A stretch of DNA of 40,354 nucleotides from Leptolinea tardivitalis (GTDB lineage: Bacteria > Chloroflexota > Anaerolineae > Anaerolineales > Anaerolineaceae): contig NZ_BBYA01000005.1 in assembly GCF_001050275.1 (NCBI RefSeq), positions 1-40,354 on the forward strand, in the 5' to 3' direction. The notes beneath the pieces are model-generated. The model was not told where the DNA came from and searched no databases. It worked only from the letters and a program-made list of their open reading frames with translations. How positions within the stretch are numbered: position 1 is the stretch's first letter; each line of letters opens with the position of its first letter. The position numbers and the translations under genes were made by a program. Below are positions 1 to 40,354 of the stretch, piece by piece.

Positions 1-75
1 TTCTGTTTTGTTCCCTTTTTGATAGCGGGGTCGGATGGTTTCTACTAATTCTCGCTTGCTTTGTTGACTCATCAT
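1..75 (-). CDS. Transposase/integrase, N-terminal fragment cut by the window edge
   Basis: Reading leftward from the double ATG at 70-75, 25 codons stay open to the window edge and include SKRELVETIRPRYQKGNKTE. This strongly resembles the N-terminus of a transposase family with an rve-type integrase core, common in environmental bacteria, whose members begin with a SAKRELVEAIRPRY-like helix. A GAGGGAG ribosome-binding site lies just upstream. Only the start is visible, so the catalytic DDE domain and whether the element is intact cannot be judged. The gene points away from rpsB, so the right end of the insertion sequence should lie between this start and the rpsB promoter at 184. Family assignment rests on remembered similarity. 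Confidence 0.7.
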   Translation of the reverse strand, partial: MMSQQSKRELVETIRPRYQKGNKTE

Positions 76-121
76 AGCTCCCTCGGCAGCTCTCTATTCT
101 CTGCCCAAGGTAACATCTATT

Positions 122-166
122 GTGAGGCAACGTTTCTCCTAAAGTTACTTTTAATTTGAGGCAATG
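122..166. repeat. Short direct repeats, probable right-end sequence of the insertion element
   Basis: TGTGAGGCAA (122-131) and TTGAGGCAATG (156-166) are near-copies about 34 bp apart, between the transposase start and the rpsB promoter. They look like sub-terminal transposase-binding repeats of the element whose transposase begins at 75. The exact terminus and any target-site duplication cannot be fixed without the other end. Confidence 0.4.
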
Positions 167-183
167 CGCGACCTGATAGTCAT

Positions 184-212
184 TTGTCGCAAGGTTAAAT
201 TTATGATATACT
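184..212 (+). promoter_or_regulatory. Promoter of rpsB-tsf(-pyrH)
   Basis: TTGTCG at 184-189, a 17-nt spacer and TATACT at 207-212 match the sigma-70 housekeeping consensus well. Transcription should start near 219, giving an rpsB leader of about 120 nt. The promoter sits within about 20 bp of the probable insertion-element end. Confidence 0.75.
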
Positions 213-338
213 CGTTTCGCTTTGCTTCGGCAAAGACACCCATCCTCACGTTTCTGGACTGACCTCGCGTGCCGTTATAAACGGTGGTGGGCCGGGATGA
301 AGGAAACGGCAGAAAACGCAAAAAGGAGCCTGCGTATC
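213..338 (+). promoter_or_regulatory. Structured 5' leader of rpsB
   Basis: The leader begins with a UUCG-capped hairpin, CTTTGC-TTCG-GCAAAG (220-235), placed almost at the predicted transcription start. A second hairpin, CCGTT-ATA-AACGG, lies at 272-284. In other bacteria rpsB is autoregulated by S2 binding to its leader; whether this leader does the same is inference. The 5'-terminal stable hairpin could instead protect the mRNA from decay. Confidence 0.5.
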
Positions 339-1202
339 ATGTCAACTGTTATATCCATGAAAGCCCTGTTGGAAAGCGGTGTTCATTTTGGCCACCGGAC
401 CAACAAATGGAATCCGGCCATGCGCCCGTTCATTTTCACCGAACGGAACGGAATCCATATTATTGATCTGCAACAGACTGTAAAAGCCATTAACACAGCC
501 TACAGCCTGGTGCGCGATACGGTTGCCGCCGGCGGTACTGTTCTTTTCATCGGAACAAAACGCCAGGCACAGGAAACCATCAAAGAAGAAGCCATTCGCT
601 GTGGTATGCCCTATGTTACCGAACGTTGGCTGGGCGGTATGCTCACCAACTGGGTGACTATCTTCCAACGTATCCTTGAACTGGACCGCCTGGAAAAAAT
701 GCGCGATACCGGTGAAATCAACCGGCTGACCAAAAAAGAAGGTCTATTAATTGAACGCGAAATCAACCGTCTGCAGATCCGCCTGAGCGGTGTACGCAAT
801 ATGAAACGCCTGCCCGATCTCGTCTTTGTGGTGGATGTAGGCCGCGAAGAAACCGCTGTTCATGAAGCCAACATTATGAATATTCCCGTCATCGCCCTGA
901 TGGATACCAATTGCGATCCTCGCGGCGTTGATTATGTCATCCCGTCGAATGATGATGCCATTCGCGCCATCAAACTGTTGGTCGGCAAGATTGCCGATGC
1001 TGCCATTGAAGGCAAATCCCTGCGGAAAGACGAAGAGCCTGAAACCGCTGAAGCAGCTCCTGAACAGGTCATCCGCTCAGCCGCTGCCAAACGCGCCCTG
1101 CTCGATGAAAGCGATATTGAAGACAAAGACCTTCTCGGTGCAGCCACTCTCGCCAAACTTGGCGGGCATGGTGATGACGAATCCGCAGAAGATATTCTAT
1201 AA
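339..1202 (+). CDS. rpsB: 30S ribosomal protein S2
   Basis: Encodes uS2 (287 aa), a small-subunit protein needed for S1 binding and translation initiation. The N-terminus [20 protein letters not shown] and the motifs [19 protein letters not shown] and [13 protein letters not shown]-like ([13 protein letters not shown]) are diagnostic. The frame is open from 222, but the start is set at 339 because the S2 family begins at this Met and AAGGAG lies 10 nt upstream. The protein is longer than the usual 235-260 aa because of an acidic, Ala-rich C-terminal tail (about residues 225-287), common in this family outside the proteobacteria. It is followed 31 nt later by tsf, the conserved order. Confidence 0.98.
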
Positions 1203-1233
1203 TTCTATTGAACGGATTTTAAACAAAGGGTGA

Positions 1234-2620
<1,387 letters not shown>

Positions 2621-2667
2621 CCTTACCGGATAAAATCCACCAAAAGGCGAAAATAGTCTGATTTCGG

Positions 2668-2700
2668 GAGGGTAGCCAGCAAAAAGGTTGCCCTCTTTTT
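2668..2700 (+). terminator. Intrinsic terminator after pyrH
   Basis: GAGGGTAGCC (2668-2677) pairs with GGTTGCCCTC (2686-2695) as a 10-bp stem with two G-U pairs, followed by a run of five T. It ends the rpsB-tsf-pyrH unit. Confidence 0.85.
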
Positions 2701-2711
2701 GATTTCCAAGA

Positions 2712-3948
2712 TTAAGTTCGATAGTATCGCCGATTACGTGGGGAAAAAATATAGCGGTTTGAATCCACCCAGGCAAACCAATACGCCCCATCTGTCTCTG
2801 ACAGATTACCCACCGAACCATTCATTTCATTGTTTGTAACTGCCGCGTGTTGATCAGTTTGATAGGTAATGTTTTCATTATCAAGATTCCAATCGTGGGT
2901 TATTGGAATGCCGCCGATGAAAACACTTTTCTCCTGTCTTGCATTGATCCACATGGTGATCATTTCACGCCTGTTTCCCGCCGGATTGCCAATCTTTCTA
3001 ACGTAGAATAATTACTAAAGGTAAGGGGATATGCTCCCCAGACCGATAAATTGAGGTATTACTTTAGCCAAACGCATGGGCGCGCTACCCTTACAACCAG
3101 GCTCCATACGGAGGAAGGCCTGCGCGGTTTTTCATCGGGTCATCTGTTGGAATGAACACAGCCAGACGGGTGACGGGTAATACGGGTACTCTGAATAGGT
3201 GGCTACCGGAGGGAAATCCAAATTAGGGCCGGGCGCCGGAATCCCATTCAAATCCATGATGGATATATTTCGCGCCATCGAAATAGCCATACGCTTTCCA
3301 TCCGGAGAGAAGATAGCCACACCATCCTGCCGGGCATTCAGAAGGACATCCCAGGTACTTTTATCACCATCCACAATGATCAGGCCGTCGTTCAAAGCCA
3401 TTCCCGGGCCCTCAAAGATCTTTCGGGGGCAAAGGTTAACCGGTTTGCCGGGAATCCATTTCAGATTGGTAGGAGAGGTTCCCAGACTCGTTTAATTTAT
3501 TTTGAAGTTGACAAAATCATTGTTGGTCATAACCTGAGCGTTTGAGTCTTCAAAACTTATGATCCAAAGGGAATAATGTTCGTTGCCATCCAAACGGGTA
3601 TAGGTGACCAATGAACCATCCAGTGAAATTTTCAAATCAGTGACATCCCCTGTGGCCTGCAGTGTTGTCAAACTGCTGCTTTTTGCCCAAGTGTACAGGA
3701 TACGATCGGGACCGATGAAATCCACCCGCAATTCTAACAGGCGAAGACTAGCAGTCGTTACGACTGTTTGGTAAGGGGGTAGGTGGAAGAGGTTCCACAA
3801 CCTGCGGTGAAAGTATTGTCGTTGGTTGTGCCGTCAATATGGCAGTCATCATGGATTCAACTTCAACTTTGTTAACCGGGTGCTAGCAGCCAGCATGAAA
3901 TGGAAACCAGAGCAATATCCAGAAGGAACCCGACGATTGTTTTTTCAT
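2712..3948 (-). pseudogene. Decayed beta-propeller (PD40/TolB-like) lipoprotein gene
   Basis: Three minus-strand fragments line up as one broken gene. The start is ATG at 3946-3948, preceded by GGTGGAG, giving MKKQSSGSFWILLWFPFHAGC, a lipoprotein signal whose lipobox Cys is immediately followed by an in-frame amber codon (3883-3885). The reading frame then changes near a run of five G at 3775-3779. It continues through a stretch resembling propeller blades, meets an in-frame TAA at 3492-3494, and resumes in the same frame with IFSPDGKRMAISMA, a typical PD40 blade. Another stop lies near 3132, and a final piece around 2712-2963 contains YWFAWVDSNRYIF. With two in-frame stops plus at least one frame change this is a pseudogene rather than one sequencing error. 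The intact gene at 4710 belongs to the same broad class. The original function is unknown. Confidence 0.75.
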
Positions 3949-4075
3949 CCGAGTTACTCCACCTTGGAAGATCAGCTATAACCAATACCCATTTTTATAG
4001 ACAGTCCATATTTTACAATCATATATAGCGTTTATTGTACGTTTGTATAAAATGTTACGCGTTCTTACATTTCTA

Positions 4076-4393
4076 TTCCCTGAATACACCTGTGGCGCGG
4101 AAAGATCTTTTCTGGCAAATATACCTGGAATGGCCAGCTCTCCACCGACCTGACCAAAGATGTGCCGGAATTAATTGAAGATCCCTGTTTATTTCCTGCA
4201 TGGCATCTATGATTGCACAGTGAATACACCCTGGCCAGGGAATACTTCGACCAGGTTAAAGCACCCGTGAAGGGCTTCTACACGTTTTAATGAATCCACT
4301 CACAGCCCGATGTTCGAAGAGCCGGAAAAGATGGGTGAGATCATCCAGCAGGATGTACTTTTGAGGAAGGTCAATCTGGCGGATCTTCTGTAG
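4076..4393 (+). pseudogene. Remnant of an alpha/beta hydrolase C-terminus
   Basis: Pieces in successive frames read WNGQLSTDLTKDVPEL, then KIPVYFLHGIYDCTVN, then YTLAREYFDQVKAPVKGFYTF, then NESTHSPMFEEPEKMGEIIQQ, ending at TAG 4391-4393. This is the C-terminal third of an alpha/beta hydrolase, with the catalytic Asp region (GIYD) and catalytic His region (STHSP). At least three single-base frame changes separate the pieces, and no N-terminal half with the nucleophile elbow is present. It is therefore a dead fragment. The left limit is approximate, set where a PEYT-like stretch appears. Confidence 0.75.
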
Positions 4394-4709
4394 ATTGGTT
4401 GATATCTTACCCCTCCAGACAATCTACATATGATATTTAGAATGAATCAAGCATCAACAGGAAAACCTTCAATAAAGACCCTGTAGTATATAAGAGCCAG
4501 AAAAGCTCCGATTTGCCGTCTTCATTCATTTTTTCTATCGCAATTCTTGTTTGATTTGATATCAGTGTTTCCAGGACATTACGTGGTTTAAAAATGTTTG
4601 CCGATAAAAAACTACCTGATATACTGAATTGTAGCCGCAGTTTATATGTCGGCCGGCACACATAATATATAGTTATATTTATTCAAATGGATACTTTTTA
4701 GAGGGAAAA
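4394..4709. other. AT-rich spacer, no gene recognised
   Basis: About 315 bp between the hydrolase remnant and the PD40 lipoprotein. A 74-codon minus-strand frame at 4437-4661 has no recognisable motif, no convincing ribosome-binding site and atypical composition, so it is not called. AT-rich stretches close to the downstream gene could hold its promoter, but no clear -35/-10 pair stands out. Confidence 0.5.
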
Positions 4710-6626
4710 ATGAAAAAGTCTATATCCTTGATAGTTTTTACCTTTCTAATTCTTTTCGTCGGTTGCTCTCCCATTCAACATGGGAGTACACCAACATTCT
4801 ATCAAAATGCGACAGCGGATGTACCTGTTTCACCAAGTGCAACGGTTCAAATTGAAGCGACCATACAGGCTGCCATACAGGCGACAGGTAACGTGTCTGC
4901 CACTCAGACTGCCATCCAGGCTGATGTGGCTGCCACCAATACAGCCATCCAATCCACAGCTATGGCTGTTGCCACCCAGGCTTACCGTGCTACACAAACT
5001 GTACTTGAATCACAGAAAAAATGGGTAATATTCGATTCGAATGAGCTTTCTCCTGATGGCACCTTCCATCTCTATAAAGTTAGAGCCGATGGTAGTGGAT
5101 TGAGCCGTTTAACAAATATTGAAATTGAAGAAGGCCAGTTTGATATCTCACCAGATGGTCAATTCGTCGTCTTTGAAGGTTGGAAACCCAACAGCCAATC
5201 TGATATTTATCGTATGAAATTGGATGGCAGTGATCTTAAGCAACTCACTACCGCCGCCGTTTCCGAATTTCTACCAAAATGGTCTCCCGATGGAAAATAC
5301 ATTGTTTACACGTCCGATCAGGGAAAAGATGAAATCTTTTTGATGAGAAGTGACGGCTCTGGGAAAATAAACGTATCATCCAGTAATTCAACGTCCGACA
5401 GGATACCATTGTGGTCTCCAAGTGGAAAAGAAATCCTTTTCCACTCCTTCACTGCTTCGCTAACGATTGACAAGAATTTTAAAATTGGTGTTTCAAAAAA
5501 TACATCCATTAATTATGTATATTCCATGGAAACAAAAAGGAAAACACCACTTTCAAACAACCGATTTATTGATTATGCCTGGTCTCCCGATGGATCTACA
5601 ATTGCAATAACCTGCCAGACCGGCGATACATCGTCAACGGAGAACAAAAATATTAGCCTCTGTCTTATTAACGCCGACACACTCGAAGTAAAGCCTCTAT
5701 TAACGCAGAAAATAACAGAAAAACATAATGCATATTTTCCAGCCTGGTCACCGGATGGGCGGTGGATTGCTTATTATTCCCAGGAGGCTGAGCAAACTAC
5801 TGTCGATATTCGTGAAGTTACCAGTGGTGAAAGCGTCTCCCTTCTTTCAAATAATCCGACACTTGCCGGGTTCGATATCCGGACCATTTCCTGGTCGCCT
5901 GATGGAAAACAGATCCTTTTCGCGACATTTGACAAGGAAATCTTTGCTGTCCAAGCTGATGGAACCAACCTGATCAAACTCACGAACTCCGGTTCAACGA
6001 GTTCAATCCCTGAGTGGCTTCCCGAACAGGCAAGTAAGGTCTTAAATCAAACCTTTGACGGGCTCCCTTCCGAAACCACACCTACCCCGTCCACAGGAAA
6101 ACCTGTATCAACAGAGGACTGGTTGACTTACTCCGGGAAATACAAATCATTATTTACCTTCCAATACCCAAAAGATATTCAGTTAATTGAGATGAAAAAC
6201 GGGGATCTACTAATGAGCACCCCATCAGGCGCGGTTTTGCAATGGTCAACCTTTTCATGGACATTCGATCATGAAGACAAGGATAATGATTTCAAAAATC
6301 TAACCTGCCAGATGTACGCGTCATCGAATGTATTACCCATAGAGAAAAAAGAGGATCCATCGGCACAAATTAAGAAAGCAGGATGGTTGTCAGGCATAAA
6401 TCAAGGTTATTGCCATATTGAAGTAGAAAGCAAACTCATCAAGAAAGTGCTTTATTTCTTTAACGCACCTATGAATTCAAAAATTCAATTAGATCGCACC
6501 ACTGAACAGGTGGCCCAGGTCCCTCGGGTCACATTCGTCATAACTGTCATTCCAGGTGACAAGGAAGATCCTGACACAATCTTCAGGGACGTGATCCAAA
6601 CGATAAAATTTACACCCATGAAGTAA
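4710..6626 (+). CDS. Secreted lipoprotein with PD40/TolB-like beta-propeller
   Basis: A 638-aa exported protein of unknown specific role. The N-terminus is a lipoprotein signal with lipobox LFVGC (Cys19). Residues about 30-110 form a low-complexity Ala/Thr/Gln-rich linker with repeated ATQTAIQ-like units. Residues about 110-440 carry repeated SPDGK blades (for example WSPDGKYIVYTSDQGKDEIF, WSPDGRWIAYYS, WSPDGKQILFATFD), as in TolB/PD40 propellers. After a Pro/Thr-rich hinge, the last ~170 residues start with a stretch (YKSLFTFQYPKD) resembling PsbP-like or other small extracytoplasmic beta domains. GAGGG lies 8 nt upstream of the start. It is probably anchored on the outer face of the membrane; ligand and partner are unknown. 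It stands alone between decayed DNA and the pheST unit. Confidence 0.85.
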   Translation: MKKSISLIVFTFLILFVGCSPIQHGSTPTFYQNATADVPVSPSATVQIEATIQAAIQATGNVSATQTAIQADVAATNTAIQSTAMAVATQAYRATQTVLESQKKWVIFDSNELSPDGTFHLYKVRADGSGLSRLTNIEIEEGQFDISPDGQFVVFEGWKPNSQSDIYRMKLDGSDLKQLTTAAVSEFLPKWSPDGKYIVYTSDQGKDEIFLMRSDGSGKINVSSSNSTSDRIPLWSPSGKEILFHSFTASLTIDKNFKIGVSKNTSINYVYSMETKRKTPLSNNRFIDYAWSPDGSTIAITCQTGDTSSTENKNISLCLINADTLEVKPLLTQKITEKHNAYFPAWSPDGRWIAYYSQEAEQTTVDIREVTSGESVSLLSNNPTLAGFDIRTISWSPDGKQILFATFDKEIFAVQADGTNLIKLTNSGSTSSIPEWLPEQASKVLNQTFDGLPSETTPTPSTGKPVSTEDWLTYSGKYKSLFTFQYPKDIQLIEMKNGDLLMSTPSGAVLQWSTFSWTFDHEDKDNDFKNLTCQMYASSNVLPIEKKEDPSAQIKKAGWLSGINQGYCHIEVESKLIKKVLYFFNAPMNSKIQLDRTTEQVAQVPRVTFVITVIPGDKEDPDTIFRDVIQTIKFTPMK

Positions 6627-6995
6627 ATGTTTCACCTTCTCTCAATAGCTTTTTTCGTTTGGTATAAATAGGTACTATACCGGGTGAACAGTTTACTGGG
6701 AATAGGTTTTTTATCATATGGACAAAGTCTGTAGCAGGCATAATTGACCATAAAATGATCTATGCTCCAAATGCTTTATCCGGCGCAATACCCAAACAAT
6801 TCTTGGTTCACCCATATAGATTGCTCTTTATCTTTATAGGAATAAAAAACCAGAATATATCTGTGTGGATTGAATGATTCACCTGGCGAGTGAGGGCGAA
6901 ACATCTGGAGGGAAAAATATGATGAAAGGTAATGTTCATACCAGATGCTTCGTCCCAACCCAGATTTTGAAACATGTATAGCGGATTTTCAACTC
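6627..6995. other. Intergenic region without a recognised gene
   Basis: About 370 bp between the lipoprotein gene and the pheST promoter. A 60-codon minus-strand frame (6776-6958) lacks any family motif or clear ribosome-binding site and is not called. No strong terminator for the upstream gene was seen. Confidence 0.5.
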
Positions 6996-7025
6996 TTGAC
7001 AGTTCTCCCGGTTCAGAGATAATAT
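6996..7025 (+). promoter_or_regulatory. Promoter of the pheST T-box transcript
   Basis: TTGACA at 6996-7001 is a perfect -35. The -10 is GATAAT (7018-7023, spacer 16) or TAATAT (7020-7025, spacer 18). The start falls near 7031, just before the T-box leader. Confidence 0.75.
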
Positions 7026-7044
7026 CAATCTAACAGATTTAAAG

Positions 7045-7316
7045 GCTGTGACAGAGAAGAGTAAACTGACAGGCCCCGCCAGAGAGATGCACCGGATCGA
7101 AAGACCGCTGAAACGTGCATTCGGAAGAAATCAGTTGAAGTTCGCTCTTGAGCCGAGCGGGTGAACATTTCAGTAATCCGTTCCGTTTTGCCAGCGTTAT
7201 ATGGCCGCCAGGTGTTCTTTTGAACTCAGCCTTCTGGCACAAAGCGGGCAGTTTTGGCTGTCAACAAGGGTGGTACCACGGACCCCATCCCGTCCCTTGG
7301 CGGGGTGGAGTTTTTT
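7045..7316 (+). promoter_or_regulatory. T-box riboswitch, probably phenylalanine-specific
   Basis: The leader has the hallmarks of a transcription-regulating T-box: an AGAGAAGAGTA-like start (about 7052), an AGAGAG element (7081-7086) and the T-box core AAGGGTGGTACCACGG (7266-7281) that pairs with the uncharged tRNA acceptor end. It ends in a terminator helix (7282-7310, stem CCATCCCG / CGGGGTGG) with TTTTTT (7311-7316). The specifier is most likely UUC at 7141-7143 in the GAAGTTCGC segment, which fits phenylalanine and the downstream pheS-pheT. Uncharged tRNA-Phe would stabilise the antiterminator and allow pheST expression. The specifier position is inferred from typical layout. Confidence 0.88.
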
Positions 7317-7338
7317 ATTTAACCATGAAGGAGCAAGA

Positions 7339-8382
7339 ATGCAGGATCATCCCATCTTAAATGAACTGGAAGAACTGCGCAAAAAAGGCCTCGAATCCCT
7401 GCAGGTCGTCCAGGATGAGCTGGGGTTGCAGAACTGGAAGGTTGCCAACCTTGGCCGCAGCGCCCCCATGACCCAGATCTTCAGTCAGATGAAAACGGTC
7501 TCCGCCGAAGTCCGTCCTCTGGTTGGAGAACGCGTTAATCAGGTCAAGAAAGAATTTGAGGCTGCATTGGAAGAACATGCTGCCGCCATCAAACAGGCCA
7601 TGCTCAATAAGAGCCTGACCAGCGATGCGGTGGATATTTCCTTACCCGGCCGCCGTCCGGCTCACGGCCGGCTGCACCCGCAGACCAAAATGCTGCGCGA
7701 GATTTATCGCATCTTCGGAGATATGGGTTTCCAGGTCTACAGAGCCCGCGATGTGGAAACCGATGAGTACAACTTCGAACTGTTAAATATCCCGGCTTAC
7801 CATCCTGCCCGTGATATGTGGGATACCTTCTATACGACCAAACCAGGTGTGATTCTTCGCACCCACACCTCCCCCGGCCAGGTGCATGTGATGCGCGAAT
7901 ACTGCCCTGAACCTATTCGTGTTATCCTGCCCGGCATGTGCTATCGCTATGAACAGATCAGTGCTCGCTCAGAAATTCAATTCCACCAGGTGGAAGGCAT
8001 CATGGTCGGAAAACATGTCACCATGGGTGATATGAAAGGCACTTTGACGGATTTCGCCCGCCGTTTGTTTGGCGCCAATGCCCGCACCCGCCTGCGTCCT
8101 TCCTATTTCCCCTTCACAGAACCCAGCGGGGAAATGGATGTGGAATGTTTTGTCTGCCATGGTGCCGGATGCCAGGTATGCAAAAACTCCGGCTGGCTCG
8201 AGATCCTTGGCTGCGGTATGATCCATCCAACAGTTCTGCGCAACGGCGGTTATGATCCATCGGTTTATTCTGGCTTCGCTTTTGGCATGGGACCGGAACG
8301 TATCTCCATGCTGCGCAATCAGATCAATGACATCCGCAACTTCTGGGCGAATGACGTCCGTTTCCTGGAGCAGTTCTCATGA
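7339..8382 (+). CDS. pheS: Phenylalanine-tRNA ligase alpha subunit
   Basis: The catalytic subunit of the alpha2-beta2 PheRS, which charges tRNA-Phe. The 347-aa protein has an N-terminal helical coiled-coil that contacts tRNA (residues about 1-100). The class II aminoacyl-tRNA synthetase core includes HPQTKMLREIYRIFGDMGF (motif 1 area), RTHTSPGQVHVM (motif 2 area) and the terminal FGMGPERISML motif 3. The frame is open from 7201, inside the T-box; the start is set at ATG 7339 because AAGGAG precedes it, it lies after the riboswitch terminator, and it gives the family N-terminus. It overlaps pheT by 4 nt (ATGA). A CHGAGCQVC cysteine cluster lies near residue 275. Confidence 0.98.
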   Translation: MQDHPILNELEELRKKGLESLQVVQDELGLQNWKVANLGRSAPMTQIFSQMKTVSAEVRPLVGERVNQVKKEFEAALEEHAAAIKQAMLNKSLTSDAVDISLPGRRPAHGRLHPQTKMLREIYRIFGDMGFQVYRARDVETDEYNFELLNIPAYHPARDMWDTFYTTKPGVILRTHTSPGQVHVMREYCPEPIRVILPGMCYRYEQISARSEIQFHQVEGIMVGKHVTMGDMKGTLTDFARRLFGANARTRLRPSYFPFTEPSGEMDVECFVCHGAGCQVCKNSGWLEILGCGMIHPTVLRNGGYDPSVYSGFAFGMGPERISMLRNQINDIRNFWANDVRFLEQFS

Positions 8383-10913
8383 AAATACCCCTTAGCTGGT
8401 TAAAAGATTATGTCGATATTGATCTGCCGCTTGATCAACTGGCCCGCCTGTTGACCATGGCCGGATTGGAAGTGGATGAGATTCATACCATCGGCCTGCC
8501 CATTCCCCATTCTGATCACAGCGAATTCAAGTTCTCCGGTCTCGAATGGGATCGCGAGAAGATCGTGGTCGCCCAGATTGATGAGGTCATGCCGCATCCC
8601 AATGCCGATCGGTTGGTACTGTGCAAACTAAAGGACGGAACAGGTGAGTATATCGTGTTGACTGGTGCACCCAACCTGTACCCCTACAAGGGACAGGGGC
8701 CGCTGGCGCAGCCCATCAAGGTTGCCTATGCGAAGGAAGGCGCCGTTTTATACGATGGTCATGCTGCCGGGCTGGAACTGACAACACTTAAACGCGCCAA
8801 AATCCGCGGGGTGGAGTCTTTTTCCATGGTATGTTCAGAAAAAGAACTGGGTATTTCCGAGGAACACGAAGGCATTATTTTCCTCGAACCTGATGCCCCC
8901 ACCGGTATGCCGCTGGTGGATTATATTGGCGATGCCGTCTTTGAAATCTCCATCCTTCCGAACATGATCCGCAATGCCTGCGTCATCGGTGTAGCGCGTG
9001 AAGTGGCCGCTTTGACAGGTAAGACTTTAAAGAAACCCGTTCCTACCCATAAGGCCACTGGACCCTCATTGAAAGGCAAGATTGGCATCAAGATTACTTC
9101 TCCGCAGCTTAACCCGCGGTTTGCTGTGGGAATGATTTCAAACTGCCAGCATGCTGAGAGCCCTTACAAAATCCAACGCCGTCTGCGCCTGGCCGGAATG
9201 CGCCCGATCAATGCTCTGGTGGATGCCACAAACTATGTGATGCTGGAAACCGGCCAACCACTGCATGCCTTTGATTATGATGTGCTGGTCAAACGTGTGA
9301 AGGGCGGTGTGCCTACCATCATTACCCGAACAGCGGCCGAGGGTGAAAAACTGACCACACTTGATAACGTGGAACGTACTCTCAAAGATTACACCGTTCT
9401 GGTATGCGATACCGAAGGTGCCTTAAGTGTGGCCGGTGTCATGGGCGGCCTTGAATCTGAAATCACCGAATCAACCAAAACTGTCCTTCTGGAAGGCGCT
9501 GCCTGGAATTTCATCAATATCCGTAAAACGATGAGTTACCTGAAATTGAATTCAGAAGCCTCCTTCCGTTTCGCCCGGGGTATTCATCCGGAACTCTGCC
9601 CTGAAGCCATACAACTTTGTCTTGACCGGATGGCAGAATGGACAGGCGGTGAAATCTATTCGGACCTGGTGGATGAATATCCACTGCCTGCCAAAGATCC
9701 GATGGTGACGGTAACCACAAATGATGTCACCCGTTGGCTGGGAATTGACCTGACGGCCGATAAAATCGCCAGTCTTCTCAGACCATTGGAATTCGTCTGC
9801 ACCGTTAAAGGCAATGCCGTTGAAGTGAAAACACCTCCCTACCGGCTGGATATTGGTGAAGAAATCATCGGTGTGGCTGATGTGATGGAAGAGATCGCCC
9901 GCATGTATGGGTACGATGCCATTCCAGCCACCCGCCTTTCAGATGAAATGCCCCCCCAGCGCAACAATCCTTCTCTGGAACGAGAAGAGATGGTGCGCGA
10001 CCTGCTCGTCAAATTCGGCCTGCAGGAAACCATCTCTTACCGGATGACCTCACCTGAACGAGAAGCCCGCTGGCTGCAACCGGTGGATAAATCGGCCATT
10101 GACCTTGATTATGTCACCCTGCAAAACCCGATCGCCGTCGACCGCCGGGTTATGCGTCGCAGCGTCATGGCTTCAGTGTTGGAGACTCTCCAGAAAAATA
10201 TCCGGCTTTCAAACCGGTTGATGCTTTTCGAGATCGGTCAGGCTTATCTCCCGCAGAAAGACAACATTCTACCAACCGAACCGCGCCAGCTGGCCATAGC
10301 CCTGTCTGGCCGGCGGGAAACACCCGCATGGGACAAAAAAGACAACAATACACTTGATTTCTTCGATCTGAAAGGTATTCTGGAAGAACTTGCCGAAGGG
10401 CTTCACCTCGAGAAAGTCAGCTTTACTCCCACCACCGCTGATGGTTTCCATCCGGGTAAATGTGCGTCATTCACCTGTGGTGATGTCACCCTCGGTGTGT
10501 TTGGTGAAATTCATCCACTGGTAAAAGAACGCTTTGACTTCTTGCAGGCGCCTGTACTGGCAGCCGATATTGATCTTGAAGCACTATTGAATGTTATCCC
10601 GCCGTTGATGACCACCTCACCGGTCCCGTTATACCCGCCTGTCCTCGAAGATATTGCCCTGACGGTCGATGAGGCTGTCCCGGCGGGAAAAGTGGAAGCC
10701 CTCATTCGGCAAACCGGCGGCAAGAACCTGGTGGATATCCGACTCTTCGATATCTTCCGCAGTATCCAGATTGGTGCCGGGAAGAAGAGCCTTGCTTACA
10801 GTCTGACGTATCAGGCTCCCGACCGCACTCTCACCGATCAGGAAGTGGCGCAGATCCGCGGGCGGATTGTCAAACGCCTTGACCAGGAACTCGGAGCGAA
10901 ACTTCGCGCCTAG
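8379..10913 (+). CDS. pheT: Phenylalanine-tRNA ligase beta subunit
   Basis: The structural and editing subunit of PheRS (844 aa). Domains in order: an OB-fold tRNA-binding (EMAP-like) region at about residues 40-160 with HPNADRLVLCKL; the B3/B4 editing module (about 210-400) with RPINALVDATNYVMLETGQPLHAFD; the B5 domain (about 410-490); a catalytic-like core; and a C-terminal anticodon-binding FDX-ACB domain (about 750-844) with PPVLEDIALTVDE and SLAYSLTYQAPDRTLTDQEV. The start overlaps the pheS stop, implying translational coupling. Expression is under the upstream T-box, and a bidirectional terminator follows. Confidence 0.98.
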   Translation: MKIPLSWLKDYVDIDLPLDQLARLLTMAGLEVDEIHTIGLPIPHSDHSEFKFSGLEWDREKIVVAQIDEVMPHPNADRLVLCKLKDGTGEYIVLTGAPNLYPYKGQGPLAQPIKVAYAKEGAVLYDGHAAGLELTTLKRAKIRGVESFSMVCSEKELGISEEHEGIIFLEPDAPTGMPLVDYIGDAVFEISILPNMIRNACVIGVAREVAALTGKTLKKPVPTHKATGPSLKGKIGIKITSPQLNPRFAVGMISNCQHAESPYKIQRRLRLAGMRPINALVDATNYVMLETGQPLHAFDYDVLVKRVKGGVPTIITRTAAEGEKLTTLDNVERTLKDYTVLVCDTEGALSVAGVMGGLESEITESTKTVLLEGAAWNFINIRKTMSYLKLNSEASFRFARGIHPELCPEAIQLCLDRMAEWTGGEIYSDLVDEYPLPAKDPMVTVTTNDVTRWLGIDLTADKIASLLRPLEFVCTVKGNAVEVKTPPYRLDIGEEIIGVADVMEEIARMYGYDAIPATRLSDEMPPQRNNPSLEREEMVRDLLVKFGLQETISYRMTSPEREARWLQPVDKSAIDLDYVTLQNPIAVDRRVMRRSVMASVLETLQKNIRLSNRLMLFEIGQAYLPQKDNILPTEPRQLAIALSGRRETPAWDKKDNNTLDFFDLKGILEELAEGLHLEKVSFTPTTADGFHPGKCASFTCGDVTLGVFGEIHPLVKERFDFLQAPVLAADIDLEALLNVIPPLMTTSPVPLYPPVLEDIALTVDEAVPAGKVEALIRQTGGKNLVDIRLFDIFRSIQIGAGKKSLAYSLTYQAPDRTLTDQEVAQIRGRIVKRLDQELGAKLRA

Positions 10914-10930
10914 ATTAATACACTGACACA

Positions 10931-10969
10931 GAAAGACGGAGCTGGTTTATGTATTCAGCTCCGTCTTTC
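10931..10969. terminator. Bidirectional terminator between pheT and the convergent glycosyltransferase gene
   Basis: GAAAGACGGAGCTG (10931-10944) and CAGCTCCGTCTTTC (10956-10969) form a perfect 14-bp stem. It lies 17 nt after the pheT stop and ends one base before the stop codon of the minus-strand gene. The U tract is modest on both strands. Confidence 0.8.
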
Positions 10970-10970
10970 T

Positions 10971-12596
10971 TTAGTTCAGATTGTCTTTCAGGAAAGCCAT
11001 ACCGAAGGTATCTTTGAAGAACATCGTATAACCGGGAATTCGGTCATTGTTGGCGGCCAGATAGAATTCATGCACCGGCTGCATATTTCCCGGATTGACG
11101 GAATTTGTAACGGATTCCGCTTTCGAGAAAAGACCAATATTTTCCCGATCCAGGAGCAGCACATCGGGATGGATGGATTTAATGTAGTCAAAGGTTGGCA
11201 TGTCCCAGGTCATTTCTGTCAGGTAATTTCCTGTTGGCGGAAAATACACCTTCCAATCTCTGTATACGATCCGCTTAACGGAGTCAAATCCATCAGGCAG
11301 GGCTTTGGTGACATCATGATAAAAGGCAATAGACGGAGATGTTTCCTCTTTATTCACGGCATCGGTAAATATTTTCTGATTGGTGGGAAAAAACAGGTAT
11401 GCCTGATACAACATCATGCCGATGGTCAAATATTGCACCACTGAAGATGATTTAACCCGGTTTTCGTCATCTGGATCGCCCTTACCGGGCAGGATTACAC
11501 TCAGGCAGGAGACCAGCGGTAAAACCACCGGCAGAAAGTAATGCGTCCGCCGGGTGGCCGAAAAATTGATTGTCAACGTCATGGGAATGAGAAACGCCAG
11601 CAATACGGCATAATACCAGCGTTTTTTTGAAAATAGCATGCCCACAAATAACCCGGCAAAGGCCAGCATAAGAAATTCGATTTCACCGTAATGAGTTCGA
11701 AAATCTTCAGGATACTCACTGGCAAAGTAAGCTGTCTGATTGGTCTGCATGATCCCCATGGAGGTCTGCTGGAATTGCAGTTTCTGCGTCTCAATGACGG
11801 CTGCACGTTCCTGCGGAAGAAGCAGAAGCGGATTGGTGATCACCAAGGCCGCCGCCATGATCCCCAGGAATCCAACAGCACCAACAGCCATTTTTTTCAG
11901 AGTATGTTTCTTCGTAATCCAGGCCCAGATCAGGTAAACCAGAATGGACAGGCCAAAAAACACACCGGTATATTTAATCCCCACGGCCAGCCCGCAGACT
12001 GCCGCCGCCATGAAGAAGGATTTTCCCAATTCCAGCTGATCCCGATCCAGAAAGAATAGGATCAGAACGGCTGAAAGCACGGCCAGACTGTCAGGGTGCC
12101 ACCAGACGTTGTTGACCCAAACCGCCGGGAGAAAAGACAGGAAAGCAAACAGACCAACGGTGCGGTATAGTCCGCGAAAACGGGTCTGAATATAGGTCAG
12201 CAGCCCGGCCGCAAGTAGCATCGGGGCTACATTGATCATCTGGCGTAAAAGCATCACAATGACAGCCGTCTGGTGCTGCCAGTCTGCCCCATAAATAATT
12301 TTAACGGGGAGGGCTGCCAGTGCTGAAAGGAAATAAAACGGGTAACCATAAAAGTAATGGTTGTATATCAGGAAGTTCCGGATGGTTTGATATAACGTTG
12401 GTCCGGGGGTCAACATGCCAATCAGGTTCGGGTATTGCGCGAATTCATCAATCTCGAATGCCGAAAGCATGGCGGCATTCTGCGCCCCCTTAAAATTGGG
12501 CGTGATGAAAAATAGAAAAACAACCACCCCAAGGGCGGCAATAATCAGGAAATTGCGCTTTTGTTCTTTGTCCATAGTGCGGCAAGTGTACCGCAT
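10971..12596 (-). CDS. Membrane glycosyltransferase of the PMT/ArnT (GT39/GT83) type
   Basis: A 541-aa polytopic protein with about ten hydrophobic segments, beginning LIIAALGVVVFLFFI near residue 17. The first extracytoplasmic loop carries an acidic pair (FEIDEFAQ), as in the lipid-linked-sugar glycosyltransferases of the GT-C fold, followed by the loop-helix pattern YGYPFYFLSALAALP. The soluble C-terminal third (about 400-541) has no obvious family motif. It probably transfers a sugar from a polyprenyl-phosphate donor to an acceptor outside the membrane; substrate unknown. The first ATG (12596) is 4 nt past the cupin stop, suggesting coupling. A second ATG at 12575 (MDKEQKRN) is also possible, and neither has a strong ribosome-binding site. 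Confidence 0.75.
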   Translation of the reverse strand: MRYTCRTMDKEQKRNFLIIAALGVVVFLFFITPNFKGAQNAAMLSAFEIDEFAQYPNLIGMLTPGPTLYQTIRNFLIYNHYFYGYPFYFLSALAALPVKIIYGADWQHQTAVIVMLLRQMINVAPMLLAAGLLTYIQTRFRGLYRTVGLFAFLSFLPAVWVNNVWWHPDSLAVLSAVLILFFLDRDQLELGKSFFMAAAVCGLAVGIKYTGVFFGLSILVYLIWAWITKKHTLKKMAVGAVGFLGIMAAALVITNPLLLLPQERAAVIETQKLQFQQTSMGIMQTNQTAYFASEYPEDFRTHYGEIEFLMLAFAGLFVGMLFSKKRWYYAVLLAFLIPMTLTINFSATRRTHYFLPVVLPLVSCLSVILPGKGDPDDENRVKSSSVVQYLTIGMMLYQAYLFFPTNQKIFTDAVNKEETSPSIAFYHDVTKALPDGFDSVKRIVYRDWKVYFPPTGNYLTEMTWDMPTFDYIKSIHPDVLLLDRENIGLFSKAESVTNSVNPGNMQPVHEFYLAANNDRIPGYTMFFKDTFGMAFLKDNLN

Positions 12597-12600
12597 TTTT

Positions 12601-12960
12601 TCACAACCATTCAGGCTCTACTGTACGCTCGTTCTCCACGTTCCCCGTATTGCGGGTGGCTTTGGGTTCCATCAACAAAACATGAACTTCTTCTTCAGCG
12701 ACAGGTTTATGTTCCACGCCGTGAGGGATGATAACGAATTCACCTTCGTTGATATGCAGGTCTTTGTCTGGCAGTTTGATTACCAGGCTGCCTTTTATCA
12801 CCATGAAAAGTTCATCTTCAACATCGTGGTGATGCCAGAGAAACTCGCCCTTCAGTTTGGCCAGCTTCAGGTGGGAATCATTTAATTCACCCACGATCCC
12901 CGGGTGCCAGTATTCTGTAATGCGCGTCAATTTGTCCTTCAGGTTAATAGTCTGGATCAT
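12601..12960 (-). CDS. Cupin-domain protein
   Basis: A 119-aa single-domain cupin. Motif 1 is FLWHHHDVEDELFMVIKGSLVI, with the His and Glu metal ligands, and motif 2 is EGEFVIIPHGVEHKP. Such small cupins bind a divalent metal and act as isomerases, dioxygenases or sensor-like proteins; the sequence does not say which. The start is set at ATG 12958-12960 (MIQTINLKDK) because AGGA lies upstream and the longer frame adds residues not typical of the family. It is the first gene of a two-gene unit with the glycosyltransferase (4-nt gap). A CCCCTG/CAGGGG hairpin (13002-13018) lies upstream. Confidence 0.85.
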   Translation of the reverse strand: MIQTINLKDKLTRITEYWHPGIVGELNDSHLKLAKLKGEFLWHHHDVEDELFMVIKGSLVIKLPDKDLHINEGEFVIIPHGVEHKPVAEEEVHVLLMEPKATRNTGNVENERTVEPEWL

Positions 12961-13096
12961 GATCGAATCCTGTAGTTTTACAAAGTCAAATAATAGGCAC
13001 ACCCCTGTTCATCAGGGGACATCGCACCATATCACGACCATACCGTGTTTCTGAATTGTTCGTTTTATGAAGATTCATCCCGGAAAACTGCGTCAA

Positions 13097-13825
13097 CTAC
13101 TCTTCCTGCAGTATGGCACCAGCTTTGATAGGGTCAAACCCATCCGGCCATTTTGTGCCCCGCCAGGAACTCTCACTGTAATATTCCACGCCTTCCAGGT
13201 TCGCGCCGTTTAGAATGGCTTCACTCAAGTCCGTATTGATGAGGCTGGCCCCTTCCAGATTCGACCCGGAGAGATCTACCTTCGAGAGTGAGGCATAGTC
13301 AAGCCTGGCGCCGCTCAATTCCGCATCCACCAGAAATGCCCCATCCAATATCGCATGCATGAGATTGGTCCCCTCCAGATTGCAGCCTGACAACCTGGCT
13401 TCTTGCAAGTAGGCGTATTTCAGATTGGCACACCACAGGTTGGCATCTTCCATTTCAGCGCCGATTAAAACGGCATAGCTGAGATTGGCTTCGATTAGCC
13501 GCGCACCATTTAAGCTTGCGCAAATTAAAGGTGCACCAGAAAGGTTTGTGCGCCAGAATGTCGCGGATGTCAGGTCTGCAGCATATAAGTTCGATCCGAA
13601 CAGGTGCGCGCCTGAAAGGATGGCTTTTTCAAGTATCGCTCCGTGGATATTTGCATACCGCAAAATCGCCTGGGTTAGGTCCACGCCGCGCAGGTCAGCA
13701 CCGCGCAAGTCAGCACGGGTAAGGTCAACACGTTTCAAATCAGCACCTGAAAGATCGCGGTTTTGAAAATCAAGTGGACCGGGCATTTCGAGTATTCGTT
13801 TAAATTCGTTTTCGGAAAATTCCAT
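13097..13825 (-). CDS. Pentapeptide-repeat protein
   Basis: Most of this 242-aa protein is tandem A(D/N)LXX pentapeptides, for example LSGADLKRVDLTRADLRGAD, which fold as a right-handed quadrilateral beta-helix. About 35 repeats run from residue 17 to 215, followed by a non-repetitive tail (SWRGTKWPDGFDP) seen in many members. Some relatives (Qnr, MfpA) protect gyrase by mimicking DNA, but most have unknown roles. No signal peptide is visible, so it is probably cytosolic. GGGGG precedes the ATG, and a promoter with TATAAT lies at 13849-13876. It is separated from the cupin gene by about 135 bp. Confidence 0.93.
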   Translation of the reverse strand: MEFSENEFKRILEMPGPLDFQNRDLSGADLKRVDLTRADLRGADLRGVDLTQAILRYANIHGAILEKAILSGAHLFGSNLYAADLTSATFWRTNLSGAPLICASLNGARLIEANLSYAVLIGAEMEDANLWCANLKYAYLQEARLSGCNLEGTNLMHAILDGAFLVDAELSGARLDYASLSKVDLSGSNLEGASLINTDLSEAILNGANLEGVEYYSESSWRGTKWPDGFDPIKAGAILQEE

Positions 13826-13848
13826 GGTTAACCCCCATTCATTTCATA

Positions 13849-13876
13849 ATTATATGATAATCGGTGACTTTATCAA
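13849..13876 (-). promoter_or_regulatory. Promoter of the pentapeptide-repeat gene
   Basis: On the minus strand TTGATA (13876-13871), a 16-nt spacer and TATAAT (13854-13849) form a good sigma-70 promoter about 24 bp before the start codon. Confidence 0.65.
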
Positions 13877-13931
13877 TAGGTCAATTGAATCAAATTTCTC
13901 TGGTTGGGTCATGATCCAACCAGCAGCTTAT

Positions 13932-13968
13932 CTGTCATCCTGAAGCCCATCAGGGCTGAAGGATCACG
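13932..13968. repeat. Palindromic intergenic element (GTCATCCTGA...GAAGGATCA type)
   Basis: TCTGTCATCCTGAAGCCC-ATCA-GGGCTGAAGGATCA forms an imperfect hairpin. It resembles the dispersed GTCATCCTGA/GAAGGATC palindromes found between genes in many genomes. Only one copy was noticed here, so calling it a repeat family rests on memory of such elements. It could also serve as a transcript end for the deoR-type gene. Confidence 0.45.
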
Positions 13969-14022
13969 CACTATCTTCGTGATACAAAAATCCACAGAGA
14001 GACAAGCCCTTTCATGCTCCGC

Positions 14023-14784
14023 TTATTTCTTCCCCTTCATGATTGTGATGCCCTTCGCGCTGTAAGGTTGCAGCATGTCATCCGAAGTGTCCGCTTCCGT
14101 GATGATATACGTCAGGTCAGAAATCGGTGCCACGGTATAGGGGGCACCGGTGCCCAGCTTATCCACCGTGACCAGGGCAGCCACTTCGGCTGAATTGGTC
14201 ACCATAATACGTTTGACCAGCGATTCTTCGTAATCGGGGGTGCTCACACCCATTTCAGGGTGCAGGCTGCACACGCCCAGCATACACAGATCGGCATGTA
14301 TATTGGAAAACGCCTCCACCGTCGCCGCGCCAATGGTGACAAGAGAGGGTGATAGGATATGTCCGCCCACCATCACAGTCTGAATATCAGGGTAATCCGC
14401 CAGCACTACAGCGATGGGCGGGCTGTTGGTCACTACGGTGGCATGCAGACCTATGGGCAGCCGTCGGGCAATCTCCAGCGTGGTGGTACCGCCATCCAGA
14501 ATGATCACCTGCCGGTTTTGAACCAGTGAGACTGCCGCCCGCGCAATGTCCATCTTGGCATCACTGCTCATGAATTGGCGTTCTTTATAACTGGCACCCG
14601 CCGGCGAGCGCAGCAATGCACCGCCATGCACCCGCTGGATGAGACCGGCATCAGCCAGATCGCGCAGATCGCGCCGAATGGTATCTTCCGACACGTTGAT
14701 GGCTGCAGACAGATCAACGGCTACGATTTTTCCTTCGTGCCTCAATTTTTCCATAATAATTTGCTGTCGTTCTTCTTTAAGCAT
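14023..14784 (-). CDS. DeoR-family transcriptional regulator
   Basis: A 253-aa repressor-like protein. The N-terminal DeoR winged helix-turn-helix reads MLKEERQQIIMEKL...VAVDLSAAINVSEDTIRRDLRDLADAGLIQRVHGGAL. The C-terminal sensor domain (about 75-240) has the IILDGGTTTLEIARRLP motif that binds a phosphosugar-like effector. The frame extends upstream to 14877, but the start is set at 14782-14784: it has GGAGAAA upstream, gives the canonical MLKEERQ N-terminus, and leaves the promoter and operators outside the gene. It is divergent from an MFS transporter and shares a control region with two 13-bp operator-like repeats, so it probably represses that transporter and itself. The effector is unknown. 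Confidence 0.93.
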   Translation of the reverse strand: MLKEERQQIIMEKLRHEGKIVAVDLSAAINVSEDTIRRDLRDLADAGLIQRVHGGALLRSPAGASYKERQFMSSDAKMDIARAAVSLVQNRQVIILDGGTTTLEIARRLPIGLHATVVTNSPPIAVVLADYPDIQTVMVGGHILSPSLVTIGAATVEAFSNIHADLCMLGVCSLHPEMGVSTPDYEESLVKRIMVTNSAEVAALVTVDKLGTGAPYTVAPISDLTYIITEADTSDDMLQPYSAKGITIMKGKK

Positions 14785-14801
14785 ATTTTCTCCAGACATT
14801 T

Positions 14802-14844
14802 TGCGTTTATATGCGGTTTTCTTCTTGACAATGCGTTTATATGC
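14802..14844. promoter_or_regulatory. Two 13-bp direct repeats, probable DeoR-regulator operators
   Basis: TGCGTTTATATGC occurs identically at 14802-14814 and 14832-14844, exactly 30 bp apart, about three helical turns, so both lie on the same face of the DNA. The second copy fills the spacer of the MFS promoter, and the first lies in the deoR leader. This is the arrangement expected for operators of the adjacent DeoR-type regulator. Confidence 0.75.
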
Positions 14845-14853
14845 ATGTATTAT
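14825..14853 (+). promoter_or_regulatory. Promoter of the MFS transporter gene
   Basis: TTGACA (14825-14830), a 17-nt spacer and TATTAT (14848-14853): near-consensus. An operator-like repeat lies wholly inside the spacer, so a bound repressor would exclude RNA polymerase. Confidence 0.85.
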
Positions 14854-14877
14854 CTTATTTAACAATCTTAAAGTCAA
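14849..14877 (-). promoter_or_regulatory. Promoter of the deoR-type regulator gene
   Basis: On the minus strand TTGACT (14877-14872), a 17-nt spacer and GATAAT (14854-14849). Its -10 box overlaps the -10 of the opposite MFS promoter by five base pairs, so both cannot be occupied by polymerase at once. Confidence 0.8.
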
Positions 14878-14910
14878 GCGGGTTTTTCCACCCGTTTATG
14901 AAAGAGAAAA

Positions 14911-16110
14911 ATGAGAACTCCTACCAGTACCATTATTCTATCCTGCATCGTTTTTATCGCTCTGGGTATCCTTACAGCTTCCATCGGACCAATTCTGCCT
15001 GATCTGGCCTCCAATACAGGTTCTGCCCTTGAAGCCGTTGGTGCCATTTTTACGGCCATTTTTCTGGGGGCTTTCCTGGCTCAGATCGGCGCCGGAACTC
15101 TGACGGACAAACTGGGGCCGCGTCCGGTACTCATCGTTGGAATGCTCATTGTCAGTGCCGGTATGCTGGGAGTCACATTCAGCCGGTCACTGCCGGTGAT
15201 GCTGGCCAGCGGACTGCTCGCCGGTCTCGGTCATGGCGCGGTGGATATCTGCGTGAATGTGCTGGTGGCCAAAGTCTTCAAAGACCGCAGTGTGGCCGCC
15301 GTCAATCTGGTCAATTTCTTTTTTGGTGTTGGCGCTGTGGCCGGTCCGGCCATGGCCAGTTACACCATCAAACAATGGAACACTGGAATTCCGGTGATCT
15401 GGATCGGTGTGGGTATGGTTTTGCTATCCATACCCTTCATTGCTCTGTTCCTGCTTTCCCCCATCAACAAGCCAGTTAAAGTCACCCATGAAGCCGGCAG
15501 ACCGTTCTATCTTTCCCCGCTGCTCTGGATCGCCGGAGTGATCCTCTTCATCTATGTAGGCGCTGAAAACAGCATGGGCGGTTGGACTGCCACCTACATG
15601 CAGAAGACCACCGCCCTGTCGGCTGATAAAGCTGCCCTGGTCGTCTCAGGCTTCTGGATGGCTCTGACAGCCGGCCGTCTGGTCGGGGCCATACTGGGGA
15701 CACGCTGGACGTCAAACCGACTGCTGTTTGTCAGCCTGGCAGGCGCCGTTCTGGGTGGATTGCTGCTGGCCGTGAGCACCGGTGGATTGACGGCCTCGAT
15801 CATCGCCGTGCTGCTTGTCGGATTCTTTTTTGGACCGATTTACCCGACCACATTCACCATCAGCGCTTCTCTGTTTAGCGATTCATCCGGTAAAGCAGCC
15901 GGGCTGATCGTCGCCCTGGCCAGCCTGGGCGGCATGGCACTGCCTCCGCTGCAGGGTGTTGTGATAACCCGATTCGGAACTTCGTTGAGTGTCTGGTTGA
16001 TCGCCGTTTACACGATAGGTATGATTCTCGCCAACATCACCCGCAGTTTCATGATTCACAGGCAAAATTCCAGCCAGCCCATTCTATCGCAGCCGGATCC
16101 TGCAAAATAG
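14911..16110 (+). CDS. MFS transporter, FucP/MFSD4-like
   Basis: A 399-aa permease with 12 predicted membrane spans in two six-helix halves. It has the MFS signature between TM2 and TM3 (GTLTDKLGPRPVLIVG), an AGLGHGAVDICVN stretch in TM4, and the second-half equivalent ALTAGRLVGAILGTRW. Similarity in style is to fucose-permease-like (COG0738) carriers, which import sugars by proton symport, though the substrate cannot be read from sequence. The start at 14911 follows AAAGAG. It is controlled from a promoter carrying a DeoR-type operator and is divergent from that regulator. This fits a sugar or sugar-derivative carrier. Confidence 0.88.
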   Translation: MRTPTSTIILSCIVFIALGILTASIGPILPDLASNTGSALEAVGAIFTAIFLGAFLAQIGAGTLTDKLGPRPVLIVGMLIVSAGMLGVTFSRSLPVMLASGLLAGLGHGAVDICVNVLVAKVFKDRSVAAVNLVNFFFGVGAVAGPAMASYTIKQWNTGIPVIWIGVGMVLLSIPFIALFLLSPINKPVKVTHEAGRPFYLSPLLWIAGVILFIYVGAENSMGGWTATYMQKTTALSADKAALVVSGFWMALTAGRLVGAILGTRWTSNRLLFVSLAGAVLGGLLLAVSTGGLTASIIAVLLVGFFFGPIYPTTFTISASLFSDSSGKAAGLIVALASLGGMALPPLQGVVITRFGTSLSVWLIAVYTIGMILANITRSFMIHRQNSSQPILSQPDPAK

Positions 16111-16113
16111 AAA

Positions 16114-16152
16114 AACAGGCCGTCCTTCAAATTCCGGGCGGCCTGTTTTTTT
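16114..16152. terminator. Bidirectional terminator between the MFS and AKR genes
   Basis: AACAGGCCGTCC (16114-16125) pairs with GGGCGGCCTGTT (16135-16146), one G-U pair, followed by T on the plus strand and flanked by A on the other side (16111-16115), so it works in both directions. Confidence 0.88.
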
Positions 16153-16155
16153 TAC

Positions 16156-17115
16156 TCATTCCTGGATTTCACCCAGGATCTGATCAATTCGATCCAGTAT
16201 CACATCATTGAGATTATCCACCATTTCTGGGGCACTCAAGTTTTCGTCCAACTGCTCCAGATGGGTGGCTCCTGTAACCACAGAACTGACATCTTTTCGC
16301 CGCAATATCCAGGCCAGAGAAAGCTGGGCGGTTGTCATGCCATTTTCCTGGGCCAGGCTGGTCAACTGGCGGATCTTGCCAATCGTCTCCGGGGTTATAT
16401 GTTCACGTATCCAGGCCATATCGTCCAATGAAGCCCGTGAACCAGAAGGGATACCGTCATTGTATTTCCCGGTAAGGATTCCAAAATATAACGGGCTGTA
16501 GGTGGTCAGGCCCAGGCCGACGTCTTTGCAAAGGGGAGCCAGTTCCCATTCCACACGTTTGCGGTGGAACATGTTGTACTGCGGCTGTTCCATTGAGGGA
16601 GGTATCAGGTTGTATTGCCGTGCTGTTCCTATGGCCTGCGCCACCTGGCTGGGTTCCCACTCTGAAGTCCCCCAGTACAGCACTTTTCCCCGATGAACCA
16701 GGTCATCCATGGTTCGCACCACTTCCTCCACGGGTGTATCAGGATCATACCGGTGACAGAAATACAGGTCCACATAGTCGGTTCCCAACCGTTTAAGGGA
16801 GGCATCGATTGATTCGGTGATATGTTTGCGAGAAAGACCGCGTCCATTTGGACCATCAAACGTTGGCCAAAAAACTTTGGAGGAAATGACCAGTGTTTCC
16901 CTGGCCAGACCTTTGATCGCTTTCCCCATCACGATTTCCGCCTGCCCATTGGCGTAAACATCGGCATTGTCAAAGTAATTCACGCCCTGATTATAGGCAG
17001 TGTGCAGAAGTTCAATAGCGGTATCTTCTTTGATCTGGGCTCCAAACGTAATCCAGGAGCCGAGCGAAATTTCACTCACCTTTAATCCAGTATGACCGAG
17101 CCTGCGATAATGCAT
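16156..17115 (-). CDS. Aldo/keto reductase of the Kv-beta-like (AKR6) group
   Basis: A 319-aa TIM-barrel NADPH-dependent oxidoreductase. The catalytic tetrad is visible: Asp49 (VNYFDNADVY), Tyr54, Lys80 (VISSKVFW) and His121 (LYFCHRYD). The opening MHYRRLGHTGLKVSEISLGSW and the later ISPSMEQPQYN-like stretch (PPSMEQPQYNMFHR) match the group related to potassium-channel beta subunits and bacterial YghZ. It reduces aldehydes or ketones; the natural substrate is unknown. GGGAGAG precedes the ATG. It lies 12 nt after kamA on the same strand, so the two are probably co-transcribed. Confidence 0.93.
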   Translation of the reverse strand: MHYRRLGHTGLKVSEISLGSWITFGAQIKEDTAIELLHTAYNQGVNYFDNADVYANGQAEIVMGKAIKGLARETLVISSKVFWPTFDGPNGRGLSRKHITESIDASLKRLGTDYVDLYFCHRYDPDTPVEEVVRTMDDLVHRGKVLYWGTSEWEPSQVAQAIGTARQYNLIPPSMEQPQYNMFHRKRVEWELAPLCKDVGLGLTTYSPLYFGILTGKYNDGIPSGSRASLDDMAWIREHITPETIGKIRQLTSLAQENGMTTAQLSLAWILRRKDVSSVVTGATHLEQLDENLSAPEMVDNLNDVILDRIDQILGEIQE

Positions 17116-17127
17116 GTTGTCTCTCCC

Positions 17128-18471
17128 TTAATCGTGCTCTTCGTTGCCTGACCCAATACCCAAAGGTTTCCATTTGTCTGAATCAGCCCTCAGGCGGTGT
17201 TGACCTCCGCCTCGGTTGTGAAGCAGGTCAAATCCTTCCGGTTTGATAAACATTTCATCTCCATCCAATAAAGCGCTGACTCCTTGCTGGCCGGGTTCAA
17301 TCCGTTTTGACTGGCAAAATCGGCAGGTTTTCGGATCGTGCGGTTTGTAATCTACAGGTTCCTCATAGGTGGTGATGTAGCCCTCATAATTGCGCAGGAC
17401 AATTTTATGGTCAGACATGCTGACCATGTAATTCGGTCCCACCGGTATTTTCCCGCCCCCGCCGGGAGCATCCACCACATAGGTGGGAACGGCGAACCCG
17501 GATGTATGCCCTCGCAGGGCCTCCAGAATTTCAAATCCCTTGGCCACCGGTGTCCTGAAATGCCCGGCTCCCTCTACCAGATCACATTGGTAGAGGTAAT
17601 ACGGCCGGACACGGATGCGCACAAGGTCTTGCACCAGCTTCCGCTGGATATGCGGACAATCATTCACACCTGCCAGTAAAACAGACTGATTACCCAGAGG
17701 AATACCCGCACGTGTCAGACGGTCACAGGCAGCCGCCAGTTCGGCTGAAATTTCGTTGGGGTGGTTAACATGGATGTTCATCCATAACGGATGAAATCTC
17801 TGTAGCATATCTGTCAATTCCGGTGTAACCCGCTGGGGCATGAACACTGGAACACGGCTACCAATACGGATGATTTCAATATGCGGAATTTCACGCAGCT
17901 TTGTCAACAATTCCTCAAGCACTTTCGGCGCAAGCGTCAAAGGATCGCCGCCTGAAAGCAGCACATCCCTGATCTGCGGCGTGTGCCGCAGGTAGTCCAA
18001 TTGAAGCTCAAAGTCTGCCCGCGAAAAATTCTCGCCGGGGTCCCCAACGATTCTGGAGCGAGTGCAATATCGGCAATAGGAAGCACATTGCGTTGTTACC
18101 AGCATCAGGGCGCGATCCGGATAGCGGTGAACCAACCCGGGCACAGGTGAATGACGGTCTTCTGAAAGGGAGTCTTCCATCATCCCCGTGAAAGGTTGTA
18201 TTTCACCGGCTGTGGGGATAACCTGTTTGCGGATCGGGTCTTCCGGATCAGCCGGGTTTATCAAAGAGACAAAATACGGAGTGATATCGACCCGAAATAG
18301 ATGAGAGGCTGTAAGGGCTTTCTTTTCACTTTCTGTCAGTGGAAAGATCTTCTCAAAATCTTCGGCTGAATTGAGCCGGTGACTTAACTGCCAGTGCCAG
18401 TCATTCCATTTTTCATCCGGAATATCTGCGAAGAACGGTGCCCTGCGGGAAGGAAATGGTTCAGGTGACAT
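17128..18471 (-). CDS. kamA: Lysine 2,3-aminomutase
   Basis: A radical SAM/PLP enzyme converting L-lysine to beta-lysine, in lysine degradation or synthesis of the osmolyte N-epsilon-acetyl-beta-lysine. The 447-aa protein shows the radical SAM cluster motif Cys129-x3-Cys133-x2-Cys136 (CASYCRYC), the PLP lysine Lys341 in APGGGGK, and Asp297 (YQCDL) and Asp334 (VVDAPGG). By alignment from memory these correspond to the two Asp residues that bind the lysine side-chain amine in the clostridial enzyme, favouring lysine over glutamate as substrate. A C-terminal CRFC pair matches the metal-binding region. AAGGAAAA precedes the ATG. No ablB acetyltransferase is adjacent; an aldo/keto reductase follows instead. 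Confidence 0.93.
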   Translation of the reverse strand: MSPEPFPSRRAPFFADIPDEKWNDWHWQLSHRLNSAEDFEKIFPLTESEKKALTASHLFRVDITPYFVSLINPADPEDPIRKQVIPTAGEIQPFTGMMEDSLSEDRHSPVPGLVHRYPDRALMLVTTQCASYCRYCTRSRIVGDPGENFSRADFELQLDYLRHTPQIRDVLLSGGDPLTLAPKVLEELLTKLREIPHIEIIRIGSRVPVFMPQRVTPELTDMLQRFHPLWMNIHVNHPNEISAELAAACDRLTRAGIPLGNQSVLLAGVNDCPHIQRKLVQDLVRIRVRPYYLYQCDLVEGAGHFRTPVAKGFEILEALRGHTSGFAVPTYVVDAPGGGGKIPVGPNYMVSMSDHKIVLRNYEGYITTYEEPVDYKPHDPKTCRFCQSKRIEPGQQGVSALLDGDEMFIKPEGFDLLHNRGGGQHRLRADSDKWKPLGIGSGNEEHD

Positions 18472-18510
18472 GCGGATTTTCCTTTTCTGTTGACCAATCA
18501 GTCTAGTGCA

Positions 18511-18538
18511 ATTATATGAATAATCAAGGGTGGGTCAA
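18511..18538 (-). promoter_or_regulatory. Promoter of the kamA-AKR unit
   Basis: On the minus strand TTGACC (18538-18533), a 16-nt spacer and TATAAT (18516-18511). It sits back to back with the phosphate-operon control region starting at 18573. Confidence 0.7.
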
Positions 18539-18572
18539 ACAATTGGTACAGGTTTGGTCAAGAATCAGTTCG

Positions 18573-18621
18573 TTAATATTACTTAACACACTGTTAATAA
18601 ATGGTTAATATTGACTATAAT
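18573..18621 (+). promoter_or_regulatory. PHO-box-like repeat array with TATAAT -10
   Basis: Four TTAA-starting units begin at 18573, 18583, 18594 and 18605, the last three being exact 11-bp steps (TTAACACACTG, TTAATAAATGG, TTAATATTGAC), immediately followed by TATAAT at 18616-18621. Tandem 11-bp direct repeats with a -10 but no good -35 are the layout of promoters activated by PhoB/PhoP-type regulators (Bacillus PhoP uses TTAACA-like repeats at 11-bp period). The downstream operon is for phosphate uptake, which supports the reading. Confidence 0.7.
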
Positions 18622-18662
18622 GCCATTTCTGGAAATATCCCAACAGCAGACCGGAGGTCGTT

Positions 18663-19289
18663 TTGAATTTCACATTTTTACCTGCGGAAGTAAAGTTTTA
18701 TGAGTATCTGCAACAGGCCAGTGAAATTCTGCTGGAAGGGGCCACACAATTGCAATTCATGCTTGACCACATGGATCAGGCGGAAGAGCTGGCACTAAAA
18801 ATCTCGGAAATAGAACACAAAGGGGACCAGGTGGTACATGATGTAACCAACCTGTTGCCGCGTACTTTGATTACCCCCATCGACCCTGATGATATCCAAC
18901 GGTTGGTTAACACCGTTGACGATGCCCTGGATTCTGTCAACGCCACCGCTCAGCGTTTGCTGGTTTATAAGGTTAAGAAACCCACTTCCACTGCCCAGAC
19001 TCTGGCCCGCCTGATCGTGGAATGCGCCAAAGAATTGACCTGCGCTTTAAAAATTATGGGCGATAAAAAAAGTTATACCAAAGTCCGCGAGCATATTGTC
19101 AAGATCAATACGCTGGAAAATGAAGGTGATATTGCTTATTATGCCGGCATGAAGGATCTTGTAGCGGATAAGGATGAAATCTTCAATTTCATCCGTTGGA
19201 AAGAAATTTACGAGCTGTTAGAAGGTACAGCTGATCAAATTGAAGATACCGGCGACGTCATCCAAAAAGTGATCATTGCGAATGCTTGA
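18663..19289 (+). CDS. PhoU-like DUF47 protein (Pit accessory protein)
   Basis: A 208-aa mostly helical cytosolic protein of the DUF47/PhoU_div family, genetically linked to low-affinity Pit phosphate carriers and thought to regulate them. Seen: the N-terminal FYEYLQQASEILLEGA and the DUF47 core KISEIEHKGDQVVHDVTNLL followed by ITPIDPDDIQRLVNTVDDALDSVN. The start is TTG at 18663, chosen because GGAGG lies 7 nt upstream and no ATG fits. It overlaps the pit gene by 8 nt, and a PHO-box-like array lies upstream. Role inferred from family and context. Confidence 0.93.
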   Translation: MNFTFLPAEVKFYEYLQQASEILLEGATQLQFMLDHMDQAEELALKISEIEHKGDQVVHDVTNLLPRTLITPIDPDDIQRLVNTVDDALDSVNATAQRLLVYKVKKPTSTAQTLARLIVECAKELTCALKIMGDKKSYTKVREHIVKINTLENEGDIAYYAGMKDLVADKDEIFNFIRWKEIYELLEGTADQIEDTGDVIQKVIIANA

Positions 19290-20313
19290 TCCCAACCTGA
19301 TCCTGATCATAATCATCATTGTTCTGGCGCTGGGATTCGATTTTGTCAACGGGTTCCATGATGCGGCCAATTCCATAGCCACAGTTGTCTCCACGCGAGT
19401 TTTGACACCCCTTCAGGGAGTAGTATGGGCGGCCGTCTTTAATTTTATTGCCGCCTTTACGTTTGGTACAGCCGTAGCAAAAACCATGGGGTCCGGGATG
19501 ATTGATGTACATCAGGTGGATAACTATGTGATCTTTGCCGGCCTGCTCGGGGCTGTCATCTGGGATCTGATCACCTGGCAAATCGGACTTCCGACCAGCT
19601 CATCGCATGCTCTGATTGGTGGTTATGCCGGTGCAGCCATCTTAAAAGCCGGATGGGGTGTCCTGGTGCCCGGCGGCTGGATCAAAACCTGTGCATTCAT
19701 TATCATTGCCCCTCTGTTGGGTTGGATACTTGGTACCATCAACATGACTGCCCTGTTCTGGATTTTTCGGAAAAAGAATCCATCAGATGTCGACCACTTA
19801 TTCCGAAAAGGCCAATTGCTCTCCGCCGGTATCTACAGCCTGGGTCACGGCACAAATGATGCCCAGAAGACCATGGGAATTATCGCCGGGGTCCTGTTCA
19901 CTGTACCGCAATACCGGCACCTTGTAGCCGATGCTGCCGGAAACCTGACCATTCCTTTCTGGATCGTGATGATGGCACATGCCGCCATCGCCCTGGGGAC
20001 CCTGTCTGGCGGCTGGCGAATTGTCCACACCGTGGGCAGCAAAATTACTAAACTTAAACCCATCGGTGGGTTTGCGGCAGAAACCGCCGGGGCATTCACC
20101 CTGTTCATGTCATCCATTCTCGGGATACCGGTTTCCACCACACACACCATCACCGGAGCCATCGTGGGTGTTGGTGCCGTGCGCGGCAAACGGGCTGTCC
20201 GATGGTCAGTAGCCGGAAAAATTGTATGGGCGTGGATATTTACAATCCCGGCAGCGGCCATCTTCGCCATGATCGCCTATGAAGCCATTTTGATGGTTAC
20301 ATCATTCTTTTAA
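19282..20313 (+). CDS. pit: Low-affinity inorganic phosphate transporter, Pit family
   Basis: A 343-aa membrane carrier that imports phosphate, normally as a metal-phosphate complex with protons. The two inverted PHO4 signature halves are clear: GFDFVNGFHDAANSIATVVSTRVL near the N-terminus and YSLGHGTNDAQKTMGIIAG near residue 190. PTSSSHALIGG and PVSTTHTITGAIVGVG complete the pattern, with about ten hydrophobic segments. The start is set at ATG 19282, inside the end of the DUF47 gene (8-nt overlap), rather than at an upstream TTG, implying translational coupling. Phosphate-dependent control is suggested by the upstream repeats. Confidence 0.96.
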   Translation: MLDPNLILIIIIIVLALGFDFVNGFHDAANSIATVVSTRVLTPLQGVVWAAVFNFIAAFTFGTAVAKTMGSGMIDVHQVDNYVIFAGLLGAVIWDLITWQIGLPTSSSHALIGGYAGAAILKAGWGVLVPGGWIKTCAFIIIAPLLGWILGTINMTALFWIFRKKNPSDVDHLFRKGQLLSAGIYSLGHGTNDAQKTMGIIAGVLFTVPQYRHLVADAAGNLTIPFWIVMMAHAAIALGTLSGGWRIVHTVGSKITKLKPIGGFAAETAGAFTLFMSSILGIPVSTTHTITGAIVGVGAVRGKRAVRWSVAGKIVWAWIFTIPAAAIFAMIAYEAILMVTSFF

Positions 20314-20349
20314 ACCGGTAAACAGATATCAAACAAGGCTCCTGAGTGT

Positions 20350-20378
20350 TTGACATCCTGTTATCCATGTGATATCAT
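20350..20378 (+). promoter_or_regulatory. Promoter of the his leader / hisD
   Basis: TTGACA (20350-20355), a 17-nt spacer and TATCAT (20373-20378) make a strong sigma-70 promoter. The start should be near 20385, only about 4 nt before the leader-peptide ATG. Confidence 0.85.
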
Positions 20379-20388
20379 CCGTCCCATT

Positions 20389-20463
20389 ATGAAACCTGTG
20401 TTGTTCGCCCATCTTCATCATCATCGATTATTCACCCTCGATACTTTCCGGCGGGCGCACTAG
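20389..20463 (+). CDS. hisL: his operon leader peptide (attenuator)
   Basis: A 24-codon open frame ATG (20389) to TAG (20461-20463) whose middle reads FAHLHHHR, with a fifth His as its last codon. It lies between a strong promoter and an intrinsic terminator placed directly before hisD, the classical layout of histidine attenuation. When His-tRNA is scarce the ribosome stalls at 20410-20424. This would leave CCGGCGGGC (20448-20456) free to pair with GCCCCCGG (20501-20508), the left arm of the terminator, and so allow read-through. When it runs to the stop codon it covers that segment and the terminator forms. No Shine-Dalgarno sequence precedes the ATG, so the leader seems to be translated nearly leaderless. 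Confidence 0.88.
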   Translation: MKPVLFAHLHHHRLFTLDTFRRAH

Positions 20464-20500
20464 CGCATACCTGTGACACAGTCTTATCCAAATCCAACCT

Positions 20501-20525
20501 GCCCCCGGAAAACCGGGGGCTTTTT
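20501..20525 (+). terminator. Attenuator terminator before hisD
   Basis: GCCCCCGG (20501-20508), AAAA, CCGGGGGC (20513-20520), then TTTTT: a perfect 8-bp GC-rich stem. Its left arm can alternatively pair with 20448-20456 inside the leader-peptide frame. Confidence 0.92.
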
Positions 20526-20549
20526 CATTATCTTTCCCGGAGAATCACC

Positions 20550-21890
20550 ATGTTCCCTATTTATGATGTCGAAACCGCTCAAAAAACAATCCTCAAACGA
20601 TCCCCGCTCGATGAAATGCCCATTCCTCAACAGGTATTGGATCGGTTGAAGAATACCTTCGGCCGTGAAATTTCTCCGGCCGAAGCCGTTCGTGAAATAA
20701 TCCGGGATATACGCACCAACGGGAATTCTGCTGTCCGCCGGTGGACTCAAACCCTTGATCAGGTAAACCTTGCGGATTTTCGCATACCATCCGCCAAGAT
20801 TCAGAATGCCCTTAACTCGCTCGATCCTGCCCTGCGCCAAGCCCTTGAAACATCGGCCAGCCGGATCGAGCAGTTTTATCAAAAGCAGCCAGCCATCTCC
20901 TGGCTTGACCAGTCAATGGGCGGTTCACTCGGGCAAATGCTGCGCCCTATGGAACGGGTAGGCATCTATGTTCCCGGCGGTACCGCTCCCTTGCCCTCCA
21001 CCGTTTTAATGACGGCCATCCCGGCCAGAGTGGCAGGTGTCAAACAGGTCGTCATGGTTACCCCGCCCGGGCGAGGCACTGGCGAGGTAAACCCGGTCAT
21101 ACTGGCTGCGGCGGCTATTGCCGATGTGGATGAAGTTTATGCCGTAGGCGGTGCCCAGGCGATTGCAGCGCTGGCGTATGGAACAGAAACCATCACCCGG
21201 GTTGACAAAATTGTCGGCCCCGGGAACCTTTTTGTTACGCTGGCCAAACAGCAGGTCTTCGGAACCGTGGGGATTGACGGTCTGGCCGGACCAACAGAGA
21301 CCATTGTCATTGCCGATGAAACCACCCGCCCCGATTGGGCTGCCGCTGATCTGCTGGCGCAGGCCGAACATGATGTCATGGCAGCGGCTATCCTGCTGAC
21401 TCCTTCAAAGAAGGTAGCGCAGGCTGTTCAAAAGGAAATGGCCGCCTGGCTCGAAGGGAAAGACGACGTTAACCTTACCCGCACGGAAATTTTCAATATT
21501 TCGCTTCGAAACCGCAGCGGTGCGGTGATCACCCGCGATATCGCCGAAGCCGTGGAACTTTCCAACCAGTATGGACCGGAACACTTGAATCTGGCTGTAA
21601 AAGATCCCTGGAACTGGGTGGAAAAGGTCACCTGCAGCGGCGGTGTGTTTATTGGTGAAACATCCTGCGAAGTGATGGGAGACTATATGGCCGGACCCAG
21701 CCATGTGATGCCCACCGGCGGCTCCGCCAGGTTTGCCTCACCCCTGAACGTCTGGGACTTCCTGCGGATCATCAGCGTTATTGGATTGAATCCGTCTGCC
21801 GCAGCCGATCTCGGTTGTCAGGCTGATATCCTCGCACGGGCAGAGGGATTGGATGCCCATGCCCTGGCCGGACGCTTACGGTCTGCCTGA
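20550..21890 (+). CDS. hisD: Histidinol dehydrogenase
   Basis: Catalyses the last two oxidations of histidine synthesis, L-histidinol to L-histidine, using NAD and zinc. The 446-aa protein carries the family signature region [33 protein letters not shown] and the zinc-ligand segment AQAEHD (Gln and His). It also has the catalytic GPEHLNL (Glu/His), the Asp segment [19 protein letters not shown] and a C-terminal LDAHALAGR His. Length is normal. CCGGAGAA lies upstream of the ATG. It is controlled by the upstream histidine attenuator and is the only his gene in the window; an ABC transporter follows 68 nt later with no terminator between. Confidence 0.97.
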
Positions 21891-21958
21891 TTAGTACTAA
21901 TGTAATTCGAAGAGCTTGTTCTCGTCTGAAACCATTTTGAAATCTCATTGGAGGAGAA

Positions 21959-23008
21959 ATGAAAAAACGTTTATCCAGCTTTATTCTTGTTCTTTTATCG
22001 GGTATCCTTCTCACCGCCTGCGCCGCTCCCGCCCCCACCAGTGCTCCGGAATCTGTCACGGCTGCACCTGCTTCAGCCGAATCATCTGCTACTCAGGCTG
22101 CCCCCGCAGCGGAAACTTCCAAAGAACTGGTCAAAGTTCGCATTGGCACCCAGCCGTGGATCGGATACGGCCCCTGGTGGATCGCCAAAGAAAAAGGACT
22201 TTTTGCTAAATACGGACTGGATGCCGAGTTGACGGATTTTGTAGAAGACAAAGAAGTCAATGCAGCCTTCGCCAGCGGCAACATGGAAGCGGCTAATCTG
22301 GCCACCCACACTGCCATCAAATTGTTCAGCGCAGGGGTTGACCTGAAACTCGTTTTACTCGAAGATGTCTCCACCACGGCTGATGCCATCCTCTCTGGCG
22401 AAGATATAACGTCCATTGCTGATCTTAAAGGCAAACAGGTGGCATACGAAGAAGGTACTACCAGTGACCTGTTGCTGAACTATGCCCTGATGCAGAATAA
22501 GATGACCCTGGCCGATATCACCCCGGTTCCCATGCCTGCCAGCGACGCCGGTACCGCCCTGATGAGCGGCAAAGTACCGGCTGCCGTGACCTATGAACCA
22601 TATATCTCCGAAGCATTAAAAGCAAATACCAAACTGAAAACCCTTTACAAGGCAGAAGAACGTCCTGGTTTGATCTCTGACGTTCTGGTGATTAGCGGCA
22701 AATTCGCCAAAGAAAATCCCGAAACGGCAAAGGCTCTCCTTAAAGTTTGGGGAGAAGCACTCGATTTCTATAACAAAGATACCTCCGCCGGACAGGAAAT
22801 TATTGCAAAAGCCGTGGGCAGCAGCACAGAAGACCTGAAAACCGCCTTTGACGGTGTCAAATTCTACGATCTGGCCCAGAATCAGTCTGACCTTTCTGGC
22901 AGCTTTACAAACACGATTAAAGATGTAGCTGAAGTCTCCAAGAGTATCGGCCTGTTTGAAGAGATTCCCGCTCTCGACAAACTGGTGGATGCTTCCTTCC
23001 TTAAATAA
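21959..23008 (+). CDS. ABC transporter substrate-binding lipoprotein (NMT1/SsuA-like)
   Basis: A 349-aa exported binding protein. The signal peptide ends in lipobox LTAC (Cys21), followed by an Ala/Pro/Ser-rich linker to about residue 57. The mature domain starts VRIGTQPWIGYGPWWIAKEKGLFAKYGLDAEL, typical of NMT1/SsuA-like (PF09084/PF13379) type II binding proteins for nitrate, sulfonates, taurine, thiamine precursors or riboflavin. It contains DLKGKQVAYEEGTTSDLLLNYAL and VPAAVTYEPYISEA. The exact ligand cannot be read from the sequence. GGAGGAG precedes the ATG. It is first of a three-gene ABC cassette downstream of hisD. Confidence 0.9.
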   Translation: MKKRLSSFILVLLSGILLTACAAPAPTSAPESVTAAPASAESSATQAAPAAETSKELVKVRIGTQPWIGYGPWWIAKEKGLFAKYGLDAELTDFVEDKEVNAAFASGNMEAANLATHTAIKLFSAGVDLKLVLLEDVSTTADAILSGEDITSIADLKGKQVAYEEGTTSDLLLNYALMQNKMTLADITPVPMPASDAGTALMSGKVPAAVTYEPYISEALKANTKLKTLYKAEERPGLISDVLVISGKFAKENPETAKALLKVWGEALDFYNKDTSAGQEIIAKAVGSSTEDLKTAFDGVKFYDLAQNQSDLSGSFTNTIKDVAEVSKSIGLFEEIPALDKLVDASFLK

Positions 23009-23012
23009 CCTC

Positions 23013-23852
23013 ATGGCGTCACATTTATCCATCGAATCGTCCAATCAGGGGCCGCACCGAAAAGTGCGGCTCCTGGAGCTTCGTGCTGATATTCCGGCCG
23101 GTCTTTATTTTGTTGCCGGAGCTTCCTTTATCGGGGCTTTTATTCTGATCTGGTTGATCCTTACCGCTTTGGAACTGGTTCTCCCCATGTTTCTCCCCGG
23201 CCCAAAATCTGTCTGGCTGGAATTCGTCCGACAAATACGAGAAGGCATTCTGCTTCAAGATACCGGCGCCAGCCTGTACCGCATCACTCTCGGATGGCTG
23301 GTCTCCACCCTGCTGGCGCTGCCCATCGGGATCCTGATGGGAAACTTCCGCTTTTTTGAAGGCTTGTTTGAACCCTTCATTGATCTGGTGCGCTACATGC
23401 CAGCCGTGGCCTTCGTCCCATTGACCATCCTGTGGACCGGTGTCGGAGATGGACAGAAAATTCTCATCCTCTTTATCGGCACCTTCTTTCAGGAAGTCCT
23501 GATGATTATGGACAATGTGAAAGGCGTGCCTCGTGAGATGATCGAGGTCAGTTCCACGTTTGGATTGTCTCGTTGGGAAATCCTGTATCATGTGATCCTG
23601 CGCTATGCCTTGCCCGGCATCTGGGATACCTTCCGAATTACCCTCGGGTGGGCCTGGACATATCTGGTCGTGGCAGAGCTGGTGGCGGCCAATGTCGGCC
23701 TTGGGTACCGCATCATGCGGGCGCAGCGGTTCCTCCAGACCGAATCCATCATCCTGGGAATCTTAATCATCGGGCTTTTAGGCTTGTTCACTGACATGGC
23801 TTTTAAAGCTGCCTATAAGCGGATGTTTCGCTGGATGGATCGGAAAGGATAG
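23013..23852 (+). CDS. ABC transporter permease (SsuC/TauC-like)
   Basis: A 279-aa inner-membrane permease with about six spans. The BPD_transp_1 EAA loop that docks the ATPase is visible as EVSSTFGLSRWEILYHVILRYALPGIWDTFRI. The start is set at ATG 23013 (MASHLSIES), 4 nt after the binding-protein stop; the longer upstream frame overlaps that gene in another phase and is rejected. No clear ribosome-binding site is seen, so translation is probably coupled. It works with the adjacent binding protein and ATPase as one importer. Confidence 0.93.
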   Translation: MASHLSIESSNQGPHRKVRLLELRADIPAGLYFVAGASFIGAFILIWLILTALELVLPMFLPGPKSVWLEFVRQIREGILLQDTGASLYRITLGWLVSTLLALPIGILMGNFRFFEGLFEPFIDLVRYMPAVAFVPLTILWTGVGDGQKILILFIGTFFQEVLMIMDNVKGVPREMIEVSSTFGLSRWEILYHVILRYALPGIWDTFRITLGWAWTYLVVAELVAANVGLGYRIMRAQRFLQTESIILGILIIGLLGLFTDMAFKAAYKRMFRWMDRKG

Positions 23853-23857
23853 TTGCC

Positions 23858-24667
23858 ATGACAGAACCGATGCTTGAAATGAAGAATATCTGGGTGAAGT
23901 TCACTCCGGCTCACCGGCCAGAGGTTGTGGCGGTAGAAGATGCATCCATCACTGTGCAGGAAAACGAGTTTGTCTCCCTGATTGGGCCCTCTGGATGTGG
24001 TAAATCCACATTATTACGAGCTGCCGCCGGACTGGAACAACCATCCAGCGGCATTATAAAAGTGCAGGGACAGACCGTTGACCGTCCTGGTGCCGACCGG
24101 GGAATGGTATTTCAAGCCTATACCCTGTTCCCCTGGCTGACAGTGAAAGAAAACATCCAGTTTGCCCTGAAGAAAACCGCATTAACATCAGCCGAGAAAG
24201 AAGACCGGGTGCAACAATATATCCGTCTGATCGGCCTCGAGGGGTTTGAAAACTCCTTCCCCAATCAGCTTTCCGGAGGAATGCGCCAGCGTGTGGCTAT
24301 TGCCCGTGCGCTGGTTTACCGACCAAAAATTCTGTTGATGGATGAGCCCTTTGGTGCGCTGGATGCCCAAACCCGCCTGCTGATGCAGGAATTGTTGCTG
24401 GAAGTCTGGGAAAAACAGCGCAGCACTGTCCTTTTCGTAACCCACGATGTAGAAGAAGCCATTCTGCTTTCTGACCGTATACTGGTGATGACCACGTTGC
24501 CCGGCAAAATCAAGTCAGAAATCAATATAGACATTCCCCGTCCACGCAGGCTGGTCGAAATGGAAACCAGTATTCCATTTGCCGCCTATAAAAAACAATT
24601 GCTTGAGCTCGTGCGTGAAGAAGCCCGCAAATCATTTGGATACCAGGTCAGCTCAGGAGTTGCATAG
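23858..24667 (+). CDS. ABC transporter ATP-binding protein (SsuB/TauB-like)
   Basis: A 269-aa ATPase energising the import cassette. All ABC motifs are present: Walker A GPSGCGKST, Q-loop MVFQAYTLFPW, signature LSGGMRQRVAIARAL, Walker B ILLMDEPFGALD and switch His VTHDVEEAI. The C-terminal VREEARKSFGYQ tail is like those of nitrate/sulfonate/taurine systems. It starts 5 nt after the permease stop and is closed by the terminator at 24719-24757. Confidence 0.96.
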   Translation: MTEPMLEMKNIWVKFTPAHRPEVVAVEDASITVQENEFVSLIGPSGCGKSTLLRAAAGLEQPSSGIIKVQGQTVDRPGADRGMVFQAYTLFPWLTVKENIQFALKKTALTSAEKEDRVQQYIRLIGLEGFENSFPNQLSGGMRQRVAIARALVYRPKILLMDEPFGALDAQTRLLMQELLLEVWEKQRSTVLFVTHDVEEAILLSDRILVMTTLPGKIKSEINIDIPRPRRLVEMETSIPFAAYKKQLLELVREEARKSFGYQVSSGVA

Positions 24668-24718
24668 GCATTAAGATTTTTTAACGGCGAATTTCGGCAT
24701 TAAGGACTCTACATACCG

Positions 24719-24757
24719 CATTCCTTCAATTCCAATGAATTGGAGGAATGTTTTTTT
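24719..24757 (+). terminator. Intrinsic terminator after the ABC cassette
   Basis: CATTCCTTCAATTC (24719-24732) pairs with GAATTGGAGGAATG (24737-24750), one G-U, followed by seven T. Confidence 0.9.
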
Positions 24758-24834
24758 CTGACCAGATACGCCATGTTCTATTTTTTCAAGATGTAAATGT
24801 TTTATAAGAAGTTGTATTATCAGACAGCCATTGC

Positions 24835-24863
24835 TTGACGCTCGAAAACCGGCATGGTATGAT
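24835..24863 (+). promoter_or_regulatory. Promoter of hrcA-grpE-dnaK-dnaJ-prmA
   Basis: TTGACG (24835-24840), a 17-nt spacer and TATGAT (24858-24863). The start lies near 24870, putting the CIRCE element in the early transcribed region. Confidence 0.85.
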
Positions 24864-24876
24864 TCTTCCATAGAAA

Positions 24877-24903
24877 TTAGCACTCTCCTTGATAGAGTGC
24901 TAA
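24877..24903. promoter_or_regulatory. CIRCE operator (HrcA binding site)
   Basis: TTAGCACTC (24877-24885), 9-nt spacer, GAGTGCTAA (24895-24903): an exact match to the CIRCE consensus. It lies between the promoter and the hrcA start, so HrcA represses its own operon, including dnaK and dnaJ. Confidence 0.98.
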
Positions 24904-24914
24904 TTTACAGAAAT

Positions 24915-25949
24915 ATGGAAAGTTTATCTGATCGCCAGAAAATGCTTCTCACCCTCGTGATCCACGAGTACACCCGAACGGCTGTGCCGGTCGGGTCTCA
25001 ATCGTTGGTGGAGCATTACCATCTTGATCTCAGTTCAGCCACCGTACGAAATGAACTGGCAGCACTGACAGAAATGGGCTATTTACGCCAGCCGCATACC
25101 TCTGCCGGCCGGTCCCCTACGGAAGATGGATACCGGTATTTCGTGAGTCAGCTCTTACAGCAGACAGATCTACCGGCAGAGACACGCCGTACGATCAGTC
25201 ATCAGTTTTATCAGATGCGTAATGACTCTGATCAGTGGATGCGGTTGGCAGCCTCTGTTTTGGCAAACCAGTCGCGCGCAGTATCACTGGTCACCGCACC
25301 TCGACCTGAAAATGCCGTCCTGAAACACCTTGAATTGATTTCAACCCGCGGTCGACAAATCTTAATGATTATGGTTATGGCCGGCGGGGAAGTTCATCAA
25401 AAATTTTTCTCCATGAACGAGGTGTATTCCCAGGAGCAGCTTTCTACAACGGCAGCCGCCATCACCCAGGCAGCGCAGGGATTACGTATGGAAGACATCG
25501 TCACAATTCGCCCCTATTTGGACGAAACTTCACAGATCATTCTAAACTCGATCATTCCAGAGTTGACTCAAACCACCCAGCCGGCATTGAGTGAAGTATA
25601 TATGGATGGGATGACAAATGTGCTGGCTGAACCAGAATTCTCTGGATCAGAAGAAGCCCGACGTGCTTTTCGGCTCCTGGAAGAACGTTCTATGCTCGAT
25701 GACCTGCTCTCACGATCCGTTGTGGGCAGCGCTGTTGGCGGAGTGCATGTCATTATTGGTGGTGAGGGTGCCTGGGAAGAACTTCGCCAGTGCTCCATCG
25801 TGCTGGCACGGTACGGTTTACCCGGGCAAATCACCGGAACCCTGGGCGTTTTAGGCCCCATCCGCATGTCTTATGGACGGTCAATTTCGGCCGTACGGTT
25901 TTTATCCGGTTTATTGAGTGAACTTGTCAGCACAGGTCTGGCAGATTAA
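24915..25949 (+). CDS. hrcA: Heat-inducible transcription repressor HrcA
   Basis: The repressor of the class I heat-shock operon, binding CIRCE. The 344-aa protein has an N-terminal winged helix-turn-helix (MESLSDRQKMLLTLVIHEYTRTAVPVGSQSLVEHY...SSATVRNELAALTEMGYL) and the characteristic PHTSAGRSPTEDGYRYFV, then the dimerisation and GAF-like regions. The frame is open from 24831 through the CIRCE element, but the start is placed at ATG 24915 because the family begins there and the operator must be untranslated. The ribosome-binding site is poor, which suits a low-level repressor. It is first in the operon hrcA-grpE-dnaK-dnaJ-prmA. Confidence 0.97.
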   Translation: MESLSDRQKMLLTLVIHEYTRTAVPVGSQSLVEHYHLDLSSATVRNELAALTEMGYLRQPHTSAGRSPTEDGYRYFVSQLLQQTDLPAETRRTISHQFYQMRNDSDQWMRLAASVLANQSRAVSLVTAPRPENAVLKHLELISTRGRQILMIMVMAGGEVHQKFFSMNEVYSQEQLSTTAAAITQAAQGLRMEDIVTIRPYLDETSQIILNSIIPELTQTTQPALSEVYMDGMTNVLAEPEFSGSEEARRAFRLLEERSMLDDLLSRSVVGSAVGGVHVIIGGEGAWEELRQCSIVLARYGLPGQITGTLGVLGPIRMSYGRSISAVRFLSGLLSELVSTGLAD

Positions 25950-25972
25950 AACCCACTCTGAAGAGGTAATTT

Positions 25973-26542
25973 ATGACAGAAGAGCATAAAAAACGAGAAT
26001 CGAGACACTCCGCAGACGTCCAGATTTCAAACTCGGAAACAAAAAAAACTTCCACTGAAAAACAGGAAGTTACCCAATCGAGAGAAGAGCTACTAGCCGA
26101 ATTGGAAAAAGTCCGCAGCCAGTCAAAAGAGTATTTTGAAGGCTGGCAGCGGGAACGGGCTGATTTTGCCAATTATAAGAAACGCATTGAACGCGACCAG
26201 GTGCAGATGTCTCAAACATTGAATGGGACAATTATTAAAAAATACCTGGTTGTCCTGGATGATATGGAACGTGCACTGAAGAACCGTCCGGTTGAACCTG
26301 AAGGTGCCAAATGGGCGGAAGGCATTGAATTGATCTACCGGAAACTACAAACCATTCTTGATAATGAAAATGTGAAACGCATTCCGGCCGAAGCAGCTGA
26401 ATTTGACCCCACAATTCATGAAGCCATTTCGCATGAAGAGAGTCCTGACCATGAAAGCGGTCAGGTCATCGAAGTCTTGCAGCAGGGCTATATGATCGGG
26501 GATCGTGTACTGCGCCCGGCGCTGGTACGAGTCGCAAAATAG
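25973..26542 (+). CDS. grpE: Co-chaperone GrpE
   Basis: The nucleotide-exchange factor of DnaK. The 189-aa protein has a charged, disordered N-terminus (about 1-40) and a long dimerising coiled coil with ADFANYKKRIERDQ. The C-terminal beta domain shows ...FDPTIHEAISHEES and EVLQQGYMIGDRVLRPALVRVAK, the family signature. GAAGAGG precedes the ATG. It lies 23 nt after hrcA and 9 nt before dnaK in the CIRCE-controlled operon. Confidence 0.97.
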   Translation: MTEEHKKRESRHSADVQISNSETKKTSTEKQEVTQSREELLAELEKVRSQSKEYFEGWQRERADFANYKKRIERDQVQMSQTLNGTIIKKYLVVLDDMERALKNRPVEPEGAKWAEGIELIYRKLQTILDNENVKRIPAEAAEFDPTIHEAISHEESPDHESGQVIEVLQQGYMIGDRVLRPALVRVAK

Positions 26543-26551
26543 GAGGAACTC

Positions 26552-28474
26552 ATGGGAAAAATCATTGGTATCGATCTTGGAACAACCAACTCGGTAGCAG
26601 CGGTCATGGTTGGCGGCGAACCGGTTGTCATCCCTTCGGCAGAAGGCGAACGGTTGGTTCCATCTGTTGTAGCGGTTAATAAAAATCATGAACGTCTGGT
26701 GGGACGTGTTGCCCGCAACCAGTCTATTGTTAATCCGGAGAACACCATATTCTCCATCAAACGTTTTATGGGACGTAAATTTGACGATCCCGAAGTTCAA
26801 CGGACTCTCAGCCGTGTACCATATAAAGTGACAAAAGCCCCCAATGGAGATGTCCGCGTAGTGTTGGATGGAAAGGAATACTCCCCACCCGAAGTCTCTG
26901 CCATGATCCTGGCGAAATTAAAAACCGATGCCGAAGCCTATCTGAGTGAAACCATCACCCAGGCGGTTATCACGGTTCCGGCGTATTTCAATGACGCCCA
27001 GCGCAACGCCACCAAGGATGCCGGAAAAATCGCCGGTCTCGAAGTGTTACGCATCATCAACGAACCGACCGCTTCCTCTCTGGCTTACGGTCTTGATAAG
27101 AAGAAAAACGAAGTCATCGCAGTGTATGACCTTGGCGGTGGAACCTTCGATATCTCCATTCTGGATGTCGGTGAAGGCGTGTTCCAGGTACGTTCCACCA
27201 GCGGCGATACCTTCCTGGGCGGCGATGATTTTGATCAGCGGATTATGGACTTTTTGATCGATGAATTCAAACGCGAAAATGGCATTGACCTGCATGCTGA
27301 CCGCCAGGCATTACAACGCCTGAAGGAAGCCTCTGAAAAAGCCAAAATCGAGCTTTCCACCATGATGCAGACTGAAATCAACCTGCCATATATCACCGCT
27401 GATGCCTCCGGCCCGAAGCACCTGCTGATCACCCTGACCCGTTCCAAACTCGAGCAGTTAACGGGCGATCTGGTTACCCGTTCGTTGGATCCTGTCCGCC
27501 GCGCTCTTTCAGATGCCAATTTGAAACCTGGTGATATCAACGAAGTCATCCTCGTCGGTGGCATGACCCGTATGCCAGCCGTACAAGAAGCTGTACGCAA
27601 AGAGTTTAACAAAGACCCCCACAAGGGTGTCAATCCCGATGAAGTAGTGGCTGTTGGTGCCGCCATCCAGGCTGGTGTTCTGGGCGGTGAGGTTAAGGAT
27701 ATTCTGCTTCTTGATGTCACTCCTTTGAGCCTGTCAGTTGAGACGCTTGGCGGTGTGGCTACACCGATTATCGAACGTAACTCCACCATTCCAACCCGCA
27801 AGAGCCAGATTTTCTCCACAGCCGCAGACGGACAAACGCAGGTTGAAATCCACATTCTGCAGGGTGAGCGTCCTCTGGCCGTAGATAATAAATCTCTCGG
27901 CCGCTTTATCCTTGATGGCATTCCCGCTGCCCCACGTGGTATCCCCCAGATTGAAGTGACCTTTGATATTGATGCCAATGGTATCCTCAAAGTCACTGCA
28001 TTAGATAAAGCCTCCAACCGCAGCCAGCACATCACCATCACCGCTTCTTCCGGCTTAAGTGAAGCAGAAGTAGAAAAGATGCGCCGTGAAGCTGAAGCCA
28101 ATGCAGAAGCCGATACCAAACGCAAAGAACTAATTGAAGTCCGCAACCATGCAGATAACATGATCTACACGGCTGAAAAGACATTGAAAGATTTCGCCGA
28201 TAAGATCCCCGCGGACATGAAATCCAAGACCGAAGACGGTATTAAGAAAGTTAAAGATGTGATGAACTCCGATGATCCGGCAGTCATTAAAAAAGCTACA
28301 GAAGACCTCGGTTCAGTGATCCAAAGCCTGGGCGCCAGTTTCTATCAACAGCCCGGTGCCGGTCCTGCTGCAGCTGGTCCATCTGCCGGAACAGGGCCTG
28401 AATCCACACAGGGTCCTTCCGGTTCCGGCCCGGTCGAAGGTGATGTGGTTGACGGAGAGTTCAAGAACGTATAG
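26552..28474 (+). CDS. dnaK: Chaperone protein DnaK (Hsp70)
   Basis: The ATP-dependent Hsp70. The 640-aa protein begins [19 protein letters not shown] and has the other Hsp70 signatures, [16 protein letters not shown]-like ([14 protein letters not shown]) and [17 protein letters not shown]. The substrate-binding domain (about 380-600) shows [15 protein letters not shown], and the lid ends in a Gly/Pro/Ala-rich tail with [17 protein letters not shown] lies 9 nt upstream. The order grpE-dnaK-dnaJ in one unit ensures balanced chaperone production. Confidence 0.99.
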
Positions 28475-28484
28475 TTAATTATTT

Positions 28485-29606
28485 ATGGCACAACGAGATT
28501 ACTACGAAGTTTTAGGTATTCCAAGAACGGCGACAGCGGACGAAATCAAGTCCGCTTTTCGCCGTTTGGCCCGCGAATACCACCCGGATGTCAACAAATC
28601 GCCGGACGCCGAAGAAAAATTCAAGGAACTTAATGAAGCCTATGCGGTTCTTTCTGATACCGAAAAACGAGCGGCCTTTGATCGTTACGGTTTTGCCGGT
28701 GTCAACAACATGGGTGGTATGCCCGATTTTACAAATGTCGGGTTTGAGGAAATCTTTGAAGAGTTCTTTGGCTTCGGCGGACTGGGTGGCAGTCAGCGGC
28801 GTAAACGCAATGCCCCTCGCCGCGGTGCAGACCTGAGTTACACCCTGCAACTGACGTTTGAAGAGGCATTTTCAGGCGCCAGCAAAGAAGTGGAAATCAC
28901 CCGCGATGAGGCCTGCTCTGTCTGTAAAGGCACAGGAGCAGAACCCGGAACCACTCCCATCAAATGCACCACCTGCGGCGGCCGTGGAGAGGTACGGCAA
29001 ATGCGGCAAACCTTCATCGGTTCGATGGTTCAGGTCACCACCTGCCCCACCTGTAACGGCGCCGGTGAGGTGATCAACACGCCCTGCCATGCCTGTAAAG
29101 GTCATGGATTTGAGCGTAAAAAATCCAAGAAAGTGGTGAATATCCCCGGTGGTGTGGATAACGGTACACAAATCCGTCTGGCTGGAGAAGGCCAACCCGG
29201 AGCTTTCGGCGGTCCGAATGGCAATCTGTATTTTGAAATTCAGGTTAAACCCCATCAATTTTTCCGCCGTAAAGGGGACGATATCTACCTCGATTACAGT
29301 ATCAATGTCGCCCAGGCAACCCTGGGGTATGAAGCCGAAGTTCCCGTAATTGATGGAAAGGCCAAGTTAAACATTCCAGCCGGTACTCAACCGGGAAAAG
29401 TGTTTACCATCAAAGGTAAAGGAATGCCCCGCCTGCGCGGCATGGGTCGAGGAGACCAACATGTGGTGATGATGGTGGAAATTCCTACAAAATTGAATGT
29501 GGAACAACGGAAAGCATTTGAAGAGCTCAACCGGGTGTTGGGGAATGAGGCCAAACCAACCGAACGGAACTTTCTTGATTATTTAAAGGAGGTCTTAGGT
29601 GGCTGA
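28485..29606 (+). CDS. dnaJ: Chaperone protein DnaJ (Hsp40)
   Basis: Stimulates DnaK ATPase and delivers substrates. The 373-aa type I J-protein has an N-terminal J-domain with the essential HPD (EYHPDVNK), a Gly/Phe-rich linker (about 75-110), and a zinc-binding region with four CxxCxGxG-type motifs ([32 protein letters not shown]). C-terminal substrate-binding beta domains follow. It overlaps prmA by 8 nt, and the prmA ribosome-binding site is inside the dnaJ end. Confidence 0.98.
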
Positions 29607-30513
29607 TCCCCGCTGGTTGGAAGTATCACTCACCGGTGATGGTGAGATCGTTGAAGCAGTCAGTGAAGTAATGGGACGGTATGTCTCAGGTGGCGTGGTA
29701 ACAGAATCTGGCGTTGAATACAATGATGCCGAAGACGAAGGCACACCGGTTGGACCGGTCCGAATCTACGGGTTTATGGCCGTTGATGAAAACCTGGAAA
29801 CTACCCGCCGCAATCTGGAAGAAGCATTATGGCACCTCGGGCAGATTCACCCTCTTCCACCGTTGGAATTTCGATATATCAAAGATGAAAACTGGATGGC
29901 CGCCTGGAAGGAACACTACAAGCCCATTCCCATCGGTAAGAAACTTCTGGTGCTGCCTGCCTGGTTACAGAATTCCTTTCCTGACAGGATTGCTGTTCGG
30001 ATAGATCCAAGCATGGCATTCGGTACCGGTACGCACCCCACAACCCGTCTATGCATGCAGGCACTTGAGACCTACCTTGAACCAGGTCAAACTGTGATTG
30101 ACGTGGGCTGCGGTTCCGGTATCCTTTCCATTGCAGCCGCTTTGCTGGGTTCAGGGGATATCCTGGCCGTTGATATTGATAATGCCGCTGTTATTTCAAC
30201 GAAAGAGAATGCCTCGGCCAATGGCGTATTGGACAAAATTGAAACCGGCATTGGCTCTGTCAAAGAGATTAAAACCGGTATGTTTTCACGGAAACGGGCT
30301 CCAATGGTAGTTGCCAATATTTTGGCGCCTGTCATCATCCGGTTGTTCGAAGCCGGTCTGGCTGATCTTGTGGCTCCTGAAGGGACTATAATTCTGTCAG
30401 GCATACTGGCAGAACAGGCTTCTTCTGTTGAGGCAGCGGCAATCTCAAAAGGGTTGAAACCGATCGAAAAATTGCAAATTGATGACTGGGTTGCCCAGAT
30501 TTTTAAGAAATAA
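29599..30513 (+). CDS. prmA: Ribosomal protein L11 methyltransferase
   Basis: Methylates lysines and the N-terminus of ribosomal protein L11 using S-adenosylmethionine. The 304-aa protein has an N-terminal L11-recognition domain and a C-terminal class I methyltransferase domain with [19 protein letters not shown], motif [20 protein letters not shown] and motif [13 protein letters not shown], then [10 protein letters not shown]. The start is GTG at 29599, supported by the very strong AAAGGAGG at 29585-29592. Its substrate L11 (rplK) is encoded at 38342-38767. It is last of the heat-shock operon, an order common in Gram-positive and related lineages. Confidence 0.96.
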
Positions 30514-30520
30514 GGAAGTG

Positions 30521-30556
30521 AAAAGACGGCTTTTTTCCTCAAAGCCGTCTTTTTTT
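30521..30556 (+). terminator. Intrinsic terminator of the heat-shock operon
   Basis: AAAAGACGGCTTT (30521-30533) and AAAGCCGTCTTTT (30541-30553) form a 13-bp stem that runs into a T tract. Confidence 0.92.
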
Positions 30557-30597
30557 GTTTTGCCTTTAGATAAACTATAATCACTCACAGGTGATCG

Positions 30598-30603
30598 TAT
30601 AAT
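30598..30603 (+). promoter_or_regulatory. -10 box before the DUF2905 gene, leaderless candidate
   Basis: TATAAT at 30598-30603 is 6 nt before the ATG at 30610, so transcription would begin at or next to the start codon. No good -35 is present at 16-18 nt and no ribosome-binding site is seen. Confidence 0.45.
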
Positions 30604-30609
30604 TCAGAC

Positions 30610-30840
30610 ATGTTTGATTTTATGCAAGTTGGTCGTTGGATTATTTTCGCCGGTATCGGCCTGATCGTCACCGGGGGGTTGATCTATTTGTGGGGGAAAT
30701 TTGGCGGTCTATCCCAGTTACCGGGAACATTGCGCTTTGAAGGTCAGGGATTTACCTGCGTTTTTCCTCTGCTGGCTTCCATTGTGCTCAGCATCATCCT
30801 TACCATTGTGCTCAACGTATTGGCCCGATTGTTGAAATAA
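30610..30840 (+). CDS. DUF2905 small membrane protein
   Basis: A 76-aa protein with two hydrophobic segments (about 7-30 and 50-73). Between them is the conserved loop GLSQLPGTLRFEGQGFTCVFPLLASIVLS, the hallmark of the DUF2905 family of small inner-membrane proteins. Function unknown. No ribosome-binding site precedes the ATG, and a TATAAT lies 6 nt upstream, so the mRNA may be leaderless. It ends 8 bp from the stop of the convergent thrB with no terminator between them. Confidence 0.9.
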   Translation: MFDFMQVGRWIIFAGIGLIVTGGLIYLWGKFGGLSQLPGTLRFEGQGFTCVFPLLASIVLSIILTIVLNVLARLLK

Positions 30841-30847
30841 TAGATTT

Positions 30848-31768
30848 TTACAGACGGGTGACCTGGGCTCCGCGATTGATCATTTCCAGATGATATATTC
30901 GACAGGTTAACCCATTGTTGGCAAAACATTGACTCATAGCATTGGCCGTCTCTTCAGGATTAACCGGCATAAAGGCAATTACGCTCGGTCCGGCACCGGA
31001 TAGGGCCGAAGCAGCCCCCAATGCATTCGCTTTCTGTATGGCGTCTGCCGAACCTGGGATCAGGGGTAACCGGTATGGTTGGTGCAATTTATCCACAAGT
31101 CCGTCACGCAAAAGATCAACATCGCCAGTGCGTAAACCTTCGAGAATGGCAGGAATGCGTGAAATATTGGAAACGGCATCAGCCATTGGTACATTTTGAG
31201 GAAGAGCTTTCCGGGCAGCATGTGTCGAAAGGTTCACCGTCGGTAAGACTACCACGGCATTCTCCGGCTCGATATCATAAAGCAAGGTTTTATACCGGTC
31301 ACCGGTTTTCCTGACGGCTACCAGCCCGCCGAAGATGGCCGCAGCCACATTATCGGCATGACCTTCCAATTCACCCGAGAATTGCAGCCACGTGTCTTTA
31401 TTCTCATATTCCGGATTTAACGTTGTGGCAGCAATCACACCGATCAATACAGCAGTCGCGCTGGATCCCATTCCAGAGCCCATGGGGATATGGTTTTCGC
31501 AATCAAACCGAACACCGGCTGGGGCCTGTATTCCCAGTTTTTCGAGGGTAAAAAGGAATGATTTGATAATCAGGTTGTCTGCATCCTCCGGAAGAATACC
31601 CTCTCCTTCACCATTGACATGAACATGATACCCTTTCCCTGAAAAATCAACAGTCGCCTGATTCCACAGGTTAAAGGCAACAGCCAGACAATCAAATCCG
31701 GCACCCAGGTTGGCACTTGTAGCAGGTACACGTATTTGAATCTGCATGGAATCGGAGTCGTTTCTCAT
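30848..31768 (-). CDS. thrB: Homoserine kinase
   Basis: A GHMP-family kinase that phosphorylates homoserine, the step before threonine synthase. The 306-aa protein opens with RVPATSANLGAGFDCLAVAF and carries the ATP-binding GHMP motif IPMGSGMGSSATAVLIG and the C-terminal GAASALSGAGPSVIAF. The start ATG overlaps the thrC stop (ATGA), so translation is coupled. A second Met seven codons in (MQIQIRVPATS) is an alternative start nearer the usual family N-terminus. The thrC-thrB order provides the last two threonine steps. Confidence 0.97.
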   Translation of the reverse strand: MRNDSDSMQIQIRVPATSANLGAGFDCLAVAFNLWNQATVDFSGKGYHVHVNGEGEGILPEDADNLIIKSFLFTLEKLGIQAPAGVRFDCENHIPMGSGMGSSATAVLIGVIAATTLNPEYENKDTWLQFSGELEGHADNVAAAIFGGLVAVRKTGDRYKTLLYDIEPENAVVVLPTVNLSTHAARKALPQNVPMADAVSNISRIPAILEGLRTGDVDLLRDGLVDKLHQPYRLPLIPGSADAIQKANALGAASALSGAGPSVIAFMPVNPEETANAMSQCFANNGLTCRIYHLEMINRGAQVTRL

Positions 31769-32826
31769 TTTGCCGACCCCATGATGGCTTCTTCCAATGC
31801 ATCCGATTTTGCCGGAATCAACCGGGGAGCCGGCATGCTGGAGGCAATAATATCAGGGTCTTTCATGCCATGACCGGTGCATACAATAGTGATGCGTTTC
31901 CCACTGGCATCAAACCGGCCAGCATTGATTTCATGAATCAATCCAGCCAGACCTGCAGCGGAAGCGAGTTCCACCCATATGCCGCTGGCTGCCAGTTTGC
32001 GTTGTGCCGCGAGAATTTCATCATCAGATACGGCAATAATGCGTCCTTTGGATTCTTCAGCCGCCTCAATAGCCTGTTCCCCACGCGCCGGTTTACCGAT
32101 GCGGATTGCGGTAGCTACGGTTTCAGGGTGTTCCACCGGATGGCCAAGCACCAAGGGTGCCGCTCCTTCTGCCTGAACTCCCAGAATATGCGGCCGCGGG
32201 ATGCCTTTTAATTCATAATATTCCTTAAAACCCATCCAATAGGCTGAAATATTACCGGCATTTCCCACCGGCAGACATAACCAGTCGGGTGAAAAACCAA
32301 GTTCATCACAAATCTCAAATGCAGCCGTTTTTTGACCTTCTAACCGGTACGGATTTAATGAATTGACCAGGGCAATAGGTGTGCGATTTGATATTTCCAC
32401 CACCAGACTGAGGGCATCATCAAAAGAGCCGTCAATCTGGTACACATCGGCTCCGTAGGCTACAGCTCCAGCCAGTTTGCCGGCAGCCACTTTCCCTTTT
32501 GGGATTAATACGATAGCCCGCAAGCCGCTACGGGCGGCATATGCCGCTGCAGAAGCAGCCGTATTCCCTGTAGAGGCGCAGATCACAGCTTTGGCTCCGC
32601 GTCCAACCGCTTCACTTATGGCAACTGTCATACCACGGTCTTTGAATGAACCGGTGGGATTAAGACCTTCAAATTTCACCCACGCCTTACAGCCTTTCCC
32701 AAGTTCCTCCGCTATTCGGGGTATGGGAATCAACGGAGTGCTGCCTTCCAGAAGAGTCACAGTCTGAGTGTGGTCCGGGATATTTAATAAGGGACGATAC
32801 CGATCGATGACACCTTGGACAGCCAT
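31765..32826 (-). CDS. thrC: Threonine synthase
   Basis: A PLP enzyme converting O-phosphohomoserine to threonine. The 353-aa protein is the shorter class: PLP lysine in NPTGSFKDRGM, phosphate-cradle VICASTGNTAASAAAYA, LPVGNAGNISAYWMGF, and the C-terminal ITIVCTGHGMKDPD. AGGAGAC lies upstream of the ATG. A terminator hairpin ends 17 nt upstream of the start, so thrC must have its own promoter or rely on read-through. No threonine-rich leader peptide or T-box was found in the short gap. Confidence 0.97.
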   Translation of the reverse strand: MAVQGVIDRYRPLLNIPDHTQTVTLLEGSTPLIPIPRIAEELGKGCKAWVKFEGLNPTGSFKDRGMTVAISEAVGRGAKAVICASTGNTAASAAAYAARSGLRAIVLIPKGKVAAGKLAGAVAYGADVYQIDGSFDDALSLVVEISNRTPIALVNSLNPYRLEGQKTAAFEICDELGFSPDWLCLPVGNAGNISAYWMGFKEYYELKGIPRPHILGVQAEGAAPLVLGHPVEHPETVATAIRIGKPARGEQAIEAAEESKGRIIAVSDDEILAAQRKLAASGIWVELASAAGLAGLIHEINAGRFDASGKRITIVCTGHGMKDPDIIASSMPAPRLIPAKSDALEEAIMGSAK

Positions 32827-32841
32827 TTGAGTCTCCTGGAA

Positions 32842-32875
32842 ATAAAAATTCCGGAGGGAATAACCCTCCGGAATT
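32842..32875 (-). terminator. Terminator between osmC-like gene and thrC
   Basis: Stem AATTCCGGAGGG (32847-32858) / CCCTCCGGAATT (32864-32875), 12 perfect pairs with a 5-nt loop. On the minus strand it is followed by TTTTATTT, so it ends the OsmC transcript just before thrC. Confidence 0.85.
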
Positions 32876-32895
32876 GAATTATAAACCCAACCGGG

Positions 32896-33306
32896 TCAAG
32901 CTTCCGGTAAAATTTCAAACGAGGTGGTAATTTCCGCTACGCCACTGATGGTAGATGCGACAGAACAATATTTTGTGTGAGAGAGTTCAATAGCCTGGGC
33001 GATATCCTTTTCCTGGATTCCTTTGCCTTTTACCCGGTAGAGCATATGAATCTTCCGATATGTCCACGGCGGATCAGCATCCTGTTCTCCGGTGACGGAT
33101 ACTTCCAACAGCTCCAGCGGTTGGCGTTTCTTGGTCATGATTTCCACCACATCCACCGAACTGCAGGAGGCTACTGAAACCAACAGCAATTCTGACGGTT
33201 TCATTCCGACACCCTCTTCGGATGTGGACAGAACCACCGAATGATTGGAGGAATCAATGCCCACAAACCGCTTACCACCAATCCATTTGACCTGTGCAGA
33301 ACTCAT
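32896..33306 (-). CDS. OsmC/Ohr-family peroxiredoxin-like protein
   Basis: A 136-aa protein with the OsmC fold. Both family cysteines are present, in LLVSVASCSSVDVVEIMTKKRQP and LSHTKYCSVASTI. These proteins reduce organic hydroperoxides as dimers, though many YhfA-like members have unknown substrates; this one resembles the generic OsmC group. The frame extends upstream, but ATG 33304-33306 is chosen because GGAGG lies just before it and the extra N-terminus has no family counterpart. It is divergent from the Cys-rich sigma factor gene, and the shared region contains an inverted repeat at 33327-33351. Confidence 0.93.
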   Translation of the reverse strand: MSSAQVKWIGGKRFVGIDSSNHSVVLSTSEEGVGMKPSELLLVSVASCSSVDVVEIMTKKRQPLELLEVSVTGEQDADPPWTYRKIHMLYRVKGKGIQEKDIAQAIELSHTKYCSVASTISGVAEITTSFEILPEA

Positions 33307-33326
33307 ACCTATACCTCCAAATAAAA

Positions 33327-33351
33327 GTTTACAGTTCTCCTGTGTGTAAAC
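33327..33351. promoter_or_regulatory. Inverted repeat GTTTACA-N11-TGTAAAC, operator candidate
   Basis: GTTTACA (33327-33333) and TGTAAAC (33345-33351) form a perfect 7-bp inverted repeat in the osmC leader, between the osmC start and the sigma-factor start. A hairpin role in RNA is the alternative. No regulator is identified. Confidence 0.4.
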
Positions 33352-33411
33352 CTGTGGAAAACTAGAGTCTCTTTGAGTATAGCATGCCGGTTCGTTCTTC
33401 CGGTTTCCCCG

Positions 33412-33417
33412 TATAAT
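33412..33417 (+). promoter_or_regulatory. -10 box before the sigma factor gene, leaderless candidate
   Basis: TATAAT at 33412-33417 lies 7 nt before the ATG at 33425. No Shine-Dalgarno sequence fits, so the transcript probably starts at the AUG or a base before it. The -35 region is poor. Confidence 0.45.
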
Positions 33418-33424
33418 AGCCTGC

Positions 33425-34009
33425 ATGCAAATCGGATGTAAAGCCTGCAATGAAGAGACTCTGCAAACCCTGTGGGAGGTACTTCACGACCGTCTGTATC
33501 GGTTTATCCTCAGCCGGGTGGATAACCCGGATGATGCTCAGGACATTTTGCAATCTGTTTTCTTCAAGATTCACACCAGCCTGGATACAGTCCGAGAATT
33601 GGACCGAATTGAAAGCTGGGTATTCCAGATCACCCGCAATTGTATTAAAGACTACTACCGTCAGCCGGGTAAAACCACCCTGGATGAAAACATCCCGGTC
33701 TTTGATGAGTATGCCAGCCTCGATCCTACACTTCAGGTGGCGGAATATGTGCACGAAGTTGTGAACTCACTTCCTGTCATCTATCGTGAAGCCATTGATC
33801 TTATTGATTACCAGGGGTTGAGCCAACAGGAAGCCGCCCACCGATTGGGTATATCCATATCTGGAATGAAATCGCGTGTGCAACGGGGACGGAGTATGGT
33901 TCGCGAGATTATGATGGCTTGCTGCCATTTTGAATTCGATGCGCGTGGGATTGTTATGGAATACTATGATCCCTGCTGCATATGTGAAAATCAGTCGTCA
34001 AAAACGTAA
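33425..34009 (+). CDS. ECF-type RNA polymerase sigma factor, SigZ-like, Cys-rich
   Basis: A 194-aa sigma-70 family protein. Region 2 (about 15-80) has RLYRFILSRVDNPDDAQDILQSVFFKI and ESWVFQITRNCIKDYYRQ, and region 4 (about 105-160) has LPVIYREAIDLIDYQGLSQQEAAHRLGISISGMKSRVQRGR. The C-terminal tail with ACCHFEFDARG recalls SigZ proteins. Cysteines cluster at both ends: Cys5 and Cys8; Cys166-167; Cys184, 185 and 187 (CCIC). No anti-sigma gene is adjacent. Cys-rich C-terminal extensions in some ECF factors (CorE type) sense metal directly; this is a possible parallel, not shown. It is followed 67 nt later by a permease gene with Cys-x-Cys motifs, probably in one operon. Confidence 0.88.
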   Translation: MQIGCKACNEETLQTLWEVLHDRLYRFILSRVDNPDDAQDILQSVFFKIHTSLDTVRELDRIESWVFQITRNCIKDYYRQPGKTTLDENIPVFDEYASLDPTLQVAEYVHEVVNSLPVIYREAIDLIDYQGLSQQEAAHRLGISISGMKSRVQRGRSMVREIMMACCHFEFDARGIVMEYYDPCCICENQSSKT

Positions 34010-34076
34010 AAATTTGCGTCCATTTCTGATTCAGTGCGTCTATGAAGTAGATACACAAACAACAAGGAGAAACAAA

Positions 34077-35228
34077 ATGGACGCACTAACAATATTGATC
34101 ACCGAATCCGCCGGTAAAGTGTGGACCTCGCTTACCCATAATTGGCCGTACCTGCTTATCAGCGTATTGGTCGCAGCCGCCCTGAAATTATTCACCAATC
34201 CAGATAAGATCACCAACTTTCTGACCCGATACAAGAATGCCGGTGTATTAAGTGCCACTGCAGCCGCCGTGGGAACACCTTTATGTTCCTGTGGTACAAC
34301 TGCCGTGGTACTGGGGATGATGGCCAGCATGATTCCCTGGGCGCCTATTGTGGCATTCATGGTATCATCGCCTCTTTCGTCACCCGAAGGGATCATCTAC
34401 AGCGCCGGCCTGTTCGGCTGGCCGTTCGCGATCTACTATTTCATCATGTCGATCATCCTCGGGTTGGCTGGCGGGGCCGCCGCGGATTTCTTTGAACGGC
34501 GCGGCTGGCTAAAGAATCAAAATCGCATGAATACATTTAGACCGGCAGCAAAGAATGCCCCCTCATCCAACCAGGCGGATGGGAATACCACGATATTCCG
34601 ATCGCCCGAATTAGCTTTCGCGGAAACACCCACCTGTGGATGCGGTTCATCAAATTCCGAGGTCATAATTGACCGAGCTCGCTTCGCTGCGTCAACGGAT
34701 GCGGTCTCATGCTCTTGCAGTGCATCAAAACTGGATGCAGCTGAGGATGCCATTCAGCCAGATACTACCTGTGGATGTGGAAATTCCGACAAACAATCGG
34801 TCAAAGAACCTGTAACCCTTAAACATTTTTTTATGGAAGTATTCGCGGCATCCAAACAACTGCTGATCATGTTCCTCGGGTTTGCCTTCATCGGCTTTTT
34901 TCTGAATGGTCTGATTCCCGAAGCATGGATCAATGTATTGTTTGGGTCGGGGAATTTATACAGCGTGCCCCTCGCGGCCACCATCGGTATCCCCTTTTAC
35001 ATCAACAGCGAAGGGTCGCTGCCATTGGTTAGCTCGTTGATTCAAGGTGGGATGAACCCCGGTGCAGCCATGGCCTTTTTAATCACCGGCGCAGGAACAT
35101 CACTGGGCGCGGTCACCGGCATGTTGACCATTGCCCGCTGGCGTGTTGTCGCCCTGGTGGTTGGCACGCTGTGGGTTGGTGCCATCATTGCTGGTTTTGG
35201 TTTCAATATCCTTATGACAATTCAATAG
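34077..35228 (+). CDS. Permease of the DUF318/ArsP-like (PF03773) family with Cys-rich loop
   Basis: A 383-aa membrane protein with about eight spans in two halves. The family motif VGTPLCSCGTTAVVLGMM (Cys70, Cys72) ends the first half, followed by SSPLSSPEGIIYSAG. The second half has GFFLNGLIPEAWINVLFG and MNPGAAMAFLITGAGTSLGAV. Relatives include ArsP (organoarsenical efflux) and YraQ; the substrate here is unknown. The central loop (about 141-250) is unusually long and carries Cys187-Gly-Cys189, Cys212-Ser-Cys214 and Cys232-Gly-Cys234, which could bind a soft metal or metalloid. The start is ATG 34077 with AAGGAG 8 nt upstream; the longer frame overlapping the sigma gene is rejected. Confidence 0.9.
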   Translation: MDALTILITESAGKVWTSLTHNWPYLLISVLVAAALKLFTNPDKITNFLTRYKNAGVLSATAAAVGTPLCSCGTTAVVLGMMASMIPWAPIVAFMVSSPLSSPEGIIYSAGLFGWPFAIYYFIMSIILGLAGGAAADFFERRGWLKNQNRMNTFRPAAKNAPSSNQADGNTTIFRSPELAFAETPTCGCGSSNSEVIIDRARFAASTDAVSCSCSASKLDAAEDAIQPDTTCGCGNSDKQSVKEPVTLKHFFMEVFAASKQLLIMFLGFAFIGFFLNGLIPEAWINVLFGSGNLYSVPLAATIGIPFYINSEGSLPLVSSLIQGGMNPGAAMAFLITGAGTSLGAVTGMLTIARWRVVALVVGTLWVGAIIAGFGFNILMTIQ

Positions 35229-35556
35229 TAATCACCAATAGTCTTTTCGGGATTTATGGCAATATCTAAAAGATTTTCCAATTTGAGAGGAAACAGAACT
35301 CAACAATTACCTGCAACATGTAATGAAAAATTAGGTTTGAAAAAAGAAGCTGTATCAAAAGTATCTCATTACCTTTTGATACAGCTTCTTGTGTAATCCT
35401 GTTTATGAAAATCAACGATTAATCAGATGTTGCATCTATTCTTCGTCGGTTTATTTTTACCTAAGTGAGAGATGAAAAAGCTGATTTTAATTTCCATGCC
35501 AGCGTTTTTGGTCTACATAGGAATCTTATAATTATTATTTAGCACATATTTCCTAC
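35229..35556. other. AT-rich intergenic region between permease and lexA
   Basis: About 330 bp with no recognisable gene. Its only strong feature is the perfect hairpin at 35344-35390. The rest is AT-rich without clear motifs. Confidence 0.6.
35344..35390. terminator. Perfect 18-bp hairpin, probable terminator
   Basis: AAGAAGCTGTATCAAAAG (35344-35361) and CTTTTGATACAGCTTCTT (35373-35390) are exact reverse complements around an 11-nt loop. The T tract lies on the minus-strand side (five A at 35341-35345), although the only nearby upstream gene, the permease, reads in the plus direction. It may still end that transcript, or it may be a small inverted-repeat insertion. Confidence 0.6.
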
Positions 35557-35586
35557 TTGACAGTTGAACGGTTGTTCTGGTATAGT
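35557..35586 (+). promoter_or_regulatory. lexA promoter with embedded LexA (SOS) box
   Basis: TTGACA (35557-35562), an 18-nt spacer and TATAGT (35581-35586). Inside the spacer GAAC-GGTT-GTTC (35566-35577) matches the Gram-positive LexA/DinR box GAAC-N4-GTTC exactly, so LexA should repress its own gene by blocking polymerase. GTATAG-N5-CTATAC (35580-35596) adds a further palindrome over the -10 and start region. Confidence 0.88.
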
Positions 35587-35620
35587 ATTTCTATACGGAT
35601 TTATATAGGAGGAATGTACT

Positions 35621-36355
35621 ATGCCAAGAAAGACAGTGGGTCTCAGCGATCGACATAGAAAGATCATGGAATTCTTGACAACCTTTGTGGAGCAGAATAG
35701 CTATTCTCCTTCCATCCGTCAAATTGGTGAAAGTATTGGTGTCAAGTCTACCTCACTGGTGGATTATTATCTGAATTATCTTGAGCAGGAAGGTTACATC
35801 GCTCGTGATGGGCGTGTTTCTCGCAGTATTCGCGTTTTTAAACCGGTTTATCCCGAATCTGGAGGTCCGTCTCTTAATCCAGAAATTCTTCACGGTCAAA
35901 GTGCTGCCGGAGCCATGAGTGATATTTTACGCATCCCGATCTTTGGCCGTATTGTGGCGAGTGCTCCCTTACCTATGCCACCTTCAGATATGGCTTACTT
36001 TGATCCCGAGTCCTCCGTCGAGATCGCCCGCAGTCTGCTCCCGCCGAAAGAAAAGATCAACGAGTTGTTTGCGCTCGAAGTTGACGGTGATTCCATGATT
36101 GACGCCATGGTAAACGACGGCGATATCGTGGTGATGAAACATGCGCAAGATGCCATCAATGGCGATATGGTGGCTGTCTGGCTGGATGATGAAAACTCAA
36201 CCACTCTGAAATATTTCTATAAAGAAAACAATCGAATCCGGCTGCAACCGGCCAACCCGAACATGAAACCGATCATGGTGGATAATCCATCTGCCCTGCG
36301 CATTATGGGTAAAGTGGTGATGGTCATTCGACAGGTCAAATCAGTAGCGGTTTAA
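35621..36355 (+). CDS. lexA: LexA repressor
   Basis: The SOS repressor, a self-cleaving serine protease. The 244-aa protein has an N-terminal winged helix-turn-helix (LSDRHRKIMEFLTTFVEQNSYSPSIRQIGESIGVKSTSLVDYYLNYLEQEGYI). The C-terminal S24 protease domain has catalytic Ser158 (EVDGDSMIDAMVNDGDIVV) and Lys197 (STTLKYFY). The usual Ala-Gly scissile bond appears replaced by Ala113-Ser114 (FGRIVASAPLP). At 244 aa it is longer than the usual ~200-210, mainly by a linker (about 75-100) and an insert before the catalytic Ser. AGGAGG precedes the ATG, and its own operator is in the promoter. Confidence 0.95.
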   Translation: MPRKTVGLSDRHRKIMEFLTTFVEQNSYSPSIRQIGESIGVKSTSLVDYYLNYLEQEGYIARDGRVSRSIRVFKPVYPESGGPSLNPEILHGQSAAGAMSDILRIPIFGRIVASAPLPMPPSDMAYFDPESSVEIARSLLPPKEKINELFALEVDGDSMIDAMVNDGDIVVMKHAQDAINGDMVAVWLDDENSTTLKYFYKENNRIRLQPANPNMKPIMVDNPSALRIMGKVVMVIRQVKSVAV

Positions 36356-36375
36356 TATCAAAATCAAAATAAAAA

Positions 36376-36403
36376 AAGAGGGCTCTCTTTCGAGAGCCCT
36401 CTT
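36376..36403. terminator. Bidirectional terminator between lexA and rplL
   Basis: AAGAGGGCTCTC (36376-36387), loop TTTC-like, GAGAGCCCTCTT (36392-36403). Seven A precede it on the plus strand, giving a strong U tract for the minus-strand rplJ-rplL transcript; it also ends lexA. Confidence 0.92.
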
Positions 36404-36422
36404 CTGTATTGTTGATCAGCCC

Positions 36423-36803
36423 TTAGGCTAATTCGACCACACCACCGGCGGCTTCGAGTTTGCTCTTGGCATCGGCGGCAACCTGTTTGGAAACAGCGGT
36501 AAGAACTTTGGAACCGGCTGTTTCGGCCATGGTTTTGGCTTCGACCAGACCCAGGGAGGTCAGGGTGCGGATGACTTTGATGACTTCGATCTTCTTGGGG
36601 CCGGCGTCTTTCAGCACGACATCGAATTCAGTCTTTTCTTCGGCAGCTTCGGCAGCAGCAACAGGAGCAGCACCGGCAGCAGCGACAGCAACAGGAGCGG
36701 CGGCGGAAACGCCCCATTTTTCTTCGAGGGCTTTCACCAACTCAGCGGCTTCCAAAACAGAAAGGGCGCTCAGTTCATCAACAAGTTTAGCTAAATCAGC
36801 CAT
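36423..36803 (-). CDS. rplL: 50S ribosomal protein L7/L12
   Basis: The multi-copy stalk protein that recruits translational GTPases. The 126-aa protein has the N-terminal dimerisation helix ([32 protein letters not shown]), an Ala-rich flexible hinge (about 33-55) and the C-terminal factor-binding domain with [41 protein letters not shown] lies upstream. It follows rplJ by 40 nt. A strong terminator follows rplL directly, so rpoB is not the next gene here. Confidence 0.99.
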
Positions 36804-36843
36804 TGTAAAATCTCCTTACAGATTATTGTTTAAAAATATTGAC

Positions 36844-37374
36844 TCAGGCTGCCTGTGTAGCGCCCTTATCAGAATATGCTTTGACAACCGATGCCATCGA
36901 ACGGGCCGGTTCTGCCAGTGTACGCACGAGTTTGGAGGCGGGAGCCTGCAAGACACCCAGCAGGGTGGCGCGCATAACTGGAAGCGGCGGAAGTTCGGCC
37001 AGGGCTTTCACCTGTTCAACACTCAATAATTGCTTATCGAGATAACCACCGCGCATTTTGAACACATCAGAGTTTTTCGATGCTTCTGCGAAAACTTTAG
37101 CCAATCCGGGGGCGTCGTTATACGCAAAACCTACCAGCAATGTACCTTCTGCCTTTTTAACATCTTTGTATCCGGCATTGGTCATTGCCAGCTGCATCAG
37201 GGTATTTTTGACAATATGAGCCTCGCTGCCGGTTTCACGCACTTTGGTGCGGAATGCATCGATGTCTTTCATCGTCATCTTGTTGTATTCCAACATGAAT
37301 ACAGCCTGGCTTTTACCCAACCAGTTTTCGTAATCAGATAACATTTTGGATTTATGTTCTTTTGAGAATGCCAA
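36844..37374 (-). CDS. rplJ: 50S ribosomal protein L10
   Basis: Anchors L7/L12 dimers at the base of the ribosomal stalk. The 176-aa protein shows AFSKEHKSKMLSDYENWLGKSQAVFMLEYNKMTMKDIDAFR and the C-terminal helical region that binds L12, with MRATLLGVLQAPASKLVRTL. The start is TTG at 37372-37374, because a strong GGAGGTGA lies 5 nt upstream and no ATG is suitable. A structured leader with an attenuator precedes it, as expected for L10-L12 autoregulation. Confidence 0.97.
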   Translation of the reverse strand: MAFSKEHKSKMLSDYENWLGKSQAVFMLEYNKMTMKDIDAFRTKVRETGSEAHIVKNTLMQLAMTNAGYKDVKKAEGTLLVGFAYNDAPGLAKVFAEASKNSDVFKMRGGYLDKQLLSVEQVKALAELPPLPVMRATLLGVLQAPASKLVRTLAEPARSMASVVKAYSDKGATQAA

Positions 37375-37556
37375 TGAATGTCACCTCCTTTCGTCTCAGA
37401 ATAAAAAAGTCTTTACCGTATAGTGCTCCGGTAAAGACATTCAATTCAAATAGACAGATTTCTCTGGCTTGTGAATGTCTCCACCTCGGCCGGATATTAA
37501 GCCGCCAAGCGGCACCAACTTTCTGCGGTGAAGAAATATTCGATCTACAATAGGGT
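37375..37556 (-). promoter_or_regulatory. rplJ leader RNA (L10 leader type)
   Basis: The ~180-nt minus-strand leader before rplJ is rich in complementary segments, contains a CCGGCCGAGGTGG stretch and ends in an intrinsic hairpin before the ribosome-binding site. This matches the known L10(L12)4-binding leader that feeds back on rplJL. A TATAAT (minus strand, 37562-37557) at its upstream edge could be its -10 box, without a good -35. Family assignment is by context, not by a covariance search. Confidence 0.65.
37403..37438 (-). terminator. Attenuator hairpin in the rplJ leader
   Basis: On the minus strand GTCTTTACCG (37438-37429) and CGGTAAAGAC (37418-37409) form a 10-bp stem, followed by six T (37408-37403). 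It sits directly before the rplJ ribosome-binding site, so it can cut rplJL transcription. Confidence 0.85.
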
Positions 37557-37569
37557 ATTATACCCCGTT

Positions 37570-38289
37570 TTACTCCGCAACTGACATGGATTGTGCCTGG
37601 TTGGGATCAACCTTAATTCCAGGGCCCATGGTAGATGTCAGGGTAATATGTTTGATATAGGTTCCTTTGGCCGCTGCCGGTTTTGCTTTTTTGACAGCTT
37701 CCATAAAAGCAGCCAGGTTTTCCACCAGTTTTTCTTTTGTGAAAGAGATTTTACCAAGGGGAACATGGATGTTGGCTGTTTTATCAAGGCGGAATTCTAC
37801 ACGGCCGGCTTTGGCTTCCTGAATGACTCGAGGAAGGTCATCTGGGGAGACAACAGTACCAGCTTTAGGATTCGGCATCAAACCGCGGGGACCCAGAACA
37901 CGGCCGAGACGTCCGGCTTTGCCCATCATATCGGGGGTGGCGATGGCTACATCGAATTCGGTCCAACCGCCGGCAATTTTGTTGATCCATTCGTCAGAAT
38001 CAGCGATTACATCAGCGCCGCCTTCTGTTGCTTTGGCAACGCCTTCGCCCTGAGCGAAGACCAGAACGCGGACAGTTTTTCCCAGGCCGTTCGGGAGCAC
38101 AACAACGTCACGCACCATCTGGTCAGCCTGGCGGGGGTCAAGCCCCATGCGCAGATGAATTTCCATCGTTCCATCGAAAGTAGTTATACTGGTCTCTTTT
38201 ACCAGAGCAACCGCTTCTTCAGGAGAATAGAATTTCGCGCTATCTACTTTTTGCTTTGCAGCATTATATTTCTTACCATGTTTGGCCAT
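37570..38289 (-). CDS. rplA: 50S ribosomal protein L1
   Basis: A large-subunit protein of the mobile L1 stalk that helps release deacylated tRNA, often also a translational repressor of its own operon. The 239-aa protein has the family motif region [21 protein letters not shown], with the N-terminal [26 protein letters not shown] and [29 protein letters not shown] precedes the ATG. It lies 52 nt after rplK. Confidence 0.99.
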
Positions 38290-38341
38290 TATTTCTCCTT
38301 TGTGGTGCTAACGGGCAGCGAAACCACCCTCCCACAAAAAC

Positions 38342-38767
38342 TTAGTCAACAATATTCAAGCCCATATTGCGGGCGGTGCCTTCGATCTGTTTCATGGCAG
38401 CATCAATATCGTTGGCGTTCATATCTTTGAATTTCAGTTCGGCGATTTCCCGAATCTGAGCCCGGGTGACTTTTCCAACTTTTTCGCGGTTGGGTACACC
38501 GGATCCCTTTTCAATACCGGCAGCTTTGCGTAGCAAAACACCGGCAGGAGGGGTTTTCAGAACGAAAGAAAACGAACCATCTGTATAGATGGTGATTTCT
38601 GCAGGAATGATTTCGCCAGCCTTTGTGGATGTGCGGGCATTGTATTCCTTGCAGAATGCCATGATGTTGATCCCATGACCGGCCAGAGCAGGGCCAATGG
38701 GGGGCGCCGGATTTGCTTTTCCAGCAGCGATCTGAAGACGGACTATTGCTTTTAATTTCTTTGCCAC
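38342..38767 (-). CDS. rplK: 50S ribosomal protein L11
   Basis: A GTPase-centre protein that binds 23S rRNA and is the substrate of PrmA (encoded at 29599-30513). The 141-aa protein has the N-terminal proline-containing helix [30 protein letters not shown] and a C-terminal RNA-binding domain ending ...[25 protein letters not shown]-like. The start is GTG at 38765-38767, with AAAGGAGTG upstream. It follows nusG, the conserved order. Confidence 0.99.
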
Positions 38768-38843
38768 AGTTACACTCCTTTGTGGTTATAACGGGTGATA
38801 AAGGGGAGACACCCTCCCACACGATCAGGTCTATTTGACCTGT

Positions 38844-39515
38844 TTATGCCTTTTCTACCTGGAGAAAATCCAGTTCGACCGGTGTTTCACGACCAAAGAA
38901 ATTGACCATAACTCGTACTTTGTTGCGGTTTTGATCAATTTCAGAGACAGAACCGCGGAAATCATTGAAGGGGCCGTCCACAATGCGTACACGTTCACCA
39001 ATCTTGAACGTAACCTTGATATGAGGAGCTTCGGCTTCCATACGGCGCAGAATCTGACTGACTTCTTCCGGGCGCAGGGCTGTCGGCTGGTTTCCCATCC
39101 CAACGAAACCTGTCACACCGGGGGTATTTCGCACCACATACCATGATTCTTCCGTCAGGATCATATTGACAAGCACATAGCCGGGAAAAACATGACGTTC
39201 TACAGTCCGGCGTTTCCCGTCTTTGACTTCGATCTCTTCCTGAGTCGGAATTACGACATCGAAGATTTTTTCCTTCATGTCCATGGTTTCAATACGCTGT
39301 TCCAGGTTATGACGAACTTTGTTCTCGTAACCGGAATAGCAATGAATGACGTACCAATTACGGGTATCACTGGGCGTGATCTGCCCGCTCTCCTCGTCAA
39401 TCATCGATGACGAAACGGGGGATTCCGCCGGGCGCGAGGGCTTTTCCACTGGTTCCGGTGCGGGGACATCAATATCCTCGCGGTCGTCCCGTTCAAACTC
39501 GTCTTGAAATTCCAT
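38844..39515 (-). CDS. nusG: Transcription termination/antitermination protein NusG
   Basis: Binds RNA polymerase and modulates pausing, Rho-dependent termination and coupling to the ribosome. The 223-aa protein has the NGN domain (NWYVIHCYSGYENKVRHNLEQRIE) and a C-terminal KOW domain (FKIGERVRIVDGPFNDFRGSVSEIDQNRNKVRVMVNFFGRETPVELDF). It carries an extra N-terminal stretch of about 52 residues, acidic then Pro/Ser-rich, absent from the 181-aa E. coli protein; extended NusG forms are known in several phyla. AGGAG precedes the ATG. Confidence 0.98.
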   Translation of the reverse strand: MEFQDEFERDDREDIDVPAPEPVEKPSRPAESPVSSSMIDEESGQITPSDTRNWYVIHCYSGYENKVRHNLEQRIETMDMKEKIFDVVIPTQEEIEVKDGKRRTVERHVFPGYVLVNMILTEESWYVVRNTPGVTGFVGMGNQPTALRPEEVSQILRRMEAEAPHIKVTFKIGERVRIVDGPFNDFRGSVSEIDQNRNKVRVMVNFFGRETPVELDFLQVEKA

Positions 39516-39552
39516 TCAATCTCCTAAAACCGGGCTTACGTCCGGCAATCAA

Positions 39553-39765
39553 TCAGGCAAGGATCAGCGTGATCAGGCTGGAAAAAACAAAATCCAGTAT
39601 GCCCAATAAAACGCTCATGGCGACCATTACAGCCACAACAATCTTTGTCAGCCGCCATGCCTCCTGACGTGTTGGCCAGGAAACTTTGCGCAGCTCGCCC
39701 GTGGTTTCACGATACCAGCGCTGAAATGCATTGGGCTGCTTTACTTTCTCAATTTTATCGGCCAC
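39553..39765 (-). CDS. secE: Preprotein translocase subunit SecE
   Basis: The essential small subunit that clamps SecY in the Sec channel. The 70-aa single-span form has the conserved amphipathic segment FQRWYRETTGELRKVSWPTRQEAWRLTKIVV, followed by one membrane helix (about 44-68). It lies between tRNA-Trp and nusG, the usual place. Confidence 0.97.
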   Translation of the reverse strand: MADKIEKVKQPNAFQRWYRETTGELRKVSWPTRQEAWRLTKIVVAVMVAMSVLLGILDFVFSSLITLILA

Positions 39766-39803
39766 GCGTCATCACTCCTCGGTTCAGTATCTTTCGTAAC
39801 AAA

Positions 39804-39824
39804 GCGCCGTCCTGTGGACGGCGC
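39804..39824. other. GC-rich hairpin between tRNA-Trp and secE
   Basis: GCGCCGTCC (39804-39812) and GGACGGCGC (39816-39824) form a perfect 9-bp stem. On the minus strand it follows tRNA-Trp by about 15 nt and is followed by TTTGTT. It may act as a weak terminator or as a 3' processing boundary for the tRNA. Confidence 0.6.
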
Positions 39825-39837
39825 CTGCCACATCAGG

Positions 39838-39910
39838 CAGGCCAGGTAGGAATCGAACCCACAACCCCCGCTTTTGGAGAGCGGTGCTCTGCCAATTGAG
39901 CCACTGGCCT
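39838..39910 (-). tRNA. tRNA-Trp (CCA anticodon)
   Basis: A full cloverleaf reads on the minus strand: acceptor AGGCCAG/CTGGCCT, D-stem GCTC/GAGC, anticodon stem CCGCT/AGCGG enclosing loop CTCCAAA with anticodon CCA, T-stem GTGGG/CCTAC around TTCGATT, and discriminator G. The 3' CCA is not encoded. Placement between rpmG and secE is the conserved position in many bacteria. Confidence 0.97.
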
Positions 39911-39919
39911 ATGCAGTCT

Positions 39920-39948
39920 GCCGGACGCGCATCTTTTATGCGTCCGGC
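39920..39948. other. Hairpin between rpmG and tRNA-Trp
   Basis: GCCGGACGC (39920-39928) and GCGTCCGGC (39940-39948) form a 9-bp stem. It lies just upstream of the tRNA on the transcribed minus strand and could guide processing of the tRNA 5' side or act as a partial terminator after rpmG. Confidence 0.6.
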
Positions 39949-39963
39949 TTTTCTGCTATTTTA

Positions 39964-40134
39964 CTACTTTGTCTCGCGGTGTAGTGTGTGTTTTCGGCAG
40001 CGAGCGCAGTATTTCTTGATTTCCATCCGGTTCGGATCGTTTCGGCGGTTCTTCTCCGACGTATAGTTCCGTTCCTTGCATTCCGTGCAGGCGAAGGTGA
40101 TAACCGGTCGGATGTCTTTCTTTTTAGTAGCCAT
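39964..40134 (-). CDS. rpmG: 50S ribosomal protein L33
   Basis: A small basic large-subunit protein (56 aa). It begins [20 protein letters not shown] and ends [17 protein letters not shown]. The two Cys-x2-Cys pairs (CTEC, CARC) mark the zinc-binding C+ form. GGGG lies upstream. Its place between tuf and tRNA-Trp/secE is conserved. An inverted repeat CGGCCTGA-TCT-TCAGGCCG (40145-40163) separates it from tuf. Confidence 0.97.
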
Positions 40135-40178
40135 GATTATACCCCGGCCTGATCTTCAGGCCGTATTCCTTTCAATTC

Positions 40179-40354
40179 CTACGCAAGAATCTTGGTAATG
40201 ACACCCGCGCCAACGGTCAGACCGCCTTCGCGAATGGCGAATTTTGAACCCTGTTCCAACGCAACCGGAATGATCAGTTCCACTTCCATGTTCACGTTGT
40301 CTCCCGGCATAACCATTTCAACACCTTCCGGCAGTTTGATGTTACCGGTTACAT
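40179..40354 (-). CDS. tuf: Elongation factor Tu, C-terminal part
   Basis: The C-terminal 57 codons of EF-Tu, cut by the window edge: [20 protein letters not shown] followed by [22 protein letters not shown] and ending [11 protein letters not shown]. This is domain III, conserved in all bacterial EF-Tu proteins. It brings charged tRNAs to the ribosome and is recycled by the EF-Ts encoded at 1234-1845. Confidence 0.97.

Follow-up and report, generated by a model that had tools for sequence, protein, structure and literature searches.

A gene for a cysteine-rich sigma factor directly precedes a gene for a permease in the genome of Leptolinea tardivitalis (Chloroflexota). Both lie within the window, that is, the whole stretch of 40,354 nucleotides that was analyzed (contig NZ_BBYA01000005.1 of RefSeq assembly GCF_001050275.1), with LexA and a divergently oriented OsmC as the flanking genes. 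The initial annotation of this DNA read the pair as a possible one-protein metal sensor, in which an ECF sigma factor detects a metal or redox state through its own cysteines and drives a matching exporter, much as CorE-type factors carry a cysteine domain of their own. The locus raises the questions of which sigma factor is encoded here, whether it controls the neighboring permease, and which signal it may sense. The features on which the answers are based are collected in Table 1.

Table 1. Features of the sigZ–permease locus, with positions given in the window
Feature	Position	Strand	Description
OsmC-like protein, divergent neighbor	32896..33306	-	PF02566, 67 bits; same position in L030 only
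sigZ, ECF sigma factor	33425..34009	+	194 aa; SigZ family (TIGR02959); Sigma70_r2 and r4_2 domains
N-terminal Cys5-x-x-Cys8 codons	33437..33448	+	CxxC lineage-specific
Vicinal Cys166-Cys167 codons, end of last sigma-4 helix	33920..33925	+	C166 invariant, C167 at least 90% conserved (58 SigZ proteins)
Cys184-Cys185-Ile-Cys187 codons, distal tail cysteines	33974..33985	+	C187 at least 90% conserved (58 SigZ proteins)
SigZ-type promoter TGCGTCC...CGTCT	34015..34041	+	Zero mismatches; -35 and -10 elements 16 nt apart; in sigZ–permease gap
ArsP_1 (PF03773) permease	34077..35228	+	383 aa; 137.7 bits, above the Pfam gathering threshold of 32.3
Family CSC motif (Cys70, Cys72; residues 70-72)	34284..34292	+	Both cysteines invariant across an alignment of 11 permeases from SigZ loci
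Central-loop CGC/CSC/CGC stretch	34635..34778	+	Loop cysteines in several, not all, permeases of SigZ loci

Identity of the Sigma Factor and the Permease

Judged by its sequence, the sigma factor belongs to the SigZ family, an assignment that improves on the initial annotation. The whole protein scores 176.7 bits against the SigZ model, above the curated cut-off of 168.65; the older SigZ model PRK09637 is not reached (180.2 versus 212 bits). The tail pattern CC-x2-E-x-D-x2-G-x4-Y, taken from the present alignments rather than from a published definition, is also present. Direct reading of the DNA confirmed the cysteines listed earlier (Cys5, Cys8, Cys166/167 and Cys184/185/187) and revealed a further one, C73, inside the core. 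SigZ is rare in the phylum: matches above the cut-off were obtained in 10 out of 150 genomes sampled from the class and in 24 out of 350 sampled from the phylum.

The assignment of the second gene to the ArsP-type permeases was also confirmed, together with the three CxC motifs in its loop (CGC at residues 187-189, CSC at 212-214 and CGC at 232-234, as read from the DNA) that accompany the family CSC. Its likeliest start is the ATG at 34077, which has an AAGGAG ribosome site, and the upstream TTG of the longest reading frame is disfavored. The permease shares the Pfam family and the CSC motif with the methylarsenite permease ArsP, the Cu/Zn transporter SO_0444 and SaoE, but has an extra CxC loop, and it remains below the NCBIfam cut-offs for SO_0444 Cu/Zn efflux (NF033936; 113.8 versus 300 bits) and SaoE (100.9 versus 325 bits). 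A search by sequence found no relative with a solved structure. The genome has no ArsM above the cut-off (best match 59 bits versus 263), so methylarsenite, if the permease handles any, would be external. Two further ArsP_1 permeases of the same genome (G000:C10:290911-291789 and G000:C8:127326-128201; loci L256 and L257) have higher Pfam scores than the window permease and are not accompanied by a strict SigZ site.

Selection of SigZ Loci and Controls

Relatives of the sigma factor were sought using patterns in sigma-2 and sigma-4, outside the tail. At least 564 relatives were present in the genome collection, and the best 80, ranked by likeness to the window, were used. Because of this ranking, SigZ loci were also drawn from three samples by means of the SigZ profile, and both sets together comprise 128 distinct loci. 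One locus (L096) was omitted from the tail count and the tree and included in the neighbor and motif counts. The control set consisted of 38 hand-picked ECF loci, namely 30 ECF-sized matches and 8 paralogues.

Arsenic-Type Neighbors of sigZ

Neighboring genes were classified with ArsM-, ArsP_1-, ArsI-, DUF2703- and ArsO-like profiles built from the SigZ neighbors themselves. An arsenic-type gene was found within 400 bp in 59 of the 80 SigZ loci versus 1 of the 38 control loci (p about 2e-14), the single control case being a weak 52-bit match; one of the 59 (L068) depends on an ArsO-like gene only. Since the profiles were derived from the neighbors, outside models were also applied. The NCBIfam cut-offs for arsenite methyltransferase (L011), ArsI/CadI (L095) and the ArsR/SmtB regulator (L107) were passed by one representative each; the ArsO-like representative fell far under the ArsO cut-off (53 versus 425 bits), and the ArsC-like one fell under its own. 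Among 139 proteins encoded next door to sigZ (gap of at most 250 bp, simple open reading frame calls with some false frames), the Pfam families included methyltransferases (18), DUF2703 (14), ArsP_1 (10) and glyoxalases (8). Of the 19 Bacillota loci that the SigZ profile selected, 18 have DUF2703 or ArsM no more than 460 bp from sigZ.

The conserved sigma–permease neighborhood was recovered in other organisms: ArsP_1 also adjoins sigZ in further Chloroflexota, as well as in two loci from Spirochaetota and one each from Bacillota and Ignavibacteriota. By record titles, partner-bearing loci are distributed over 12 phyla (Chloroflexota, Ignavibacteriota, Bacteroidota, Calditrichota, Nitrospirota, Cyanobacteriota, Planctomycetota, Bacillota, Actinomycetota, Spirochaetota, Krumholzibacteriota and Pseudomonadota), although many of them are metagenome-assembled genomes, so individual phyla could reflect binning errors. 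The minimum number of partner changes is 11 on a quick SigZ tree with hand-assigned labels and 31 of 77 inner branches unsupported; the well-supported branches require only 1 to 3 changes per partner type taken singly. Taken together, the neighbors found across the family favor, at the level of gene content, arsenic over a generic metal.

The association has exceptions. In the vicinity of sigZ, 11 of the 128 distinct loci lack both an arsenic partner and a zero-mismatch promoter site. Among the plasmid records of SigZ relatives, of which 5 of 18 were examined, two Priestia plasmids encode a SigZ with the vicinal CC that lacks the distal cysteines, the zero-mismatch site and an arsenic neighbor, and consequently not every SigZ need work alike. 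The SigZ of a Vibrio plasmid possesses both CC and CxxC, but its locus has no zero-mismatch site and no arsenic neighbor; on a Hymenobacter plasmid, arsC and an ACR3 gene are found some 2 kb away from sigZ, and the exact site is absent. ArsR genes occur near some sigZ genes. Another ECF group, bearing a GCAFSHDERDVLVCEP tail at the C-terminus, was also observed (L026:1453-2055 and L027:1453-2049); judged by eye, one copy shares a contig with sigZ and is located upstream of it, and the other comes after an ArsR-like gene.

A Promoter Motif Shared by SigZ Loci

A two-block word search was carried out over 80 upstream regions, from 79 loci and the window. The word GCGTC-16-CGTC occurred in 20 of the 80, compared with a nine-base maximum of 5 in five shuffles, and the aligned sites give the bipartite consensus TTGCGTCCTTTT-N10-CGTCTATA. 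A -10 element of the CGTC type is typical of ECF promoters, and as a sequence the consensus has the shape of such a promoter. An exact site lies near sigZ, defined as 1200 bp before to 500 bp after the gene, in 59 of the 80 loci, and in 49 of the 56 loci chosen by profile (the window included, with some overlap with the first set). The 178 kb near sigZ contain 70 zero-mismatch sites, the 670 kb farther off contain 9, and the 302 kb of control loci contain none. When one mismatch is permitted, 73 of the 80 loci have a site, but this figure includes chance matches, since 52 such sites lie farther off and 15 in control loci; the exact count is safer.

The same site follows the presence of SigZ between genomes. 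For this comparison, 38 Chloroflexota genomes were picked by hand: all 10 above the cut-off in the class sample, 3 more from the phylum sample and 25 without a SigZ match in these samples. The strict site was found in 12 of the 13 SigZ-positive versus 1 of the 25 SigZ-negative genomes (p 6e-8), and each of those 12 has one no more than about 1.3 kb from sigZ. The window's own genome, of 3.69 Mb, has a single strict match, located in the 67-bp gap between sigZ and the permease gene, and zero matches to the reversed control pattern. A larger regulon in this genome was considered and rejected: there is one strict site, and the loose pattern gives 3 sites (two beyond that at 34015) versus 6 for the reversed control. 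Comparison of these sequences indicates that SigZ very probably reads the site at 34015-34041 and drives the permease gene.

Elsewhere, the site precedes DUF2703, ArsM, ArsP_1, ArsI or ArsO-like genes, or genes for AhpD-like proteins (the last identified by eye). Several other targets were observed. SigZ-type sites stand before genes for small CC-rich proteins in L035, L036, L040, L051, L225, L219, L086 and L193; these are possible arsenic-binding peptides, and the one that was scanned (L086) has no NCBIfam or Pfam family match. In the Bacteroidota loci L057, L059, L102 and L103, a site lies ahead of a gene for a MATE transporter or a bifunctional GshF glutathione synthase, divergent from sigZ. 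Extra exact sites at L037:3535, L037:4408, L048:4779 and L083:11975 precede genes that, by eye, are acetyltransferase-like, alpha/beta-hydrolase-like or encode small membrane proteins, which suggests, on the same visual basis, wider regulons in some genomes.

The region upstream of the window sigZ is different. The osmC–sigZ gap contains no SigZ site, even at one mismatch; the nearest one upstream, a one-mismatch site at 32040, falls within the threonine synthase gene. Autoregulation of this sigZ was rejected on these grounds; among the SigZ loci, 23 of the 80 regions that precede operon heads contain the exact TGCGTC/CGTC pair. The gap also holds an inverted repeat, GTTTACA-N11-TGTAAAC at 33327-33351, which is a possible operator of osmC or sigZ. 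The divergent OsmC gene had been taken as a sign of a thiol or oxidant theme, an idea that was not borne out: a relative of it was found only in L030 among the 80 loci. OsmC was rejected as a component of the system and, from gene order, is probably not part of the circuit.

Cysteines of the SigZ Tail

The vicinal CC stands right behind the last sigma-4 helix in 79 of the 79 readable tails among the best 80 relatives, a figure that may flatter the family because these were ranked by likeness to the window. At least two distal cysteines lie within 40 residues of the CC in 76 of the 79 tails, and the conservation of C166, C167 and C187 in the alignment of 58 SigZ proteins is given in Table 1. 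Across the 128 distinct loci, CC is present in all except L018, with L207 and L210 being fragments in which CC is visible. In terms of sequence conservation, the tail cysteines are a signature of the SigZ family. The N-terminal pair Cys5/8, which had been grouped with them, appears to have no general role. Among the 79 proteins, the CxxC recurs only in L030, the nearest relative and also a Leptolinea; the pair was consequently regarded as lineage-specific and rejected as a conserved ligand.

An arsenic partner accompanies 88 of 117 loci with at least two distal cysteines and 4 of 11 with fewer when L207 and L210 are placed in the first class (p 0.011), or 86 of 115 and 6 of 13 when they are placed in the other (p 0.047), an association that is weak because the rows are related. 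Six SigZ proteins from one Chloroflexota family (L233-L238) have the CC but not the distal pair; in these loci the promoter is kept, as an exact site directly 3' of sigZ, and there is no arsenic partner above 60 bits within 500 bp. The SigZ of L011 also lacks the distal pair, yet has an ArsM partner. The AlphaFold model of the window sigma factor (mean pLDDT 85.9, pTM 0.53) has low confidence at the tail end, where the last blocks have means of 61 and 48. It contains two strands (168-171 and 177-181) between the cysteine groups, and in the model these strands could bring the cysteine pairs together.

The absence of an adjacent anti-sigma gene, remarked on in the initial annotation, holds for the window. 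The HxxxCxxC motif in an adjacent gene, by which a zinc anti-sigma factor (ZAS) is recognized, was not found beside its sigZ, and in the first 90 residues it occurs in 0 of 139 SigZ neighbor proteins versus 22 of 67 neighbors of control ECF genes. The zf-HC2 anti-sigma family likewise accounts for 22 of the 67 control neighbors and lies outside the 25 commonest families of SigZ neighbors, the 25th of which has 4 members. As far as gene content indicates, SigZ appears to have no linked anti-sigma factor and to carry its own cysteine-rich tail instead.

Comparison with Known Systems

The window protein resembles the SigZ of B. subtilis by the family model TIGR02959. The table of a 2023 review lists that protein as an ECF factor, apparently with 'N/A' in the anti-sigma column, and gives no function there (PMC10141391). 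Priestia plasmid SigZ proteins differ from the window protein in the features listed above. For CorE, two papers describe a cysteine-rich C-terminal domain and no linked anti-sigma factor (PMC3107203, PMC8999054), and both traits are common to SigZ and the CorE-like factors (ECF44/ECF238). For CorE-like factors, the second of these papers also describes a CxC in the linker between sigma2 and sigma4 that is absent from most ECF238 members (PMC8999054); the window sigma factor has no cysteine in residues 80-105. Unlike the CorE-like factors, SigZ is surrounded by arsenic-type genes. According to the same paper, cysteine-rich C-terminal extensions of ECF287 and ECF288 suggest CorE-like regulation (PMC8999054), a description that SigZ would also fit.

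Proposed Mechanism and Alternatives

The sigZ–permease pair is fairly likely to be a SigZ-type sigma switch, with an arsenical-sensing tail, the promoter at 34015 and export by the permease. SigZ-loaded RNA polymerase would recognize TTGCGTCC(N)CGTCTAT at 34015-34041 and transcribe the permease gene, a step strongly supported by comparison. Because the osmC–sigZ gap has no SigZ site, sigZ itself is probably made from another promoter, and the activity of SigZ rather than its amount is the likely point of control. In the tail of about 29 residues behind sigma-4, Cys166-Cys167, a short beta-hairpin and Cys184-185-x-187 may form a site of three to four thiolates. This site would bind a trivalent arsenical, such as As(III), methylarsenite or perhaps Sb(III), and thereby switch SigZ on. 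The permease would then export the toxicant, which its loop cysteines may help to collect. The best inference is that the tail senses the trivalent arsenical directly, in a CorE-like manner; this is based on the conserved thiol pairs, the lack of a linked anti-sigma factor, the CorE precedent and the absence of a site in the osmC–sigZ gap. Arsenic is proposed as the signal because of the identity of the partners, and on sequence comparison SigZ is probably an arsenic-responsive switch. The initial reading is thereby retained in part: the sigma–permease link, supported by the exact promoter in the gap and the conserved pairing, the tail cysteines, the missing anti-sigma gene and the CorE-like idea stand, and the Cys5/8 role and the OsmC theme do not.

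The main rival keeps the same circuit and changes the signal to another thiol-seeking metal (Cu, Zn, Cd or Hg), which the permease would export, or to thiol oxidation. The permease scores best, below the cut-offs, against the SO_0444 'Cu/Zn' and SaoE models, and the ArsI/CadI family carries the annotation 'heavy metal resistance'. GshF and the small cysteine-rich proteins encoded downstream of some sites hint at thiol stress in general. In Nitratiruptor, Cd and Cu induced an SO_0444-type transporter gene (PMC10092412), and CorE responds to Cu and also to Cd and Zn (PMC3107203). Against this stand the recurrent partners, which are of the ArsM, ArsI, DUF2703 and ArsP_1 types, and the induction of DUF2703-arsO by arsenate in Rhodococcus BCP1 (PMC6514093). 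Another metal or thiol stress is on this evidence rather unlikely to be the signal.

It is less likely again that SigZ is not the sensor and that the arsenic response is supplied by an unlinked anti-sigma factor, or by ArsR or another repressor of sigZ, with the cysteine tail being structural (binding zinc) or serving for fine-tuning. ArsR genes near some sigZ genes could do the sensing, the inverted repeat lies in the osmC–sigZ gap, and tails without the distal pair exist; but no ArsR gene stands beside the window sigZ, the gap has no SigZ site, the HxxxCxxC motif is missing from the 139 SigZ neighbors, and the vicinal CC and distal cysteines are widely conserved. That the two genes are merely unrelated neighbors is scarcely credible: the rarity of SigZ in the class and phylum shows that the pair is not universal, but the exact, genome-unique promoter between the genes and the recurrence of ArsP_1 beside sigZ beyond the window's own genome argue for a link.

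Implications for the SigZ Family

The SigZ family is already known, and what appears to be new here, from sequence comparison, is its association with arsenic genes and the common promoter. In the open-access literature that was searched, no paper was found to connect SigZ to arsenite or to arsenite methyltransferase, although the main 2021 ECF classification may already contain the association in its group notes or predicted promoters. Neither a B. subtilis arsenic review from 2025 (PMC12607644) nor a review of ECF stress responses (PMC8103513) mentions SigZ.

A broader and more tentative reading, which may hold but calls for some doubt, is that SigZ represents a widespread class of one-protein sigma factors that sense metalloids directly. 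The promoter code TTGCGTCCTTTT-N10-CGTCTATA would be fixed across many phyla, and the arsenic-detoxification gene behind it, whether for a methyltransferase, ArsP permease, ArsI lyase, DUF2703 or cysteine-rich protein, would be swapped freely. The conserved promoter makes this claim cheap to test, and regulons can be read directly from genomes. Bacterial arsenic responses are known mainly through ArsR-type repressors. If the reading is true, a sigma factor that senses an arsenical and reads a conserved promoter would represent a logic different from that of these repressors and would provide a portable promoter–sensor pair for arsenic biosensors. It would also supply a function for the SigZ family, in which the B. 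subtilis member lacks an assigned one.
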